A stretch of DNA of 64,000 nucleotides, taken from Porphyromonas sp. (lineage in GTDB: Bacteria > Bacteroidota > Bacteroidia > Bacteroidales > Porphyromonadaceae). The position numbers were made by a program, and so were the translations under genes. Shown in pieces: positions 1 through 64,000 of this stretch. Below the pieces are notes generated by a model. The model was not told the DNA's origin, ran no database searches, and saw nothing but the letters and a program-made list of their open reading frames with translations. Positions within the stretch are counted from its first letter, which is position 1, and every line of letters begins with the position of its first letter. The DNA is taken from positions 1 through 64,000 of the forward strand of contig JAUNLH010000003.1 in NCBI GenBank assembly GCA_030532365.1, written 5' to 3'.

Positions 1-630
1 CAAGTCACCGGCATCTCCTAGCCCAGGTACAATGTACGAATGCTCGTCGACAGCCGGATCGATAGCCGCAGTCCAGAGGGTGGTATCAGCAGGCATGTGC
101 TCCTCCAGATAGTCGAGTGCTACCTGACTGGAGATCACAGCTGCGATGTGCAACTCCTTGGGTGATCCCTTGGTGAGCAATGCGTGGTAAGATAGCTCCA
201 TGGACCGACCTGTGGCTAGCATAGGATCGGTGATGATGAGCGTCTTACCTCCGATATTTGGAGATGAGAGATACTCAACTTTGACCTCAAAGTGCTCGTT
301 GTCAATATATTTCCTATAGGCAGTCACAAAGGCATTTTCAGCCCGATCAAGGGCGTTGGTGAAACCCTGATGAAGCGGAAGACCAGCTCGTAGGATGGTA
401 GCGACGACTACCTTGTTCTGGTCCAGCATGTCATGAGAGACTGCCAGCGGAGTCTGTATCTCAGTAGACTGGTACTGAAAGGTCTTGCTGATCTCATAAG
501 CCATCAGCTCACCTATGCGCTCCACGTTTCTCTTAAATCGTAGGCGGTCGCCCTGGATCGTGACATCACGTAGCTCTGCGACGTACCTATTCATGATAGA
601 GGTTTGTTCGGACAGGTTGATAATCTTCAT
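1..630 (-). CDS. upp: Uracil phosphoribosyltransferase (3' end outside window)
   Basis: Converts uracil and PRPP to UMP in cytoplasmic pyrimidine salvage. The first 210 codons are visible and the last few residues lie beyond base 1. The PRPP-binding loop DPMLATGRS is at residues 135-143, and the uracil-binding segment PGLGDAGD sits at the cut end, so only a short tail is missing. The ATG at 628-630 gives the N-terminus MKIINLSEQ. It lies 35 bp downstream of mltF in the same direction and could be the last gene of the purM run. The identity is firm; co-transcription is inferred from spacing only. Confidence 0.95.
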   Translation of the reverse strand, partial: MKIINLSEQTSIMNRYVAELRDVTIQGDRLRFKRNVERIGELMAYEISKTFQYQSTEIQTPLAVSHDMLDQNKVVVATILRAGLPLHQGFTNALDRAENAFVTAYRKYIDNEHFEVKVEYLSSPNIGGKTLIITDPMLATGRSMELSYHALLTKGSPKELHIAAVISSQVALDYLEEHMPADTTLWTAAIDPAVDEHSYIVPGLGDAGDL

Positions 631-665
631 AATGTATGTATCGACTATTGATATTATGTATAATG

Positions 666-2084
666 TTATTGTTTGTTGACTAAAGCACTGTACGCCATCT
701 GCCTATCTCTGACTTTATCCACGTAGGAGACCGTCTCGCGACCTCTCACATAGCCAAACCGTACGACGGGGTCGTTGTAGTAGGTAGGGTTGCTCTTTAG
801 AAGGAGAAACTCTCGGACACCATTGTACCACTCACGCGAGGGTGCTCCGTACTTCTCCGCAAGTCTCTGAGCGTCACGCACGTGTCCACTCCCAGCATTG
901 TACGATGCAAGCACAAAGTTTATCTGCTCGGACTGCGGGTCGTAGTCCTGATATTGCTTGATCAGAGCCAGCAGTAGATCAACTGCTACAGCCACTGACA
1001 CATCGGGGATGAGTAGCTCTTCGATATTAGCGCCATAGATCCGCCCCGTTGCAGGCATGATGCCCATGAGCCCGCGAGCCCCACTCCACCCGATCACATC
1101 TGCCTGAAATCGTGACTCTTCAAAGGCTATCGCTGCGAGATAGGTCCAGTCCCAACCTAGGCGCAGAGCCTCCCTTCGGAAGATGTGATCATACTGTGAG
1201 ATCGCACCTTTGGTCAGGTGAATGGAGGTGCCAGGACCCGACCGTTCTCTCAAGAAGTACTGTACCGCAGGGTCGTGCTTCTTCAGCTCTTGGTAGTGCT
1301 TTACTCGCTCTGGCTGTAAGAAGAAGCTATCAACTGCCTGAACGACAGATTCGTTACCTTTCTGCACCGCCCATGAGTATCGGACTGGGACACTGATGGG
1401 TGTCTCTATATCCAGTACCCGTAGGTAGGTGGAGAATAAGCGCGCAATCCCCTCGCTTACAGCTACGTACTCGACAGGGCTCTCCTTGTCAAGTAATTTT
1501 AAGAGAAGATCCTCAGCACCGAAGGTATCAACTGCGTGTATCACTAGTTCGTCCTCCGCAGCTCCGATCTCCTCACGTATCTGTTCCAGTCGCAACATAG
1601 CTACGCTATTATCGATAACATAGATCTCCTTATCTCGCATCTCAGGGATGGAGCTAATCGGATCCTTAGTGTCGCGGCGCTGTGCCAAGACGAGCGATAG
1701 TGTATCTCTCAGACCACAGAAGTCATACTCTTCGACATTGCCACGGGTCATGGAGAGAGGTGTGATGCTCATATCCACTACTCCCTCTTTCAGCCAGTAT
1801 CGTAGTGTATCTAGCTGGTTGGTGAGATGGATATCGAGATATAATCCATTCGCTTTTGCGAAATCACGGATCTTGTAGTATTCTAGCCCGAAAGATTGAC
1901 CTCTATAGATGTAAAAGTCGGTGGGAGAGGTCATTGTGACTACCTTTAAGGTGTCGCTTGCCTTGATCTCCTCCCATGTGCGATAGCGAACTGGTTCGAT
2001 CTTCTGCTCCTGCTCACACGATAGAGTGGTGAGTATCAGTGAGATGAGAGCTAGTATATGAGCAATGACATTCTTACGACACAT
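666..2084 (-). CDS. mltF: MltF-like membrane-bound lytic transglycosylase lipoprotein
   Basis: Predicted to cleave the MurNAc-GlcNAc bond of peptidoglycan while anchored in the envelope. The N-terminus is a lipoprotein signal with lipobox TLSC (Cys at about residue 23). An SBP_bac_3-type solute-binding fold follows to about residue 285, then an SLT domain with the catalytic Glu in the motif AFEESRF near residue 323 and the typical GLMGIMPATG and ASYNAGSGHV segments. This two-domain order is diagnostic of the MltF family. Its ATG overlaps the end of the rlmI-like gene by 11 bp, which suggests translational coupling. Bound ligand of the N-terminal domain is unknown. Confidence 0.92.
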   Translation of the reverse strand: MCRKNVIAHILALISLILTTLSCEQEQKIEPVRYRTWEEIKASDTLKVVTMTSPTDFYIYRGQSFGLEYYKIRDFAKANGLYLDIHLTNQLDTLRYWLKEGVVDMSITPLSMTRGNVEEYDFCGLRDTLSLVLAQRRDTKDPISSIPEMRDKEIYVIDNSVAMLRLEQIREEIGAAEDELVIHAVDTFGAEDLLLKLLDKESPVEYVAVSEGIARLFSTYLRVLDIETPISVPVRYSWAVQKGNESVVQAVDSFFLQPERVKHYQELKKHDPAVQYFLRERSGPGTSIHLTKGAISQYDHIFRREALRLGWDWTYLAAIAFEESRFQADVIGWSGARGLMGIMPATGRIYGANIEELLIPDVSVAVAVDLLLALIKQYQDYDPQSEQINFVLASYNAGSGHVRDAQRLAEKYGAPSREWYNGVREFLLLKSNPTYYNDPVVRFGYVRGRETVSYVDKVRDRQMAYSALVNKQ

Positions 2085-3273
2085 AGAGCAATAACCCCTT
2101 AAGATATTCTCCCTCAGGATGGTAGATGCTGACCGGGTGGTCCTTAGCTTGAGTAAGTGTAGATAGCACTTTCACCTCGCGCTGAGCTTGTAGTGCAGCG
2201 TGAAAGACACTCTGGCGAAACTGCTCCGTCGTTACCACTGGAGAGTATGAAAAGGTGAATAGGAGGCCTCCCGGAGATAGAGCTCGGAGTGCGTCGGTAT
2301 TGAGCTTACGATAACCTTGCAGGGCATTACGAACCATCCCCTTTCGGCTGGCAAATGCGGGTGGGTCCAGAACAATCATATCGTAGTGACCCAAAGGCAC
2401 CTGCTTTAGATACCCAAACTCGTCTGTCTGTATGCTCTCATGCTGGATCGCACCGACATCGCTAAAATTCAGTTCGATGTTGCGCTCTAGCAGAGAGAGA
2501 GCTCGACCTGAGCTCTCCACAGAAGTCACCTTAGTCGCCCCTCCCTTCAGAGCTGCAAGCGAGAAGCCACCGCTGTATGCAAAGGTGCTAAGTACACTTC
2601 TCCCACCTGCAAGCTCCTGTACCAGTCGGTGGTTATCACGCTGATCGAGAGGGAAACCATGCCTCTGACCGAGCGATAAGTTTAGATGAAAGAGACGCGA
2701 GTCTTCCGAAGCAAAGCATTCGTTTACTGCGGTAATAGAGCCATCTATCACCCCCTCATATTTCCTAATAGATTCCGGTTCCGGCTTGTAGTAGATTGCG
2801 GTCAATCGATCACCTAAGACCGCATGGAGAGCAGCAAAGAGTTCCCCTCTCAGACGGTGCATCCCTAGGGTATATGCTTGCACTATAGCCAGATCTCCGT
2901 ATACATCGACTACCAATCCAGGGAGATCGTCACCCTCAGCATTGACAAGACAATATGCGGAGTCTGGAGCTGTGGTTAATCCGAGCTGAGTGCGCAGAGC
3001 AAGGGCACTCCGAAGTCTCTGAGACCAGAACTTTTCATCAACTTCTATCCGATCAAAGGTGAGCAGATATACGGCTATATTGGCATCTTCGTAGTATCCT
3101 CGAGCTAAGAACTCTCCGGTATTAGAGCGAAGTTCAACTAGGTCTCCGGCTTCGATCCCTTCCAAGTCCTCCTCTACCAAAGCCCCAGAGAAAACCCAGG
3201 GATGATGCCGTTCGAGAGCAGCCGTACGTCTACTCTTCACCCTTATGATATGCCAGTCAGATACCGCACTCAT
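2074..3273 (-). CDS. RlmI-like class I SAM-dependent rRNA methyltransferase (Tyr at catalytic Cys position)
   Basis: Belongs to the PUA-plus-methyltransferase family that includes RlmI, which makes m5C1962 in 23S rRNA. Residues 1 to about 80 form a PUA-like RNA-binding domain (HPWVFSGAL). The SAM fold follows with AYSGGFSLAAL (motif I) and LDPPAFASRK (motif IV), and the C-terminal HPEGEYLKG block is conserved. Length (399 aa) is normal. Motif VI, usually FSCS with the nucleophilic Cys, reads FTFSYS here: residue 343 is Tyr, encoded by TAC. It lies 4 bp after the exonuclease gene. Family membership is firm, but m5C activity is doubtful, so no symbol is given. Confidence 0.88.
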   Translation of the reverse strand: MSAVSDWHIIRVKSRRTAALERHHPWVFSGALVEEDLEGIEAGDLVELRSNTGEFLARGYYEDANIAVYLLTFDRIEVDEKFWSQRLRSALALRTQLGLTTAPDSAYCLVNAEGDDLPGLVVDVYGDLAIVQAYTLGMHRLRGELFAALHAVLGDRLTAIYYKPEPESIRKYEGVIDGSITAVNECFASEDSRLFHLNLSLGQRHGFPLDQRDNHRLVQELAGGRSVLSTFAYSGGFSLAALKGGATKVTSVESSGRALSLLERNIELNFSDVGAIQHESIQTDEFGYLKQVPLGHYDMIVLDPPAFASRKGMVRNALQGYRKLNTDALRALSPGGLLFTFSYSPVVTTEQFRQSVFHAALQAQREVKVLSTLTQAKDHPVSIYHPEGEYLKGLLLYVS

Positions 3274-3277
3274 GGCT

Positions 3278-3967
3278 CTACTTCCTACTCCTGGTGCACC
3301 ATAGCACCTTCTTCTTTACCTTCTTCTTCGGTGTTTTATGGACGTCCAGGACAGCCATCTCCGGAGTTTCAAACTCCCTCAGACCCTGATAAATACGATA
3401 CCCAGCTACAGCATCGAGCGCAGCATACTCCACTTGCGCCTCTGTCAGAGTTTCGTTCTCCCAGTTAGAGGTCCTCTGACCTTTAGACAATCTCTTACCG
3501 TACAACACCGCATATAACTTGCTAAGGGAGAGCACTTCGATCTCAGCTGCGCTAGAGAGTTTCCTCAAGTCTAGCACTTGCAGAGTTACAAGCTCGGTAT
3601 CCTTTGCCAGCTCAGCAACGTCGTCCTTGATGCCGACACCTACCTTCAGGATAGACTTATCTCGAAGGAGCTTTTGCAGCGGCTTAAGCGCCTTAGAGTC
3701 CTGTAGTGTGTTCAGCCGGAAAAGCACTACAAGTCTATCAGAAGACAGCTGCAAGAGAGCGACTTTATTCGGCTCCACTCCCTTCTTAAATACAGGCTTC
3801 GTCTCAGTGTCAAACCCAAGTACCTTACTCTTAGATAGCTCCTGACAGAGACGCTTCGCCTCAGCATAGGGAGTCCCGCTATCCACCACAAAGGCAGGCA
3901 GTTGCAACTCCTCAGCTTCGAGAGCTCCCAGCTCCTCTTTCGAAATAGTGGTTCTAGAGGGCGTCAT
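3278..3967 (-). CDS. 3'-5' exonuclease, DEDDy (RNase D-like) family
   Basis: A 229-residue protein with the DnaQ/RNase H-like exonuclease fold. The three Exo motifs are visible: GFDTETKP (D-x-E), VGVGIKDDV (Asp) and the final Y-x-x-x-D in VEYAALDAVAGY, which marks the DEDDy subclass. The C-terminus is very basic (KKKVKKKV), consistent with nucleic-acid binding. The reading frame is open upstream to 4057, but that would overlap the DUF5063 gene by 104 bp; ATG at 3965-3967 overlaps it by only 14 bp and is preferred. It is sandwiched between DUF5063 and rlmI-like genes, suggesting an RNA-related role. RNA versus DNA substrate cannot be decided. Confidence 0.85.
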   Translation of the reverse strand: MTPSRTTISKEELGALEAEELQLPAFVVDSGTPYAEAKRLCQELSKSKVLGFDTETKPVFKKGVEPNKVALLQLSSDRLVVLFRLNTLQDSKALKPLQKLLRDKSILKVGVGIKDDVAELAKDTELVTLQVLDLRKLSSAAEIEVLSLSKLYAVLYGKRLSKGQRTSNWENETLTEAQVEYAALDAVAGYRIYQGLREFETPEMAVLDVHKTPKKKVKKKVLWCTRSRK

Positions 3968-4511
3968 ACTCGTTATCCAAGAAAAAGTCAGGCGACACTT
4001 TGAGGTCATGGATCTGCCGTAGTACGGCGAGGAGCAATGAGCCCCACTCATGAGCAAATGTGTACTTCACCTCTGCTATTGCCTGATACATGTTCTGCTC
4101 CACACCCGTACGAAAAGCCCATACAGTGTCAGCTAGTATTTGGTAGAGATCTGCTAGAAGCTCCGACGTACTTACACTGACAGGGACATCGGAGTACTTC
4201 ATCTCCTCCATCTGAGCATTGAGGAAGTAATCGTGCTCACCGAAGACCCGGCTCATCCGCTGTCGTACTCTCTCGTAGTCCTCCTCCCTTACCAGCCGAT
4301 CCAGATTATAAAAGGGGGCAACCGTCAGCTCCGGTAGATCGCACGCAGCGGCATAGACATATGCTAGCGTCTTCTGGCACCTCTCTAGGGCAGAATAGTC
4401 CCACTCGAGGGTGCTCTCCTGCTCCATCAGGGCACTGTAACCTGCAGCATGCTGTATGAAAGTCAGCACCGACGGCTGCTGCAATAGACTATTTCGCTCC
4501 ACCTCACTCAT
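3954..4511 (-). CDS. DUF5063 domain protein
   Basis: A 185-residue, acidic, probably all-helical cytoplasmic protein matching the DUF5063 family of Bacteroidetes (characteristic ending HEWGSLLLAVLRQIHDL). No signal peptide, membrane segment or catalytic motif is evident. It sits 25 bp after prfA and overlaps the exonuclease gene by 14 bp, and this link to the exonuclease looks like an operon. Function is unknown; guilt by association would suggest RNA or nucleotide metabolism, but that is only inference. Confidence 0.75.
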   Translation of the reverse strand: MSEVERNSLLQQPSVLTFIQHAAGYSALMEQESTLEWDYSALERCQKTLAYVYAAACDLPELTVAPFYNLDRLVREEDYERVRQRMSRVFGEHDYFLNAQMEEMKYSDVPVSVSTSELLADLYQILADTVWAFRTGVEQNMYQAIAEVKYTFAHEWGSLLLAVLRQIHDLKVSPDFFLDNEYDAL

Positions 4512-4536
4512 AATATCTCTTCTAACAAATAACGCC

Positions 4537-5619
4537 TTACAGTTCAGACGCCTTTAGCCTCTCGGCATTCTCTGCAATCGTAAGTGCACTGATAAATGGC
4601 TCGACATCTCCATTGAGCACATCATCTAACTTGTAGACCGTCAACCCGATGCGATGGTCGGTGACACGCCCTTGTGGGAAGTTGTAGGTACGAATCTTTG
4701 CCGAACGGTCACCCGTACTCACGAGGGTCTTTCGCTTGGATGAAATTTCATCCATATACTTCTGATGCTCAAGGTCATATACACGTGTCCTCAGCTCAGT
4801 CATCGCACGCGCCTTATTCTTGATCTGCGAGCGCTCATCCTGACTCTGTACCACTATACCGGTGGGTATGTGCGTGAGTCGCACTGCCGAGTAGGTAGTA
4901 TTGACCGACTGACCACCGGCACCGCTGGAGCAATAGGTATCAACTCGAATATCGCTCTCCTTTATCTCGACGTCAAACTCATCAGCCTCCGGAAGCACAG
5001 CCACTGTAGCTGCCGAGGTGTGGATACGCCCTTGTGTCTCGGTCTGAGGCACACGCTGCACTCTATGCACACCCGACTCATACTTCAGCTTACCATAGAC
5101 CCCACTCCCCTCTACGGTGAATATGATCTCCTTAAACCCTCCGATTGTCCCCTCACTCATAGAGGTAGTCGTACACTTCCACCCCTGCTCTTCGCAGTAC
5201 CTCACATACATCTTATAGAGATCACCGGCAAAGAGTGCCGCCTCATCTCCCCCCGTACCTCCTCTGATCTCGACAATCGCATTCTTCTCATCCTCAGGGT
5301 CAGCTGGTATCATCAGGATCTTCAACTCCTCCTCCAGCCGAGGGAGTGCCTCTCTTACCTCCTCTAGCTGCTCTTCGGCAAGTTCTCTCATCTCATCGTC
5401 CTTCTCATGAGCAATGAGATCTACCGCCTCCTTCTCCTGCTCGAGCAAGGTAGCATACTCCTCGCGCTTCTCGACGAGGTGCTTCAGGTCAGAAAACTCT
5501 TTGGTGAGCCTCATGAAGCGCTTCTGATCCGCTATGACCTCAGGGTCAGTGATGAGCAGCATCACCTCCTCATAGCGCTCTCGGAGCCCCTCAGTTCGCT
5601 GTAAAATATCTATCGACAT
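4537..5619 (-). CDS. prfA: Peptide chain release factor 1
   Basis: Class I release factor that terminates translation at UAA and UAG. The 360-aa length is standard. The GGQ tripeptide that enters the peptidyl-transferase centre is at residues 235-237 (SGAGGQSVN). The stop-codon recognition tripeptide, written P-x-T in RF1, is PQT at 191-193. The N-terminal helical domain 1 spans about residues 1-100. The gene follows purM by 15 bp and precedes DUF5063 by 25 bp, all leftward. The symbol is chosen because the P-x-T context ([16 protein letters not shown]) is RF1-like, not RF2-like, and there is no internal frameshift. Confidence 0.97.
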
Positions 5620-5634
5620 AACTTCAAGGGAGCA

Positions 5635-6804
5635 TTAGTATTCAAACCTCCCCAGTGGCGTATCCAGAATCAGCTCATTCTGAGGAGCCTCCTCCACACG
5701 TCCTATGACCTTTGCAGCCACACCGAAGCTCTCAGAGATCTCTATCACCTGGTCCGCATACTTTGCTGGCAGATAGATCTCCATCCGGTGCCCCATATTA
5801 AAGACCTTGTACATCTCCTTTGGGGGTGTCTTACCCTCCTCTGCAATGGTCCGGAATAGCGGAGGGATCTCGTGCCAATCGTCCTTGATCACACGCTTAC
5901 CCTTCACAAAGTGCATCACCTTGGTCTGGGCTCCACCCGTACAGTGCACCATGCCGTGTACGTGAGGGCGCAAGTGTGCAAGCACCTTAGCTATAACTGG
6001 GGCATACGTACGTGTGGGCGAAAGGACCAACTTACCATAGTCAATATCCAAGCCGGGCACCCTGTCTGTCAATCCCTTAGAGCCGACATATACCACATCG
6101 TCAGGCAATGCCTCATCATAGCTCTCCGGATACTTTGTCGCCAAGTCGTGGCTAAAAAGATCATGTCGAGCAGAGGTAAGCCCATTGCTTCCCATACCAC
6201 CGTTGTACTCATCTTCGTAGGTAGCCTGACCATAAGATGCAAGCCCGACGATCACATCACCTCCCTGGATGCGAGCGTTATCAATCACATCTTCGCGCTT
6301 CATCCTGCAGGTAACGGTACTATCCACAATCATGGTACGCACGAGGTCGCCCACGTCTGCCGTCTCCCCACCTGTTGGGTAGATCCCAATCCCTAGCCCC
6401 CTAAGTCTATCTAAGATCTCATCTGTGCCATTGATGACAGCTGCAATCACCTCACCAGGGATCAGTCGCTTGTTACGACCAATGGTGCTTGAAAGCAATA
6501 TACCATCCGTAGCTCCGACACAGAGGAGGTCATCAATATTCATGACAATGGCATCCTGGGCAATACCCTTCCACACGGAGAGATCGCCCGTCTCCCGCCA
6601 ATAGGCATAAGCGAGGGAGCTCTTGGTCCCCGCTCCATCGGCATGCATGATATTGCAATACTCCTCATCGCCCCCCAATAGGTCGGGCATGATCTTGCAA
6701 AAAGCCTGCGGGTAAAGCCCCTTATCACTCTTTGCTATAGCTTTATGTACATCCTCTTTGTCGGCAGAGACGCCTCGTTGTTGGTAGAGTTCTTTATTGC
6801 TCAT
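5635..6804 (-). CDS. purM: Phosphoribosylformylglycinamidine cyclo-ligase (AIR synthetase)
   Basis: Catalyses ATP-dependent closure of FGAM to AIR, the fifth step of de novo purine synthesis. The 389-aa length is that of the long Bacteroidetes form, larger than the roughly 345 aa of E. coli PurM. Recognisable AIRS-family segments are DGAGTKSSLAY, VMNIDDLLCVGA and the glycine-rich GGETADVGD loop, with HCTGGAQTKV in the C-terminal domain. It is the first gene of the leftward run to prfA and beyond. A TAnnTTTG-type box on the minus strand at 6845-6852 lies 40 bp upstream and probably drives it. Confidence 0.95.
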   Translation of the reverse strand: MSNKELYQQRGVSADKEDVHKAIAKSDKGLYPQAFCKIMPDLLGGDEEYCNIMHADGAGTKSSLAYAYWRETGDLSVWKGIAQDAIVMNIDDLLCVGATDGILLSSTIGRNKRLIPGEVIAAVINGTDEILDRLRGLGIGIYPTGGETADVGDLVRTMIVDSTVTCRMKREDVIDNARIQGGDVIVGLASYGQATYEDEYNGGMGSNGLTSARHDLFSHDLATKYPESYDEALPDDVVYVGSKGLTDRVPGLDIDYGKLVLSPTRTYAPVIAKVLAHLRPHVHGMVHCTGGAQTKVMHFVKGKRVIKDDWHEIPPLFRTIAEEGKTPPKEMYKVFNMGHRMEIYLPAKYADQVIEISESFGVAAKVIGRVEEAPQNELILDTPLGRFEY

Positions 6805-6844
6805 TCGTCAGCTTAGAAATCCGTGACACTTCTCTCATTAGTTA

Positions 6845-6852
6845 CAAAAGTA
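6845..6852 (-). promoter_or_regulatory. Putative -7 box for the purM run
   Basis: Reads TACTTTTG on the minus strand, matching the Bacteroidetes -7 consensus TAnnTTTG, 40 bp upstream of the purM ATG. No clear TTTG is seen 19-21 bp further upstream, so the -33 element is weak or absent. Confidence 0.45.
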
Positions 6853-6905
6853 ACGAAAAAAAGACAACTTCTGAGGTTGCCCTATCTCTGAAGGTGTGGG
6901 AAAAT

Positions 6906-7009
6906 GACTTCCGAACTTAGAAATTCTAAGTTCCCAACTTCGATACATCTAAGTTCCCAACTTAGGCAAATCGAAGTTCGGAACTCGGAACAGCCGAAGT
7001 TGGGAACTA
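6906..7009. repeat. Pentad repeat element A (five 13-mers, 23-bp period)
   Basis: Five 13-bp units at 6906, 6928, 6951, 6974 and 6997, on the pattern AAGTT-SSS-AACTT. The first spacer is 9 bp (AGAAATTCT, itself a dyad) and the other three are 10 bp, for 104 bp in total. The left outer unit GACTTCCGAACTT is a degenerate terminal arm. Beyond it, at 6886-6893, is CTCTGAAG, matching on the other strand the CTTCAGAG tail seen at elements C and E. The rest of the 399-bp gap between purM and rbr holds the purM promoter on the left and the rbr terminator on the right. Confidence 0.9.
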
Positions 7010-7110
7010 AGACACCCCCATCTATGGGATACGTTTTGTAGCAGTTTCGCTCTATATCTCAGCAAAACTCCTATCCATTGAAGAGCGAATATCAATCTCC
7101 CTAAAGAGAA

Positions 7111-7141
7111 AGGCACAGACTACCAATAGCAGTCTGTGCCT
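7111..7141 (-). terminator. Rho-independent terminator of rbr
   Basis: An 11-bp perfect inverted repeat (AGGCACAGACT) with a 9-nt loop lies 62 bp after the rbr stop. On the minus strand the stem is followed by the pyrimidine-rich run TTCTCTTT. Confidence 0.75.
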
Positions 7142-7203
7142 CTAAAAGCCCCATGATATAAGGCTTCGTCTGACTTAAGTCCTTATCTTTCGCTACGAAG
7201 CAA

Positions 7204-7812
7204 TCAACCTACAGTAGAGATAGGTGCGATAGGAGCATCGCTCAGTCTCTGGAAGTGATCGATCGGGTGAGCACATGCCGGACAAACCTTGGGAGGGGTA
7301 GTCCCCTTGTATAGGAAGCCACACTTACGGCACTGCCATGTGATGGTCTCCTCGCTCTTGAAGTATGTACCCTCCTTGAGACGGTTAGCAAACTCAGTGT
7401 ATACTCGTGAGTGCTGCCCCTCGGCTACTGCTACATTGCGAAATGTGGCTGCGATCACTGGGAAGCCCTCCTCCTCTGCTATCTTTGCAAACTCTGGGTA
7501 TAGGCTCTCCATCTCGTCCCACTCCAACTTTGCAGATGTCTCAAGATTTGTAACTGTATCTGCGATAACACCTGCAGGGAAGTCGAAGTTAACATTTACC
7601 TCTCCACCCTCTAAAAACTTAAAGAAGCGCTTAGCGTGTGCCTTCTCTTGCTCCGCAGTCTGCTCGAAGAATGCTTGGATCTCTACGTAGCCCTCCTTCT
7701 TTGCCTGGCTTGCAAAGAAGCTATATCTGGCTGATGCTTGGCTCTCGTTGGCAAACGATGTGATGAGGTTCTTCTCCGTCTGGGTTCCCTTTAAGCTCTT
7801 TTTAGTACTCAT
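7204..7812 (-). CDS. rbr: Rubrerythrin
   Basis: Non-haem di-iron peroxidase that reduces hydrogen peroxide in anaerobes. The N-terminal ferritin-like domain shows the paired Glu/His ligand motifs (FANESQASARY, EQTAEQEKAH and VAVAEGQH). The C-terminal rubredoxin domain has two CxxC knuckles, CRKCG and CPAC, at about residues 159-178. Length (202 aa) is normal. It is a single-gene unit with its own promoter at 7882-7913 and a hairpin terminator at 7111-7141. Oxidative-stress control is known for the family in anaerobes, but no regulator site is recognised here. Confidence 0.96.
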   Translation of the reverse strand: MSTKKSLKGTQTEKNLITSFANESQASARYSFFASQAKKEGYVEIQAFFEQTAEQEKAHAKRFFKFLEGGEVNVNFDFPAGVIADTVTNLETSAKLEWDEMESLYPEFAKIAEEEGFPVIAATFRNVAVAEGQHSRVYTEFANRLKEGTYFKSEETITWQCRKCGFLYKGTTPPKVCPACAHPIDHFQRLSDAPIAPISTVG

Positions 7813-7881
7813 GTTGATTCTTTCTTTATGAGGTTATCTTTTCTAGGTGAGACGTCCCTCTACGTCCACTCCTTATCATAG

Positions 7882-7913
7882 CAAAGTTAGGAAAAAGTAG
7901 TCTCGTAGGCAAA
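7882..7913 (-). promoter_or_regulatory. Promoter of rbr (-7 and -33 boxes)
   Basis: On the minus strand TAACTTTG (7882-7889) matches the -7 consensus and TTTG (7910-7913) matches the -33 box, with exactly 20 bp between them. This is one of the cleanest Bacteroidetes-type promoters in the window, about 70 bp upstream of the rbr start. Confidence 0.75.
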
Positions 7914-7959
7914 CATTCACCAACTCAGATGACCCGCAATTAGGTATTTCTCAGCTCAT

Positions 7960-9195
7960 TCAGCCCAAGAGAGCTATCGCTCGCTCCAGAGCATGGATGA
8001 AGGCATCTACCTCCTCTCGTGTATTGTAGAGGGCAAAGCTGGCTCGGAGCGTACCGGTGATGCCATAGTGCTCCATCAGAGGTTGGGTGCAGTGGTGACC
8101 TGTGCGAAGAGCGACGCCCTGCTTGTCTAGGAGAGCGCCAACGTCGTATGGGTGCACCTGGTCGATGAGAAATGAGATGACTGCCTCTTTCTGCTCCGCA
8201 GTGCCATAGATGCGTAGGTTAGGGATTTGGCTCAAGCGATCCGTCGCGTACTCTAGCAGGTCTCTCTCGTGGCGCATGATGGTCTCCCAACCGATCTCCT
8301 GCAAGTACCGAATAGCAGCAGCCAGAGCTACACTCCCCACAAAGTCCGGTGTGCCTGCTTCGAACTTGTAAGGGAGTTCGTTGTAAGTCGTACCTCGCTC
8401 AAAGTTGACTCTCTCTATCATCTCTCCTCCACCTTGGTAGGGAGTGAGCTCTTCGAGCCACTTTCGCTTGCCATAGAGCACACCAATGCCCGTGGGACCA
8501 TACAGTTTGTGTCCGCTAAAGGCTAGGAAGTCGACCCCGAGATCCTGCACATCTACGGGTCTGTGAGCTACCGCTTGTGCCGCGTCTGCCATCAGTGGTA
8601 CGCCATGCTGGTGTGCGATCTCCACCAGCTTTTTGATGGGATTGATGGTACCCAGCACATTAGAGGCATAACAGAGAGAGACCAGCTTGGTCTTTTCGTT
8701 AAATGACTCCTTGTACGACTCGATATCCAGTACTCCCTCTTCACTAAAGGGAACTACCCGGAGCTTGATGCCGGCAGATTGCTCCAGCATCTGCCAAGGG
8801 ACGATATTGGAGTGGTGCTCCATACGGCTGACGATCACCTCATCACCGGGCTGCATAAACCGCTGTGCAAAAGTGGTCGCCACCAGGTTGATGCTCTCAG
8901 TGGTACCGCGGGTAAAGAGCACCTCAGCCGGCTCCTGGGCGTTGATGAAGGTGGCAACGGCCGTCCGTGCATCCTCATGTGCCGCAGTCGCCTCTCTCGA
9001 TAGGTAGTGGACGCCACGATGGATATTGGCATTGCGCGAGGTGTAGGCTTCACTTATCGTATCTAGCACTACCTGAGGCTTTTGTGTCGTAGCCGCATTG
9101 TCTAGATATACGAGCTGTGTGCTTTTGTAGATCGTTTGATGAAGCGCCGGAAAGTCAGCTCTTATCTTCTTAAGATCAAGTTCTTTATCTCTCAT
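7960..9195 (-). CDS. sufS: SufS-family cysteine desulfurase
   Basis: PLP enzyme that removes sulfur from cysteine for Fe-S cluster assembly. The Schiff-base Lys is K230 in FSGHKLYGP, and the persulfide Cys is C369 in RTGHHCTQP, a context typical of group II (SufS/CsdA) enzymes. ATG at 9193-9195 starts MRDKELDLKKIRADFP and overlaps the preceding stop as ATGA, so translational coupling is likely; the frame is open further upstream to 9240, but that would lie within the neighbour. Length is 411 aa. No sufB, C, D or E genes lie in this window. It ends a leftward operon beginning at the antiporter gene. Confidence 0.95.
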   Translation of the reverse strand: MRDKELDLKKIRADFPALHQTIYKSTQLVYLDNAATTQKPQVVLDTISEAYTSRNANIHRGVHYLSREATAAHEDARTAVATFINAQEPAEVLFTRGTTESINLVATTFAQRFMQPGDEVIVSRMEHHSNIVPWQMLEQSAGIKLRVVPFSEEGVLDIESYKESFNEKTKLVSLCYASNVLGTINPIKKLVEIAHQHGVPLMADAAQAVAHRPVDVQDLGVDFLAFSGHKLYGPTGIGVLYGKRKWLEELTPYQGGGEMIERVNFERGTTYNELPYKFEAGTPDFVGSVALAAAIRYLQEIGWETIMRHERDLLEYATDRLSQIPNLRIYGTAEQKEAVISFLIDQVHPYDVGALLDKQGVALRTGHHCTQPLMEHYGITGTLRASFALYNTREEVDAFIHALERAIALLG

Positions 9196-9875
9196 AGCTT
9201 GGGGTTTACTCCTATATATCCTTGTAAGACGTGCGCCCATTCATAGTTCTCTACTTTCACCGCCTCGTCTAGTAGTTTCTGCAGTATGCTACTGTCGAGT
9301 GCTTTGAGCTTGGAGCTCTGCTCGTCGGTCAGCGGGGTATTGGCGGGCGTGGTACCGGACTGGATATGCTCCAGCAGTGCACTGATAAGCTCTGACTTCA
9401 TCTGCTCTTCGCTTCGCAAAGACTCGGCACTCTGTGCAAGCGATCGCTCGACTAATATCGGTAGATTGTTGAAGATCGCGTAGAGCACAGCACTGTGCAT
9501 AGGAGCGGGGAAGCTGACCGTCTCACCCATCTCCGTTAGGGAGAAGAGGACGGCTTCGCCCCGATCTCTGACATCTGCTTCATTGACAATCACTTTGCGG
9601 ATATGTACACCTGTGGAGCGCTGAAACGCATGTAGAGCGCTCTCGCTACCGATACCGCGTGCCTTGAATAGCTCGAAGGCGATCTCGTACTCCTTGGTAT
9701 ATTCGGGTGGCACAGTGACGGTGAAGGCCCAGTTTTCATTGGCAGTGTCGCTCTGCCCTTGCAGCACGATCAGCAGACCTTCATTGGCACCTGAGCCATA
9801 GCTTTGTAGTCTGCTAAACTCCATCTCTATGAGCGTCTCCTGAGGCTCACTCCCCATTTTTGCTTCCTCCATCAT
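9192..9875 (-). CDS. BFN (DUF151)/UVR-like protein, paralogue 2
   Basis: A divergent member of the bifunctional-nuclease-like family that in Bacteroidetes carries a C-terminal UvrB/C motif. What is visible: a central block MHSAVLYAIFNNLPILVERSL, corresponding to the D-A-I-A-L-A..APIYV segment of DUF151, and a C-terminal LLDEAVKVENYEWAHVLQGYI, which fits the UVR motif. The acidic residue usual in the DUF151 block is replaced by His-Ser. Its start overlaps paralogue 1; ATG at 9855-9857 (MGSEPQ) is an alternative with a smaller overlap. It is coupled to sufS by an ATGA overlap. Nuclease activity is unproven and questionable. Confidence 0.65.
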   Translation of the reverse strand: MMEEAKMGSEPQETLIEMEFSRLQSYGSGANEGLLIVLQGQSDTANENWAFTVTVPPEYTKEYEIAFELFKARGIGSESALHAFQRSTGVHIRKVIVNEADVRDRGEAVLFSLTEMGETVSFPAPMHSAVLYAIFNNLPILVERSLAQSAESLRSEEQMKSELISALLEHIQSGTTPANTPLTDEQSSKLKALDSSILQKLLDEAVKVENYEWAHVLQGYIGVNPKL

Positions 9876-10584
9876 CCTCCTCTTTCTTATCTTCTAGCTC
9901 TTTCAGAAGCTGCGCCCATTCATAACTCTCATGCTCGATAGCCAGCTGGGTCAGCTCCGCCCTACGCTCGCTATCGAGGTCACTTAGAAGCTCCTTAGTA
10001 AAATCATCGGTTAGATCTTCCGGCTTATCTCCGCGCTTGATGTGAAAGGAGAGCATATCTGGAACCGCACTCGAGTGGGTGTCACCTCTCTCGTTCACTA
10101 AGTTCAGCTTGATTCCTCTTGCAATCTTGAGCAAGACCCGCTCCTCAATGTAGATGGGCACGCGCTCCATAAGAGCGTAATATACAGCGGTATGCAGTCT
10201 CATCGCTGCTTGGATCTCACGGCCATCTTTGTCCGCATATCTGATCGATGTGAGAAAGCCCTGACCGTACTCCGTGATCTCTAGTCGAATCACCTGTATT
10301 CCAAGTGCTTTCAGGTAACAATCGGTAAGACTGACCTCTTGCCTCCCACTCTTCGCCAGCCTTTGTAGGCTCCAGTAAAATGTTTGTCCCAAGTGGCTCG
10401 GAACTGGCACCGGAAAGAAGATCGAGAGATCATCAACAAAATCCCCAGCATCATGCAGCTCGGGCGTCTTCGGGATCAATATCACGACCATGAGAGAGGG
10501 CTTCTCGGAGATATTTCCGAGGGCACCCAGTCTCATCTCGAGCATCTGAACCCGCTCGTTATCTTCGTGACTTTGCTCTGTCAT
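9847..10584 (-). CDS. BFN (DUF151)/UVR-like protein, paralogue 1
   Basis: A 245-residue neighbour with the same layout as the next gene: a beta-rich N-terminal half, a DUF151-like block MRLHTAVYYALMERVPIYIEERVL at about residues 125-150, and a UVR-like C-terminal helix pair ELTQLAIEHESYEWAQLLKEL near 210-230. The shared E-x-Y-E-W-A-x-x-L-x segment shows the two are diverged tandem duplicates. It starts 8 bp after dapL. The family is credited with RNase/DNase activity in other bacteria and plants, but key residues look altered here, so function is left open. Confidence 0.65.
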   Translation of the reverse strand: MTEQSHEDNERVQMLEMRLGALGNISEKPSLMVVILIPKTPELHDAGDFVDDLSIFFPVPVPSHLGQTFYWSLQRLAKSGRQEVSLTDCYLKALGIQVIRLEITEYGQGFLTSIRYADKDGREIQAAMRLHTAVYYALMERVPIYIEERVLLKIARGIKLNLVNERGDTHSSAVPDMLSFHIKRGDKPEDLTDDFTKELLSDLDSERRAELTQLAIEHESYEWAQLLKELEDKKEEDDGGSKNGE

Positions 10585-10591
10585 AAGTGCA

Positions 10592-11806
10592 TCACAGTCT
10601 GCTCATTGCTTCGGTCGTAGCCTCTAGAGAGTTGAATGCACTCAAGCGCAGATAGCCCTCTCCCTGAGGTCCAAAGCCCACTCCGGGGGTACCGATGATC
10701 TGCTTCTCCTCAAGCAGATAATGGAAGTAATCCCAAGATGAGGGGTAACTCTCTGGCGTCTTAAGCCAGATGTAAGGCGACGACACACCCCCAAATACCT
10801 CGACTCCAGCTTGCATCAAAGCCTTACGAATGATCGCAGCATTGTTGAGGTAATAGTCGATGTTTTGCTTCACCTGAGCTCGCCCCTCAGCTGTATATAT
10901 AGCCGCAGCTCCGCGCTGACTGATATACGACGCACCGTTAAACTTGGTCGTCTGTCGTCTCGACCAGAGTGGGTTGAGCATCACCTCCTCACCGGAGCTC
11001 GATCTAATCGTTAGTGCAGTCGGCACCACAGTGTACCCGCATCTCACACCGGTGAAACCTGCGGTCTTAGAGTAACTTCTGAACTCTATCGCACACTCCT
11101 TAGCTCCCTCTATCTCATAAATAGACCTCGGAACATCCTCCTCACGTACAAACACCTCGTACGCAGCGTCGTACATAATGAGCTGCCCCTCAGAGCGTGC
11201 TTGGTCGACGATGACCTCCAGCTCCGAGCGGGTGAGAGTTGTGCCGGTAGGGTTATTGGGGTTACAAAGATAGATGATATCGACATCCTTGCTGGGCAGA
11301 GGAGGCACGAAACCATTCTCCTTGTTACATGGCAAGTACTCGATATCGGACCACCGACCATCCTCGCCATAGAGTCCCCCACGCCCGGCAAGCACATTAG
11401 AGTCCACATATACGGGGTATACGGGGTCAGTGACAGCGATCTTGACACTCTGGTCAAAGAGGTCTGTAATATTGGCCGTATCGCTCTTCGCTCCATCCGA
11501 CACAAAGATGTCCTCAGACTCAAGCTCCACTCCTATCGGGCGATAGTCATGCTCCACTATCGCCTCTCTCAAAAAGGCATACCCCTGCTCCGGTCCATAC
11601 CCTTTGAGGGTAGCGCCACTTGCTAGTTCGTCCACTGCCTCATGCATCGCCTGGATCGATGCCTGCGGTAAAGGGAGGGTCACATCCCCGATCCCCATGC
11701 GTATCAACTTCATCTCTGGGTGCTTGGCTTCATAAGCCTTCACTCTCTTGTTGATCTCAGCAAAAAGGTAGCTTCCTGGAAGTTTTAAGAAATTATCATT
11801 CAGCAT
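10592..11806 (-). CDS. dapL: LL-diaminopimelate aminotransferase
   Basis: PLP enzyme that converts tetrahydrodipicolinate directly to LL-diaminopimelate, bypassing the acylated DapD/C/E branch. The N-terminus LKLPGSYLFAEI and the motif RMGIGDVTLPLP are diagnostic of DapL. The PLP Lys is K247 in SYSKTAGFTGVRCGY. Length 404 aa is standard. It lies 12 bp after dapF, the next step of the same pathway, which strongly supports the assignment. Product feeds lysine and peptidoglycan cross-bridge synthesis. ATG at 11804-11806 is chosen because it lies just upstream of the conserved start. Confidence 0.96.
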   Translation of the reverse strand: MLNDNFLKLPGSYLFAEINKRVKAYEAKHPEMKLIRMGIGDVTLPLPQASIQAMHEAVDELASGATLKGYGPEQGYAFLREAIVEHDYRPIGVELESEDIFVSDGAKSDTANITDLFDQSVKIAVTDPVYPVYVDSNVLAGRGGLYGEDGRWSDIEYLPCNKENGFVPPLPSKDVDIIYLCNPNNPTGTTLTRSELEVIVDQARSEGQLIMYDAAYEVFVREEDVPRSIYEIEGAKECAIEFRSYSKTAGFTGVRCGYTVVPTALTIRSSSGEEVMLNPLWSRRQTTKFNGASYISQRGAAAIYTAEGRAQVKQNIDYYLNNAAIIRKALMQAGVEVFGGVSSPYIWLKTPESYPSSWDYFHYLLEEKQIIGTPGVGFGPQGEGYLRLSAFNSLEATTEAMSRL

Positions 11807-11818
11807 ATTATGCTTACA

Positions 11819-12643
11819 TTATATAGTTAACTCTCCTCTATAAACCAATGTCGCATCGCCTGTCATGTACACAGGCTCCTCCTGATCTCCACTCCACTCG
11901 ATCACAAGATCCCCTCCGGGCATCTTCACCTCTATAGGGCTCTCCCCCAGCCCTTGGTGTATCGCGGCCACTGCTGTCGCACAAGCTCCTGTGCCACATG
12001 CCATAGTCATTCCAGATCCCCTCTCCCATACACGCATCTCTATAGTATGCGGGTCCACGACACGGGCGATCTCATAGTTCACCTTATGTGGCTGAAACAG
12101 TTCACTCTCCTCCACCTCAGGACCCACCACCTCGAGTGGGAAGTCGGTCAAATCTTCGGAGACAAACTGCACCAAGTGCGGATTGCCCACATCTACATGC
12201 TGCCCCACCACCTGCCAGCCATTGGAAGTCTCGAGTTTCAGCTCCTCATTGATGATACGTGGAGGGTTCATATCTACTCTAACACTCTCCACCTCGTCAT
12301 TGTTGCCGATGGTCAGTGACAAATATTTACTCCCCGAAGCTGTCCGGATCTCCATCTCCCTACTCCGATCAAGCCCCTCCTGGTAGAGGAGCTTCGCGAC
12401 ACACCGTATCGCATTGCCACACATGAGCCCCTCGGAGCCGTCTATGTTGAAGATCCGCATCTCATACGTCTCCTCCTCGCCTTTGCCATAAAGGATCAAG
12501 CCATCACCCCCTATCCCCTTACGGCGATCAGAGTACTTGATACTAAAGGCAGAAGGATCCGTGAGTGGATAAAGATCCGAATTGATGTAAACATAATCAT
12601 TACCAAGACCATGCATCTTGGTGAAGTGTATCGTACGTTTCAT
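11819..12643 (-). CDS. dapF: Diaminopimelate epimerase
   Basis: Interconverts LL- and meso-diaminopimelate. The two catalytic cysteines are in place: C75 in GLMCGNAIR and C216 in MACGTGACATA. The substrate-binding HGLGNDYVYI block follows the ATG at 12641-12643 (MKRTIHFTKMHG), which is preferred to the start six codons upstream. Length is 274 aa. It is followed by dapL and preceded by the antiporter gene at a 23-bp gap. Together dapF and dapL provide the last steps to meso-DAP. Confidence 0.95.
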   Translation of the reverse strand: MKRTIHFTKMHGLGNDYVYINSDLYPLTDPSAFSIKYSDRRKGIGGDGLILYGKGEEETYEMRIFNIDGSEGLMCGNAIRCVAKLLYQEGLDRSREMEIRTASGSKYLSLTIGNNDEVESVRVDMNPPRIINEELKLETSNGWQVVGQHVDVGNPHLVQFVSEDLTDFPLEVVGPEVEESELFQPHKVNYEIARVVDPHTIEMRVWERGSGMTMACGTGACATAVAAIHQGLGESPIEVKMPGGDLVIEWSGDQEEPVYMTGDATLVYRGELTI

Positions 12644-12666
12644 AAGAAATAAGTCAATCATCTAAG

Positions 12667-14175
12667 TTACAACTCATAAACTCCAAGCGCCTCATACACC
12701 TCAACGAGCGCCTTGTCGTTATTCGAGATGATCAGCACATGGTCGTCCAATTTGAGTTCGGTATTACCTCTCGGTATGAAATACTGGTTTCCCCGCTCTA
12801 TCATTATCGCAAGCGACTCCTCCGGCAGATTGAGGTCCACGAGTCTATTGCTGTACTCTAACATGCTCTTAGTCACCACTACCTCAGAGAGTGTGCTCTT
12901 GATATGATCAGGCAGATTGACATCCGAGAATACTCTCTCTCGTATGCTATTATCTACGAGGTCGAGCTTCTGCGCCACCAAAGATACCGTAGAGCCTTGG
13001 ATCGTCAGCGACACCAGAGTCACAAAGAAGACCACAGCATAAATCACCTTAGCCGCCTCCAGCCCCGCCACAAGCGGATAGGTGGCAAATATGATAGGCA
13101 CTGCACCGCGTAGCCCCACCCAGCTAGTGTAGAGCCGTGCCCTGCAGTTAAGTTTTTTGTAAAAGGGAGTCAAGATACCGAAGACAGACACCGGACGCCC
13201 TATAAACATCACAAATAGCGCAACCACAAGAGCGGGTACAGCATACTTAGCAAGCGCAGGGAGGTGCACCATCATACCAAGTGTCAAGAACATCACAAGC
13301 TGAGAAAGCCACTGAAAACCATCGAAGAAGCGGCTAATGCTCACCGCCTTCTCCATCTTGGAGTTACCCACCACCAGCCCTGCGACATACACAGCTAGGA
13401 AGCCATTACCATGTATCAAAGTAGTGGAGGAATAGATAAGGAAGGCAAAAGCAAGCATCATCACAGGGTAGAGCGCCACCGACTGCAAGTGTATCCCATT
13501 TACCACCCTCACCGCCAGCTTGCCCAGTAGATACCCCGCAAGAAGCCCGAGTGCAAACTGCATCACAAACATACCCACCGCATCCCAAGCACCGATACTG
13601 CCTTTGGACTGGATCAGCTGAATCAAGATCACGGTCAGCATATATGCCATTGGGTCGTTACTACCACTCTCCAGCTCGAGGAGCGGTTTGATATTGTGCT
13701 TCAAATGAAGTTTTTTTGACCGAAGGATCGAGAAGACACTAGCCGAGTCGGTAGACGACATCACACTAGCTAGCAGCAACGACTCAAGATAGGTCAGCTG
13801 GATCGGGACCCTACTCCACTGAAAGAAATAGTAGATAAAGGTACCCGTGATGAGCGCAGTGAAGAGCACTCCCACCGTTGCTAGGAGCACCCCTTGTGCC
13901 ATGACCGGCTTAATCTCCTTAATCGAGGTATCCATACCGCCACTAAAGAGGATCACCGTGAGAGCCACAACGCCTATCGTCTGAGCTACGTATGGGTCAT
14001 TGAACTCGACACATCCGGTGGCATTTGCTGCCATACCTACACCCAAAAAGAGCAAAAGCGTAGGCAGACCGAGACGGAAACCCGCCTTACTCAGGTAGAG
14101 CCCTATAATCGCCATAATGGAGCCATATAGGAGCACCTCCTCGGGGCTTATACTTAGCATTATCATATTTGTCAT
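12667..14175 (-). CDS. NhaP2/CvrA-type K+/H+ antiporter (CPA1 family) with RCK_C domain
   Basis: Inner-membrane monovalent cation/proton antiporter. About twelve hydrophobic helices cover residues 10-400, including the CPA1 segments ESGSNDPMAYML (the ND pair of the ion site), SSTDSASVFSIL and YTSWVGLRGAVPIIFATYP. The C-terminal 70 residues (PRGNTELKLDDHVLIIS) resemble a TrkA_C/RCK_C regulatory domain, as in KhaP/CvrA proteins. The gene is first in the run to dapF, dapL and sufS; a -7 box lies at 14258-14265. Whether K+ or Na+ is moved cannot be read from sequence. Confidence 0.88.
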   Translation of the reverse strand: MTNMIMLSISPEEVLLYGSIMAIIGLYLSKAGFRLGLPTLLLFLGVGMAANATGCVEFNDPYVAQTIGVVALTVILFSGGMDTSIKEIKPVMAQGVLLATVGVLFTALITGTFIYYFFQWSRVPIQLTYLESLLLASVMSSTDSASVFSILRSKKLHLKHNIKPLLELESGSNDPMAYMLTVILIQLIQSKGSIGAWDAVGMFVMQFALGLLAGYLLGKLAVRVVNGIHLQSVALYPVMMLAFAFLIYSSTTLIHGNGFLAVYVAGLVVGNSKMEKAVSISRFFDGFQWLSQLVMFLTLGMMVHLPALAKYAVPALVVALFVMFIGRPVSVFGILTPFYKKLNCRARLYTSWVGLRGAVPIIFATYPLVAGLEAAKVIYAVVFFVTLVSLTIQGSTVSLVAQKLDLVDNSIRERVFSDVNLPDHIKSTLSEVVVTKSMLEYSNRLVDLNLPEESLAIMIERGNQYFIPRGNTELKLDDHVLIISNNDKALVEVYEALGVYEL

Positions 14176-14257
14176 ATCCTCATCCTATCCATAGAGTGGC
14201 TGGTCATTTTTATTAAAAAGAGACGAGTGCCCTTTTACAGCTAAAATCTAGCAATAA

Positions 14258-14265
14258 CAAAACTA
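14258..14265 (-). promoter_or_regulatory. Putative -7 box for the antiporter-dapFL-sufS operon
   Basis: TAGTTTTG on the minus strand fits TAnnTTTG about 83 bp upstream of the antiporter start. No convincing -33 box is visible. Confidence 0.4.
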
Positions 14266-14496
14266 ATGATTTTCCTTGAATCACTCACGACATCACTCAG
14301 CCTTATCATACATCGATCTCTACTCAATGATAGAGCTTATAAGACCTTAGATCCGCTCTTTTGAATATACCAAAAAGAAATATCTCAATCCAATCAGCCC
14401 CTCCAGGGATACGACTAGATCAGGAGGTAGATATGCATATAATGTCAAAGCACCTAGAAGTATCTGCCAGTAAGGGATCCTATACATACGATTCGG

Positions 14497-14600
14497 ATGC
14501 TCCGAAGTCAGAAAATTTAAGTTGGGAACTTAGGTGCATCGAAGTTGGGAACTTCGGTAACTCTAAGTTCCCAACTTCGATTTATCTTAGTTCGGAACTA
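14497..14600. repeat. Pentad repeat element B (five 13-mers, 23-bp period)
   Basis: Units at 14497 (degenerate ATGCTCCGAAGTC), 14519, 14542, 14565 and 14588. The first spacer is 9 bp (AGAAAATTT) and the other three are 10 bp; total 104 bp. The last unit, TAGTTCGGAACTA, is a compensated variant: both outer bases changed so that the dyad is kept. The element lies 322 bp upstream of the antiporter start and 154 bp before the DUF4254 terminator. Confidence 0.88.
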
Positions 14601-14757
14601 AGACGAGACGATGATGAGAAATCCCTTTTATGCAAATCTGGAGCTCGCAGATATACAAGGGAGGAGGACAGGCTTGATGACCTTACTTATTCTACTTGGA
14701 AGGTATGCATGGATCGAAAAGCAGGCATACATGATTGCGGGGTGTTGCATACAAAAG
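14601..14757. other. Intergenic stretch without convincing gene
   Basis: Lies between element B and the DUF4254 terminator. A 74-codon rightward frame crosses it, but it has no family match I recognise, no promoter and runs through a strong hairpin, so it is not called. Confidence 0.5.
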
Positions 14758-14795
14758 AAGTCCGGAACCAAAGTCAGCTGTTTGGTTCCGGACTT
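14758..14795 (-). terminator. Hairpin terminator after the DUF4254 gene
   Basis: Perfect 15-bp stem (AAGTCCGGAACCAAA) with an 8-nt loop, 56 bp beyond the DUF4254 stop. On the minus strand it is followed by CTTTTGT. The outer arm begins AAGTCCGGAAC, close to the repeat-element core AAGTTCGGAAC. Confidence 0.7.
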
Positions 14796-14850
14796 ATATC
14801 AAGACCCTCTCTTCAGTGAAGGGTTACGACTTTGATCATCTAGATATCTC

Positions 14851-15471
14851 TCAGTCTTTCTTCGAGTACAAGACAGGATTGAGATTGGGGTCGTTGTACA
14901 TCTTCATCTGCTTGTATACTTTCATCACCACCTTACCTGCAGCGATGTCTCTTAGCAGCTCGGTGATGGCTTTGGTCAGGTCTCTATTTTGCTCCTCTAG
15001 TACCTTTAGCTTTGTCTTCACGGTCTCTCGCTGGGCGTCACTTGTATCGCTGCGCTGACTCTCTACCCGCATGTGGTAGATCTTGAGTTGCAGGATCGAC
15101 AGTCGATCAAGTGCCCATGCGGGGCTCTCGGTATTGATCCTAGCATCCGGGAGGAGCACAACGTTTTCGAACTTCTGCTCGAAATAACCGTCGATCAGCT
15201 CCACCATGTCGGTGCGATCTTGGTTGCACCGGTCGATGTGACGTCTTACAGCAAGAGCCTCCTCGGGATCTATCTGTGGGTCACGCATGTTGTCCTCCAT
15301 GTGCCACTGGATCGTATCGATCCAGCACTTCTGATACAACATGTACTCAATGGTCTTGAAAGTATAGGGATTATCTGGACTACTCTCTACATCTCTCTTG
15401 ATATGATAGTGATCAATCGCATCGTGGAAGATTTGGAGCGCTAAGTCACAGAAGTGTTCGGTCCATTGCAT
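14851..15471 (-). CDS. DUF4254 domain protein
   Basis: A 206-residue soluble, mostly helical protein of the DUF4254 family, widespread in Bacteroidetes and of unknown function. Typical segments are the NPYTFKTIEYMLYQKCWIDT region and IQWHMEDNMRDPQIDP at about residues 32-70. A coiled-coil-like stretch (KTKLKVLEEQNRDLTKAITELL) lies near residues 150-175. It is monocistronic: it has its own -7 box at 15573-15580 and a terminator at 14758-14795. In other Bacteroidetes the family is often found near LPS or glycan synthesis genes, but no such neighbour is present here. Confidence 0.82.
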   Translation of the reverse strand: MQWTEHFCDLALQIFHDAIDHYHIKRDVESSPDNPYTFKTIEYMLYQKCWIDTIQWHMEDNMRDPQIDPEEALAVRRHIDRCNQDRTDMVELIDGYFEQKFENVVLLPDARINTESPAWALDRLSILQLKIYHMRVESQRSDTSDAQRETVKTKLKVLEEQNRDLTKAITELLRDIAAGKVVMKVYKQMKMYNDPNLNPVLYSKKD

Positions 15472-15572
15472 GGCTTACTCCTACAGTGATTAAGTTAATA
15501 TATCGTTCGTATCGAGTGGCAATATAGGGTGGCATGCCCCTCAGCCCTCAGCTATAATCTACAATTATCGAA

Positions 15573-15629
15573 CAAATATAGGTATAATATTTATCCACCA
15601 GTGCCATATTACTGAAATATTGCAATATT
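15573..15629 (-). promoter_or_regulatory. DUF4254 promoter with upstream 14-bp palindrome
   Basis: TATATTTG on the minus strand (15573-15580) fits the -7 consensus about 100 bp upstream of the gene. The perfect palindrome AATATTGCAATATT at 15616-15629 lies 36-49 bp further upstream and could be an operator (inference). Apart from this and the terminator at 15721, the 313-bp gap holds nothing I recognise. Confidence 0.4.
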
Positions 15630-15720
15630 GCAAGAAGATTAGCATTACTTCTTATTTTTATATCACATGGCTGCGAAATAGTAGTGATCTCCCTAGCTCT
15701 CCCCTCACGAGGCTACAAAA

Positions 15721-15762
15721 AAGAAGGGATCAGCAACCTCTAGAGGTTGCTGGTCCCTTCTT
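15721..15762 (-). terminator. Rho-independent terminator of the bamA-ompH operon
   Basis: Twenty-base arms with one wobble pair meet at CTCTAGAG, and on the minus strand the stem runs into TTCTTTTTTG. It lies 22 bp after the ompH stop at 15785. Confidence 0.9.
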
Positions 15763-15784
15763 AGATATATTATTTTACCTTATA

Positions 15785-16306
15785 TCAGATGCCTAGCTTA
15801 GCACGCACCTGAGCGGTAGCATCGATAGCTGAGGCATTATTGAGGTATAGGATAGAAGTGGCATCCATGATGTAGGTATAGCCATTCTCCTCACCTACCT
15901 TATTGATGGCATCTCTGAGCTTCGTCTGGATCGGTGCGAAGAGCTCCATTTGCTTCTTCTGGATATCCTCCTGAGCTACACGGCCAAGCTCCTCAATACG
16001 CTTTGCGAGGTCTTCAAGCTCCTGCTCACGACGTACCTTGATGGTCTCTAGGAGAGTATCCTGCTCAGCTATGTATGCTTGATACTTGCTATTGAGCTCC
16101 TCTCTGAGCTTTACGAGGGTATCCTCGTACTTTTTCATCAACGCGTCTAGCTCAGTCTGCATTGCCTTTGCCTCTGGCATAGATGTCAGCAGGTTTTGGC
16201 TATCTACAATTGCGATCTTCTGACCTGCTGCACCCTGAGCAGCTACCATCATAAGTGGAGCCAAGATGAGTGCGAGCGTAAGGATAAGTCTTTTAGTTGT
16301 CTTCAT
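15785..16306 (-). CDS. OmpH/Skp-family periplasmic chaperone (copy 1)
   Basis: Periplasmic holdase for unfolded outer-membrane proteins. It has a Sec signal peptide (MKTTKRLILTLALILAPLMMVAAQ), a short beta segment (KIAIVDSQNLL) and a long charged coiled coil (about residues 45-125) that forms the tentacle arms of Skp trimers. The C-terminal EENGYTYIMDAT strand is typical of OmpH. Length 173 aa. It lies 69 bp after copy 2; a TAnnTTTG box at 16362-16369 may provide a second promoter. The downstream terminator at 15721 closes the operon. Confidence 0.9.
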   Translation of the reverse strand: MKTTKRLILTLALILAPLMMVAAQGAAGQKIAIVDSQNLLTSMPEAKAMQTELDALMKKYEDTLVKLREELNSKYQAYIAEQDTLLETIKVRREQELEDLAKRIEELGRVAQEDIQKKQMELFAPIQTKLRDAINKVGEENGYTYIMDATSILYLNNASAIDATAQVRAKLGI

Positions 16307-16361
16307 TACTCAGTATATAGTTTATGTTCTGTTTTTGTATTCTTTCTGAATCACTTAGCGA

Positions 16362-16369
16362 CAAATGTA
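16362..16369 (-). promoter_or_regulatory. Putative internal promoter before ompH copy 1
   Basis: TACATTTG on the minus strand fits the -7 consensus and lies in the 69-bp gap between the two ompH genes, so copy 1 may be transcribed independently of bamA. Confidence 0.35.
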
Positions 16370-16375
16370 CCACTT

Positions 16376-16921
16376 TTACTTGGAATATCCGAGTACCGCT
16401 AGTACATCATTGCTGATATCTGCCATTGGATCCGCGTATACGATAGTACCCATACCTGAGGCTCTGTCGAAGACTATGAGATAGCCTCGCCTTGCACTGA
16501 TCAGCTTCACCGCCTCGTATATCTTGTCTTGGATCGGCTTAATGAGCTTCTCCTGTAGCTTCATCATCTCGCCCTCTGAGCCGAAGTACTTCTGCTGTAG
16601 CTCTACAGCTCTATCCTCAACTGCAACAATGGCAGTCTCGCGGTTGACTCGCTCTGAAGCACTCATGGTCTCCAGCTCCTTTTGATACTCAAGGTAGAGG
16701 TCACGTGCCTGGTCTTGGAGCTTCTGGATCTCTGCAGTCCACTTCTTTGACTGATCCTCTATGGTCTTGGTGGCAGTCTTGTACTCAGGGATCTCGCCCA
16801 GTAGATACTGCATGTCTATCAGTGCGTAGTTAGCACTCTCTGCGGTCTGTGCCTTGGTAGTAAATGATGATACCATGAGTAGGAGTGACATCATTACCAT
16901 TAGCATCTTATTGGTCTTCAT
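16376..16921 (-). CDS. OmpH/Skp-family periplasmic chaperone (copy 2)
   Basis: A second Skp-like chaperone, 181 aa, with signal peptide MKTNKMLMVMMSLLLMVSSFTTKAQ, the beta segment YALIDMQYLLGEIPEY, a long coiled coil and a C-terminal GYLIVFDRASG strand. It is clearly diverged from copy 1. Placed 47 bp after bamA and in the same direction. In P. gingivalis a uppS-omp85-ompH-ompH order is known to me, and this window has the same order. Confidence 0.9.
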   Translation of the reverse strand: MKTNKMLMVMMSLLLMVSSFTTKAQTAESANYALIDMQYLLGEIPEYKTATKTIEDQSKKWTAEIQKLQDQARDLYLEYQKELETMSASERVNRETAIVAVEDRAVELQQKYFGSEGEMMKLQEKLIKPIQDKIYEAVKLISARRGYLIVFDRASGMGTIVYADPMADISNDVLAVLGYSK

Positions 16922-16968
16922 AGTTAATTCCTTCTTTAAGTAAGTGTTTCTACAACTCTTAGTTATGA

Positions 16969-19749
16969 CTAGAACTGCTGCCCTAGCACAAAGTGAATGT
17001 TGCTACCTCCGATGGTGCCGCTGCCGTCAGGTCGGTCGAAACCGTAGCCCCAGTCAATCCCCATCAGACCGACCATCGGTAGTAGTATTCTGACACCCAA
17101 GCCTGCGGAACGTTTAAGTTGGAATGGATTGTAGTCCTCTATCCTCCTCCAGGCATTACCTGCTTCTGCAAATCCGTGGATCCAGATTGTAGCACTATTC
17201 TCAGCTAATATGAGGTAACGGAGCTCCATAAATGCCTTGGTATACGCGTAAGCTCCAAGACCTGACGCACCTGCGATGCTACCATTGCGATATCCACGAA
17301 GACCTCCCATTTCATTGAGATACCCCCCGTAGTAGCCGCTCATACCGTCACCTCCCATATAGTAGGTACCAAAGGGCGAGCGCTTATTGGCGTCGTAGGA
17401 TCCGATGATACCACTCTCTACACTTGCCATAAGCACTGGTGTGCGCTGGTGTGCCATAGGATCGAGCAGTGGGATGAAGAACTGTCCTTTACCCTTTAGC
17501 TTATAGTACTCGATGAACTTATTTCTCTCCTCGGGCGAGAGGGTAGGATCGCTGTAGTCCACTCCATCAAATAGGGAGTAAGGAAGTGTGCTTGACGCAT
17601 TTAGCGTAAAGTTGGAGCCTCGTCTAGTATAGATGGGATTGTCCATAGAGTTGCGAGTCAACACCATTGAAAGGTTGATGTCATTGGCAACTCCATTTTC
17701 CATACCAAAGTTATAGTAGTATGAGCTCCAGTTCTTCATCCTATACATGGTATAGTTGAGCCCAAACTGAACCTGGAAGTTATCGTCAGGCCAAGTGAGT
17801 CGCTTACCATAAGCAATACTCAGACCCAGCATATCCAGCGTCTTATCGGGGTCGAAGGCACTCTCATAAAGAGCACTTGGATCGCCATAGCCACCGTAGC
17901 CTCCATAACCCCCGTAACCATAGGGGTAACCGTAGCCACCATACCCTCCATAGCCACCGTAGCCATAACCATAAGGATATCCGCCCATCATGTAGGGATT
18001 CATCTGCATGATATCCTCCATCTGTGTATTGAAGTAGTTGCGGTTGATGTCTGTCTGACGGCTGTAATATGCGGAGAAGCTAAACATGTTGGGGCGCTTG
18101 CGACCGAACCATGGGTCGACAAACTGCAAGCTATAGCTCTGATAGTAGCGGGCGTTGGTCTGCACTCTCAGGGAGAGCGTTTGTCCGTCTCCTCTAGGGA
18201 GTAAATTGCGGTAGGAGCTCTTATTGAAAAGGTTACGCATCGAGAAGTTAGAGAAGGTCAAGCCTGCCATTCCGATCAGGCCTGTCTGACTCCAACCTAG
18301 CGACAACTCTATCTGGTCGTTAGAGCGTGGGGTCAGATCCCACTCAATGTCGACGGTACCGCTCTCCTCATGTGGGATTAGATTGGGTACGATCTTCTCC
18401 TGATCGAAGTGCCCCATCTGCATCACCTGGCGCATCGTACGCATGACATAGTCACGATTGAAGAGCATACCTGGCTTAGTATAGAGCTCTCTTCGCACCA
18501 CCTCCTCATATACGTGGTCGTTACCCCTTATCACCACTTTATTGATCGTGGCTGGCTTACCCTCCGTAATACGGATGTCCAGAGTCACGGAGTCGCCCTT
18601 TACCTCAGTCTCAATAGGGACCATATAGGCAAAGAGGTAGCCATTATTCGAGTAGACATTACTGATAGCGTCTTCGTCGACGACCAGACGATCGTTGAGC
18701 TTCTTTTGGTCGTACACATCACCCGGCTTCATACCTAACAACTCCTGAAGCTGGTCAGATGGGTACTTGGTATTCCCAACAAAGTTGATGTCCTTAATGT
18801 AGTACTGGTCACCTTCGCTCAATGCAATATCGATATTTATTCGCTTGTCATCGTGGCGGTAGATCGTATCGCTCAATATTTCAGCGTCCCTATAGCCATG
18901 CTGGTGATACAGCTCAATGATGTTGTTGAGGTCATCTTTGTAATCACTCTCTACGAACTTCTTTTGGCTGAATATCTCAAGGAAGCTGACCCAAGGTCGC
19001 TTAGACAAGTCAAATCGCTCGTTAGTCTTCTTCATCGCTCTTAAAAGCTGGGCATCACTTAGTGCCTCATTGCCGATGAAAGAGATCGTTTCGACCTTCG
19101 TCTTAGTATTCTTCTGAATATCAAAGTCTAGTATGACATAGCCGGGGCGCTTGGGGTCTGGAGTAGTGCGGGCATTGACTGACGCTTCACTGAAGCCCTT
19201 ATCATCGAAGTATCTCCCTATCATGATCTTAGATCGATCAATGATATTCGGCGTGATGTGCGCTCCCTGCTGGAGTGCCAGCAACTTCCCTTCTTTGAGG
19301 TCATCTGCTTCGCTCTTCTTCACTCCGTTGATATTAAGCTGAGACAGACGAGGTTGCTCTTTGATATTGATAGCTAGCCACACAGAGTCACCTACCATGC
19401 GGGTTGCTTCGACACTCACTTCACTAAACAGCCCATTGCGTAGGTAGTTCTGTACCGTCTGAGTGATCTCTTCTCCCGGGATCGTTACACGCTGCCCAAC
19501 CTTGAGACCGGAGATATTCATCACGACACTCTCATCGTAGCTTTCATTGCCTCTCAGCTCAATGCCTGCTATGACCTTAGTCACCGGATGGCTGTATGTA
19601 ATGACTGGCACCTCGTGTGGCGGTATCGAATCCGTGTGGTTTGTAGCTGACTCCTGCGCAAGTACCAGCCCTCCAAGGCTTGCACTGGATACTATAAAGA
19701 GTGATGCTACAATAAACTTGAGGTGATAGCGTCTGTCTCTATGATTCAT
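16969..19749 (-). CDS. bamA: Outer-membrane protein assembly factor BamA
   Basis: Core of the machine that inserts beta-barrels in the outer membrane. A signal peptide (FIVASLFIVSSASLGGLVLAQ) precedes several POTRA repeats (about residues 55-465), then the barrel, ending in the aromatic pattern FVLGQQF. ATG at 19747-19749 is chosen because it gives a proper signal peptide; the open frame extends into uppS. About 926 aa, longer than E. coli BamA. A striking Gly/Tyr-rich stretch (YGYGGYGGYGGYG and similar) at about residues 585-621 lies in the barrel, probably an external loop. It follows uppS by 13 bp and precedes ompH. Confidence 0.95.
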   Translation of the reverse strand: MNHRDRRYHLKFIVASLFIVSSASLGGLVLAQESATNHTDSIPPHEVPVITYSHPVTKVIAGIELRGNESYDESVVMNISGLKVGQRVTIPGEEITQTVQNYLRNGLFSEVSVEATRMVGDSVWLAINIKEQPRLSQLNINGVKKSEADDLKEGKLLALQQGAHITPNIIDRSKIMIGRYFDDKGFSEASVNARTTPDPKRPGYVILDFDIQKNTKTKVETISFIGNEALSDAQLLRAMKKTNERFDLSKRPWVSFLEIFSQKKFVESDYKDDLNNIIELYHQHGYRDAEILSDTIYRHDDKRINIDIALSEGDQYYIKDINFVGNTKYPSDQLQELLGMKPGDVYDQKKLNDRLVVDEDAISNVYSNNGYLFAYMVPIETEVKGDSVTLDIRITEGKPATINKVVIRGNDHVYEEVVRRELYTKPGMLFNRDYVMRTMRQVMQMGHFDQEKIVPNLIPHEESGTVDIEWDLTPRSNDQIELSLGWSQTGLIGMAGLTFSNFSMRNLFNKSSYRNLLPRGDGQTLSLRVQTNARYYQSYSLQFVDPWFGRKRPNMFSFSAYYSRQTDINRNYFNTQMEDIMQMNPYMMGGYPYGYGYGGYGGYGGYGYPYGYGGYGGYGGYGDPSALYESAFDPDKTLDMLGLSIAYGKRLTWPDDNFQVQFGLNYTMYRMKNWSSYYYNFGMENGVANDINLSMVLTRNSMDNPIYTRRGSNFTLNASSTLPYSLFDGVDYSDPTLSPEERNKFIEYYKLKGKGQFFIPLLDPMAHQRTPVLMASVESGIIGSYDANKRSPFGTYYMGGDGMSGYYGGYLNEMGGLRGYRNGSIAGASGLGAYAYTKAFMELRYLILAENSATIWIHGFAEAGNAWRRIEDYNPFQLKRSAGLGVRILLPMVGLMGIDWGYGFDRPDGSGTIGGSNIHFVLGQQF
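17886..17994 (-). repeat. Coding low-complexity Gly/Tyr repeat within bamA
   Basis: Tandem triplet-type repeats (GGY, GYP) encode about 36 residues of almost pure Gly and Tyr. DNA here is a degenerate run of CCATAGCCACCGTAG-like units, so it could gain or lose units by slippage without leaving frame. Confidence 0.85.
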
Positions 19750-19762
19750 TCTATTATATCTA

Positions 19763-20509
19763 TCATCTATAATCATCCTTGACTTGGTCTCCCGTCCGCC
19801 CATATCGTCGCTCCCTCTGTTGGTAGTCGTACACCGCTTCATACAGCTGCTCTTCACCGAAGTCCGGCCAAAAGGTAGGAGTGAAATAAAACTCAGTATA
19901 TGCTATCTGCCAGAGCAAGAAGTTACTTACACGCTGCTCCCCACCTGTCCGGATCAGAAGGTCAGGATCTGGGATACTCAACGCTCCTAGAGCTAGCTCT
20001 GCATTAAAGGTTACCTCATCTACCTGCGTCGCTCCCTTCTCTATGAGGCTATTCACAGCACGAAGTATCTCCGACCTGCCCGAGTAGCTCAGCGCTAGGA
20101 TGAGCTGAAGGCCATCATTACTGCTCGTACGCTCAATCCCATCAAGGAGCGATTGCCGAGCTTCTGCTGGCAGGAGCTCGAGGTCACCGATAACTTTTAG
20201 CTGAACTCCCTTCTCATCCAGCTCGTCTATTTCATTATTCAGAGAAGTGACCAAAAGCTGCATCAAGAGCTGGACTTCCACCTCCGGGCGTTTCCAGTTC
20301 TCCTCCGAAAAGGTGTATAGCGTCAGAGACTGCACTCCCAACTTAGTTGCTGCTTGTATCACCGCTCGCACACTCTCCGTGCCTTGTTCGTGACCAAAAC
20401 TTCTGTCCTCTCCGCGAGCTCTTGCCCAACGACCATTACCATCCATTATGATAGCAATGTGCCTTGGCACGCGTTTGGGGTCTATCTGTTGTAGACAAGA
20501 GCTTTTCAT
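19763..20509 (-). CDS. uppS: Isoprenyl transferase (undecaprenyl diphosphate synthase)
   Basis: Condenses isopentenyl diphosphate units onto farnesyl diphosphate to make the C55 carrier for peptidoglycan and surface glycans. The signature HIAIIMDGNGRWARARG with the Mg-binding Asp lies at about residues 15-31, and the C-terminal DLLIRTGGEQRVSNFLLWQ block is conserved. ATG at 20507-20509 is chosen: it has AGAGGGAAG just upstream, whereas the longer frame uses TTG at 20530. Length 248 aa. It lies between the DUF6242-like gene and bamA. Confidence 0.96.
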   Translation of the reverse strand: MKSSCLQQIDPKRVPRHIAIIMDGNGRWARARGEDRSFGHEQGTESVRAVIQAATKLGVQSLTLYTFSEENWKRPEVEVQLLMQLLVTSLNNEIDELDEKGVQLKVIGDLELLPAEARQSLLDGIERTSSNDGLQLILALSYSGRSEILRAVNSLIEKGATQVDEVTFNAELALGALSIPDPDLLIRTGGEQRVSNFLLWQIAYTEFYFTPTFWPDFGEEQLYEAVYDYQQRERRYGRTGDQVKDDYR

Positions 20510-20537
20510 TGCTTCCCTCTCTGCTGACAACTAATTA

Positions 20538-21956
20538 TCAATCAAAATCGTTCAGAATACCACCGGTGGTATCAAGCCAGCCCAACCAGATCTCATCCGA
20601 GGACTCACCTCCGATGTTTCCACCAAAGATATAAAACTGAGGCATCCCCCCAACATAGCTACCGATGAGACCAGATGCGCCATGCCGTGGACGGAAGGTC
20701 TCACCCGGCGCCTGCTCTTTCGACAGCTCTTTCCATGCGTTACCGCGGTCATCACTCTTGCAGATTCTATTAGAGGGCTCACCCCCATTATAAATACCCC
20801 CTACCACATAGATATCCTTGTTGTTAAAGGGGTTAAGGAAGAGCCCACCCCGTACAGGAAGTGTCTCAGCTAGGGCATTATTGCTATATGGAGCCTCACC
20901 CCAGTTGATACCGTCTGAAGTAAAGAAACTAGAGACTGCCGGTGTGCCATCTGCCGTTAAGCCAGAGAAGATATTTGAGTGTGTCTTCCCCGCCACCTGA
21001 TAGGTGTAGATATAGGCCTCCCGTACTGGGAAGCCAGCGTCCAGCTGCACGCCCTTCTCCACCACCCCACTCTCGATCGTGTAGGTAAAGAAGGTCTCAG
21101 GCTCTGCTGTGTCATATCCTACTGCCGTAAGGAGTGTAGCGTTGTCGTCAGTGGTCCTATCACTGATCAAGAGTGTCAGGCGAATGCTACCTAGCTCCAC
21201 CATTTCCCACACTCTCAGATCACTTGACTTGTAGAGCAATCCCTCGTCAGTCACAGCCCAGACATCACCTATATGGTCTCTCAGAAGACTCTCTGGTGCG
21301 AGCTTCGAAGGGATATTAGCCTCCGCAACCTCGTCAAATAGTATAGGGGAGAGCGAAGTAATACGGTAGAGCGCAGAAGCATCACTCCCAAGGCGTGTGA
21401 GCCAGTACTTCTCCTCGTCTAGCTCCAAGACCCTAGCTCTGTCGCTCTTTACTGGCAGTCTCTGCTCCTGCCTAGCCCAGGTGAGCTTATTGGGGTCGTA
21501 GCCATAGCCCATAAGGCGCAGGTCGTAAGATAGCGTGGGTGCATCCCCCTTCTCGACGATCACTTTCAGCTTACCGCCCTTGATCTCAATCAGTTGGTCA
21601 CCCTTAGCAGAGTCCCAGTTCTCCACACGCTTACCTGTAGTCTCATTTAATATCGTCACGCCCAACTGATTGGAGATACCCATGTTGAGGTACGCCGAGT
21701 CCACCTCAGTGCCAAATGGGAGGTACTGGGAGTTCCAGATCCTCATCTTACGGTTGTCAATGTGAAAAGTAACCCGATCCAGCTTGAGCTTGGGGTCAAA
21801 CTCCATATAAGCAAATGCTGGAGTATTCTGCCCTACGTAGTAAGGTGAAACTCGCTGTTCGTCCTTGCGATTACACGCACTCCCTACCAATACCAATAGT
21901 ACCAGTAGCATCATGCTAGACATCTTACCCCAGACCTTCTGACTGCTATTCTTCAT
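20538..21956 (-). CDS. Lipoprotein, DUF6242-like (beta-propeller-like)
   Basis: A 472-residue surface or periplasmic lipoprotein with lipobox VGSAC after a 27-residue signal. The N-terminal part (about residues 30-160) is beta-rich, and the C-terminal part contains repeated W-x-E-L or FTSDGINWGEA motifs of the kind found in sialidase-like propellers (SSDLRVWEMVELG, KSDDRGNAWKELS, TSDGINWGEA). This fits the DUF6242 family of Bacteroidales from memory; the family name is uncertain. It heads the uppS-bamA-ompH-ompH operon with a structured 5' leader, suggesting an envelope role. Active-site residues for a hydrolase were not identified. Confidence 0.7.
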   Translation of the reverse strand: MKNSSQKVWGKMSSMMLLVLLVLVGSACNRKDEQRVSPYYVGQNTPAFAYMEFDPKLKLDRVTFHIDNRKMRIWNSQYLPFGTEVDSAYLNMGISNQLGVTILNETTGKRVENWDSAKGDQLIEIKGGKLKVIVEKGDAPTLSYDLRLMGYGYDPNKLTWARQEQRLPVKSDRARVLELDEEKYWLTRLGSDASALYRITSLSPILFDEVAEANIPSKLAPESLLRDHIGDVWAVTDEGLLYKSSDLRVWEMVELGSIRLTLLISDRTTDDNATLLTAVGYDTAEPETFFTYTIESGVVEKGVQLDAGFPVREAYIYTYQVAGKTHSNIFSGLTADGTPAVSSFFTSDGINWGEAPYSNNALAETLPVRGGLFLNPFNNKDIYVVGGIYNGGEPSNRICKSDDRGNAWKELSKEQAPGETFRPRHGASGLIGSYVGGMPQFYIFGGNIGGESSDEIWLGWLDTTGGILNDFD

Positions 21957-21974
21957 CTATATCTTTATGTATCA

Positions 21975-22062
21975 GGGTCGCACCGACCCAGTTCTTAATA
22001 CTCAATCACGTAGTACACCACTACTCGCATGTATCCTGCATAGGGATCATGCTCGCATAGTG
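21975..22062 (-). promoter_or_regulatory. Structured 5' leader of the envelope operon
   Basis: Two dyads lie between the putative promoter and the first gene. GGGTCG/CGACCC (21975-21989) forms a 6-bp, 3-nt-loop hairpin 18 bp upstream of the start. An interrupted dyad at 22019-22062 pairs CACTA, GCATG and ATCC with GGAT, CATGC and TAGTG. A folded leader is inferred; no known riboswitch class was recognised. Confidence 0.4.
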
Positions 22063-22083
22063 TGCAATAAGTACACAACTTCG

Positions 22084-22091
22084 CAAAGATA
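22084..22091 (-). promoter_or_regulatory. Putative -7 box of the DUF6242-uppS-bamA-ompH operon
   Basis: TATCTTTG on the minus strand fits TAnnTTTG about 128 bp upstream of the first gene, leaving a leader of roughly 120 nt. No clear -33 box. Confidence 0.45.
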
Positions 22092-22163
22092 CCTTTTTTC
22101 TCGTTCCTCTTGCTTCTTAATCCGGTATTCCATTCTATTTAGCACCTTTTAAGTAAAGAGAAA

Positions 22164-22916
22164 TCAAAGTGCGGTACTCCTCCACTTGCATAGGCGCTCT
22201 TCCGCGATGTCGACTAGGACAAAAAGCAAAAATCCGACCATGCTCAATATAACTATTCCACCGTACATCTCCACATAGCCAAATCGCATCCAGGCATCGG
22301 TAATGAAGTACCCCATCCCTCGGTCAGTTCCGTAGGTCTCCGTCACAAAGAGCACTGAGATGGCAGTACCAATAGCCACTCGAAGGGTCGAGAGGATATC
22401 AGGCAGAGCCGCTGGGAGTAAGATGTGGCGGAAGACTCGCCCCCCAGATGCACCGAGCGAAGTGGCGAGGTGAAAGCTCTCTCGTGGGATATTGACAAGA
22501 CTGTCACGCACATTGACGATCACCTGAAAGACCAGTATCAGCACAATCATAGTCACTTTACCAGCATCACCAAGCCCAGCGATGAGCATCACGATGGGCA
22601 GGAGCGCTAGCTTGGGTATCGGGTAGCTCAGGTAGATGAGGGCATTCATCACCCGCCCTATGTGCCGATACCGGTAGATCAGCCATGCGAGCAAGACACC
22701 AAGGAGGAGGGCAATGGGGATACCTATGAGGATCCTCCTAAGGCTAGCGAAGAGGTGCACACTCATTGTACCCTGCAACAATGTGGGGAGAGCCTTGTAT
22801 ACCACAAGTGGATTAACAAGTGCACTACCCCCTATGAGGAGATATGCGACATACCAGATCAGATTGATCAACAGTGTGCCTACGAGAAATCTATATAATA
22901 TACTAGTGGGTTTCAC
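22164..22916 (-). CDS. ABC transporter permease, SsuC/TauC type
   Basis: Inner-membrane channel subunit with about six hydrophobic helices in 250 aa. The EAA loop that docks on the ATPase reads SLGASGGRVFRHILLPAALPDIL near residues 150-172. The family transports aliphatic sulfonates, taurine, nitrate or thiamine precursors. It is the last gene of a three-gene importer, overlapping the ATPase gene by 4 bp. No terminator was seen between its stop and the 22084 promoter of the next operon. Substrate is undetermined. Confidence 0.88.
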   Translation of the reverse strand: MKPTSILYRFLVGTLLINLIWYVAYLLIGGSALVNPLVVYKALPTLLQGTMSVHLFASLRRILIGIPIALLLGVLLAWLIYRYRHIGRVMNALIYLSYPIPKLALLPIVMLIAGLGDAGKVTMIVLILVFQVIVNVRDSLVNIPRESFHLATSLGASGGRVFRHILLPAALPDILSTLRVAIGTAISVLFVTETYGTDRGMGYFITDAWMRFGYVEMYGGIVILSMVGFLLFVLVDIAEERLCKWRSTAL

Positions 22917-23611
22917 GCTTTTATCTCTCTTACTATGGTCTCCTCCTCAGTGTCCTCCATCTCTGTCACTATTCTACCCGGAGCACCTCCCATCACCACT
23001 ACTCTATCGGCTAGGTCACTGATCTCCTGCATGTTATGGCTTACAAGTATGGTAGTGATGTTCTGGCTACTCCTCAGACGCTGCAGGAGCCTATGACTCC
23101 GCTCCGCCGTACTGATATCAAGTGCCGAAAAAGGCTCATCAAGCAGCAGCAGATCAGGGTCTTGCACAAAGGCTCTCGCCAGTGCTACCCTTTGCCTCTG
23201 ACCGCCACTCAGTTGGTTTGGATAGCGATCCGCAAGCGATGCGATCTCGAGTGTCTCTAGGATCTCATCGAGGTGTGAGGCATTGGCACACTGCTTCTTG
23301 CCCAAAGTCTTAGGCAGTAGGATGTTTTGGAGAACTGTCTTCCAAGGCAATAGCGCTAGCCCCTGAGGCACAAGGGCGATGGACTGCTGCACTGGGTCAG
23401 GTGGCACACCATCTATCAGCGCCGTGCCATCATAGTCAGTGATGATACCCGAGAGTACGTGCAAGATCGTCGACTTACCACAGCCCGATGGTCCTGTAAG
23501 CCCCAAGATCTCCCCCTCCTCCAGCGTCAGGCTTACCCCATCTACGGCGCGGACACCCTTGCCTCTACCTTGATACTGTACCGAAAGGTCCTTTATCTCA
23601 ACAGTGCTCAT
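22913..23611 (-). CDS. ABC transporter ATP-binding protein, SsuB/TauB type
   Basis: ATPase subunit of the importer, 232 aa. Walker A GPSGCGKST is at residues 40-48, the signature LSGGQRQRV begins at 134, Walker B LLLLDEP is at 154-160, and the switch His is in LVSHNMQE. A Q-loop (VPQGLALLPW) of the nitrate/sulfonate group is at 81-90. It sits between the lipoprotein and permease genes. All catalytic motifs are intact, so the transporter should be active. Confidence 0.92.
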   Translation of the reverse strand: MSTVEIKDLSVQYQGRGKGVRAVDGVSLTLEEGEILGLTGPSGCGKSTILHVLSGIITDYDGTALIDGVPPDPVQQSIALVPQGLALLPWKTVLQNILLPKTLGKKQCANASHLDEILETLEIASLADRYPNQLSGGQRQRVALARAFVQDPDLLLLDEPFSALDISTAERSHRLLQRLRSSQNITTILVSHNMQEISDLADRVVVMGGAPGRIVTEMEDTEEETIVREIKA

Positions 23612-23631
23612 AAACTCTAGAGATTCCTCAT

Positions 23632-24588
23632 TTACTCAAGGATAAAGGAGCCATCCACGAGCCCCTCACCATCATAGTCGGCTGGGATCAATTCTTTCTC
23701 ATGGAGCCACTTGATCGTAGCTCGCATGTCCTTCTCCCGTGGCAAGACTGCATGCTGGTAGGCAGGTAGCACTACCTGAGATGCTAGTGCCTCGGGGATA
23801 CCAGCGTCCTCTACCAGTACCTCCTTCAAGTCCTCCAGTGAGCGAGATAAGATGTAGTCCACCCCCATATTGTACCCTATCAATAGGAGCTTCACGGCCT
23901 CGGCATTCTCCTCTAGCACAGGGCGACGCATCACCGTACCAACTACCGAAATATCAAGCTCCTTAGTGGAGGACAGTGAGGTAAATCCCTTAGCCCTCGC
24001 AATGGTGATAAATGGGTCGGGGAAGACCGAAGCATCGACCTCGTCGGCAAGCATCATCTCCAATCGGAGTGGTATCTTATTCACCTCCGGCTTCTCCACA
24101 TCCGACTCTGCCATACCTGCTGCCTCGAGCATCAGATCTGTGGAGTAGTCGATGACCGTATTGCGTGCCACGGCAAACTTCTTTCCCCTCAACTCCTCCA
24201 TAGAGGTAAAGGCAGCATTTGCCATCATCTCGAAGTAACCATCATGCTTCACCACAATCGCAAGAGGGAGCCCTGCGGCATGCTGGATCGCCGCGCTGGT
24301 AAAGTCGGTGATGGTACCATCTACCTGCCCTGCGCGGAAGGCAGCATCTCGATCATTGGCAGAGAAAAACTTCACAATCTCCAAGTCCAGACCGAGGGAG
24401 TCATAGACCCCTATCTTCTCAGCTATCACATACGGCAGGTAGTCCATCGACGACATAGCACCCACCCTTAGCGAGAGGTGCTCATTTGTACTTTTATTGC
24501 CACTCTTGCAAGATGTAAAGAATAGAGCCAAGCTGCCCAAGACTACAGCCATAGCTGTAACGAAGTATCGAATCGGACGGAGTTGCAT
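23632..24588 (-). CDS. ABC transporter substrate-binding lipoprotein, NMT1/SsuA-like
   Basis: Periplasmic ligand-binding subunit tethered as a lipoprotein (lipobox FFTSCKSG, Cys at about residue 27). The fold fits NMT1/SsuA: YLPYVIAEKIGVYDSLGLDLEIV at the N-terminal lobe, then DGTITDFTSAAIQHAAGLPLAIV. It is first in the operon, with a -7 box at 24634-24641. Known ligands of the family are sulfonates, nitrate, taurine and HMP-type thiamine precursors; sequence alone does not choose, and no TPP riboswitch was seen upstream. Confidence 0.85.
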   Translation of the reverse strand: MQLRPIRYFVTAMAVVLGSLALFFTSCKSGNKSTNEHLSLRVGAMSSMDYLPYVIAEKIGVYDSLGLDLEIVKFFSANDRDAAFRAGQVDGTITDFTSAAIQHAAGLPLAIVVKHDGYFEMMANAAFTSMEELRGKKFAVARNTVIDYSTDLMLEAAGMAESDVEKPEVNKIPLRLEMMLADEVDASVFPDPFITIARAKGFTSLSSTKELDISVVGTVMRRPVLEENAEAVKLLLIGYNMGVDYILSRSLEDLKEVLVEDAGIPEALASQVVLPAYQHAVLPREKDMRATIKWLHEKELIPADYDGEGLVDGSFILE

Positions 24589-24633
24589 TTCAGAAGGTAT
24601 TTTTTCAGTTCAACGTATCACTTATTTATTCTT

Positions 24634-24641
24634 CAAAGGTA
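24634..24641 (-). promoter_or_regulatory. Putative -7 box for the ABC importer operon
   Basis: TACCTTTG on the minus strand fits TAnnTTTG, 46 bp upstream of the lipoprotein start. Confidence 0.45.
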
Positions 24642-24766
24642 CTAATATTTAAGCTGACCTCACCAACTGCCCAGCTAGCCTGGGTGTAGGCAAAGTTTTA
24701 GCTCCCTCTTATCACAATTGGGTCGTATATCTTTCAGATAACACACCTCGGAAGCTGAGAAAATCT

Positions 24767-24801
24767 AAGACCGGAACTTAGAAATTTTAAGTTCGGGTCT
24801 C
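24767..24801. repeat. Minimal repeat element C (two terminal units only)
   Basis: AAGACCGGAACTT at 24767 and AAGTTCGGGTCTC at 24789 face each other across the 9-bp spacer AGAAATTTT. This is the two end arms of the longer elements with the middle three units absent. The conserved tail CTTCAGAGCTC follows at 24814-24824. The element lies between the divergent ABC operon and the ScdA_N-like gene. The rest of this 412-bp gap holds the two promoters and the dyad at 24915. Confidence 0.8.
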
Positions 24802-24914
24802 ACTTTTCACCTCCTTCAGAGCTCCGACGGGCACAAGCTTCTTCTTAAAGTTACTTATCATCTATATTTCAAACTTTCTCTATTCCTTGCAGATCGCTTT
24901 ATGATATCATCAAT

Positions 24915-24963
24915 AATCAATGGACAGTCCGCTCTCCCATTGATTAAAAATTAATTAGCTTTG
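24915..24963 (+). promoter_or_regulatory. Promoter and dyad upstream of the ScdA_N-like/LuxR pair
   Basis: TAGCTTTG at 24956-24963 fits the -7 consensus 37 bp upstream of the start. A 9-bp inverted repeat AATCAATGG/CCATTGATT (24915-24923 and 24937-24945) has its right arm 10 bp upstream of the -7 box, covering the -33 region. This is a plausible operator for a LuxR-type dimer (inference). Confidence 0.45.
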
Positions 24964-25000
24964 AATACCAGATCGGAAACTCAAATAGATACAACCTACG

Positions 25001-25735
25001 ATGTTACACATAAAGCAAGAACATATCCTCAGCGATGTAGTGCAGGAGCACATATCACTGATACCCATACTTAGCCGTTTTGGGATACGGCTCGGGCTAA
25101 AGGAGCTAACCATACAAGAGATCTGCGAAGCTAAGGGGCTCGATACCGACTTCCTACTACATATCCTCAATAGTTACCTAGATCCGGACTTCAAGGGAGC
25201 CCTCTCCTTGACCCCCGAGAGGGCATTGCTCTTGGCGGACTATATGGAGCGCTCCAATGCCTTCTACCGCTTTGCCCAATTGCCCAATATCGAGGTGCAC
25301 CTGCACTCCTTTGTGAAGCGCAGCAGTCAGGGAAACCCAGCTATCCAGACCGTACCACACGTATTAACCGAACTGAAGCGCTCTCTGACAGCGAGAGTAG
25401 AGGCAGATGAGAAGGAGCTACTACCGCACTTTAGGGAGCTGGCAAGTGACTTAGGGAGACGGATCACCGGGCTATCGGATAGCGTCTTGGTGGTGGATGG
25501 CAGTCAACTAGACGTAGAGGCGGAGGATCGCTCCGAGGCTCTTCTTTCTGACGTGATGCAAGTGCTCGTTCGTCATATCAGTGGTGACTTTGACGACAAT
25601 CTGATATATGGGCTGCTCTACAGCCTTAACGCTCTGAAGATCGACTTGGAGAGTAACAACCGTCTACGCCAGAGCACCTTATTGCCCATATTGCACTTGA
25701 TGGAGCAGGCAGAATCCCAAAGCAGAGAGGAGTAA
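25001..25735 (+). CDS. ScdA_N (DUF542)-like, degenerate hemerythrin-like protein
   Basis: A 244-residue helical protein. Residues 8-55 (LSDVVQEHISLIPILSRFGIRLGLKELTIQEICEAKGLD split here by the reader) resemble the N-terminal domain of RIC/ScdA iron-sulfur repair proteins, but the hallmark CCGG pair is replaced by RLGL. The segment VEADEKELLPHFREL near residue 140 resembles a hemerythrin EExxLFP helix with the metal His missing. So a metal-binding repair role is doubtful; it may be a sensor derived from RIC. It is followed at 3 bp by the LuxR-type regulator, and the two are probably one functional unit. Confidence 0.6.
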   Translation: MLHIKQEHILSDVVQEHISLIPILSRFGIRLGLKELTIQEICEAKGLDTDFLLHILNSYLDPDFKGALSLTPERALLLADYMERSNAFYRFAQLPNIEVHLHSFVKRSSQGNPAIQTVPHVLTELKRSLTARVEADEKELLPHFRELASDLGRRITGLSDSVLVVDGSQLDVEAEDRSEALLSDVMQVLVRHISGDFDDNLIYGLLYSLNALKIDLESNNRLRQSTLLPILHLMEQAESQSREE

Positions 25736-25738
25736 GAG

Positions 25739-26335
25739 ATGGCTAAAGATATGAGACGCTTGCGTGTCGCACTCGTCATGACCGACACGCTTCGCCGAGA
25801 AGGGCTGAATGCCTGTATCAGAGAGGTTACAGAGAAAGTACTCGTAGAGCACCACGAGAGCTTTGCCTCGTATGCAAAGGCGGACGACTTTACCCCCTAC
25901 GACATAGCAATCATAGAGAGCAACCATGCTGCCCTCTTTCGCGACTATTTTCGCACACGGCGTACCCACCTCGTCGTGCTTACAGAGGGAGTGCAGTACG
26001 AGCCGATAGAGGGGGTGTCGGAGACGGTAGTCCTGGACACAAAGGTATCGCTGAGCGAAATACTCATACAGCTACAAGAGCTCTTCGACGACTACCGGAG
26101 GCGACAGGAGAGCAACCTAGACCGGACCCTCTCTCCTCGTGAGATCGATGTGCTCAAGGAGGTGGCTCTGGGTAAGACTAATAAGGAAATAGCTGATGAG
26201 CTTAACATCAGTATGAATACGGTGATGAGCCATAGGAAGAACATCACCTCGAAGCTCAACATCAAGACCGTCTCCGGACTCACTTTCTACGCCCTTATGA
26301 ATGGGATCATAAGCGGAGATGAGCTGATAGATTAG
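25739..26335 (+). CDS. LuxR/NarL-family response regulator with atypical receiver
   Basis: A 198-residue transcription factor. The C-terminal HTH (LSPREIDVLKEVALGKTNKEIA at 131-152, then MNTVMSHRKNITSKL recognition helix) is a good LuxR-type domain. The N-terminal receiver-like domain has Glu60 (IAIIES) where the phosphoacceptor Asp is expected, so phosphorylation is unlikely. No histidine kinase lies nearby. It is coupled to the ScdA_N-like gene (3-bp gap), which may supply the input signal. The next gene is convergent after a 12-bp gap. Confidence 0.82.
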   Translation: MAKDMRRLRVALVMTDTLRREGLNACIREVTEKVLVEHHESFASYAKADDFTPYDIAIIESNHAALFRDYFRTRRTHLVVLTEGVQYEPIEGVSETVVLDTKVSLSEILIQLQELFDDYRRRQESNLDRTLSPREIDVLKEVALGKTNKEIADELNISMNTVMSHRKNITSKLNIKTVSGLTFYALMNGIISGDELID

Positions 26336-26347
26336 GGGAACTCCTTT

Positions 26348-27910
26348 CTATACTCTACCCCACGTATCTCTATCTAGCTTGCGGTAGCCTACCGCCTCAG
26401 CGACATGGTGACCCTGTACGATCTCGCTCCCCTCTAGGTCTGCGATCGTCCGAGCTACCTTGAGGATCCTGTCGTAAGCGCGTGCTGAGAGTGCGAATGC
26501 CTCCATCGCGCGGCGTATTCGCTCCATCCCCACTTGGTCTACCTTCACAAACTCCTTCATCATCGCTGGGGTCATCTGTGCATTGCTATGGATGCCGGTG
26601 AGACCGCGAAACCGCTCTTTCTGTATCTCGCGGGCCCTCATCACTCGCTCGCGGATGACTTCGCTTTGCTCGCCCACTGCACGGGCAGAGAGGTCATCGA
26701 AGGGAACTGGGGTGATCTCCACTTGGATGTCTATTCGGTCTAGGAGTGGACCTGAGATCCTATTGAGATAGTTGGTCACCTGCTGGGGAGTGCAACGACA
26801 ATCCTTCTGAGGGTTATTGTAATTACCACAAGGACAGGGGTTCATGGAAGCCACCAGCATAAAGGAGGCGGGAAAGATAGTGGTCTGCTTCGCACGGGAG
26901 ATGGTGATCTCTCTGTCTTCGAGTGGCTGTCGTAGGACTTCGAGTACGTTGCGAGCAAACTCTGGGAGCTCATCGAGAAATAAGACACCATTGTGTGCCA
27001 AAGAGATCTCACCTGGTTTTGGATAGGTGCCGCCACCCACCAGAGCTACATTGGAGGTGCTATGGTGCGGGGATCTGAAAGGGCGCTCTCGCATCAGAGA
27101 AGTATGTGTCTGCAACGTACCAGCTACGGAGTGGATCATCATGGTCTCCAGAGCTTCGTCCTTAGTAAATGGGGGTAGTATGCTCGGCAATCGCTTAGCC
27201 ATCATCGTCTTACCACTGCCTGGAGGACCAACCATGATCATATTGTGCATGCCAGCAGCTGCCACCTCCATGGCACGCTTCACCTCAGCTTGACCCTTAA
27301 CTTCTGCGAAGTCTAGTTGTAGTAGGTCGTGTGTGCCGCTCAGCTCAGGCTCACTGTAAGTGTATCTGGCTAGCGGGCTCTCATCTCCCCGCATAAAGGC
27401 AACGACATCGATAAGTTGCTTGGCACCGTAGACGGTGATCCCCTCTACCACTGCCGCTTCTTGTGCGTTCGCCTCAGGGACGATGATAGACTCGTAGCCC
27501 TCCCTTCGGGCATTAAGTGCCATTGGGAGCACACCTCGGATCGGCTGTACACCACCATCGAGCGAGAGTTCGCCCATGATGACCGTTCGGTCTAGCCGGT
27601 CTGTGGGGATGCCTTCATTGAGTGCCGTGATCGCTATCGCCAATGGGAGATCGTACGCAGACCCCTCCTTACGGAGATCTGCCGGTGCCATATTGATGAT
27701 GTATCGCTTGATCATATACTCCAGCCCACTCTGAGCCATGGCTGCCTGTACTCGCTGGTGGCTCTCCTTGACAGCCACATCTGGGAGACCGACGAGCATG
27801 AACTGTGTGCCACGCGATGCTTGTGCCTCAATCGTTACGGTGGTGGCTGAAATACCACTCACAGCTGAGCTATAGACTTTTACCAGTTGGGACCTCAACT
27901 CACCCGCCAT
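26348..27910 (-). CDS. comM: YifB/ComM-family Mg-chelatase-like AAA+ ATPase
   Basis: Hexameric helicase-type AAA+ protein; ComM aids branch migration during natural transformation in other bacteria. The N-terminal Lon-protease-like (ChlI) domain ends near residue 180; Walker A GPPGSGKT is at 228-235; Walker B LFLDELPEF and the C-terminal Mg_chelatase_C segment LSARAYDRILKVARTIADLEGS follow. Length 520 aa is standard. Its ATG overlaps the stop of the preceding lipoprotein gene as TAATG. The competence role in this organism is inferred from homology only. Confidence 0.92.
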   Translation of the reverse strand: MAGELRSQLVKVYSSAVSGISATTVTIEAQASRGTQFMLVGLPDVAVKESHQRVQAAMAQSGLEYMIKRYIINMAPADLRKEGSAYDLPLAIAITALNEGIPTDRLDRTVIMGELSLDGGVQPIRGVLPMALNARREGYESIIVPEANAQEAAVVEGITVYGAKQLIDVVAFMRGDESPLARYTYSEPELSGTHDLLQLDFAEVKGQAEVKRAMEVAAAGMHNMIMVGPPGSGKTMMAKRLPSILPPFTKDEALETMMIHSVAGTLQTHTSLMRERPFRSPHHSTSNVALVGGGTYPKPGEISLAHNGVLFLDELPEFARNVLEVLRQPLEDREITISRAKQTTIFPASFMLVASMNPCPCGNYNNPQKDCRCTPQQVTNYLNRISGPLLDRIDIQVEITPVPFDDLSARAVGEQSEVIRERVMRAREIQKERFRGLTGIHSNAQMTPAMMKEFVKVDQVGMERIRRAMEAFALSARAYDRILKVARTIADLEGSEIVQGHHVAEAVGYRKLDRDTWGRV

Positions 27911-28965
27911 TACAAACCCTCTCTCATCTGATTTATGAAGTTAACGACACTGTCTCTCGAATGCCACTCACGCCATTGGTACAGCAAGGTGTCCACGAGG
28001 ATGTACGACGGGAGTGTCTCAATTCGGGTCTCTTCTGCCAGCCTGCTCGCAGCTCCGACCGAATCGACTAGGTAGTAACGCCACACCGGAGTTCGCTTTG
28101 ACTTCTCTATTACTTTCAGATCTCCGGGAAGACTATCAGCGAATAGTAAGGCATGGTAAGAGGGGATCTTAAGTGAGTCTAACACCTCATGCCAGGCTTG
28201 CCGTTCTTCGAGCTCTACCGAATCGAGACCCAGAGCACTCTCGAATGTTAGTAGCATCAACGGCTCCTCTCCCATGAGCTCCCGAGTCATGTAAAGGCTA
28301 TCTCGGTCACCAATCACATGCAACTGACCCGGAGCTCTACTCCCTTTTGAGAAAGAACTACCTTCGAAGTAACCTGCGGGCATACCTAGGAGCTTGTCAT
28401 AACCACTGAAGCGATATACAGCATTACGGAGAGCAGGACTGAGCGCATCCAGACATGCGGTCTCGGGAAATCTATTCATGAGGTCTAAGATGATGATGGG
28501 TGCCATCTTTTGCCGATCTAGCTTGGTGATCAGCTCCATCATACTTCCGGAGAGGTCTTCATCAGAGTTGCGAAGTGCCCTCTGCCATTCTACGATCTCA
28601 TCTGCATACCTGATGCCATCTAGCTTAAAGAGAGTGTCATTCACCTCGACTCTGACATCGACTGTATCGACGAAGAGAGGTAGCTGTAAGTGACCTGCTT
28701 CATCGAATAGTAGAAACGCATCAAGTGTATCTTTCTTGAAGTATTGCTTGATGTCAATAAGTCCTTCCTTCTTAGCCTTGATTGGCGTTATTGTAACCTC
28801 GGAGGCTCCAAGTGCCACCAAGCGCCATTCGGTATCGTACTCGATCCGACTAGAGTTGTATCTTAGCCTTAAGACCTGCTGATACTCCTTCTCCTTAGAA
28901 CAGCTGGTGAGTAACCCTAGAGTTACGATCACAACGGCTGCTATCATTGCTTTCAAACGTCTCAT
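27910..28965 (-). CDS. Lipoprotein with degenerate thioredoxin-like C-terminus
   Basis: A 351-residue lipoprotein (lipobox GLLTSC). The N-terminal third is beta-rich, like DUF4369 domains that precede TlpA-type thioredoxin folds. The C-terminal part (IETLPSYILVDTLLYQWREWH) matches the cis-Pro and last strands of a TlpA fold, but no CxxC pair is present, so it cannot act as a classical disulfide reductase. ATG at 28963-28965 is preferred to the GTG three codons upstream. The stop overlaps the comM start. Function unknown. Confidence 0.65.
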   Translation of the reverse strand: MRRLKAMIAAVVIVTLGLLTSCSKEKEYQQVLRLRYNSSRIEYDTEWRLVALGASEVTITPIKAKKEGLIDIKQYFKKDTLDAFLLFDEAGHLQLPLFVDTVDVRVEVNDTLFKLDGIRYADEIVEWQRALRNSDEDLSGSMMELITKLDRQKMAPIIILDLMNRFPETACLDALSPALRNAVYRFSGYDKLLGMPAGYFEGSSFSKGSRAPGQLHVIGDRDSLYMTRELMGEEPLMLLTFESALGLDSVELEERQAWHEVLDSLKIPSYHALLFADSLPGDLKVIEKSKRTPVWRYYLVDSVGAASRLAEETRIETLPSYILVDTLLYQWREWHSRDSVVNFINQMREGL

Positions 28966-28974
28966 ACACCCCAC

Positions 28975-31194
28975 TCACTCAGTATCTTCAGCATATACCA
29001 GATCTGTCAAGAGTGCAAGCTCCCAAGGAGCGAAGTCGTATATCGAAAGCAAGCTAATCAGGCTCTCCACGTCCTCTCGCACCCTACCCTCCTTGATTGT
29101 TTGTCGCATCTGACGCACAGCCTCTTGCGTACTCTGCCCCATCGCCATTCGGATCACACCACTCACCAAGGAGAGGTCTCCCTCAAGCGCCCCATACTTC
29201 TCAGCAAAATGATCCAACTGACGCTTCGCCTCCTCAGGTCGCATCAGGTGGAGCAGTATCTTCGCCATCAAGAGCATCGTTGCTCCGGTCTCACTTACCT
29301 CCGCACCCTCACCTAGATAAAGCGCCTTATGCACTGCACTTAGTGCTGGCTCGTACTCCTGCTGCTCATAGAGTAGGAGTGCCCTCTGCTGTACTAGCTC
29401 AAGTTGGTCCTGACTAGGCAGGCTCGCTTCGCACCGTTCTATCCACTCAAGCACAGACTCCACTCCCTCAAGATCGATCTTCAGCTCGCCTATCTTCTTC
29501 GCCGTAATTGGGGTAATCCCCTCTACCTCCACGGCACGCAGCAGGAGCTCAAGTGCAAGCTCATCATCCTTAAGTATCAGTCGGGTGGCCGAAAGAGAGC
29601 GCCACAAGTCTGCCGAAGAGTGATCATAAAACCTATAAAGACGCAAGTAGAGCCCCTCTGTATGCAGATAAAACCTGATCTGCTTTAGGAAGCCAACCAG
29701 CTCTTCCAAGTCATCTTCGGCAAAGAGAAGTTGATCTCTGGTAAAGGGGCCATCCATCACCATTGGCTCATCCTCAAAAGGATTCACCAACTCACCTGCA
29801 AGCATCGAAAGGGTATAAAACCGATAGGCACCAAAGGCGAAGTCCCGCATCCCCTGCTCCAGAGATGACTTATTGCTGACCGCCGGCTCCGGTAGCGGCA
29901 TCCCATCGAGCTGCTGCTGGATCTGCTGTCGGATCATACCAAAAGAGTCCAACACTGCAAATGAGTATAAATCAGATGAGCATGGCACATGCCCCTGAAA
30001 TAGCACTGGGATCAGCTCTTCTAGCGAAGTAGCAGCATCCCTATCTACACTCGGGTGGTGCTTAGAATAGGGTAAAAACCAATGACTCACCTTATTAAAG
30101 AAAGGGTGAACCTTCATCTGTGCCGTCATGTGAAAGGCGACATCCGAGTCCTGCGAGATGATATTTTGAAAATCTCTCTGAGTGCTCTCCATCAGCCCCG
30201 AGATCTCATACATCTCCTCCGACTCCTCGTGGCTCAGCTCCTGCATCCTCTGAGCTAAGTCTCCGGTGCCACTATTGAGGAGCTGCTGCATACGCTGTGA
30301 TAGGTTTGCCAGCTCTGGGAGCACCCTCTCCTTAAACAGCTGATGAAGCGACGTCGTCTGATAGGCTGTATAGATAGTGCGGATAGCGAGCAAGAGCTGT
30401 CTCTCATCCGTATCCATGCTCCTCTGCAATAGATGATTAGTGACCTGACCTATGAAGTCTGAGTGCAATGCCTCCAACTCATCTTGGTGCCTACGCCCTA
30501 GCATCAACAGTGCCACTAAGGCAGCTCCAATGGTGCGCTCATGCGGTGACTCCTCAAGCGTCATAAGGAGTAGTCGCAACTTACGCAGATCAAAAAACTC
30601 CATAGCACCCACAAAGAGCGCCCCCACGATGGCTTGTGTGGCAAGCTGATGCCCACCATTCGTCATGAGTGCCTGCAGTGCCAGCGAATCATCCTCTGTG
30701 AGCTCTACTTTAGTCCAGACGAGGTCAAAGAGCTCCTCTAGATGGTCGAAGTAGCCACTCTCCTCCTCATTGCTCCTCAAGAGCAGACCGATGGTATCAG
30801 GGATCTTGTCAAGACCATCGCCAAAGCTCTGCTCCAATCTCGTCAGCGTATCATACCGTACTCCGAAAGGCTCCTTATCGAGCTTTATCTTATGATCAGC
30901 AGCTCTTAAGATCCGCATGATCTCACGACCAATCTCAGTCAGTATAGAAGCTCGATCAGGGTCTACACTGCCCTTGAGATAATAGTCTACTAAGAGATCA
31001 TAAGTGGTCTGCAGCTGTTTGTACCGCTCCTTATCGACCATGTTGAGAGCCGGCATCGCCTCAAGGACCAAACCATAATGCCCCACACGTGTCTGCTCTT
31101 CGTACCAAGCCAACTGATCTGATATGAGCTCCTCTGTCGAATACTCACTCTCAGTAAAAAGCTCCTCCTGATTAAGCCACTTATCCAACTCCAT
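28975..31194 (-). CDS. Large helical-repeat (TPR-like) protein
   Basis: A 739-residue acidic, leucine-rich cytoplasmic protein without signal peptide. The body is all-helical; TPR-like pairs are clearest near the C-terminus (ALLLYEQQEYEPALSAVHKALYLGEG and MLLMAKILLHLMRPEEAKRQLDHF). No catalytic motif was recognised. It lies 9 bp after tsaE and just before the lipoprotein gene. This order (tsaE followed by a long helical protein) suggests a conserved Bacteroidetes gene, but its job is unknown. Confidence 0.7.
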   Translation of the reverse strand: MELDKWLNQEELFTESEYSTEELISDQLAWYEEQTRVGHYGLVLEAMPALNMVDKERYKQLQTTYDLLVDYYLKGSVDPDRASILTEIGREIMRILRAADHKIKLDKEPFGVRYDTLTRLEQSFGDGLDKIPDTIGLLLRSNEEESGYFDHLEELFDLVWTKVELTEDDSLALQALMTNGGHQLATQAIVGALFVGAMEFFDLRKLRLLLMTLEESPHERTIGAALVALLMLGRRHQDELEALHSDFIGQVTNHLLQRSMDTDERQLLLAIRTIYTAYQTTSLHQLFKERVLPELANLSQRMQQLLNSGTGDLAQRMQELSHEESEEMYEISGLMESTQRDFQNIISQDSDVAFHMTAQMKVHPFFNKVSHWFLPYSKHHPSVDRDAATSLEELIPVLFQGHVPCSSDLYSFAVLDSFGMIRQQIQQQLDGMPLPEPAVSNKSSLEQGMRDFAFGAYRFYTLSMLAGELVNPFEDEPMVMDGPFTRDQLLFAEDDLEELVGFLKQIRFYLHTEGLYLRLYRFYDHSSADLWRSLSATRLILKDDELALELLLRAVEVEGITPITAKKIGELKIDLEGVESVLEWIERCEASLPSQDQLELVQQRALLLYEQQEYEPALSAVHKALYLGEGAEVSETGATMLLMAKILLHLMRPEEAKRQLDHFAEKYGALEGDLSLVSGVIRMAMGQSTQEAVRQMRQTIKEGRVREDVESLISLLSIYDFAPWELALLTDLVYAEDTE

Positions 31195-31203
31195 AACTGG
31201 TCC

Positions 31204-31668
31204 TTACTCTTCTTGCATATAAAATGGCTCGACATCCCCCTCCAAGACAGAGAGCTCTCTCCTCCGTCCCTCCTCTATTACATCTATCCTCAGCCACAAC
31301 GCCTCCTCCGGTAGCATATTACCCAGCACTGCCGGCCACTCGACAAAGCACCAAGCCCCACTCTCCAGATACTCATCAGCTCCTATACGTCGGGCATCCG
31401 CCTCACTCTCCAATCGGTAGCAATCCATGTGATAGACATCCTCACCGTCAAAGCGCGGATAGACATTCACGATCGCAAAGGTGGGGCTCAGCACATCGCC
31501 CACCACACCTAGCTGGTGGCACACCTCCTTGATGAGCGTGGTCTTACCCGCTCCCATAGGGGCGTCAAGTAGCCACACCCTTTGCTCCCCATACTGCTCT
31601 AGAAGTTTCTCTGCCACACTGGGGATCTCCTCGAGACTATATCTAAAAACCTTTTCTTTCTGATCCAT
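31204..31668 (-). CDS. tsaE: tRNA threonylcarbamoyladenosine synthesis ATPase TsaE
   Basis: Partner of TsaB and TsaD in making t6A37 on ANN-decoding tRNAs. Walker A APMGAGKT is at residues 36-43; the family blocks SPTFAIVNVY, VYHMDCYRLE and CFVEWPAVLG follow. ATG at 31666-31668 (MDQKEKVF) is chosen because the upstream extension (to 31749) has no conserved sequence. Length 154 aa is standard. It starts the leftward operon tsaE, TPR-like, lipoprotein, comM; a -7 box lies at 31708-31715. Confidence 0.93.
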   Translation of the reverse strand: MDQKEKVFRYSLEEIPSVAEKLLEQYGEQRVWLLDAPMGAGKTTLIKEVCHQLGVVGDVLSPTFAIVNVYPRFDGEDVYHMDCYRLESEADARRIGADEYLESGAWCFVEWPAVLGNMLPEEALWLRIDVIEEGRRRELSVLEGDVEPFYMQEE

Positions 31669-31707
31669 GATAAAAATAGGTACCAAACTCCCCCATCTCC
31701 TACTACA

Positions 31708-31715
31708 CAAATGTA
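31708..31715 (-). promoter_or_regulatory. Putative -7 box for the tsaE operon
   Basis: TACATTTG on the minus strand, 40 bp upstream of the chosen tsaE ATG. It falls inside the longer possible reading frame and therefore also supports the shorter start. Confidence 0.45.
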
Positions 31716-31900
31716 ATGATAATTCTGCAGAGTCCCGGAGCACCGACATACAGCACAGCTCCTCAAAAGTGCTACCTTGCCAGGCTCCAAAATAGTATCA
31801 AGAAAGACCGAAACGAGGAGCCTGGAAGGCCCGGCACTTCGATAAAAAGCAGACCCGAGACAAGTGTTTATTGATCCGGAGTTTGAAGTGCCCTCTCTTT

Positions 31901-32003
31901 AAGCTCCGAACTTAAAAATTCTAAGTTGGGAACTTCGATGCATCTAAGTTCCCAACTTCGACAACTCTAAGTTCCCAACTTAGAATTTTTAAGTTCGGGT
32001 CTC
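31901..32003. repeat. Pentad repeat element D (five 13-mers, two 9-bp end spacers)
   Basis: Units at 31901, 31923, 31946, 31969 and 31991. Both outer spacers are 9 bp (AAAAATTCT and AGAATTTTT) and the inner two are 10 bp, giving 103 bp. The outer arms AAGCTCCGAACTT and AAGTTCGGGTCTC form inverted ends. This is the most symmetric member. It lies between divergent tsaE and smpB; nothing else is evident in the 445-bp gap beyond the two promoters. Confidence 0.92.
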
Positions 32004-32099
32004 GGTTTTTCCTAAGTTGGCATGCAAGGGTTATATAAGTCCGGATCGGATTTTTCTGCAAGATTGGAGCAATGAGCAGTGACTCTCCTAAATATTTTC

Positions 32100-32107
32100 T
32101 AACTTTG
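32100..32107 (+). promoter_or_regulatory. -7 box immediately upstream of smpB
   Basis: TAACTTTG fits TAnnTTTG perfectly and ends 6 bp before the smpB ATG at 32114. Transcription would be expected to begin at or within a few bases of the ATG, so the mRNA may be leaderless. The -33 region is not well conserved. Confidence 0.5.
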
Positions 32108-32113
32108 CACGCT

Positions 32114-32590
32114 ATGGCAAAAAAGAAAGATAAGATAAAGGGCAGCGTGTTGATCAACAACCGCAAAGCCAGATTTAACTACGAGATACTTGATACCTAC
32201 ACTGCTGGCATCGTGCTGGTGGGCACGGAGATCAAGTCGATACGCATGGGCAAAGCGTCGCTCGTGGATAGCTACTGCATCATCCATCGTGGTGAGGTGT
32301 GGGCAAAGAACGTCTACGTGGCGGAGTATACCCACGGATCTTTTAGCAACCATGAGACTCGAAGAGATCGTAAGCTCCTGCTCAATCGCAAGGAGATACG
32401 CACGCTTGCCAATGCGACCAAGGATGCCGGACTGACCATAGTACCCCTCAAACTCTTTATAGACAGCAGGGGCTATGCAAAGCTAGAGATCGCTCTAGCG
32501 CGTGGTAAGAAGCTGTACGACAAGAGAGCTGCTATCAAGGAGAGAGAGCAGAAGCGTGAGCTTGATCAATTGAGGAGACACAGCTATTGA
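32114..32590 (+). CDS. smpB: SsrA-binding protein SmpB
   Basis: Binds tmRNA and carries it to stalled ribosomes for trans-translation. The OB-fold segments [20 protein letters not shown] and [18 protein letters not shown], then [30 protein letters not shown] with the C-terminal basic helix, are all diagnostic. ATG at 32114 is preferred to an upstream in-frame ATG at 32072 because the -7 box at 32100 would lie inside the longer frame. Length 158 aa. It is transcribed divergently from tsaE and shares a terminator with the convergent tig gene. Confidence 0.96.
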
Positions 32591-32618
32591 TCTCCGTCTC
32601 GGCAACCAATAGATATGA

Positions 32619-32653
32619 AAAGAGGGGTGACACTTTTGGCGTCACCCCTCTTT
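32619..32653. terminator. Bidirectional terminator between smpB and tig
   Basis: A 13-bp perfect stem (AAAGAGGGGTGAC/GTCACCCCTCTTT) with a 9-nt loop in the convergent gap. The A- and T-rich outer ends serve both strands. Confidence 0.85.
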
Positions 32654-32678
32654 CTCTTTATGCTAAGTAGCTTGTAGC

Positions 32679-34079
32679 TTACTCCTCAACAGCAGTCTCC
32701 TCTGCCTCTGTAGCCACCTCTTCTCTATTAGCCTTGGGTGATACGAGGTCGCTCAGCTCCTTCATAGTTACAGTCTGCACCTCAAGGTTGAGTCGCTCTT
32801 GTAGCTTATCAGTCACCTTGCGACCGAGAAGGAAGTTCTCCACATTATAGACGTGGTTCTCATCTTTCAGTCGCTCCTCGGTCTGCTTCTGTAGGATGTC
32901 TGCTGGAGCGTTCCACCCCATCTCGGCAAACTGAGCATTGAGAGACCTGTAGGTGAAGTCTGTGATCTCCTCATAGGAGACCTCGAGCTCCTCTTTCTTT
33001 GCCAGCTGACGCAGATAAAGGCTCTCACGAAGCTCCCTCAGTGCCTCCTTCTCATCAAACTGCTTTTCACTATCAGCAGAGCGAGCGTTCATGTGCGACT
33101 CGATGATCACCTCGTCTGCAAGCTCGAGCTTTGGAGCACGCTCCTCATTGACAAACTTGAAGAAGTCTCTAGAGAAGAGGAAGTTCGCATCATTCTTAGT
33201 ACTTTGCTCCAGGTTTTCCCTGATCTTAGCCTTAGCCTCCTCTTCGCTCTTCACCACATCTTCGCCGAAGACCCTATCGAAGAACTCCTGATTCAACTCC
33301 GGCTCACGCATAGCGCGGATACTCTTGATCTCTACGCTAAACTCCTTGTCCTTGACCGACTCGACCTCCTCCTTGTCTATTCCTAGCATGAAACTGACCT
33401 CAGACTTCTCTCCAGCAAATGCCTTGTAGGGGTTGAAGATCACGATCGATCCGTTGGTAACGTCGTTGAACTTTGCCTTCTCCTCGTCGTCCTTCATGTA
33501 GTTAACGAAGATCATCACGCTCTCCTTCTTGATGCCATCTTCTTTCACTACATCACCGTCTAGCTCTGCAACATCACCGGTGATGACAGCGTTGTCCTCC
33601 ATCTTGTCGATGTCCATGAGACCGCTCATGCTCTTGCGTATCTGCTCGAGGTTCTCTGCAACATCCTCGTCGCTGACCGTCACCTCATACTTCTTGAAGG
33701 TCTCACCAGAGAAGTCGAGATCCATGTCTTCGACAGGGATCAGAGCTATATCAAAGATCATCTTGGGATCCTCTTTCTTCAACTCCTCGCTATTGGACTC
33801 GAGTGGCACCGGATAGGAGACAACGTTGAGCTCCTTATCCTTCATATAATCAGACAGAGCAGAGCTAAGGATGTCGTTGATGGCTTCGACACGCAACTGC
33901 TCGCCCACCATCTTCTTAACCACTTGTGTGGGGACTTTGCCTTTGCGGAAACCTGGGACATTCATAGTCCTAGATGCCTTATTTATTTCCTTCTTAACCT
34001 TGTCTTGATAGTCACTCTGCTCGATGGCGACTTCCAAGCGTACGCGATTATTCGTCTGCTCCAGTATCGAGATATTCAT
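32679..34079 (-). CDS. tig: Trigger factor
   Basis: Ribosome-bound chaperone. The ribosome-docking signature GFRKGKVP is at residues 44-51. The middle (about 155-255) is the FKBP-like region, although here it is divergent, as is usual in Bacteroidetes, so prolyl isomerase activity is uncertain. The C-terminal helical cradle runs to the acidic end EEVATEAEETAVEE. Length 466 aa. A -7 box lies at 34126-34133. It converges with smpB. Confidence 0.93.
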   Translation of the reverse strand: MNISILEQTNNRVRLEVAIEQSDYQDKVKKEINKASRTMNVPGFRKGKVPTQVVKKMVGEQLRVEAINDILSSALSDYMKDKELNVVSYPVPLESNSEELKKEDPKMIFDIALIPVEDMDLDFSGETFKKYEVTVSDEDVAENLEQIRKSMSGLMDIDKMEDNAVITGDVAELDGDVVKEDGIKKESVMIFVNYMKDDEEKAKFNDVTNGSIVIFNPYKAFAGEKSEVSFMLGIDKEEVESVKDKEFSVEIKSIRAMREPELNQEFFDRVFGEDVVKSEEEAKAKIRENLEQSTKNDANFLFSRDFFKFVNEERAPKLELADEVIIESHMNARSADSEKQFDEKEALRELRESLYLRQLAKKEELEVSYEEITDFTYRSLNAQFAEMGWNAPADILQKQTEERLKDENHVYNVENFLLGRKVTDKLQERLNLEVQTVTMKELSDLVSPKANREEVATEAEETAVEE

Positions 34080-34125
34080 GCTTTCTAATTGGGTTATAAC
34101 GTTCTATATATTACAATATTGGGGG

Positions 34126-34157
34126 CAAAGGTAACTCTTTTTAGGGTCAACCGCAAG
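34126..34157 (-). promoter_or_regulatory. Promoter of tig
   Basis: TACCTTTG (34126-34133) on the minus strand with CTTG at 34154-34157, separated by 20 bp, fits the Bacteroidetes -7/-33 pair with one change in the -33 box. Confidence 0.6.
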
Positions 34158-34192
34158 GTAGCCCCAATTTGGTCCCATGGTAGCCGAGGTGA

Positions 34193-34717
34193 TCACTCAT
34201 CTTGGGGTGGGAACCATGAGGCATACATCTGGTAGTTATCGGAGATCCGCTTATTGATCTCTGCACTCTGCTGTGGGTCTACCATCTTAACAAACTTTGC
34301 AGGGACACCGGCATACAGGGCGCCCGGCTCTACCTTCGTGCCGGTGAGTACTACGGCACCGGCAGCGATGATAGCTCCACGTCCGACGACTGCATGATCC
34401 ATTACGATAGCTCCCATCCCTACAAGTGCGCCCTCCTCGACGGTAGCACCATGGATGATCGCATTATGCCCTATGGAGACATTGTCCTCCAGCACTGACA
34501 CTGACTTTTGGTACAGTGTATGCACAACTGCCCCGTCCTGCACATTGACGTTCTTTCCGATCCGGATGCTATTGACATCGCCACGCACCACTGCGCCAAA
34601 CCAGATGCTACTGCCCTCTCCTATCTGAACGTCGCCCACCACCACTGCGTTCTGAGCGAGGAAGCAGCTCTCATGTATCTGAGGGGTAAAGCCCCTCACA
34701 GTCTGTATGATAGCCAT
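34193..34717 (-). CDS. Gamma-class carbonic anhydrase-like hexapeptide protein
   Basis: A left-handed beta-helix protein of the gamma-CA/YrdA family, 174 aa. Repeating [LIV]-G-x-x-x hexapeptides run from about residue 15 to 150 and are followed by a C-terminal helix. The three zinc-ligand histidines fit VVHTLYQ, SIGHNAIIHG (the pair), at about residues 67-90. It may hydrate CO2, but many family members lack proven activity. It lies 28 bp after pepP in the same direction and ends the DUF4301-pepP operon. Confidence 0.88.
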   Translation of the reverse strand: MAIIQTVRGFTPQIHESCFLAQNAVVVGDVQIGEGSSIWFGAVVRGDVNSIRIGKNVNVQDGAVVHTLYQKSVSVLEDNVSIGHNAIIHGATVEEGALVGMGAIVMDHAVVGRGAIIAAGAVVLTGTKVEPGALYAGVPAKFVKMVDPQQSAEINKRISDNYQMYASWFPPQDE

Positions 34718-34745
34718 ACTCTTTTGGTCTTGCGTTGGGGTTTCG

Positions 34746-36536
34746 TCATCTAGAGAGAGGGGCAGTCTTCTCCTTTAGCCACACAGCTTCGTCAGCGTTA
34801 AGCAGTGGGGAAACCTCGTCGTAGACGCGTGTCTGATACTGGTTATACCACTCTAGCTCCTCATCGGTGAGCAGTGCAACATCGACCAGCTTGCTATCCA
34901 TGTAGCAAAGCGTTAGGGTCTCAAAGCGGAAAAACTTCCCAAAGTCAGTCTCGCTATGTGGCACCGTACGGATCAGGTTCTCGATACGTATCCCGTACTG
35001 ACCTTCGAGGTAAAATCCAGGTTCATTCGAAGTAACCATCCCGACCATTATCGGTGTCGGATTGAGGTCAGTTCGAATATTTTGTGGCCCCTCATGCACG
35101 TTGAGGAAGTGTCCTATCCCATGTCCGGTACCATGACCATAGTTCTTACCCACACTCCAGAGCGCTTGCTTCGCCAAGAGATCTAGATGAACGCCACACG
35201 TACCCTCCGGGAACACCGCCATTGCTAGCCGTATATGCCCCTTCAACACTCTAGTGTAGTCCTCTTTTTGCTCCGATGTCGGATGTTTCCCAAGTGAGAC
35301 TGTACGAGTGATGTCGGTCGTACCATCGTGGTACTGACCACCGGAGTCTAGCAAGAAGAGACCTTCGGGCTCCAACTCATAGGAGCTCTCAGGCGTAGCA
35401 CTGTAGTGTACAATTGCGCCATGCCCACGATAGCCCGCAATTGTGCCGAAGCTGTCACTCACATACTGCTCATCTGCAGCTCTAAAGGCAGAGAGTTTCA
35501 CTCCCACCTCATACTCAGTTGGGTGCTCACCCTTCGCTAAGCTCTGCTCAAGCCAGATGAAGAAGCGGGTCAAAGCGGCACCGTCCCTGCGCATCACACT
35601 TCTGTAACCTTGGTACTCAGCCTCATTTTTTACGGCTTTCAGGAGCGTGATAGGGCTAAGCTGCTCCACACGGAAATACGTCTCGGGGATTGCTTGGTAG
35701 AGGGCAAAATTGGTACGAGCTGGATCAACGAGGACGATAGCATCGCTCGGCAACTCCGCTACATCGTTGTAAATCTCTTCATAAGGTCGGATCACCACTC
35801 CATTGGCACCCAGATGGCTCTTCACTTCGAGAGGCAGTTTCTCCTTAAACGTATATAGCAAGAGCATATCACTCGTCACCAGACCATAGGCGATCCCGAC
35901 AGGGTTGTAAGCCACATCGTTGCCCCGAATATTGAAGAGCCAAGCTACCTCATCGAGCATCGTGATGATCTGAGTATTGGCACCAGCAGCAGCCAACTTC
36001 TCTCTCACTCTAGCCACCTTATCCTTGGTACTCTCTCCAGCATACTTCAGCGGTTGTTCAAAGAACTCATTCTTCGGCACCTCAGGGGCATCGCTCCATA
36101 CCTCTGCTATCAGATTAAGGTCACTTACAACCTCCTTACCAGCGACAGAGAGTGCTTCCTCGTACTTCCTGGCTTCTAGGAGAGACATTGACCGGTCTGC
36201 AAAGCCCACTCTCTTCACCTCTTGCTTGGTCCGCAGATAGTCCGTAATGGAGGGCGTCTCCGGAAGTCCCATCTTGCGTAATTCGATGGTAGTTCCCTCT
36301 AGCTGCTGTGCTGCTTGTAGGAAGTAGCGGGAGTCGGTCCACAGACCTGCCTCCTCACGAGTGACCACTACCGTACCTGCCGAGCCATTGAAGCCGGATA
36401 TCCACTCTCTCGCCTTCCAGCACTCAGGCACATACTCACTCAGGTGCTGATCCGAACTAGGTATGATGTAAGCATCAATATCATTCTGCTCCATCACCTT
36501 ACGCAGTGCATGGAGTCTACTCTTAATCTCTGACAT
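34746..36536 (-). CDS. pepP: Xaa-Pro aminopeptidase P (M24B)
   Basis: Metallopeptidase releasing an N-terminal residue next to proline, useful for an organism living on peptides. The 596-aa three-domain form has two N-terminal creatinase-like domains and a C-terminal pita-bread domain. Metal ligands are visible: LLDSGGQYHDGTTDITR (two Asp), GTGHGIGHFLNVHEGP (His), SNEPGFY and IRIENL (two Glu). No signal peptide, so it is cytoplasmic. It lies between the DUF4301 gene (27-bp gap) and the gamma-CA gene. Confidence 0.94.
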   Translation of the reverse strand: MSEIKSRLHALRKVMEQNDIDAYIIPSSDQHLSEYVPECWKAREWISGFNGSAGTVVVTREEAGLWTDSRYFLQAAQQLEGTTIELRKMGLPETPSITDYLRTKQEVKRVGFADRSMSLLEARKYEEALSVAGKEVVSDLNLIAEVWSDAPEVPKNEFFEQPLKYAGESTKDKVARVREKLAAAGANTQIITMLDEVAWLFNIRGNDVAYNPVGIAYGLVTSDMLLLYTFKEKLPLEVKSHLGANGVVIRPYEEIYNDVAELPSDAIVLVDPARTNFALYQAIPETYFRVEQLSPITLLKAVKNEAEYQGYRSVMRRDGAALTRFFIWLEQSLAKGEHPTEYEVGVKLSAFRAADEQYVSDSFGTIAGYRGHGAIVHYSATPESSYELEPEGLFLLDSGGQYHDGTTDITRTVSLGKHPTSEQKEDYTRVLKGHIRLAMAVFPEGTCGVHLDLLAKQALWSVGKNYGHGTGHGIGHFLNVHEGPQNIRTDLNPTPIMVGMVTSNEPGFYLEGQYGIRIENLIRTVPHSETDFGKFFRFETLTLCYMDSKLVDVALLTDEELEWYNQYQTRVYDEVSPLLNADEAVWLKEKTAPLSR

Positions 36537-36563
36537 ATCTCAATATTTTCTTTGTTATTATTC

Positions 36564-38102
36564 TTATCTATTATACTGATGTACAGGGCGAAGGAGGTCA
36601 TTGACCGTCTTGACGGGGTTGAAGGTCGTGACTGGCACCTCTACAAATGCGGTGTTCCAACGACTCATAGCTCCATTCCACAGACCTGGCAGCTCCAGTG
36701 CCTTTAGATCCCGTGCTCCACTGCTCTTATGACTCATGAAACCTGTCTCCTCGTCTACAAAGGCAGTGAGGTCAAACTTCTGACCCTTATAAGCTCTAAC
36801 ACAGCACACTAGATCAACGGGGTTGAAGTAGGTACTCTTATTAAACGCCTCTCTCTGCTCCGGATCCTCCCTATTTATCTGCGTGCTCTCCAGTATCTGG
36901 AGTGAGGTGACCCCCTCCGCATCACGCACGATATAGGGACCTCCGCCAGGCTCACCCTCGTTGCGCACCATGCCGCAGACCCGTATCGGGCGATTCAAGA
37001 GCTCCCGAAGTTGATCCGCCTGAGCATCAGGAGAGAGCTCCGACCAATTTTCGATGGTAACGCAAAATGCAGTCTCAAGGAACTCTCGCATCTCCTCAAG
37101 CTCAGAGCTACTCGGACGCCCCTCCTCCGAGAGCTCTGCCATGTACTTATGTACTTGATTGCGAAGGGTGATCAGATACCCACCTATCGCCTTCTTATAA
37201 ATGATGGTATCAGCCACGTAGTGGTCCGGCACCACGTTGTCTATATTTTTGATGAAGATGATATCTGCATCCAGCTCATTCAAGTTTTCGATAAGAGCGC
37301 CATGCCCTCCTGGGCGAAACATAAGTGAGCCATCCTCACCTCTCATCGGCTGATTATTCAGATCCACCGCGATGGTATCGGTCTCCGGCTTCTGGATGCT
37401 GTAGGTCACATCGTACTTCACCGAATAGCGATCCTCCAGGTCAGACAACCTCCGTGAGAGCAGGGTCTGAAATGGTGCTATATGCTCTGGCGAGAGGGTG
37501 AAATGGACGTGGACGATGCGGGTGCTATTGCTTGCATACTTGGCACTCTCGGCCAATTGCTCCTCAGTTGCCGTCCGGGTACCATGGGCATACCGGTGAA
37601 ATAAGATGAGCGCCTTGGGCAGATGACCATAGTTCATCCCCTCCTCTTCGAGCAGGTATCTGATCACCGTACGCCCCTCACCTATCTCTATCAGCTTAGC
37701 ACTAGACTTACCACCCTCACCCAGCATACAGGCACGGTCAAGGGCATCCGAAAAAGCAAAATCATCCAGATGCTCTATCACCTGAGTCACACTCTCTGAG
37801 GGCTCTGCTCCCTTGAGGTACTTATAGAGCTCCTTAAACATCCTCGACGCTGCCCCAGAGGCGGGAACAAACTTCTGCACCTTCAGCTCAGGGCTCATCA
37901 GAGCATCATCCCAGACCTTTAGGAGGTCACCCAGCTCCTCGTTATCAAAGACCTTGACACCCCCCTCCACTCCCGCAGGAGCCACGATATTGATGGGCTT
38001 AAACCCTTGTTCAAATCGGCTCAATTGAGCCTCCAAAGTCTTCTGGCTGATCCCCTTCTGTTTGAGCTGCGACAGATCCTCCTCAGTTAGTTTTATCTCC
38101 AT
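36564..38102 (-). CDS. DUF4301 family protein
   Basis: A 512-residue soluble protein of the DUF4301 family, common in Bacteroidetes and sometimes labelled NAD metabolism ATPase/kinase without proof. Recognisable segments are KFVPASGAASRMFKELY, LILFHRYAHGTRTATEEQL, FRPGGHGALIENLNEL and VPDHYVADTIIYKK, which resemble a nucleotidyltransferase-like glycine-rich fold. There is no signal peptide. It heads an operon with pepP and the gamma-CA gene and has a -7 box at 38151-38158. Its biochemical role is unknown. Confidence 0.83.
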   Translation of the reverse strand: MEIKLTEEDLSQLKQKGISQKTLEAQLSRFEQGFKPINIVAPAGVEGGVKVFDNEELGDLLKVWDDALMSPELKVQKFVPASGAASRMFKELYKYLKGAEPSESVTQVIEHLDDFAFSDALDRACMLGEGGKSSAKLIEIGEGRTVIRYLLEEEGMNYGHLPKALILFHRYAHGTRTATEEQLAESAKYASNSTRIVHVHFTLSPEHIAPFQTLLSRRLSDLEDRYSVKYDVTYSIQKPETDTIAVDLNNQPMRGEDGSLMFRPGGHGALIENLNELDADIIFIKNIDNVVPDHYVADTIIYKKAIGGYLITLRNQVHKYMAELSEEGRPSSSELEEMREFLETAFCVTIENWSELSPDAQADQLRELLNRPIRVCGMVRNEGEPGGGPYIVRDAEGVTSLQILESTQINREDPEQREAFNKSTYFNPVDLVCCVRAYKGQKFDLTAFVDEETGFMSHKSSGARDLKALELPGLWNGAMSRWNTAFVEVPVTTFNPVKTVNDLLRPVHQYNR

Positions 38103-38150
38103 CTTCTCTTCTCTTTTTCGGTCTAACTATCTTGGTTTATTCAACTACTA

Positions 38151-38158
38151 CAAATATA
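38151..38158 (-). promoter_or_regulatory. Putative -7 box of the DUF4301-pepP operon
   Basis: TATATTTG on the minus strand, 49 bp upstream of the DUF4301 start. It fits TAnnTTTG exactly. Confidence 0.45.
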
Positions 38159-38317
38159 TGATTTTATCATGAGAATGCGATCCCGACTGTGCACTAATTG
38201 TCGACGAAACCGATATCCTGGGTGATCCACCTCCCATGGAAGTGAGGGGAGGCTCCACACTTATAAAAAGGACTCACCGCAGTTACAAAATACAGACATT
38301 ACTACTTTGCAACCACC

Positions 38318-38421
38318 AAGACCCGAACTTCGATTGATCCGAGACCGGAACTTAAACTTATCTAAGTTCCCAACTTCGACGCATCTAAGACCGGAACTTA
38401 GATTTTTTAAGTTCGGAGGTC
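38318..38421. repeat. Pentad repeat element E (five 13-mers, 23-bp period)
   Basis: Units at 38318, 38341, 38364, 38387 and 38409, spacers 10, 10, 10 and 9 bp, total 104 bp. Three units carry AAGACC- or GAGACC-type left arms instead of AAGTT. The right end (AAGTTCGGAGGTC) is followed by the conserved tail CTTCAGAG at 38434. It lies between divergent DUF4301 and typA. The remaining 228 bp to the typA promoter (38422-38649) holds nothing I recognise. Confidence 0.9.
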
Positions 38422-38649
38422 ATTTTTCCCTCACTTCAGAGCTCGCATCACTAGACACTTCTATAGAAAACCGACTTGCATCCAGAAGGAGCCCAATCTT
38501 CATTGCCCCTCATCCTCTTTTTAATATCAAAAGCAACCGCACCTAATTGCCCAATCCTCACTTGACGGAGAGGTGTCATTTCAATCGCTCTCTTTGCCTT
38601 ACAATTGATCAAACTACCTGATAAGTGCGATGGTACTAACATTTATTGG

Positions 38650-38657
38650 TAATTTTG
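38650..38657 (+). promoter_or_regulatory. -7 box of typA
   Basis: TAATTTTG fits the consensus and lies 29 bp upstream of the typA ATG, leaving a leader of about 22 nt that contains AAAAGAAGGA. Confidence 0.5.
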
Positions 38658-38686
38658 CACCACAAAAGAAGGATATATTAGGTAAT

Positions 38687-40486
38687 ATGGAAGAAAGAAA
38701 GATACGAAACATAGCCATCATCGCCCACGTAGACCATGGTAAGACATCTACAGTCGACCGCATGCTACAGGCGGGGCACCTCTTTCGCGAAGAGAAGGAA
38801 GAGCTAGAGCAGGTACTCGACAGCAACGACCTCGAGAGGGAGCGTGGGATCACCATCACCTCAAAAAACGTCTCGATCAAGTACAACGGCTATAAGATAA
38901 ATATCATAGACACCCCAGGGCACGCTGACTTTGGCGGGGAGGTAGAGCGCGTACTCAATATGGCCGATGGCTGCCTCCTCCTCGTAGATGCCTTCGAGGG
39001 TCCGATGCCCCAGACACGCTTTGTGCTGGGCAAAGCCATCGAGATGGGGCTCAAGCCTATCCTGGTGATCAACAAGGTGGATAAGGAAAATTGCAGACCC
39101 GACGAGGTACAGGAGATGGTCTTTGACCTGATGTTTAACCTTGACGCCAACGAAGATCAGCTAGACTTCGTGACGCTCTACGGCTCAGCGAAGCAGGGGT
39201 GGTTCTCCGAGGATTGGCGCCAGCCAAATGACAACATCACCCCACTCCTCGATGCGATCATTGAGCATATCCCAGCACCAACCGTGGAGGAGGGTCCACT
39301 GCAGATGCTGATCACGACACTCGACTACTCCACCTACGTAGGACGTATCGCCATAGGTCGTGTGCATCGAGGTACGATCAAGGAGGGAGACCAGATAGTA
39401 CTGATGAAGCGCGATGGGTCTAAGGTACCCAGCCGGATCAAGGAGATCGACATCTTTGAAGGTCTCGGTCGCAAACGCGTCTCAGAGGTAGGTAGCGGAG
39501 ACATCTGTGCCGTAGTGGGGCTGGAGGACTTCGAGATCGGAGAGACCATTTGTGACGCAGCTCACCCAGAGGCACTGCCTACTATTGCTATCGATGAGCC
39601 AACGATGAGCATGCGCTTCACCATCAACGACTCACCATTCTTCGGCAAGGAGGGTAAGTTTGTCACATCTCGCCACATCCATGAGCGGCTCATGCAGGAG
39701 CTTGACCGCAACCTCGCCCTACGCGTAGAGCCAAGTGAGAGTGGCGAGGGGTGGAACGTATTTGGTCGTGGTGTGCTGCACCTCTCCGTGCTCATTGAGA
39801 CTATGCGCCGCGAGGGGTACGAGCTCCAAATAGGTCAGCCACAGGTGATCACGCGAGAGATAGATGGAGTATTACACGAGCCGATAGAGGAGCTGAGCGT
39901 CAACGTACCCCAGGAGGTAGCCTCACGCATCATCGACATCGTCTCTAAGCGTAAGGGCGAGCTGACGATGATGGAGCAGAAGAGCGATCGGACGTTCCTT
40001 AAGTTTAAGATACCCTCTCGAGGCATCATTGGCTTTAACAACCTGGCACTCACCGCCTCCAGTGGTGAGGCTATCGTGGCGCACCGCTTCCTAGACTTCG
40101 AGCCCTGGAAGGGGGAGATAGACACCCGCAACAACGGCTCCATCGTAGCGCTACAGACAGGGACCGCCTTTGCTTACTCGCTCAACAACCTACAGAGCAG
40201 GGGACGCTTCTTTATCGATCCTCAAGAGGAGGTGTACGAAGGTCAGGTGATCGGTGAGAATAACAAGGAGGACGACCTCGCAGTCAACGTATGTAAGAGC
40301 AAGAAACTCACCAACATGCGTGCCTCTGGAACTGATGAAAAGGTGGTGCTAGCACCGGCTATCAAATTTTCACTAGAGGATGCTCTAGAGTACATACGTA
40401 AGGATGAGCTAGTGGAGATCACTCCCAAGAACATCCGCATGCGCAAGATATTACTCTCCGAGACAGAGCGCAAGAGAGCTAGGTGA
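38687..40486 (+). CDS. typA: Translational GTPase TypA/BipA
   Basis: Ribosome-associated GTPase involved in assembly and stress adaptation. G1 AHVDHGKT is at residues 13-20; G3 [16 protein letters not shown] and G4 NKVDK are intact. The C-terminal TypA-specific domain contains the blocks [20 protein letters not shown] and [21 protein letters not shown] at 38687 ([12 protein letters not shown]) is chosen; an open frame extends upstream but would include the -7 box. Length 599 aa. It heads a rightward run with the glycosyltransferase and methyltransferase genes. Confidence 0.96.
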
Positions 40487-40506
40487 GACAGTGAGGTAAG
40501 CAGGTC

Positions 40507-42273
40507 ATGCGTGACATGTCAAATGAGAATATCCTTGTGGTCATTGTCACACACAATGCTGCACCATTCCTCCACCTCTGCCTAGACCCATTTGTCGATG
40601 ACCGCAAGGGCATTGACATCATGGTGGTGGACAACGGCTCTACCGATGACACCTTGCAACAGCTCGGGAGCGACTTCCCCTTTGTGGAAGTGCACCCTAG
40701 ATCTCACAATCTTGGCTTCGGTGCTGCAAACAACATAGGGCTGGAGCTGGCGCTCGTACGCGGGTACAAAGGTGTCGTCCTCCTCAATCAGGATGCACAG
40801 ATCTCGGCAGATACGATACGAGCCCTTGCAGCTCAGGCTGATAAAGACCCCGAAATCGGTGTCATCTCACCACTGCACCTATCCGCAGATGGGAAGCAAG
40901 TGGAGCGTGGCTTTGCTCACTATCTACCCGAGGACACTAGCAAGCCTCTGATCGAAGTGCCCGCAGCCAATGCGGCGATATGGTACGTACCCCGTCAGAC
41001 GCTACTTACAGTCGGACTTTTCTGCCCACTCTTCTTTCATTATGGCGAGGATACGGAGTTTTGCTCTCGCTTGCAAGCAGCTGGGCTCAAATTAGTTATA
41101 GACACAACGCGCACTGGGATCCATGCCCGCAGTGAGAGCACTCCCACCCCTGAGAAAAGGAGGTGGCTAGACTACACCTACCACCTTACCGAACTATGCT
41201 CGCCGCTCTATGAGTCTACACTGCTTCGATACTGGCGAGGTCCTATAAAACTATGGCTGAAGGGAGGTGACGGCAAGAGGCTATGGAGACTTCGCAAAGA
41301 GGCAAACCTCTGGCTTCGGAGACCCCCTCTCGACCTTGCGGGGCTCAAGCGTGTCTATAACGATACTCCCAAGGCTCCGGTGCTCCTCTTGGTATACAAC
41401 CGCCCGAAGCATACCGCTCAACTGCTCCGAGACTACTGGAGACAACCCGAGGCAGAGGAGACTCCGCTATACATACTTAGCGATGGGGCGAAAGGTGATG
41501 ATGACATCGACAGTGTGCACGAAGTGCGTGCCATAGTACAGGAAATGGCACAGCACCCCATGGTGACACTGTGGGAGCAACCCACTAATGTGGGGCTAGC
41601 TCGCAATGTAACAGAGGGGGTCTCGAGAGTCCTAGCTCGGCATGAGTGTGTCATTGTACTTGAGGACGACCTACGGCTCTCTCCCTACTTGCTTCGATGG
41701 ATGAACGATAACCTCCAGATCCACAGCCACCACAAAGAGATTGCTCACATCCACGCTGGTACATTTTATAGTTCGGCTCAGCTTGCACCCAACCACCTAC
41801 TGAGTTTTGCTGGGAGTTGGGGCTGGGCAACATGGCGCGACCGCTGGGAGAGTCTCTGGGAGCCGGATGGGAAGAAATTATTGCAGCAGCTTGAGGCAAA
41901 CCCAGATCAGAAGAGAGACTTTAACTACGCTGGATTTATGCGCTTCAGCAAGATGCTGCAAGCACAGGTCGAGGGTAGGAACAACTCATGGGCAATCCGC
42001 TGGCATGCTAGTATCTTACTCCACAACAAGCTCAGTATCAATGCCCAGCCCCCTATGGTCTCCAACTCGGGCTTCGATGGCTCAGGGACCCATTGTGCTA
42101 ATGATCGCCGGTACACTACACCGGTAACCCCGTACCCAGTGTATGCTCATGAGTATCAGGAGGTAGTGGAGGATCAGTCTGCACGAAAGATACTTCGCCA
42201 TTACTACACACGAACCAACAATAAGCTGGTCAAGGGCTATTACAAACTCAAGTCACTCGTTAGTCGGAGATGA
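40507..42273 (+). CDS. Two-domain glycosyltransferase (GT2 plus second GT-A domain)
   Basis: A 588-residue cytoplasmic protein of two fused GT-A modules. Module 1 (residues 8-230) is rhamnosyltransferase-like GT2: VVIVTHNAAP, VVDNGSTDDT near 40-50, LLNQDAQ (metal DxD region) and FFHYGEDTEFCSRL. Module 2 (about 288-560) starts VLLLVYNRPKHTAQLL, has VIVLEDDL at about 383 and SWGWATW, as in GT families acting in capsule or LPS. It follows typA by 20 bp and overlaps the methyltransferase gene as ATGA. Acceptor and donor sugars are unknown; no other glycan genes adjoin. Confidence 0.83.
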   Translation: MRDMSNENILVVIVTHNAAPFLHLCLDPFVDDRKGIDIMVVDNGSTDDTLQQLGSDFPFVEVHPRSHNLGFGAANNIGLELALVRGYKGVVLLNQDAQISADTIRALAAQADKDPEIGVISPLHLSADGKQVERGFAHYLPEDTSKPLIEVPAANAAIWYVPRQTLLTVGLFCPLFFHYGEDTEFCSRLQAAGLKLVIDTTRTGIHARSESTPTPEKRRWLDYTYHLTELCSPLYESTLLRYWRGPIKLWLKGGDGKRLWRLRKEANLWLRRPPLDLAGLKRVYNDTPKAPVLLLVYNRPKHTAQLLRDYWRQPEAEETPLYILSDGAKGDDDIDSVHEVRAIVQEMAQHPMVTLWEQPTNVGLARNVTEGVSRVLARHECVIVLEDDLRLSPYLLRWMNDNLQIHSHHKEIAHIHAGTFYSSAQLAPNHLLSFAGSWGWATWRDRWESLWEPDGKKLLQQLEANPDQKRDFNYAGFMRFSKMLQAQVEGRNNSWAIRWHASILLHNKLSINAQPPMVSNSGFDGSGTHCANDRRYTTPVTPYPVYAHEYQEVVEDQSARKILRHYYTRTNNKLVKGYYKLKSLVSRR

Positions 42274-42992
42274 GACCGTTTCGGATGAAACAGTTCGCTC
42301 TCGAGCATCAAGCATCTGCACACAAGGTCGGGACAGATGGGGTATTGCTGGGAGCATACGCTGCAGAATACTTTGCCAAAGAGCCACCTCGCGCTGTACT
42401 TGATGTGGGTACAGGCTCAGGGTTAATCGCTCTCATGCTGGCTCAGGCTTTCACCGACTGCCACGTGACAGGCATCGACATCGATGCGCCCTCTGCACAA
42501 GAAGCAAGTCTCAATGCAGCTCGATCTCCCTTTGCCTCCCGTATCTCTATACTCGAGGGGGACTTTACCCAACTCCCCACTCCGAAGTCCCCCTACGACT
42601 TGATCATCAGCAATCCGCCCTACTTTACTGAGTCTCACTTCGCTGAGGACGCACGAAAGACACAAGCGAAGCACATAGGAGCATTGACTCCTGACGATAT
42701 CTTCGAGCACAGTGTGTCGCTCCTAGCGCCCACCACTGGCAGGGTAATGCTCATCCTACCGCCTAGCACATGGGATGGCTTTGCAAAGGCGGCTTCTCAA
42801 TATGGCTACTCCGTAGAGCACAAGCTAGAAGTCTCTACTCGCGCAGAGACACCACCGAAGCGACTGATCACGCTATGGTCAAGGGATAAGGTGACATCAC
42901 CAACGCTTAGTAGACTGACACTCCTGGCAGGCTCAGGCAGGCACGATTATACTCCTGAGTATCAATCATTACTCGCCTCATACCTACTTTAA
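42270..42992 (+). CDS. trmN6: tRNA1(Val) adenine-37 N6-methyltransferase-like
   Basis: SAM-dependent N6-adenine methyltransferase of the YfiC/TrmN6 family. The N-terminus FRMKQFALEHQASAHKVGTDGVLLGAY is diagnostic. Motif I is VLDVGTGSGLIALMLAQ (about residues 42-58), and the N6-A catalytic tetrapeptide NPPY is in IISNPPYF. Length 240 aa is typical. Its ATG overlaps the glycosyltransferase stop. Its partner across a 46-bp gap, hisS, is convergent and also acts on tRNA. Confidence 0.9.
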   Translation: MRPFRMKQFALEHQASAHKVGTDGVLLGAYAAEYFAKEPPRAVLDVGTGSGLIALMLAQAFTDCHVTGIDIDAPSAQEASLNAARSPFASRISILEGDFTQLPTPKSPYDLIISNPPYFTESHFAEDARKTQAKHIGALTPDDIFEHSVSLLAPTTGRVMLILPPSTWDGFAKAASQYGYSVEHKLEVSTRAETPPKRLITLWSRDKVTSPTLSRLTLLAGSGRHDYTPEYQSLLASYLL

Positions 42993-43038
42993 TTCTCTCT
43001 TGATTGGGAGCCGGATCTATCGCCCACTCATCCACAGA

Positions 43039-44400
43039 TTAACTCTTGAGCAGCTCGATCAGCTCTTGTATCGACAGGGTTTGTTGCTCACCTGAGTGCA
43101 TATTCTTTACCGAGATCAGCTTATTTTCGATCTCCTCTGCACCAACAAAGGCGACGTAAGGGATATGCAGATTATCCGCGTAGGTCATCTGACGCTTTAA
43201 TCGCACACTATCGGGGTACAACTCTGCTGAGATACCGGCTGCTCTGATCTGCTCTAAGAGTGGTATGATATACGCTACCTCTTTCTCTCCGAAGTTAACA
43301 AACATGAGGCGGGTACTGGACTCTACCGTCTCTGGGTACAGATCAAGTGCATTGAGGACATCGAAGATACGCTCTGCGCCAAATGATATGCCAACACCGC
43401 TCATACCTGAAACACCGAAGACGCCTGTCAGGTCGTCGTATCTTCCACCTCCTGTGATACTGCCCATCTCCACGTCAAGCGCTTTCACCTCGATGATCGC
43501 ACCGGTGTAGTAGTCTAGTCCCCGAGCAAGTGATAAGTCGAGTCGGATCTCATTATTCATCGGAGCGAGTGCCAACATCTTGAAGATATAGGACAACTCT
43601 TCGATCCCCTTGGCACCTATCTCACTGTCACCTATGAGCTTACCTAGTGAAGACAGCTGTTCTTCGGGCTTCCCTGATAGGCCCAGGATAGGCTTGAGCT
43701 TCTCACAAGCCTCCGCCGTCACTCCGCGCTCTTGTAACTCTCGAACCACACCGTCCCAGCCTATCTTATCTAGCTTGTCGATAGCCACGGTAAAGCCTAC
43801 CACATCCTCTACACCTAGCTCATGCGCAATTGCCATCAGGAGTTTGCGGTTATTGATACGAACAGATACTCGGATGCCAAAGCGGGTGAAGACGGTATCG
43901 ATGATGCGGATCAGTTCGACCTCATGCAGGAGGGAGGCTGAGCCGATGACGTCTGCATCGCACTGATAAAATTCGCGGTAACGACCACGCTGAGGGCGGT
44001 CTGCACGCCATACCGGTTGTATCTGGAAGCGACGAAAGGGGAGAGTTAGCTCTCTCTGATGCTGCACTACAAACCGAGCGAAGGGCACAGTAAGATCGTA
44101 CCGGAGCCCTCTATCACAGGCGCGTGCTGCGAAGTCATTGGGCTCTATGGTCAGTAGCTCGTTGCGGTCAAATGCCTTCAGCGGATCACCGGAATTGAGA
44201 ATGCGGAAGAGGAGTTTATCGCCCTCCTCACCGTACTTACCGGTAAGTGTAGAGAGATTCTCCATAGCTGGAGTCTCTATCTCCCTGAATCCATATAACT
44301 TATATACCTCACGTATGGTGTCAAAAATATAGTTACGCTTGGCCATTTCAGCCGGTGAGAAGTCGCGTGTTCCCTTAGGTATGGATGGTTTTTGTGCCAT
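43039..44400 (-). CDS. hisS: Histidyl-tRNA synthetase
   Basis: Class II synthetase charging tRNA-His. Motif 1 lies in [23 protein letters not shown], motif 2 in [28 protein letters not shown], and the His-specific motifs [14 protein letters not shown] and [12 protein letters not shown] are present. The C-terminal anticodon domain covers about residues 355-453. Length 453 aa. It lies 20 bp upstream (in gene order, downstream) of the nitroreductase gene and is the last gene of the ppk-ribE-nitroreductase-hisS run. Confidence 0.96.
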
Positions 44401-44419
44401 TTCTTATCTATTATGTCTA

Positions 44420-44974
44420 TTATTTAGCTTGGTATTGGTTGTATGATATCACCTCCTCACGAGGCTTTCTTCTCTTACTTTTCTCCTCTTCTAGCGAGTA
44501 GCCAAGTGAGATGACGAGCGGCACACGGCGGCTCTTAGGGATACCTAATACCCTTCTCACCTTTGGCTCATTGACCCATCCGATGATGCAACTACCCAGT
44601 CCTTCGTGCGTCGCAGCTAGGGCTATATGCTCGGCTGCTATCCCAAGGTCGATGTGAGGGAAGTGCCTGCGCTTGATGACGTTGCCGAGTCTGCTACTGA
44701 TATTTCCAGACTCTTCGACGACAACGATAAACAGTGGAGCTTGGCGTGCAAAGTGGTTCATCTTGCCCGTGAGTGGCGAGGTAAGTGCCTCTGCCACCAG
44801 ATCTCTAAGCTCTGGCTGATCGACTACAATAAAGTGCCAAGGCTGGGAGTTGGTCGCTGAGGGAGCCAAGCGAGCAGCCTCCAAGATCCGCTCAACAGCC
44901 TCTGGAGGTACTGGTCGCTCAGTATCGTACTTACGATCGCTCTGACGATGCTTTATCAGTTCATAGATATCCAT
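44420..44974 (-). CDS. Nitroreductase-family flavoprotein
   Basis: An FMN-dependent NAD(P)H oxidoreductase fold of 184 aa. The N-terminal RQSDRKYDTERPVP FMN-binding arm, APSATNSQPWHFIVV near residue 40 and the HEGLGSCIIGWVNEPKVRRVLGIP block are typical. Substrate cannot be predicted; nitroaromatics, quinones or flavin are all possible. The gene begins 6 bp after ribE, so supply of flavin and a flavoprotein are co-expressed (inference). Confidence 0.9.
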   Translation of the reverse strand: MDIYELIKHRQSDRKYDTERPVPPEAVERILEAARLAPSATNSQPWHFIVVDQPELRDLVAEALTSPLTGKMNHFARQAPLFIVVVEESGNISSRLGNVIKRRHFPHIDLGIAAEHIALAATHEGLGSCIIGWVNEPKVRRVLGIPKSRRVPLVISLGYSLEEEKSKRRKPREEVISYNQYQAK

Positions 44975-44979
44975 CTCAC

Positions 44980-45600
44980 TTATGCCTCTTTTAGCTCTTG
45001 CAAACGAGCCAGATACTTACCTATGATGTCAAATTCGAGATTGACCCGATCCCCCACCTTCAGAGACTGGAAGTTGGTATTCTCTTTGGTGTATGGAATG
45101 ATTGCCACCTTAAAGGAGTCGACCTGAGAGTCTACCACTGTGAGGCTCACTCCATTGATAGTCACAGATCCTTTCTCCACAGTCATATAACCACGGAGTG
45201 CCATCTCTCTCGGCACATCGTACTGAATGGTGTAGTAGGTACTACCATCTGCATCCTCTAGGTGAGTGCAGACCCCAGTGCAATCCACGTGCCCCTGTAC
45301 GATGTGTCCATCTAGGCGTCCATTGACCTTGACACTCCGCTCTAGGTTCACGAGGTCACCCACCTTGAGGTCGCCTAGATTGGATCTCTGGAGCGTCTCG
45401 AGTATAGCTGTCACGGTGTAGCTCTCCTGCTCCGGATCCAGCTCTACTACAGTCAAGCAAACCCCATTATGTGAGACACTTTGATCTACTTTGAGCTCAC
45501 GAGCAAAGGGACATCTGAGGGTAAAGTGGTAATTCTCAGACCCTTTCTCTCTCTCTATTCGTAGCACCTCAGCAGTGCTCTCCACTATTCCTGAAAACAT
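44980..45600 (-). CDS. ribE: Riboflavin synthase, alpha chain
   Basis: Dismutates two 6,7-dimethyl-8-ribityllumazine molecules to riboflavin. The protein has two tandem lumazine-binding domains; the N-terminus MFSGIVESTAEV, SHNGVCLTVVE and the repeat in domain 2, ITINGVSLTVVD-like (TINGVSLTV), are clear. Length 206 aa is normal. It lies between ppk (13 bp) and the nitroreductase gene. No FMN riboswitch is seen, and the gene is not in a rib cluster. Confidence 0.95.
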   Translation of the reverse strand: MFSGIVESTAEVLRIEREKGSENYHFTLRCPFARELKVDQSVSHNGVCLTVVELDPEQESYTVTAILETLQRSNLGDLKVGDLVNLERSVKVNGRLDGHIVQGHVDCTGVCTHLEDADGSTYYTIQYDVPREMALRGYMTVEKGSVTINGVSLTVVDSQVDSFKVAIIPYTKENTNFQSLKVGDRVNLEFDIIGKYLARLQELKEA

Positions 45601-45613
45601 ACTGTATCTCGTC

Positions 45614-47731
45614 TTATTGTTTGTTCTGATTAAATAAAGGCTGACTTACAAAATCCCGCACCAGATCATACATCTTCATCTGTGCTCGGATCGGAGCTTT
45701 CCCTTTCTGTTCGTCCTGCTCACTCTTCTGGATGTTCTCCAGTTGATCGTTAATATACACGGCTTTAACGTTATCTTCAAGCCCTAGCCGGAGCACCTTC
45801 TTCAAGAATTCCTTAATCTTCGGTTCCATGACCGGTGCAGCACACTCTATTCTTCGATAGAGGTTACGTCGCATCCAGTCGGCACTAGCTAGGTACATGC
45901 GCTCCCCTCCTCCGTGGTAGAAGCACCATATCCTTGCATGCTCTAGATAGATATCAACGAGTCTAATGACCCTGATATTCCGACTATAAGGCTGCTCGGG
46001 AACCAGCCTACAAATCCCTCGGATCAGGAGATCGATCTGCACTCCAGCCTCAGAAGCCTCATATAGCTTCCGAATGACGCCCTCCTCCTCAAGCGAGTTC
46101 ATTTTCAGCACCATACGAGCTTCTCGCCCAGCCTTTGCCTCCTCGATCTCGTAGTCAATGAGAGCATGAATTCCCTCCACCATACCGTGGCCTGCCACGA
46201 GTAGATTGTCGAAGCTCACTTCCTTCTGTGGCTCCTCCAACTGCAAGAAAAGACGCCCTAACTCACTAGTCAACTCCGGGCGGGCGGTGAATATAGAGAC
46301 GTCCGAATAGATCTTGGCTGTAGACTCGTTAAAGTTCCCAGTACTAAAAACCGCCAACCCAGTTGTTTGTGGCACGGCATCCGGGTAAAACTCTATGAAA
46401 CATGTCTTTGCATGAACTTTTAGTCTGGGCAGAGAGTAAATGATCTTCACGCCATGCCGAGTCATACGCTGGGCTGTCTGGAGGTTATTCTCCTCATCAA
46501 AGCGTGCCTTAAGCTCCACAAAAACAGTCACTTCCTTACCTCTGCTAGCCGCCTTGATCAGCACATCGATCACCTCAGAGTCATCTGCCACACGGTACTG
46601 TGTCAGCTTGATCCCCTTGACTCTCGGGTCTCCACTAGCTTCGTTCAATAGGTCTAGCAGATAGGAGAATGAGCTATATGGCACCGCCAGAGCCTCGTCT
46701 TGGTCTAGGATATGATCTATCTTGCTCTGCGCCTTGTCCCATCGCTTATGGGGCACTGGTGCAGGATATTGCTGCTCAAAGCTGGGACCAAGCGGGTTAG
46801 GCAGCGCTCTTAGATCCTGCAGCTGTAGATGTCGGCTACTAGGCATTAGCTCCTCCTTCTTGATTCCAAAGGCACGGCAGAGGACTTCCAGCGTCTCCTG
46901 AGGCATCTTCTCGTCGTATTGGAAGCGCGTCACACTCCCTATCTTCCGTCGCCTTATCATCGACTCTATTGATTCCGCCAGCTGTTGTCCGCCCTCATCC
47001 TCATCAATGATCACATCGGCATCCCTCGAGGTCTTAAAGCTGTAAGACCCCAAGATCTCATACCCGGGGAAGACCTGTTTGAGCCCCAATCGTGCCACCT
47101 CATCGATAAAGGTATAGGCATAGCACCCCTTCTTAGCTGGCACCTCGATAAAGCGAGGGACCTTTGTAAAGGGCAACTTGATCATATAGTGATAGATAGC
47201 GTCATCAAAAGTACGTCGCAGCTTGATACAGAGGTAGACGCGCTTATCCCGGATAAAGGTCTTCACCATGTTAGGACGGATGACCACTGGTTGCAGAAAG
47301 GGAAACACCTCCTCCTCGAAGAACTGCTCCGCATACTCTCGCACCTTACCCTTAAAGTCGGTATAGTGCGTATATATCTGCACCCCAGCTTTTTGCAGAT
47401 CGGCAAGCATCATTTCCTCCCACGAGACCCGAAATAGCTCCTCCTGCTGCTTCACCTCATCCGTCAGTGCTCTCAAGGCCGCGATCCTCTCCTCCCGCTT
47501 CGCTACATCCTTCTTATCAATTCGCTCTATCGCGCCACGCTCACTCGCCACTCGGATCTGATAAAACTCCTCCAGGTTAGAGGAGAAGATCGAGAGGAAG
47601 TTAATACGCTCATATACAGGCACTGTCTTGTCTAGCGACTCGAGGAGCACCCGTTTGTTAAAGGAGAGCCAACTGACCTCACGGTCAAAGAACCTGTACT
47701 TCTCCTTATTTCCTTGTTCTTCAACTGTCAT
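45614..47731 (-). CDS. ppk: Polyphosphate kinase 1
   Basis: Makes inorganic polyphosphate from ATP at the inner face of the membrane. The N-terminal block FFDREVSWLSFNKRVL is diagnostic. The phosphohistidine lies in LKVHAKTCFIEF; the second PLD-type site is near RIWCFYHGGGERMYLASADWMRRNLYRR. Length 705 aa is standard. It heads the operon ribE, nitroreductase, hisS; a -7 box at 47769-47776 lies in the short divergent gap with the Ntn hydrolase gene. Confidence 0.95.
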   Translation of the reverse strand: MTVEEQGNKEKYRFFDREVSWLSFNKRVLLESLDKTVPVYERINFLSIFSSNLEEFYQIRVASERGAIERIDKKDVAKREERIAALRALTDEVKQQEELFRVSWEEMMLADLQKAGVQIYTHYTDFKGKVREYAEQFFEEEVFPFLQPVVIRPNMVKTFIRDKRVYLCIKLRRTFDDAIYHYMIKLPFTKVPRFIEVPAKKGCYAYTFIDEVARLGLKQVFPGYEILGSYSFKTSRDADVIIDEDEGGQQLAESIESMIRRRKIGSVTRFQYDEKMPQETLEVLCRAFGIKKEELMPSSRHLQLQDLRALPNPLGPSFEQQYPAPVPHKRWDKAQSKIDHILDQDEALAVPYSSFSYLLDLLNEASGDPRVKGIKLTQYRVADDSEVIDVLIKAASRGKEVTVFVELKARFDEENNLQTAQRMTRHGVKIIYSLPRLKVHAKTCFIEFYPDAVPQTTGLAVFSTGNFNESTAKIYSDVSIFTARPELTSELGRLFLQLEEPQKEVSFDNLLVAGHGMVEGIHALIDYEIEEAKAGREARMVLKMNSLEEEGVIRKLYEASEAGVQIDLLIRGICRLVPEQPYSRNIRVIRLVDIYLEHARIWCFYHGGGERMYLASADWMRRNLYRRIECAAPVMEPKIKEFLKKVLRLGLEDNVKAVYINDQLENIQKSEQDEQKGKAPIRAQMKMYDLVRDFVSQPLFNQNKQ

Positions 47732-47768
47732 ATTGCTATCCTTTATGAATAAAGTTCAGATTCACATA

Positions 47769-47776
47769 CAAATCTA
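47769..47776 (-). promoter_or_regulatory. Putative -7 box of ppk
   Basis: TAGATTTG on the minus strand, 38 bp upstream of the ppk ATG, in the divergent intergenic region. Confidence 0.45.
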
Positions 47777-47800
47777 CCATTTTTCGAGCACTCATAGTGG

Positions 47801-47831
47801 TTGGATGGGAAAGTCATTTTAGCTATATTTG
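47801..47831 (+). promoter_or_regulatory. Promoter of the Ntn hydrolase gene
   Basis: TATATTTG at 47824-47831 with TTGG at 47801-47804, 19 bp apart, fits a Bacteroidetes promoter with a partial -33 box. The leader is about 45 nt. Confidence 0.5.
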
Positions 47832-47884
47832 AGATCAATAGTGATAAATAGACACAGAAGCGACACCTATAGAAGCATATCGAC

Positions 47885-49066
47885 ATGAAAAGAATAGTTA
47901 CATTGTTCGCCCTTCTCCTATGGCTACCACTCACGAGTTGGGGTTGCACCACCGCTGTCATCTCAGGCAAGTTTACCAAGAGCGGTCGTCCTATGATATG
48001 GAAAGTACGAGACACCTCTGAGTACGACAATCATATCCGCCGTTTCAGCAGTCCACTGGGGCACTACATTGGTCTCATCAACGACTCTGACCCAGAGGGC
48101 ACACAGATATGGGGAGGGCACAATAGCAGTGGCTTCGCCATCATGAATAGTGCTTCTGTCAATGTCAATCTCGACAATCCCATAGACTTCAAAGATCAAG
48201 AGGGAGTGATCATGAAGATGGCTCTAGAGCAGTGTGTTACCCTCGCTGACTTCGAGGAGCTACTCGAAAATCTTGAGCGTCCCATGGGTCTTGCTGCCCA
48301 CTTCGGTGTGATAGACGCACAGGGCGGGGCAGCCTTTTATGAGGTAAACAACTACACCTGGACAAAGTTTGACGCCAACGAAGATGAGTCTGGCTACCTG
48401 CTACGTACCAACTACTCCTACACTGGCGTCATAGGCAAGGGCTACGGATACGTACGCAAGACCACAGCCGAGGCGCTATTCCAGGAGATCCCTATGGGCA
48501 CCCTCACTGTCGAGATGTTGGGCAGCCAATTGTCTCGCACCTTACGCCATACACTACTCGGTATGGACTACAGTCAGCCCGACTTCTATACGGCTCACAA
48601 CTACATCAATACCGACGATATGATCACCCGCTTCGCCACCTCTTCTATGATCCTTACCGAAGGAGTGGCACCTGGAGAGGATCCTGAGGAGACCACCTCA
48701 TGGGTGCATATCGGACAGCCCTTTGTATCCCCACTGATCCCTGTATGGACGTGGGACGAAGTACCACTGGCGCTACAGCTGCCCAAGGAGGGAAGTGACA
48801 ATCCACCTACACTGGCACAGCTCGCTAAGCTGGCAAAGAGAGAGCTCTACCCTATACGAACCGTAGAAGAGCAGCGGTACCTCTACCTACCATTCATCTA
48901 CAACAAGCAAAAGAGCGGTGTCATGCAGAAGCTACAGCTGATGGAGCATGTAAATATCTCAGCTCTAGCAAAGAGCAATGGGCATGCCGAGAAAAAGCAG
49001 GTCCAGAGCCGGATGATACAGAAGGGAAAAGAGATACTAGAGCAAGCGATCAGCACATCTCGCTAA
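47885..49066 (+). CDS. Secreted C45/PVA-type Ntn hydrolase (linear amide C-N hydrolase)
   Basis: An exported amidase of the penicillin-V-acylase/bile-salt-hydrolase-like Ntn fold, 393 aa. After the signal peptide (MKRIVTLFALLLWLPLTSWG) Cys21 becomes the N-terminal nucleophile (CTTAVISG). The Arg-Asp pair WKVRDT and the Asn in WGGHNSSGFAIMNSASVN are typical second-shell residues. The natural amide substrate is unknown; bile salts, N-acyl amino acids and penicillins are family options. The Cys is not in a convincing lipobox. The gene converges with the MATE-HPPK gene, overlapping by 4 bp. Confidence 0.85.
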   Translation: MKRIVTLFALLLWLPLTSWGCTTAVISGKFTKSGRPMIWKVRDTSEYDNHIRRFSSPLGHYIGLINDSDPEGTQIWGGHNSSGFAIMNSASVNVNLDNPIDFKDQEGVIMKMALEQCVTLADFEELLENLERPMGLAAHFGVIDAQGGAAFYEVNNYTWTKFDANEDESGYLLRTNYSYTGVIGKGYGYVRKTTAEALFQEIPMGTLTVEMLGSQLSRTLRHTLLGMDYSQPDFYTAHNYINTDDMITRFATSSMILTEGVAPGEDPEETTSWVHIGQPFVSPLIPVWTWDEVPLALQLPKEGSDNPPTLAQLAKLAKRELYPIRTVEEQRYLYLPFIYNKQKSGVMQKLQLMEHVNISALAKSNGHAEKKQVQSRMIQKGKEILEQAISTSR

Positions 49067-50784
49067 AAGGTGAAGTAGCGGTATCCTCGCTGGAAGTAAC
49101 TGGTCTCATAGTCAGCAGGTCGGAGCACCTCCCCCTCGCATACCACGATGTCGAGGTCTAGTGCTACATCCACCTTGTCCCCTACCCGCCTGCCATAGGC
49201 ACGCTCTATCCGCTTGGTATCCGTACGGAGTTCTTCTAGAGACTTACCAGATTGGAGCTGGAGCACAGCATTGATGTACTGCCGTCCTCCCTCCTCTGCG
49301 CCATTCTCGTAAGTGAGGTAAAAGGGCGAGAGCACTCCCCTACGCCCCCACTCCTCCCTGAGTGCTTGACGAATCTGCTGTTCTTCATCTAAATGCGTGC
49401 TCCCCACCAGCACATAGTACCGCTGGGCAAAGGGTTTCCCAATACCTTCGAGCCGATCTGCCATGATCCAAAATACCACCCCACGCACGGCTAGATACAG
49501 GAGGAAGGCAAACCAGAGATGAATGATCGGATCAGCCGTACCGTTCAAAAGCCTAATCGGAGCGATATAAAAGAGACCAAGGAAGACTACTACAGCAACG
49601 ATCATACCGAACAGCATCTTGCGGGTAGCCGTCACACCGATGAAGATCCCATCGTAAATAAAGGCTGCGAAGCCCGCTAGCGGGATGAGGTAGACCCAGA
49701 TCAGATACCTCTCCGCTACCGCTATCACCTCGGGCTTATCTGTAAGGAAGCCAAGGAACGGTCGTGCCCCCAGCAGATATACCACCGTAACCACAAGTGC
49801 CAGAGCTAGCCCCCACCGCATCAAGAGACGTATCGCGTGCCTCACCGAGGCTCGGTCTCTCTGCCCATAGAAGTGCCCTACCAGCGCCTCTGCAGCAAAG
49901 GCAAAGCCATCGATAAAGTAACTAAAGAAGGTAAAGAACTGGTACAATAGCGCATTGGCAGCCAGCACCATCGCTCCCTCTCTCGTCCCCACGTAGGTAA
50001 AGAAGAGTGAGACCAAAGCGATCAGCATGGTGCGTAGATAGATGTGGATATTAGTATCAAAATAACGCCTGATACCGTGTGTCAGATCACCGAACCGTCG
50101 GGGCAGAGTCACCTTTTGCTTACGGATAAAGAGCACCCACGCTCCAGCTGCCAAGAGCAAGGCACCGAGCCACTGTGCTACCAGCGTGCCAGTCGCAAGC
50201 CCCTCCACCTCCCAGTGGTAGGCAAGCACCAGTGTCGCACTGGTAGCGATATTTGTGACATTGCTGATGATACTGACCACCATCGGCCACCAAGTGTTCT
50301 GCATGCCTATGATCCAGCCATTTAGGGCATAGGTGGCAAGGATCGCCGGAGCACCCCATATCACGATATTGTAGTAGGTACTAGCAAAGACCCGCAGCTG
50401 ACTCTCAGGTCGTAGGATGAGAAAATTGAGCTGAAGGATAGGTCGCTGCAGGAGGAGTATAGCCAGACCAAAAGTGAGACCAATAAAGAGCGATTGCCCA
50501 AGGTTCACGCCCATTGCCCGCTCATCACCTGCGCCATGTGCCTGAGCCGTCAGTCCAGTGGTTCCCATCCGCAGGAAGCTAAAATTCCAATAGATAAGGT
50601 TGAAGATCGTTGTGGCAATCGCGACACCCGCAATAGCAGAAGCTTCAGAGAGATGACCGGCAAGTGCAAGATCTACGATCCCCAGCAGGGGTACCGTGAT
50701 ATTGGTGAGGATATTGGGCAGAGCTAGCCTTAAGATCCTCCGATCCATCTGCCACGATGCTACCTGACTACTACTTGTGCTCAT
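49063..50784 (-). CDS. MATE-family transporter fused to HPPK-like domain
   Basis: A 573-residue polytopic protein. Residues 15-445 are a MATE/DinF-type exporter with about twelve helices (ALPNILTNITVPLLGIVDLALAGHL at the N-terminus). Residues 453-573 resemble a folate-pathway pyrophosphokinase (HPPK): YYVLVGSTHLDEE, RQYINAVLQLQ, IERAYGRR and the metal-binding DLDIVV. The G-S-N of true HPPK is G-S-T, and several substrate residues look changed. ATG at 50782-50784 overlaps the queA stop as ATGA; the open frame runs further upstream into queA. Whether the C-terminal domain is catalytic is unknown. Confidence 0.82.
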   Translation of the reverse strand: MSTSSSQVASWQMDRRILRLALPNILTNITVPLLGIVDLALAGHLSEASAIAGVAIATTIFNLIYWNFSFLRMGTTGLTAQAHGAGDERAMGVNLGQSLFIGLTFGLAILLLQRPILQLNFLILRPESQLRVFASTYYNIVIWGAPAILATYALNGWIIGMQNTWWPMVVSIISNVTNIATSATLVLAYHWEVEGLATGTLVAQWLGALLLAAGAWVLFIRKQKVTLPRRFGDLTHGIRRYFDTNIHIYLRTMLIALVSLFFTYVGTREGAMVLAANALLYQFFTFFSYFIDGFAFAAEALVGHFYGQRDRASVRHAIRLLMRWGLALALVVTVVYLLGARPFLGFLTDKPEVIAVAERYLIWVYLIPLAGFAAFIYDGIFIGVTATRKMLFGMIVAVVVFLGLFYIAPIRLLNGTADPIIHLWFAFLLYLAVRGVVFWIMADRLEGIGKPFAQRYYVLVGSTHLDEEQQIRQALREEWGRRGVLSPFYLTYENGAEEGGRQYINAVLQLQSGKSLEELRTDTKRIERAYGRRVGDKVDVALDLDIVVCEGEVLRPADYETSYFQRGYRYFTF

Positions 50785-51983
50785 CTCACCTTCTTGTGCA
50801 AGAGTGTCGCATCCCCATAGCTCAAGAAGCGATACCCCCCATCTAGAGCATGCTGATACATACGTCGCCACTCGGGATCGCCCATGAAAGCAGCCACCAA
50901 GAGCAGAAGTGTGCTCATCGGCTGGTGGAAGTTGGTGATCAGGTAGTCCACCATCTTGTATTCAAAACTCGGCAGTATCACCAGCTGGGTCCTACCCACA
51001 AGATGCTGCTCACCCTCACCATGCAGCTTCTCTATCAGTGCTCGTAGCGTCTCTTCTAGGCTAAAGCGAGGAGTCAGAGTGTAGGGCAGCCATTGCGGCA
51101 CTTCAAACGGATGGGCGACTCCCTCCAATAGCTGATGACCCATATAGTACAGACTCTCCAGCGTACGTGTGGTGGTCGTACCGACGGCGATGATAGGCTC
51201 ACCCCTCTCCACCTGGAGCAGGAGCCGCTCCAGAGTAGCCACCGGCACACTGATCATCTCCTTATGCATAGTATGCCCACCCATAGTCTCGCTCTTGACA
51301 TGCAGGAAGGTTCCAGCCCCCACATGGAGTGTCAGCTTCGCCACCTCTAGCCCTCGACTTTGAAGTTCACCCAGCACTCTATCTGTGAAGTGCAGACCCG
51401 CCGTAGGTGCAGCCACAGAGCCCTCGTGCTCAGCATACACAGTCTGGTATGTCTCAAGGTCACTCTCCTCCGTCTCCCGATGGAGGTAGGGTGGGATCGG
51501 TAGCTCACCCGCCTCCGTCAGGACTTCGCCAAACGTCCGGTCGCTATCCCAGCTAAAGCGCACCTCCCCCTCCTCACACCGCTCAGCCACAAGGCAGGTA
51601 CCAGAGGGCAAGAGCTTGCTCAGTGTCGGCTCTCTCCACTTACGCGCATTGCCCACTAGACAGTGCCAGACCACCGGCTCACGAGAAGAGAGAGACAGTT
51701 CATAGAGGGCAGGAGTCGATGGCTCAAGACAAAAGACCTCGATCCTTGCACCCGTCTCACGGAAAAACTCCAGCCTGGCACGGATCACTCTCGTATCGTT
51801 CATTACCAATAGCCCCTTCTCGGGCAAGAGTGAGGGCAGGTCTCGAAAGATATGATCACTAAGGTGACCCTCATTTGCGACCAAAAGGCGACACTCATCA
51901 CGATCGGGAAGAGGATATTTAGCCACCTGCACATCCGGCAACGTATAGTTAAAGTCCTCAATACGTATATCTTGGTATGACAT
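50781..51983 (-). CDS. queA: tRNA preQ1(34) S-adenosylmethionine ribosyltransferase-isomerase
   Basis: Transfers and isomerises the ribosyl part of SAM onto preQ1 in tRNA, giving epoxyqueuosine. Diagnostic blocks: DFNYTLPDVQVAKYPLPDRDECRLLV at the N-terminus, VMNDTRVIRARL, GSVAAPTAGLHFTDRVL and LITNFHQPMSTLLLLVAAFMG. At 400 aa it is longer than the roughly 355 aa of E. coli QueA, with extra sequence between about residues 85 and 150. It is the promoter-proximal gene (-7 box at 52019-52026), followed by the MATE-HPPK gene. Confidence 0.94.
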   Translation of the reverse strand: MSYQDIRIEDFNYTLPDVQVAKYPLPDRDECRLLVANEGHLSDHIFRDLPSLLPEKGLLVMNDTRVIRARLEFFRETGARIEVFCLEPSTPALYELSLSSREPVVWHCLVGNARKWREPTLSKLLPSGTCLVAERCEEGEVRFSWDSDRTFGEVLTEAGELPIPPYLHRETEESDLETYQTVYAEHEGSVAAPTAGLHFTDRVLGELQSRGLEVAKLTLHVGAGTFLHVKSETMGGHTMHKEMISVPVATLERLLLQVERGEPIIAVGTTTTRTLESLYYMGHQLLEGVAHPFEVPQWLPYTLTPRFSLEETLRALIEKLHGEGEQHLVGRTQLVILPSFEYKMVDYLITNFHQPMSTLLLLVAAFMGDPEWRRMYQHALDGGYRFLSYGDATLLHKKVR

Positions 51984-52018
51984 CTTCTATCTTGAATAGA
52001 GCTCAATAGTTATAGTCG

Positions 52019-52026
52019 CAAAATTA
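52019..52026 (-). promoter_or_regulatory. Putative -7 box of queA
   Basis: TAATTTTG on the minus strand, 36 bp upstream of the queA ATG. Confidence 0.45.
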
Positions 52027-52167
52027 ACCATTTCGTAGGTATTCTGCAGAACTCCACTACTGCACCCCACAATTTCTGAGAGCCAACTGACCTGCATCCA
52101 TGATTCATCATAACATAAAAGAGAGATAATAATTTGCATAAAGCAGAGAGGGGACCTTCAAAAATCC

Positions 52168-52271
52168 GACACCGGAACTTTCATCTATCTAAGTTCCGAA
52201 CTTCGACCCATCTAAGTTCGGAACTTCGGTACATCGAAGTTGGGAACTTAGATTTTTTGAGTTCGGAGCTC
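52168..52271. repeat. Pentad repeat element F (five 13-mers, 23-bp period)
   Basis: Units at 52168, 52191, 52214, 52237 and 52259, spacers 10, 10, 10 and 9 bp, total 104 bp. Centres are CGG, CCG, CGG, GGG and CGG, so this member is richest in the CpG-containing form. The right arm GAGTTCGGAGCTC is a strong terminal dyad. It lies between divergent queA and rpsU. The rest of this 592-bp gap contains only the two promoters and nothing else I recognise. Confidence 0.92.
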
Positions 52272-52470
52272 CATACGCACGCAGCTCCGATCTTTGATCA
52301 ATAAAGAGATGTAGGTGATCTTCGTCCTGACCGGAGGAGTACTTACCCCCAGTATCAAATATAAAAAATAGATACTTCATAATTTATAACTCATACGACT
52401 CCGCCACCTCCTCTAATCGACCATCACGACGTCCATCTCTCAAACAGAAATCAAACGCGCCTCACTCATT

Positions 52471-52502
52471 TTTGAGTATATACAAAGTTTTGGCTAACTT
52501 TG
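52471..52502 (+). promoter_or_regulatory. Promoter of rpsU (-33 and -7 boxes)
   Basis: TTTG at 52471-52474 and TAACTTTG at 52495-52502 with a 20-bp spacer match the Bacteroidetes consensus at every position. The leader before the ATG is about 65 nt. Confidence 0.75.
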
Positions 52503-52575
52503 CGATCGCCGTCGGTAATAAAGTTAATCGCGGTGGTTATTAAGAGTTTAACAACACCAGAGAGAGTATTTACTT

Positions 52576-52770
52576 ATGATTATTGTACCTATTAAGAAGG
52601 GAGAGAACATCGAGCGTGCTCTGAAGAAGTTCAAGCGTAAGTTTGACCGCACTGGCACCATGCGTAAGCTCCGTGAGGGTCGCTACTTCAAGAAGCCCTC
52701 GGCAGTGAAGCGCCGCCAGATGGAGAAAGCTCGCTACGTACAGAAGCTCCGCCAAGAGGAGGACTGGTAA
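52576..52770 (+). CDS. rpsU: 30S ribosomal protein bS21
   Basis: Small basic protein of the 30S subunit near the anti-Shine-Dalgarno end of 16S rRNA. The sequence MIIVPIKKGENIERALKKFKRKFDRTG, split across its first 27 residues, and the Arg/Lys-rich tail are typical of Bacteroidetes S21 (64 aa). In this phylum bS21 is known to help occlude the anti-SD, explaining weak SD use. The gene has its own promoter and terminator. Only AGAGAGAG precedes the start; a perfect SD-type octamer occurs instead in the 3' UTR (52866-52873). Confidence 0.95.
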   Translation: MIIVPIKKGENIERALKKFKRKFDRTGTMRKLREGRYFKKPSAVKRRQMEKARYVQKLRQEEDW

Positions 52771-52865
52771 CTCCCGAACCGTTACAGAACTGCTGTAACC
52801 TACCCTGAGCACCTGTGGCTCAGCATCGAACAAAGAAAATCGAATCATAGATACAAATAATACCT

Positions 52866-52873
52866 AGGAGGTG
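52866..52873 (+). promoter_or_regulatory. Perfect anti-SD complement in rpsU 3' UTR
   Basis: AGGAGGTG lies 96 nt after the rpsU stop and 20 nt before its terminator. It would pair with the 8-nt CACCUCCU expected at the 16S rRNA 3' end. The next possible start codon, TTG at 52874, is followed by a stop after two codons, so no peptide is encoded. Its role is inferred, not shown. Confidence 0.4.
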
Positions 52874-52892
52874 TTGGAGTAACATATTTAAG

Positions 52893-52921
52893 CCGGGTCG
52901 GAGCAGGACGCTCCGACCCGG
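52893..52921 (+). terminator. Rho-independent terminator of rpsU
   Basis: A 12-bp GC-rich perfect stem (CCGGGTCGGAGC) with a 5-nt loop followed by TATTTTTTT. Between rpsU and the next gene (363 bp) there are also two smaller dyads (near 52783 and 52808), the octamer at 52866 and a -7 box for the DUF1573 gene. Confidence 0.92.
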
Positions 52922-53013
52922 TATTTTTTTATATGGGGGACCTCGAAGGCAATGGACTAGCATAGTTTTCAAGCGCAATAAGTGGCTCTATTTTCTGCTA
53001 GTTGTAATTATGG

Positions 53014-53021
53014 TATATTTG
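53014..53021 (+). promoter_or_regulatory. Putative -7 box of the DUF1573 gene
   Basis: TATATTTG fits the consensus 113 bp upstream of the ATG. No -33 box at the right distance. Confidence 0.4.
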
Positions 53022-53133
53022 TGGCAGACTAAGGGCTGATCTGCAGGCAGATTAAACCAAATCTACTCTGCAAAGTCAAAGTAGTGATAGAAGAATAGTG
53101 AAGATATTTTTCTAAAGAAAGAGATAGAAAGTT

Positions 53134-53544
53134 ATGAGTATGAAGAAAATAACAACACTAATGCTCTCTCTCCTCTGTATGGTGGCATTTACCATCACTG
53201 AAGTGAGTGCACAACAGACAGACAACAAGAAGGCGAAAATAGAAGCACCCGTACTGGAGCACAACTTCGGCACCTTTAAGGAGGGCGATGGAGCTGTATC
53301 TCACGTCTTTAAGATAAAGAATACCGGTGGAGCTCCACTCGTGATCACGCGTGTGCTCTCCTCATGTGGATGTACTACTCCTAGCTTTAGCAAGGAGCCG
53401 ATAGCCCCTGGTAAGAGCGGTCAGATAACGGTCACCTACGATCCTGCGGGCAGGGTCTACCCATTTGTTAAGACCATCTCAGTCTACAGCAATGGCAAGG
53501 AGGGTCCGCTGGTGCTTACCATTAAAGGTGAAGTGGTGAAGTGA
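53134..53544 (+). CDS. DUF1573 domain exported protein
   Basis: A 136-residue secreted protein: signal peptide MKKITTLMLSLLCMVAFTITEVSAQ, then one Ig-like DUF1573 domain (HNFGTFKEGDGAVSHVFKIKN, SSCGCTTPSFSKEPIAPGKSG). The conserved CGC motif near residue 72 is typical of the family. Periplasmic or surface location is expected. It is monocistronic, with a hairpin terminator at 53581-53627. Function of the family is unknown. Confidence 0.9.
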   Translation: MSMKKITTLMLSLLCMVAFTITEVSAQQTDNKKAKIEAPVLEHNFGTFKEGDGAVSHVFKIKNTGGAPLVITRVLSSCGCTTPSFSKEPIAPGKSGQITVTYDPAGRVYPFVKTISVYSNGKEGPLVLTIKGEVVK

Positions 53545-53580
53545 CCATAAGTCGCAAGTAATTAACTAGATATATTTTGT

Positions 53581-53627
53581 TGGTGGCAAGGTGGTGAAGG
53601 GATAATATACCTCATGCCTTGCCACCA
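53581..53627 (+). terminator. Terminator-like hairpin after the DUF1573 gene
   Basis: Perfect 11-bp arms TGGTGGCAAGG/CCTTGCCACCA with a 25-nt loop, followed by TCTTTAT. Confidence 0.6.
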
Positions 53628-53649
53628 TCTTTATAGTAATACAGAATAG

Positions 53650-54177
53650 ATGGAACCAGCTCAAACTCCTAGACCCCAATTTCGCAATACGATCCAACTA
53701 GCCATGCAATCGGGAATGATTGTAGGGCTATTCTTTGTATTACAGGCTATTAGCTTCCTTCTATACAAACAGGGGATAATTTCTAGTCTGTTGCTAATCG
53801 GTGGGTTGATCATGGTGCCAGTATCACTAGTATTGACCGCGATCAAGTACCGTGACCGTCACCTCGGAGGTAAGATGCGGTATATGGAGGGGGTAGGCTA
53901 CATGATGTGGACCTATCTCTTCGCATTGATACTGGCGATAGTGGCATTTTATATCAGCACAAGGGTCTTGCTAAATAGCCCCGACTTCGTAGCTTTGCTA
54001 GAACAGTCTATAGAGATCGCCGAACAGATGATGGAGGGTACCGAAAATGCTGGTCTGCTATCGGAGGGGATGAGCAGCTTGACACCTCAATCTTTCACCC
54101 TATCTTTCCTCTCCTCATCTCTCTTCTTTGGGCTGATATTCATATACATAGCTGGGTTATTTATTAAACGTCGATAA
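53650..54177 (+). CDS. DUF4199 membrane protein
   Basis: A 175-residue inner-membrane protein with four hydrophobic segments (about residues 18-38, 43-62, 78-100 and 150-170) and a central region QSIEIAEQMMEGTENAG between TM3 and TM4. This arrangement fits DUF4199, which in Bacteroidetes usually sits next to a GT2 gene, as here (3-bp gap). A role in membrane glycolipid synthesis is inferred from this pairing. Confidence 0.85.
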   Translation: MEPAQTPRPQFRNTIQLAMQSGMIVGLFFVLQAISFLLYKQGIISSLLLIGGLIMVPVSLVLTAIKYRDRHLGGKMRYMEGVGYMMWTYLFALILAIVAFYISTRVLLNSPDFVALLEQSIEIAEQMMEGTENAGLLSEGMSSLTPQSFTLSFLSSSLFFGLIFIYIAGLFIKRR

Positions 54178-54180
54178 ATC

Positions 54181-55149
54181 ATGGCTTCTGACCTGCCTAC
54201 TAAGGACCTCACACTTCTCATCCCTCTCTACAACGAGGAGGAGTCGCTGAGAGAGCTACACGACTGGATCACGCGTGTCGTGCAAGGGATGAGTGTCTCG
54301 TATGAGATACTCCTCATAGATGATGGGAGTAACGATGGCTCCTGGGCTGTCGTAGAGGAGCTAAAGGCTAAGGACGATCACGTGAGAGCCGTCTGCTTCA
54401 ATCGCAACTATGGCAAGTCGCCGGCTCTGCAAGTGGGATTTGAGCGTGCAGAGGGTGCCGTGGTGATCACGATGGATGCTGACCTGCAGGACTCTCCAGA
54501 TGAGATCCCAGAGCTCTACCGACTGATCACCGAGGAGGGCTATGACCTCGTAAGTGGCTGGAAGAAAAAGCGCTACGACCCACTCTCCAAGACCATACCG
54601 ACGAAACTCTTTAATGCCACAGTGCGATGTTTCTCAGGGCTATCTCTGCATGACTTTAACTGCGGTCTTAAGTCGTACAGGTATGAAGTGGTGAAGGATC
54701 TGGAGGTGTACAACGACATGCACCGCTTCCTACCCTATATGGCTAAGATGGCGGGATACAATAAGATAGGAGAGAAGGTCGTGCAACACCATCCTAGGAA
54801 GTACGGTAAGACCAAGTTTGGGATGAGTCGCTTTGTCAATGGCTACCTCGACCTACTAGTGCTCTGGTTTACAGGTCGTTTTAGTAAGAAACCGATGCAC
54901 TTCTTTGGTCTGTGGGGGAGTGTCATGTTCTTGCTTGGCTTCATCGCCTTGATTGCCATATTGGCGCATAAATTTGTGGCACTGAATAAGGGCATCCCTG
55001 CACGTCTCGTAACTGATCTGCCGCAGTTTTACCTCGGTATCTTGGCAATCGTGCTGGGCGTACAGCTATTTCTAACAGGATTTATAGGAGAATTGCTGGC
55101 AAGGCAAGCTCCGAACCGCAATAATTACAACATCAGAGCGGAGTTATGA
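54181..55149 (+). CDS. GT2 glycosyltransferase, DPM-synthase/GtrB-like
   Basis: A 322-residue polyisoprenyl-phosphate glycosyltransferase. The catalytic domain (residues 8-230) has LLIPLYNEEESL, LLIDDGSNDGS, the metal-binding MDADLQDSPDEI and DFNCGLKSYR. Two C-terminal hydrophobic segments (about 240-265 and 280-305) anchor it. It presumably moves a sugar from a nucleotide donor to undecaprenyl phosphate. It follows DUF4199 and overlaps apbE as ATGA. Confidence 0.92.
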   Translation: MASDLPTKDLTLLIPLYNEEESLRELHDWITRVVQGMSVSYEILLIDDGSNDGSWAVVEELKAKDDHVRAVCFNRNYGKSPALQVGFERAEGAVVITMDADLQDSPDEIPELYRLITEEGYDLVSGWKKKRYDPLSKTIPTKLFNATVRCFSGLSLHDFNCGLKSYRYEVVKDLEVYNDMHRFLPYMAKMAGYNKIGEKVVQHHPRKYGKTKFGMSRFVNGYLDLLVLWFTGRFSKKPMHFFGLWGSVMFLLGFIALIAILAHKFVALNKGIPARLVTDLPQFYLGILAIVLGVQLFLTGFIGELLARQAPNRNNYNIRAEL

Positions 55150-56168
55150 TGAAGAGGATTGTCATTCTACTGTCCCTTGTAGCTAGTCTTCTAGCCGCAT
55201 GTGACAATAAGCCGAAGATGGAGTACTACAAAGAGTCGGGAGAGCGATTTCATACGCTTTACCACATCACCTACGAGAGCGACCGACTGCTAACAGAGCA
55301 GATAGACTCTACTATGACGCTCTTTAACGAGGTGCTCAACGTCTTTGACCCTACTTCGGTAGCGAGCCGATTTAACCTAAATCTCACCGACACCCTGCAC
55401 CCCATGCTGGCAGACGTGATCCTACAAGCCAAGGTGGTGAGTGAGGCGACCGGAGGGATGTACGACATCACAGGCGCTCCTCTCTTTGATCTATGGGGCT
55501 TCGGGACACGTAAGGGTGTCACTCGCCAGGCAACTCAGAGCGAGATCGACAGCATCATGGCATTTGTAGGGTATCAACTCCTAACGCTCGACGAGGCAAA
55601 CGGGCGCATCGTAAAGGCCGACCCCCGAGTGACCATCAACCCCTCTTCGCTCTCAAAAGGCTACGTCACCGATCTTGTGGCTCAGACTCTTGAGGAACAT
55701 GGTGTCGAGAACTATCTGGTGGAGATTGGCGGTGAGATAAAGGTCAAGGGCGTGAATCCTAGAGGGGAGTGCTGGAAGATAGCCGTAGACAAGCCCATTC
55801 CTGATCGGGACTCTTTCACGAGTGAGCCCATGTTTGTCCTACCTCTATGTGACGAGATAGGCGTCGCCTCGAGCGGTGATTACCGCAACTTCAAACTGCT
55901 CGAAGGGAAGAGAGTGGCACATACGATCAATAACCTAACTGGGTACCCTGCCCATCAAGACATACTGAGCTCCACCGTCGTAGCTTCCACCTCCATGGAA
56001 GCTGACGCCTGGGCTACCGCATTCATGGCATTGGGTCTGGAGAAATCTCTTGAGGTGCTGGAAAAACAACCTCACTTGGCTGTCTGTTTTATCTACGAGA
56101 ACCCAGAGAGTGGTCAGCTTACAACTTACGAGCGAGGATTAGACAACTTAGAGCTACTAGAGCAGTGA
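55146..56168 (+). CDS. apbE: FAD:protein FMN transferase ApbE (lipoprotein)
   Basis: Attaches FMN covalently to Thr/Ser of RnfG/NqrC-type proteins in the periplasm. The lipobox SLLAACDN is at about residues 16-23. Family blocks: YDITGAPLFDLWGFG, TINPSSLSKGYVTDLVAQ, YLVEIGGEIKVKG and STSMEADAWATAFMALG. Length 340 aa. Two start codons ATGATG; the first overlaps the GT2 stop. Its acceptor proteins are not in this window. Confidence 0.95.
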   Translation: MMKRIVILLSLVASLLAACDNKPKMEYYKESGERFHTLYHITYESDRLLTEQIDSTMTLFNEVLNVFDPTSVASRFNLNLTDTLHPMLADVILQAKVVSEATGGMYDITGAPLFDLWGFGTRKGVTRQATQSEIDSIMAFVGYQLLTLDEANGRIVKADPRVTINPSSLSKGYVTDLVAQTLEEHGVENYLVEIGGEIKVKGVNPRGECWKIAVDKPIPDRDSFTSEPMFVLPLCDEIGVASSGDYRNFKLLEGKRVAHTINNLTGYPAHQDILSSTVVASTSMEADAWATAFMALGLEKSLEVLEKQPHLAVCFIYENPESGQLTTYERGLDNLELLEQ

Positions 56169-56170
56169 CG

Positions 56171-56896
56171 ATGGCATACCCGACTAAGGATAATGAGTGG
56201 CACGACGTGCTCAACAACCTGCGCATCAAGTTGCGAAGGGAGATGAGCGGTGATGTCTCTATGAGTATGCAAGAGAAGGGGGTGCAGTATGGCATCAACT
56301 TCGGGGTGACGCTACCCAAGCTACAAGAGATGGCGGGATCTCTACCGCAGCAGAGTTCACTCGCAGAGCTTATGTGGTCGAAGGATGTTCGGGAGATGAA
56401 GCTCCTTGCCATCATGCTCTTAGAGCAGCAAGACCCATCTCCAGAGACCGTTTATCAGATGATCGCCGAGAGCCCTACCCTAGAGATGAGCGAGCAGATA
56501 GTGATCAGGCTGGTCGCTCAGCAGGAGTGGGCACCGGAGCTAGCTTTACGACTGTGGAAAGAGCAAGGCAGTATAAGTAAGGATATGATGACTACCTCAT
56601 ACATCATTCTTACAAGGCTGGCATTTCAAAGAGCGGTTCCTGCCAAGATCCTAGACCTAGCTCGCAGGGCGATTACACGGGATCTCAGCCAAGACCCAGC
56701 TGTACAACTCCAGACGTATATATTGAGGGCGCTCTCTACGATGGTAGAGAAACAACCCGAGCTACGTCCATGGGTGAGCGAGCTAGCTTTCGAACTAGCA
56801 AGCAACGACACTGACACTCCGCCTTACCTGATAGGCACCGAGCTGTTGTCATTGATCGATTTCATTGAAGCCGAAACTACGGAGGAACGCCCATGA
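56171..56896 (+). CDS. HEAT-repeat / DNA-alkylation-repair-like protein
   Basis: A 241-residue helical-repeat protein. Residues 40-110 (YGINFGVTLPKLQEMA, ELMWSKDVREMKLLAIMLLEQQ) resemble AlkD-type HEAT proteins, where the phrase W-x-S-x-x-x-E-x-x-L/A is common. The AlkD catalytic Asp and Trp cannot be assigned confidently. ATG at 56171 is chosen over GTG at 56165. It overlaps ung as ATGA, and this proximity to a repair glycosylase supports a DNA-related role. No activity is claimed. Confidence 0.7.
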   Translation: MAYPTKDNEWHDVLNNLRIKLRREMSGDVSMSMQEKGVQYGINFGVTLPKLQEMAGSLPQQSSLAELMWSKDVREMKLLAIMLLEQQDPSPETVYQMIAESPTLEMSEQIVIRLVAQQEWAPELALRLWKEQGSISKDMMTTSYIILTRLAFQRAVPAKILDLARRAITRDLSQDPAVQLQTYILRALSTMVEKQPELRPWVSELAFELASNDTDTPPYLIGTELLSLIDFIEAETTEERP

Positions 56897-57567
56897 ATGT
56901 TCAGATCCATCCCTCCTGGCAAGAGGTACTAAAAGAAGAGTTTAATCAGCCTTACTTCGGTGCGATAGCAGAACAGGTAAGGCATGCCTACCAGAGCTCA
57001 AGGTGCTATCCACCCGGATCTCTGATCTTCAACGCATTCAATCTCACACCCTTCGAAGATGTGAAGGTCGTCATCATCGGGCAGGATCCTTACCATGGCG
57101 ATGGTCAGGCAATGGGGCTAAGTTTCTCAGTACCTGCCAATTGCCCAATACCACCTTCGCTCCGAAACATATACAAGGAGCTAAGCAGCGACCTCCAGCT
57201 TCCGCCACCTCCGACAGGCGATCTCACCTCATGGGCACATCAGGGTGTGCTACTTCTCAACGCGACACTTACCGTCCAGGCGCACCAAGCCAAGTCGCAC
57301 CATTACATCGGTTGGGAGCGCTTTACAGACCGAGTGATCCAGCTCCTAAGCGACAAGCACGACCACCTAGTCTTCATACTATGGGGCAGCGATGCTCAGA
57401 GAAAAGAGCGCCTCATAGACCAACAAAAACATTACATACTCAAAGCTCCCCACCCCTCGCCCCTCTCGGCTCATAAAGGGTTCTTCGGAACTCAGCCCTT
57501 CTCAAAAACCAACATGTACCTGGTACAGAAGGGCATAAGACCAATCCAATGGGTAGAGGGACAGTAA
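56893..57567 (+). CDS. ung: Uracil-DNA glycosylase
   Basis: Excises uracil from DNA. The water-activating loop GQDPYHGD is at residues 63-70 with catalytic Asp65. The DNA-intercalating loop HPSPLSAHKGFFG follows near residue 187, and LLLNATLTV and ILWGSDAQ (uracil recognition) are in place. Length 224 aa. Its start overlaps the HEAT-like gene and is preceded by GGAGG 8 nt upstream, an unusually good SD for this phylum. Family 1 UDG; identity is firm. Confidence 0.96.
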   Translation: MNVQIHPSWQEVLKEEFNQPYFGAIAEQVRHAYQSSRCYPPGSLIFNAFNLTPFEDVKVVIIGQDPYHGDGQAMGLSFSVPANCPIPPSLRNIYKELSSDLQLPPPPTGDLTSWAHQGVLLLNATLTVQAHQAKSHHYIGWERFTDRVIQLLSDKHDHLVFILWGSDAQRKERLIDQQKHYILKAPHPSPLSAHKGFFGTQPFSKTNMYLVQKGIRPIQWVEGQ

Positions 57568-57595
57568 CTAACAACCAATAAAGCAACACAATAGG

Positions 57596-58612
57596 ATGAA
57601 AGAGATGAACATAGCAATCGTAGGTGCAAGTGGTGCCGTAGGGCAAGAGTTGATAAAGCTATTGGAGGAGAGGAAGTTTCCCTATAAGTCACTCCGACTC
57701 TTTGGTTCCAAGCGGAGTGCAGGCTCCACATATGTGGTGGGCGGAAAAGAGGTAACTGTGGAGCTGCTTGAAGAGGGAGACGCCTTTCGCGACATCGACA
57801 TCGCCTTCACCTCTGCTGGCGGTGACACTTCGCTAGCATTCGCTGAGACCATCACGAAGCACGGAGCTATCATGATCGACAATTCGAGTGCCTTCCGCAT
57901 GGATCCCGAAGTCCCTCTCGTGGTGCCTGAGATCAACGCCAAGCGAGCACTGGAGCATCCTAAAAACATCATTGCCAACCCCAACTGCACCACCATACAG
58001 ATGGTTGTCGCACTTGCCCCTATCCATCAGCTATCTCCTATCAGTCGCGTGCATGTCTCTACCTACCAGAGCGCTAGCGGAGCTGGTGCTAAGGGAATGG
58101 ATGAGCTCGAACGCCAGACACACGCCTATGGGGCAGGAGAAGAGCTTGAGGTGAAGAACTTTGCCTACCAGCTACTATTCAACCTGATCCCTCACATCGA
58201 TAGCTTTACCGATAATGGCTACACCAAAGAGGAGATGAAGATGGTACACGAGACAAAGAAAATCATGGAGGCAGACATCGCTGTGGTGCCCACATGTGTC
58301 CGCGTACCTATACTACGCGCCCACTCCGAGTCCGTCTGGGTCGAGACAGAGCGCCCACTGACTCTCGATGAAGTCCGAGAGGCATTTAGCACAGCTCCGG
58401 GCGTATCGCTTCTTGACAACCCAGAGAAAAAAGAATACCCCATGCCACTCTACCTCTCGGGCAAAGACGATGTCTACGTAGGAAGGATACGCAAAGACCT
58501 CACCAATCCAAGGGCACTCACATTCTGGTGCGTTAGCGACCAGATACGCAAGGGGGCGGCTCTCAACGCGGTGCAAATTGCAGAATATCTAGCCGCCCAC
58601 CTCGAAAGGTAA
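57596..58612 (+). CDS. asd: Aspartate-semialdehyde dehydrogenase
   Basis: Reduces aspartyl phosphate to the semialdehyde, at the branch point for lysine/DAP, methionine and threonine. The Rossmann motif [11 protein letters not shown] is at residues 10-20, the catalytic Cys131 is in NPNCTTIQM, and the His-containing C-terminal segment is present. Length 338 aa. It follows ung by 28 bp and links metabolically to dapL and dapF elsewhere in the window. An in-frame ATG three codons in is an alternative start. Confidence 0.95.
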
Positions 58613-58640
58613 ATTCAGAGCACCTTAGATCCTAAGGATT

Positions 58641-58826
58641 TCACTCACTGGGGATTACGATAGCGCAGATGATGTAAGCTAGAAGGCCTGACCCACCTAG
58701 CAGGATGAAGAGCACCCATAAGAGTCGGACCAACGTTGGGTCCATATCAAAGTACTTTGCAATCCCACCACAGACGCCAGCTAGCATCTTGTTACTTTTA
58801 CTTCTGTATAGTTTTCTCTCAGCCAT
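58641..58826 (-). CDS. PspC-domain small membrane protein
   Basis: A 61-residue protein with the PspC motif KMLAGVCGGIAKYFDMDPTLVRLLWVL and one or two hydrophobic segments at its C-terminal half (LFILLGGSGLLAYIICAIVI). In other bacteria PspC relates to envelope stress; small forms like this are common in Bacteroidetes. It is convergent with asd, with a small CCTTAG/CTAAGG dyad between. A -7 box lies at 58863-58870. Confidence 0.88.
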   Translation of the reverse strand: MAERKLYRSKSNKMLAGVCGGIAKYFDMDPTLVRLLWVLFILLGGSGLLAYIICAIVIPSE

Positions 58827-58862
58827 ATCACATATTTACATTTAATAGTTATAATATTACCC

Positions 58863-58870
58863 CAAATATA
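58863..58870 (-). promoter_or_regulatory. Putative -7 box of the pspC gene
   Basis: TATATTTG on the minus strand, 37 bp upstream of the pspC ATG. Confidence 0.45.
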
Positions 58871-59034
58871 GCTAAAAATCTTTATCCCACACATGGTAGG
58901 TTTCGCGTAGACGGCACGATAGACACGCTTAATATGGGATAAATAGAGGAGTTTCATAAATTATCGTCACATTTGCAGTAGTAGGAAATAATAAAGAAGT
59001 CAAGCACATACGTATAGATAATATAGAAATTAGG

Positions 59035-59817
59035 ATGATGAAGAAGACAATTAAACTTTTATCCGCAATGACACTAGTCATGCTGCTCACACTATCATGC
59101 AGCAATGGCAAGAACGAGAAGAACGAAGAGACAACCGAGACTACGACAGAAGCAGCTTGGGTGGCGACATACAGTGGTATCCTACCCTGCGCTGACTGCG
59201 ATGGCATCACTACCTACCTTAGCATCAAGGAAGGCAACACCTACTCCCTAACCACCAGCTACATCGGTGTCGAGGATCCGCAAACCTCCACACTAGAAGG
59301 CACCTATGAGTGGGTAGAAGAGGGCTCGATCATTAAGCTCAACGACATCGAAGAGGGCACCCGCTCACCTTACTTCAAGATTGAGGAGGACAAGGCACTA
59401 GCACTAGACATGGAGAGAAATGTTGTTGAGAGCGAGCTGGCTGAGCACTACATCCTCAAAAAGGTGCAAAACCCTGCACTCGAAGATAAGACATGGCAAC
59501 TCATTGAGTTTAAGGGCGAAGCTATCGAGGAGAGCACCCCAGAGATGTACTTCATCCACTTCGACTCCAGCCGTGGATTTGCCTACACAAAGGTAGCATG
59601 CAACAACATGAACTTCAGCTACAAAGTCGTAAGTGAGCAGGAGCTAGAGCTAACGAGAGGTGTGACTACCCTCATGGCTTGCCCAGAAGGAAGCATCGAG
59701 GATACCTATCGCGAAGCACTCAACTCCGCCACCCGCTACTCACTAGATTGTAAGACGCTGATCCTCACAGACGGCAGCGAGACCCCACTAGCCAAGTACA
59801 CGCTAGTTGAGGAGTAA
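59035..59817 (+). CDS. NlpE-META two-domain lipoprotein
   Basis: A 260-residue lipoprotein (lipobox TLSCSNG, Cys about residue 22). Residues 45-140 fit the NlpE N-terminal domain, with the CxxC of LPCADCDGI at about residues 58-66. Residues 145-255 are META-like (KTWQLIEFKGE, ACNNMNFSYKV, TTLMACPEG). NlpE monitors surface or copper stress in enterics; META (HslJ-like) domains occur in envelope proteins. The Cpx-type partner is not visible here, so a sensing role is only inference. Confidence 0.88.
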   Translation: MMKKTIKLLSAMTLVMLLTLSCSNGKNEKNEETTETTTEAAWVATYSGILPCADCDGITTYLSIKEGNTYSLTTSYIGVEDPQTSTLEGTYEWVEEGSIIKLNDIEEGTRSPYFKIEEDKALALDMERNVVESELAEHYILKKVQNPALEDKTWQLIEFKGEAIEESTPEMYFIHFDSSRGFAYTKVACNNMNFSYKVVSEQELELTRGVTTLMACPEGSIEDTYREALNSATRYSLDCKTLILTDGSETPLAKYTLVEE

Positions 59818-59852
59818 GAGCTAGAGCTGTATAAGCTAAGGCTTAACTGGGA

Positions 59853-59901
59853 GCCTATCCACGAAGGTATTCAGAGCAGACTCTGACCTTTGGGGGTAGG
59901 C
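59853..59901 (+). terminator. Long imperfect hairpin after the NlpE-META gene
   Basis: GCCTATCC, AAGG and TCAGAG on the left can pair with CTCTGA, CCTT and GGGGTAGGC on the right, around a CAGA loop. No clear U-run follows, so it may be a terminator or a structured 3' end. Confidence 0.4.
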
Positions 59902-59939
59902 CTCTCTGATTGTTACGAGATCCGAAGGGTGCAAAATCG

Positions 59940-60043
59940 CACCTCCGAACTTAGATTTTCTAAGTTCCCAACTTAGATACATCGAAGTTCGGAACTTCGA
60001 CAACTCTAAGTTCCCAACTCCGATCGGTCAAAGTTCCCAAGGA
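59940..60043. repeat. Pentad repeat element G (five 13-mers, 23-bp period)
   Basis: Units at 59940, 59962, 59985, 60008 and 60031, spacers 9, 10, 10 and 10 bp, total 104 bp. The last unit, AAGTTCCCAAGGA, has lost its right arm. It lies between the hairpin after the NlpE-META gene and the promoter of the outer-membrane protein gene, in a 427-bp gap. The stretch 60044-60208 shows nothing I recognise. Confidence 0.9.
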
Positions 60044-60208
60044 AGGTTCAGAAATAACTGTCACCTCTAGCAAATAGCATACTAGTTGCTATTGCCGTAA
60101 TTCGGATATTAGTGTTACAATACTAGTCATTATATGTACCTATTCGAACTCATATCCGCTTCGGACATTCAAAATGTAGATTATTCTACCTAAGGTCTAA
60201 TATTTCTG

Positions 60209-60216
60209 TATCTTTG
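60209..60216 (+). promoter_or_regulatory. -7 box of the outer-membrane protein operon
   Basis: TATCTTTG fits the consensus and ends 2 bp before an in-frame ATG at 60218, so transcription should begin after that ATG; the ATG at 60245 is then the first usable start. Confidence 0.55.
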
Positions 60217-60244
60217 CATGGAAAACTTTTTAGCTTTAGATAAT

Positions 60245-61573
60245 ATGAATCACATATCATACCTAAGAGAGGTCCAAGGACATCTCCTCATCGGCATATT
60301 GCTAGCGGCATCTGTACTAGCGATCCATGGCACTACAGCTCAGGCACAAGGGGTCGTCTCTACCCCTATCACGCGCTTGGGGTATGGCATCCTCGAGCAG
60401 CCAGCCACAGTAGCATGGAAGGGGATGGGAGGCGTAGGCATAGGTATGAGCAACAACAAAGTGATCAACCTAGCCAACCCTGCAGGTGCTGCCGCGACCG
60501 ACTCTCTATCATTCTTGATCGACCTTGGAGCATCAGTCAATATGGGTCATTATCGCGACGAGAAGCATAGCAAGTCCACATTTTTAGGAGGTCTAGATTA
60601 CCTTGCTTTGCAATTCCCTGTATACAAGGATCGAATCGCACTGAGTGCGGGCTTTATTCCCTTTTCTCACGCTGGTTATGGGCTAGTCCAGGAGGTGGAT
60701 ATCAAGGGAGAGGAGACCACCAGTACCATTGTGCAAAACTTTACAGGGAGTGGTTCGCTACAATCAGCATACGGAGGTATAGGAGTACGGGTGTGGGATG
60801 ACTTTATGATCGGAGCCAACGTCCGCTATCTCTTTGGTAAGCTCACACACACCGTACACACGATTCCGAGCTCCACGATCTTGTCTCAGACCTACAACGT
60901 CTACACACTGCGCCTCGCCTCACTAGGGCTGGACTTTGGCGCTCAGTACAGGATACGGCTCGGCAGTGAGTCGCAAGACAACATCATACTAGGTGCGACC
61001 TACACACCACAGCTGACCATCAAGCCTGAGCTCTCCTTCAACGAAAATCGCAACTACGGCTCAGCCGACAAGCCTCAGATTACGGAGCGCGCGGAGACGA
61101 TGGAGACAGCTACGCCCCATAAGATAGGGGTTGGATTTTCATGGAGCCGTGCGGATAAGATGATCATTGCTGGGGACTTCAGCACCTCACTCTGGGACTC
61201 AGTGAATAATATATTTGTCAACGACGGGCTCACCCTCACCAATAGCTATGCTGGAGCACTTGGGGTGGAGTTTTTGCCAGACCGCTACTCTAGGAAGTTT
61301 GCCGATAGGATGTACTACCGCGGTGGGGTGAACTACGAGTCTAACTACTATAAGACCGATCTCCTCGGGCAAACCCACAAAGTGGGCGTAACCTTTGGGA
61401 TAGGCATGCCTATATCATCGATCTCTACGGATAGGAGCTCCATCATCAATCTCACCCTCGGGTACGATAGGACCTTCTCTACCGTCCAGAGAGAGGTCTC
61501 TCAGAATATACTGAAGCTATCGCTAGGCATCACATTTAATGAAACATGGTTTAGAAAACTAAAGATATACTAA
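60245..61573 (+). CDS. Outer-membrane beta-barrel protein (OMPP1/FadL-like)
   Basis: A 442-residue exported protein with a signal peptide ending GTTAQAQG, then alternating beta-strands typical of a barrel (GIGVRVWDDFMIGANVRYLFG, DFGAQYRIRL) and a C-terminal LGITFNETWFRKLKIY. The N-terminal ANPAGAAAT region recalls the FadL/PorV type plug. A start at 60218 is possible but would overlap the -7 box. It heads a run with the TPR and lptC genes, suggesting an envelope-assembly neighbourhood. Ligand unknown. Confidence 0.78.
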   Translation: MNHISYLREVQGHLLIGILLAASVLAIHGTTAQAQGVVSTPITRLGYGILEQPATVAWKGMGGVGIGMSNNKVINLANPAGAAATDSLSFLIDLGASVNMGHYRDEKHSKSTFLGGLDYLALQFPVYKDRIALSAGFIPFSHAGYGLVQEVDIKGEETTSTIVQNFTGSGSLQSAYGGIGVRVWDDFMIGANVRYLFGKLTHTVHTIPSSTILSQTYNVYTLRLASLGLDFGAQYRIRLGSESQDNIILGATYTPQLTIKPELSFNENRNYGSADKPQITERAETMETATPHKIGVGFSWSRADKMIIAGDFSTSLWDSVNNIFVNDGLTLTNSYAGALGVEFLPDRYSRKFADRMYYRGGVNYESNYYKTDLLGQTHKVGVTFGIGMPISSISTDRSSIINLTLGYDRTFSTVQREVSQNILKLSLGITFNETWFRKLKIY

Positions 61574-61707
61574 CCGAATAAACCAAGCCCTCCTCAACGG
61601 GTCACAGGATTAAGCCAGGCTACTCTATCGAGTAGTCAACGTGAGAGAGGGAGGACCATGAAAAGGGAAAAGAAATTAAAACTACTGATTGAGAAGAAGA
61701 GAATATC

Positions 61708-63075
61708 ATGAAAAAGGTACTAACACTATTATCAGCACTGATCTTCAGTCTGACAGCAATGGCACAGACTGGTGTTGAAACCGGCACTCCATACGGCAAG
61801 GGCAATGACAGTATCGAGTGTGCAAAGAACATCGCATTCTACAAGACCTATGCAAAGAGCGAGAACTACGTCGATGCATACACCTTCTGGAAGCGTGTCT
61901 ACGACAATTGCCCTGGAGCGACAAAGGATACCTACATCATTGGTGCTAACATCCTCAAGTACAACATTGAGAATGCTAAGACAGCAGAGGAGCGCCAAAA
62001 GTGGATCGATGAGCTGATGACTATGTACGACGTGCGTATCAAGTACTTCGGAGACGACCCCAAGACTGGTAAGGACTATGTACTGGGCAATAAGGCTGCC
62101 GATTACATTAACTACATGGGAGCCGAGACAGACTACGTTAAGATCTACGACTGGCTGGTGGATGTGGTCAACGAGAAGAAGGAGAATACCGACCCTCTGA
62201 CCCTATCCTACTTCACCTTTGCCTCTATGGTCAAGATGATGCAAGACGACTCCTACAAAGAGCAGTACATCAATGAGCACTTGATGGTAGATGGCTTCTA
62301 CAACAAGAAGATTGAGGAGGCTATGGCTGCTGGTAACAATGCTGTAGCTGAGACCTACCAGAGCTTTAAGCAGACAGGTGAGGATAACTTCGCTGCCAGT
62401 GGTGCTGCAAGCTGTGAGGTAATGGAGAAGATCTATGCCCCTAAGATCGCAGAGCACAAGACTGATAAGGCATACCTAGAGAGCACCATTGCACTCTTCA
62501 AGAGCGTTGGTTGCACAGAGAGCCCTGTTTACTTCTCACTTTCTGAGAACCTCTACAACATAGAGCCAACAGCTGAGGCAGCCCTTGGTATTGCAGGTAA
62601 AGCGTACAAGGAGAAGAACTTCGACCGCGCTGAGAATTACTACAAGCAGGCGATCGAGCTAAGTGACGATCCTAGCGCACAGGCTGATGCATACTACCTA
62701 CTAGCTGTAATGAGCTACAACAGAGGCAACTACACTACAGCAAGAACTAATGCCAACAAGGCAATGCAGCTGAAGTCAAACTTCGGTGCTCCCTTGTTAC
62801 TTATCGCACAGATGTATGCTGCATCAGCACGCAACATCTTCCCCGACGACCCCGTCAAGCAGCGTGTAGTCTACTGTCTGGTAGTGGATAAGTGCGAGCG
62901 TGCAAGAGCCATTGACCCAAGTATTTCTGCTGAGGCTAACCGCCTGATTGGTACCTATCGTCAGCACTTCCCATCTAAGGAGGACGTATTTATGCACCCT
63001 GACCTACAAGAGGGCGGCTCCTTTACCGTTGGTGGCTGGATTGGCGAGACTACAACCATCAGAGTTTCTCAGTAA
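61708..63075 (+). CDS. Exported TPR-repeat protein
   Basis: A 455-residue secreted protein (signal MKKVLTLLSALIFSLTAMAQ) rich in Lys, Asn and Tyr. TPR units are clearest in the second half: ALGIAGKAYKEKNFDRAENYYKQAIELSDDPS and YLLAVMSYNRGNYTTARTNANKAMQLK at about residues 285-350. Near residue 395 is a CERARAIDPS motif. The family is common in Bacteroidales between an outer-membrane protein gene and lptC, as here. Its partners are unknown. Confidence 0.82.
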   Translation: MKKVLTLLSALIFSLTAMAQTGVETGTPYGKGNDSIECAKNIAFYKTYAKSENYVDAYTFWKRVYDNCPGATKDTYIIGANILKYNIENAKTAEERQKWIDELMTMYDVRIKYFGDDPKTGKDYVLGNKAADYINYMGAETDYVKIYDWLVDVVNEKKENTDPLTLSYFTFASMVKMMQDDSYKEQYINEHLMVDGFYNKKIEEAMAAGNNAVAETYQSFKQTGEDNFAASGAASCEVMEKIYAPKIAEHKTDKAYLESTIALFKSVGCTESPVYFSLSENLYNIEPTAEAALGIAGKAYKEKNFDRAENYYKQAIELSDDPSAQADAYYLLAVMSYNRGNYTTARTNANKAMQLKSNFGAPLLLIAQMYAASARNIFPDDPVKQRVVYCLVVDKCERARAIDPSISAEANRLIGTYRQHFPSKEDVFMHPDLQEGGSFTVGGWIGETTTIRVSQ

Positions 63076-63097
63076 GTAGCAAGAGAGACCCCTGATA

Positions 63098-63790
63098 ATG
63101 GGTAACAGAGCAATACCCAATAGAAGGACTAATAGACCTAGTATAGCATACTCCCATATATGGGGGTATGCTATCATATTATGCTATCTCATCGTCTCAC
63201 TCTCCGCCTGTGGTAAGCAGAAGGGAGACGCCATAAAGAGCAACATTGACTCCCTTTCCTACACCTCTCTCACCACAGGGATAGAGACCCTGATATCCGA
63301 CAGCGGTATCACAAGGTATAAGGTCATCGCAGAGAAGTGGTACACCTACGAGAAGCCGGAAAACCTATGGTCTTTTCCCGAGGGGATCTACCTAGAGCAG
63401 TTCGACACTCTCTACACAATAGAAGCGTCTATTGAAGCTGACACAGCCTATTACTACCAAGACAAGAAGATATGGGAGCTGAGGGGTAACGTCTTTGTAC
63501 TCAACCGAGAAGGGCAAAAATTTAGTGGTGAGTCGCTCTTTTGGGACGAAGGCAAGGCGGAGGTCTACTCTCACGACCCAATACAGATAGAGCGTACCTC
63601 TGGGGAGCTACTGAGAAGTCAGTATGGTTTTAAGAGCAACCAGAGCATGACGCAGTATGAGCTCTACTCTTCGAGTGGTCACATAGATGTAGAGGATACG
63701 GTTGATCCTGTACCATCGGACACCACCGTGGTATCGCAAACCGACACCCTAGATCTACAGCTGCCGGTACAGACACCTCGATCCGAATGA
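63098..63790 (+). CDS. lptC: LptC-like LPS-export lipoprotein
   Basis: A bridge component moving LPS from the inner membrane. In Bacteroidetes LptC is a lipoprotein: here lipobox SLSACGKQ at about residue 38, after a hydrophobic segment (YAIILCYLIVSLSA). The body is a beta-jellyroll: YTYEKPENLWSFPEGIYLEQFD, YYYQDKKIWELRGNVFVLNREGQKFSGESLFWDE and the final SSSGHID region. The tail from about residue 205 is low-complexity Thr/Pro/Asp. It follows the TPR gene by 22 bp. Confidence rests on the DUF1239-like WELRGNV motif. Confidence 0.87.
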   Translation: MGNRAIPNRRTNRPSIAYSHIWGYAIILCYLIVSLSACGKQKGDAIKSNIDSLSYTSLTTGIETLISDSGITRYKVIAEKWYTYEKPENLWSFPEGIYLEQFDTLYTIEASIEADTAYYYQDKKIWELRGNVFVLNREGQKFSGESLFWDEGKAEVYSHDPIQIERTSGELLRSQYGFKSNQSMTQYELYSSSGHIDVEDTVDPVPSDTTVVSQTDTLDLQLPVQTPRSE

Positions 63791-64000
63791 CTCCTGAAAC
63801 ACCCTACCCCTGTCCTTAAGGTGACTTCATCAGAAAAACCGGCTAGAATTCAAAGAGTTAGTGACCGTTTTTTGCTTCTTATGTGTTATATTTGCATGAT
63901 ACCTCTTTGCTTTCCAGGACTCTATGAGATCGGAGGCAATTTATTCAGTGCATAGTACTCATGCCTTGCTGGAACAGAGTGTATTATGTGCGTTATTTAT
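63791..64000 (+). other. 5' region of a gene beyond the window edge
   Basis: A TATATTTG -7 box lies at 63887-63894. Two frames stay open to the window end (ATG at 63924 and ATG at 63961). Neither 25- nor 13-codon stretch is enough to assign a family, so no gene is called. Confidence 0.35.

What the first reader, a model, noticed from the sequence alone, without database searches (positions are those of the whole stretch)
31901..32003. Fixed copy number: six of seven elements have exactly five units
Seen: elements A, B, D, E, F and G all have five 13-mers in 103 or 104 bp, with one 9-bp A/T-rich spacer at an end (two in D) and 10-bp spacers elsewhere. Tandem minisatellites usually vary in copy number through slippage; unit sequences here have diverged while the number stays five. 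Inference: the five-unit block is copied or selected as a whole, for example as a binding platform or a folded DNA/RNA unit.
Basis: seen in the sequence. Interest (0 to 1): 0.8.

Follow-up and report, generated by a model that had tools for sequence, protein, structure and literature searches.

The report
Fixed five-unit palindrome arrays every 10 kb
This Porphyromonas-like bacterium carries perhaps 150 or more copies of a 104-base intergenic DNA element made of five phased palindromes, spaced about every 10,000 bases; sister species have the same geometry in unrelated sequence, which suggests a fast-changing, protein-bound chromosome-organising site for which I found no published description.

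Summary
Six of the seven window elements have five units in 103-104 bp; the seventh is a three-unit remnant. In a genome sample, 49 complete aligned copies measured 104 bp (46) or 103 bp (3). They showed 895 substitutions against consensus, 473 of them in the central 68 columns, where there was no indel. Each position has its own spacer and end sequence, so the block is copied as a whole and its geometry is constrained: not slippage. Covariation does not support a full-length hairpin.

Going further, arrays are intergenic, about 10 kb apart and over-regular (CV 0.40 versus 0.63-0.71 expected). The sequence is absent from 37 family relatives. Yet at least four other species of the genus carry arrays of unrelated sequence with the same 22-23-bp dyad geometry and their own usual unit number. 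In one, no neighbouring arrays are closer than 5.5 kb. Between two sister species, synteny blocks end at arrays.

No target-site duplication and no Y1, DDE_Tnp_1 or Mu-C transposase was found. Best reading: a phased protein-binding platform, dispersed as a unit, probably organising the chromosome; binding and function are inferred. Closest known: BrickBuilt of P. gingivalis, and BIMEs.

The parts
31901..32003 (-). Element D (the finding): five units, 103 bp, symmetric copy with two A-type ends (two 9-bp spacers), between tsaE-like and smpB-like reading frames
31901..31913 (.). unit 1 of D, AAGCTCCGAACTT
31923..31935 (.). unit 2 of D, AAGTTGGGAACTT
31946..31958 (.). unit 3 of D, AAGTTCCCAACTT (arms invariant in 51/51 aligned copies)
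31969..31981 (.). unit 4 of D, AAGTTCCCAACTT
31991..32003 (.). unit 5 of D, AAGTTCGGGTCTC
6906..7009 (-). Element A, five units, 104 bp
14497..14600 (-). Element B, five units, 104 bp
24744..24801 (+). Element C, truncated or decayed copy with three recognisable units
38318..38421 (+). Element E, five units, 104 bp
52168..52271 (+). Element F, five units, 104 bp
59940..60043 (-). Element G, five units, 104 bp

Best explanation
Each array is a fixed, phased protein-binding platform that was dispersed through the genome as one ~104-bp core (perhaps ~185 bp with weak flanks). A dimeric DNA-binding protein most likely occupies successive AAGTT-SSS-AACTT dyads 22-23 bp (about two helical turns) apart, and the complex needs this number and phase of dyads. 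Arrays sit between genes roughly every 10 kb and probably mark or anchor chromosome segments; rearrangements between sister species fall on them. The protein's specificity turns over between species, so sequence changes while geometry stays. SHOWN: whole-block copying, fixed length, arm constraint, intergenic location, over-regular spacing, species-specific sequence with shared geometry, coincidence with synteny breaks in one sister pair. INFERRED: the protein, its cooperativity, and the chromosome-organising role.
For: 46 of 49 copies are 104 bp; 473 substitutions and 0 indels in the central 68 columns; arms of units 3-4 99% conserved against 78% for inner spacers and 66% for centres; spacer ends keep one A-type and one C-type half-site (pairing 0.10-0.20 versus 0.46-0.51 expected); no copy inside a gene, mean spacing 10.1 kb, CV 0.40 versus 0.71 (P<1e-4) or 0.63 (P=5e-4); G027: 67 arrays, unit distance 22 in 183/183, minimum spacing 5,543 bp, 0 of 56 under 5 kb against ~15 expected; period 22-23 in every unrelated family found by a scan open to periods 19-27; 20 of 21 synteny-block edges at arrays versus 4 of 14 inner gaps, P=5e-5.
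Against: No binding protein has been identified and no binding shown. Position-specific spacers mean a copying mechanism existed, and it is unknown. Regular spacing could come from insertion exclusion. Breakpoint coincidence is modest against an intergenic null using G027 arrays only (P=0.027). Some genus members showed no array in the small samples read. Genes were called with a simple script.
Confidence: 0.48

Rival explanations
1. A non-autonomous mobile element (MITE-like) whose five-unit block is the transposase-recognised unit. Its spacing reflects transposition immunity (a copy blocks insertion nearby) plus purging from genes, not a chromosome function.
For: Discrete, directional, dispersed block; mutual exclusion below ~5 kb in G027; species-specific families; BrickBuilt, the closest published element, is described as a MITE with some TSDs.
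Against: No target-site duplication at any offset; no Y1_Tnp, DDE_Tnp_1 or Mu-transpos_C in the 90%-complete genome, though other transposase classes were not searched; ends are not clean terminal inverted repeats; arms and phase are far better conserved than the ends, the reverse of what a recently active transposon needs.
Confidence: 0.25
2. Target of a site-specific or structure-dependent recombination system: dyads with flippable centres recombine with each other, shuffling chromosome blocks and flipping unit centres.
For: Synteny blocks of a sister pair end at arrays, and one G032 array carries the left flank of one G027 array and the right flank of another; centres occur as GGG/CCC/CGG/CCG blocks; spacers carry one half-site of each of two types; D looks like an A-end/A-end product.
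Against: Ordinary homologous recombination between repeats, or break tolerance at gene borders, also explains the breakpoints; half of the edges in G032 have no array of this family nearby; no recombinase tested; most copies keep B-to-A polarity.
Confidence: 0.15
3. A transcribed hairpin (terminator, promoter or mRNA-stability element) acting on neighbouring genes.
For: Strong predicted fold of D; BrickBuilt segments have bidirectional promoter activity.
Against: No within-copy covariation; divergent, convergent and co-directional contexts all occur; no Rfam match; regular spacing is unexplained.
Confidence: 0.1
4. Ordinary tandem minisatellite; the five is coincidence.
For: Tandem 22-23-bp units are real, and BrickBuilt units vary from 1 to 22.8.
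Against: Sharp 104-bp mode, position-specific spacers and ends, no indels in the centre.
Confidence: 0.02

Closest known systems
BrickBuilt minisatellite/MITE of Porphyromonas gingivalis (PMC4596501)
   Same: Same bacterial family; 23-nt unit; always intergenic; species-restricted; predicted stem-loops; causes assembly breaks. By my reading its unit also holds two dyads half a period apart.
   Different: 1 to 22.8 units per locus and only 19 loci; 12-bp TIRs shared with IS5-type elements and some TSDs; units all in one direction. Here: ~150+ loci estimated, fixed frame, flippable centres, no TIR/TSD, unrelated sequence.
REP/BIME elements with RAYT (PMC2817692)
   Same: Intergenic, over 100 copies, palindromic units in arrays, species-specific; BIMEs bind gyrase/IHF/Pol I and are suggested to organise the chromosome.
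   Different: No Y1 transposase here; BIME repeat number varies; units 22-23 bp with strictly fixed phase and number.
Chromosome-organising sites such as matS, parS, or Noc sites (own knowledge)
   Same: Short dyads bound by a dedicated protein and distributed non-randomly over the chromosome.
   Different: Those are single sites, not multi-unit arrays, and their sequence is not replaced wholesale between sister species.

Membership tests
BrickBuilt (P. gingivalis) | sequence match to the 23-nt unit AGAYCATARTATCCTCTCRTRTG | tested here: not met
   0 matches in this genome, 217 and 28 in two genomes of the other genus
BrickBuilt (P. gingivalis) | variable number of 23-nt repeats | tested here: not met
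   104-bp frame in 46 of 49 copies
BrickBuilt (P. gingivalis) | intergenic, ~23-bp period | tested here: met
MITE | terminal inverted repeats and target-site duplication | tested here: not met
   No TSD at any offset tested; ends related but not clean inverted repeats
MITE | transposase in the genome able to act on it | tested here: inconclusive
   DDE_Tnp_1, Y1_Tnp and Mu-transpos_C absent; other classes not searched; genome 90% complete
REP/BIME | cognate RAYT (Y1_Tnp) in the genome | tested here: not met
   controls positive
REP/BIME | intergenic palindromic units in arrays, >100 copies | tested here: met
   77 matches in 782 kb, none in genes
structured RNA family (Rfam) | match to a curated family | tested here: not met
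selected full-length hairpin | within-copy covariation of paired arms | tested here: not met
chromosome-organising protein site | non-random distribution along the chromosome | tested here: met
   over-regular spacing in this genome and in G027
chromosome-organising protein site | bound by a dedicated protein in vivo | not testable with these tools
   needs pull-down or ChIP

The most novel reading that the evidence does not exclude
A previously undescribed genus-wide class of chromosome-structuring arrays: short, fixed-number (3-5) dyad arrays with an invariant 22-23-bp geometry, about one per 10 kb with mutual exclusion below ~5 kb. Their sequence is replaced wholesale between species, presumably in step with a rapidly evolving binding protein, and chromosomes are rearranged in blocks cut at the arrays.
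Probability: 0.3. Interest if true: 0.92.

Novelty: new variant of a known kind. Interest (0 to 1): 0.72.

Why it matters
Intergenic palindromic repeats are usually treated as debris of mobile elements. Here the number and phase of units are fixed despite divergence, copies are over-regularly spaced, and species of one genus share geometry but not sequence. That makes the old question of whether bacterial repeats organise the chromosome directly testable (pull-down, ChIP, Hi-C, array deletion). The turnover between species resembles the site/binding-protein races known from eukaryotic centromeres.

Tried and rejected
Slippage minisatellite: rejected by the 104-bp mode. Full-length hairpin: D folds, but copies do not covary. 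RAYT, IS5-type and Mu/Tn7-type transposases: not found in this genome. Target-site duplications: none. Phage, plasmid or viral-contig source: no match. Rfam: none. Position conservation between this species and G027: not testable, as no gap with an array had both neighbours conserved and adjacent in the samples. Clean empty sites between G027 and G032: only messy differences. Naming the species: only 'closest named SmpB is Porphyromonas levii, 73%'. Literature searches found no description of such arrays outside P. gingivalis, but the library lacks most subscription papers.

Full report
CHECK. The window element at 31901-32003 has five 13-mers AAGTT-SSS-AACTT (outer ones degenerate) with spacers of 9, 10, 10 and 9 bp. 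Five further window elements have five units in 104 bp; the seventh (about 24744-24801) is a three-unit remnant. A two-unit pattern (up to 3 mismatches) has 291 matches in the window's own genome (1.69 Mb, 61 contigs, 90% complete) and 0 in the reversed-pattern control.

CENSUS. I fetched stretches covering about 46% of the genome and aligned copies after orienting them with a profile. Of 49 complete aligned copies, 46 are 104 bp and 3 are 103 bp. The copies are on average 75% identical pairwise. Against the consensus there are 895 substitutions, 473 of them in the central 68 columns, where there is no indel at all. The count of 'good' 13-mers depends on the threshold, but the five-register frame does not: arm match is 7.1, 8.4, 9.6, 9.9 and 7.4 of 10 inside and 3.9 and 4.8 just outside. 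A profile scan of 782 kb gave 77 matches, some cut by contig ends and a few weak; by extrapolation the genome holds roughly 150-170 copies. The stretches for the first census were partly chosen because they held matches, which could inflate density but not unit number.

ANATOMY. The element is directional. Read from its B end: GAGAyCsGAACyT, spacer near CGGTAAATTT, unit, spacer near AGAGTTGTCG, unit, spacer near CGATGCATCT, unit, 9-bp spacer AGATTTTTT, AAGTTCGGAGGTC (A end). Each position has its own sequence, so copies descend from one another as whole blocks. Weak conservation continues to about -45 and +36 bp. Arms of the central unit are invariant in 51 of 51 aligned copies; arms of units 3-4 are 99% conserved, inner spacers 78% and centres 66%. 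Centres come as GGG, CCC, CGG or CCG blocks. Spacer ends are mostly A..G or C..T, i.e. one AACTTAGA and one AACTTCGA half-site face each other: pairing 0.10-0.20 against 0.46-0.51 expected from shuffled partners, none of 2000 shuffles as low. Relatedness among copies is not corrected for in that test. D is a symmetric copy with two A-type ends, which is why it has two 9-bp spacers and folds so well.

FOLDING. D folds strongly as DNA or RNA. But within-copy complementarity is not above between-copy complementarity for u2:u4, u1:u5, s1:s4 or s2:s3. So a full-length hairpin is a by-product of palindromic units, not a demonstrated target of selection.

PLACEMENT. None of the copies that could be placed lies in a gene; 48 of 90 intergenic gaps of 300 bp or more hold one; contexts are 21 divergent, 9 convergent, 18 co-directional. 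Neighbouring elements are 10.1 kb apart on average with CV 0.40. Random choice among gaps >=150 bp gives CV 0.71 (P < 1e-4); the more conservative choice among gaps >=300 bp gives 0.63 (P = 5e-4). Genes were called with a simple script, and several contigs end inside elements.

RELATIVES. The sequence is absent from 37 other genomes of the family; among 393 genomes of the order only three others had matches, which look unrelated. Yet other species of the genus carry arrays of unrelated sequence with the same geometry: CTAATACCGRTATTAG in G027 and G032 (period 22), GCTTAGTTGCANCTC in G031 (22), TTAATATATACTAA in G030 and a few in G033 (23), and more. A pattern-free scan open to periods 19-27 returned only 22 and 23 and nothing in shuffled sequence; it is not very sensitive, and samples of G028, G029, G033, G034 and G035 gave no hit. 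Families have their own usual number: G027 four (50) or three (16) of 67 arrays, with unit distance 22 in 183 of 183 cases; G031 four in most arrays read, G030 four in the two read; G032 mostly three. In G027 no array lies in a gene, and the closest two neighbours are 5,543 bp apart; 0 of 56 intervals are under 5 kb against about 15 expected.

REARRANGEMENT. Between sister species G027 and G032 (about 86% DNA identity in aligned parts), 20 of 21 edges of synteny blocks of at least 5 kb lie within 350 bp of an array in one or other species, against 4 of 14 conserved inner gaps (Fisher 5e-5). One G032 array has as neighbours the left flank of one G027 array and the right flank of another. Breakpoints tend to avoid genes anyway; with G027 arrays only and an intergenic null the excess is modest (P = 0.027), so cause and consequence are open.

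TRANSPOSITION. No target-site duplication; no Y1_Tnp, DDE_Tnp_1 or Mu-transpos_C in the genome; no phage, plasmid or viral-contig match. BrickBuilt of P. gingivalis (PMC4596501) is the closest published element. It shares the intergenic 23-nt unit but has 1 to 22.8 units, TIRs and some TSDs. BIMEs (PMC2817692) are the closest functional analogy.

CONCLUSION. The most economical account of fixed phase, invariant arms, asymmetric half-sites, regular spacing and geometry conserved across unrelated sequences is a phased protein-binding platform, dispersed by an unidentified past mechanism and now probably structuring the chromosome. The protein and the function are inferred, not shown. Immunity-bearing transposition and site-specific recombination remain live rivals.

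Noticed in passing
L160, L165, L166, L167, L173, L241 (genomes G027, G030, G031, G032): Arrays of unrelated sequence with the same 22-23-bp dyad geometry in other species of the genus, sometimes more than one family per genome (e.g. GGGACTGCAGTGCCAYCCCTAC x6 at L241:10530-10770, at a synteny break; GGAATNNATTCCGCA near L173:8282).
   Followed up: partly
L167:1339-1615, 1830-2060, 17418-17657: 240-290-bp nested palindromes (long hairpins inside hairpins) in G031, a different class of intergenic repeat.
   Followed up: no
e.g. L102, L105, L109, L138, beside five-unit elements: A companion dispersed repeat CTCCGACGNAGGTCGGAYGTCG, itself palindromic; 7 of 11 copies in the sample lie within 300 bp of a five-unit element.
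   Followed up: partly
contig ends of the assembly (e.g. C2, C5, C12, C13, C25, C28, C29, C46): Many contigs of the draft assembly end inside an element, so the elements seem to break assembly.
   Followed up: no
17888-17965: A 9-bp tandem repeat (TAGCCACCG) inside the 16969-19857 reading frame, a repetitive protein segment.
   Followed up: no
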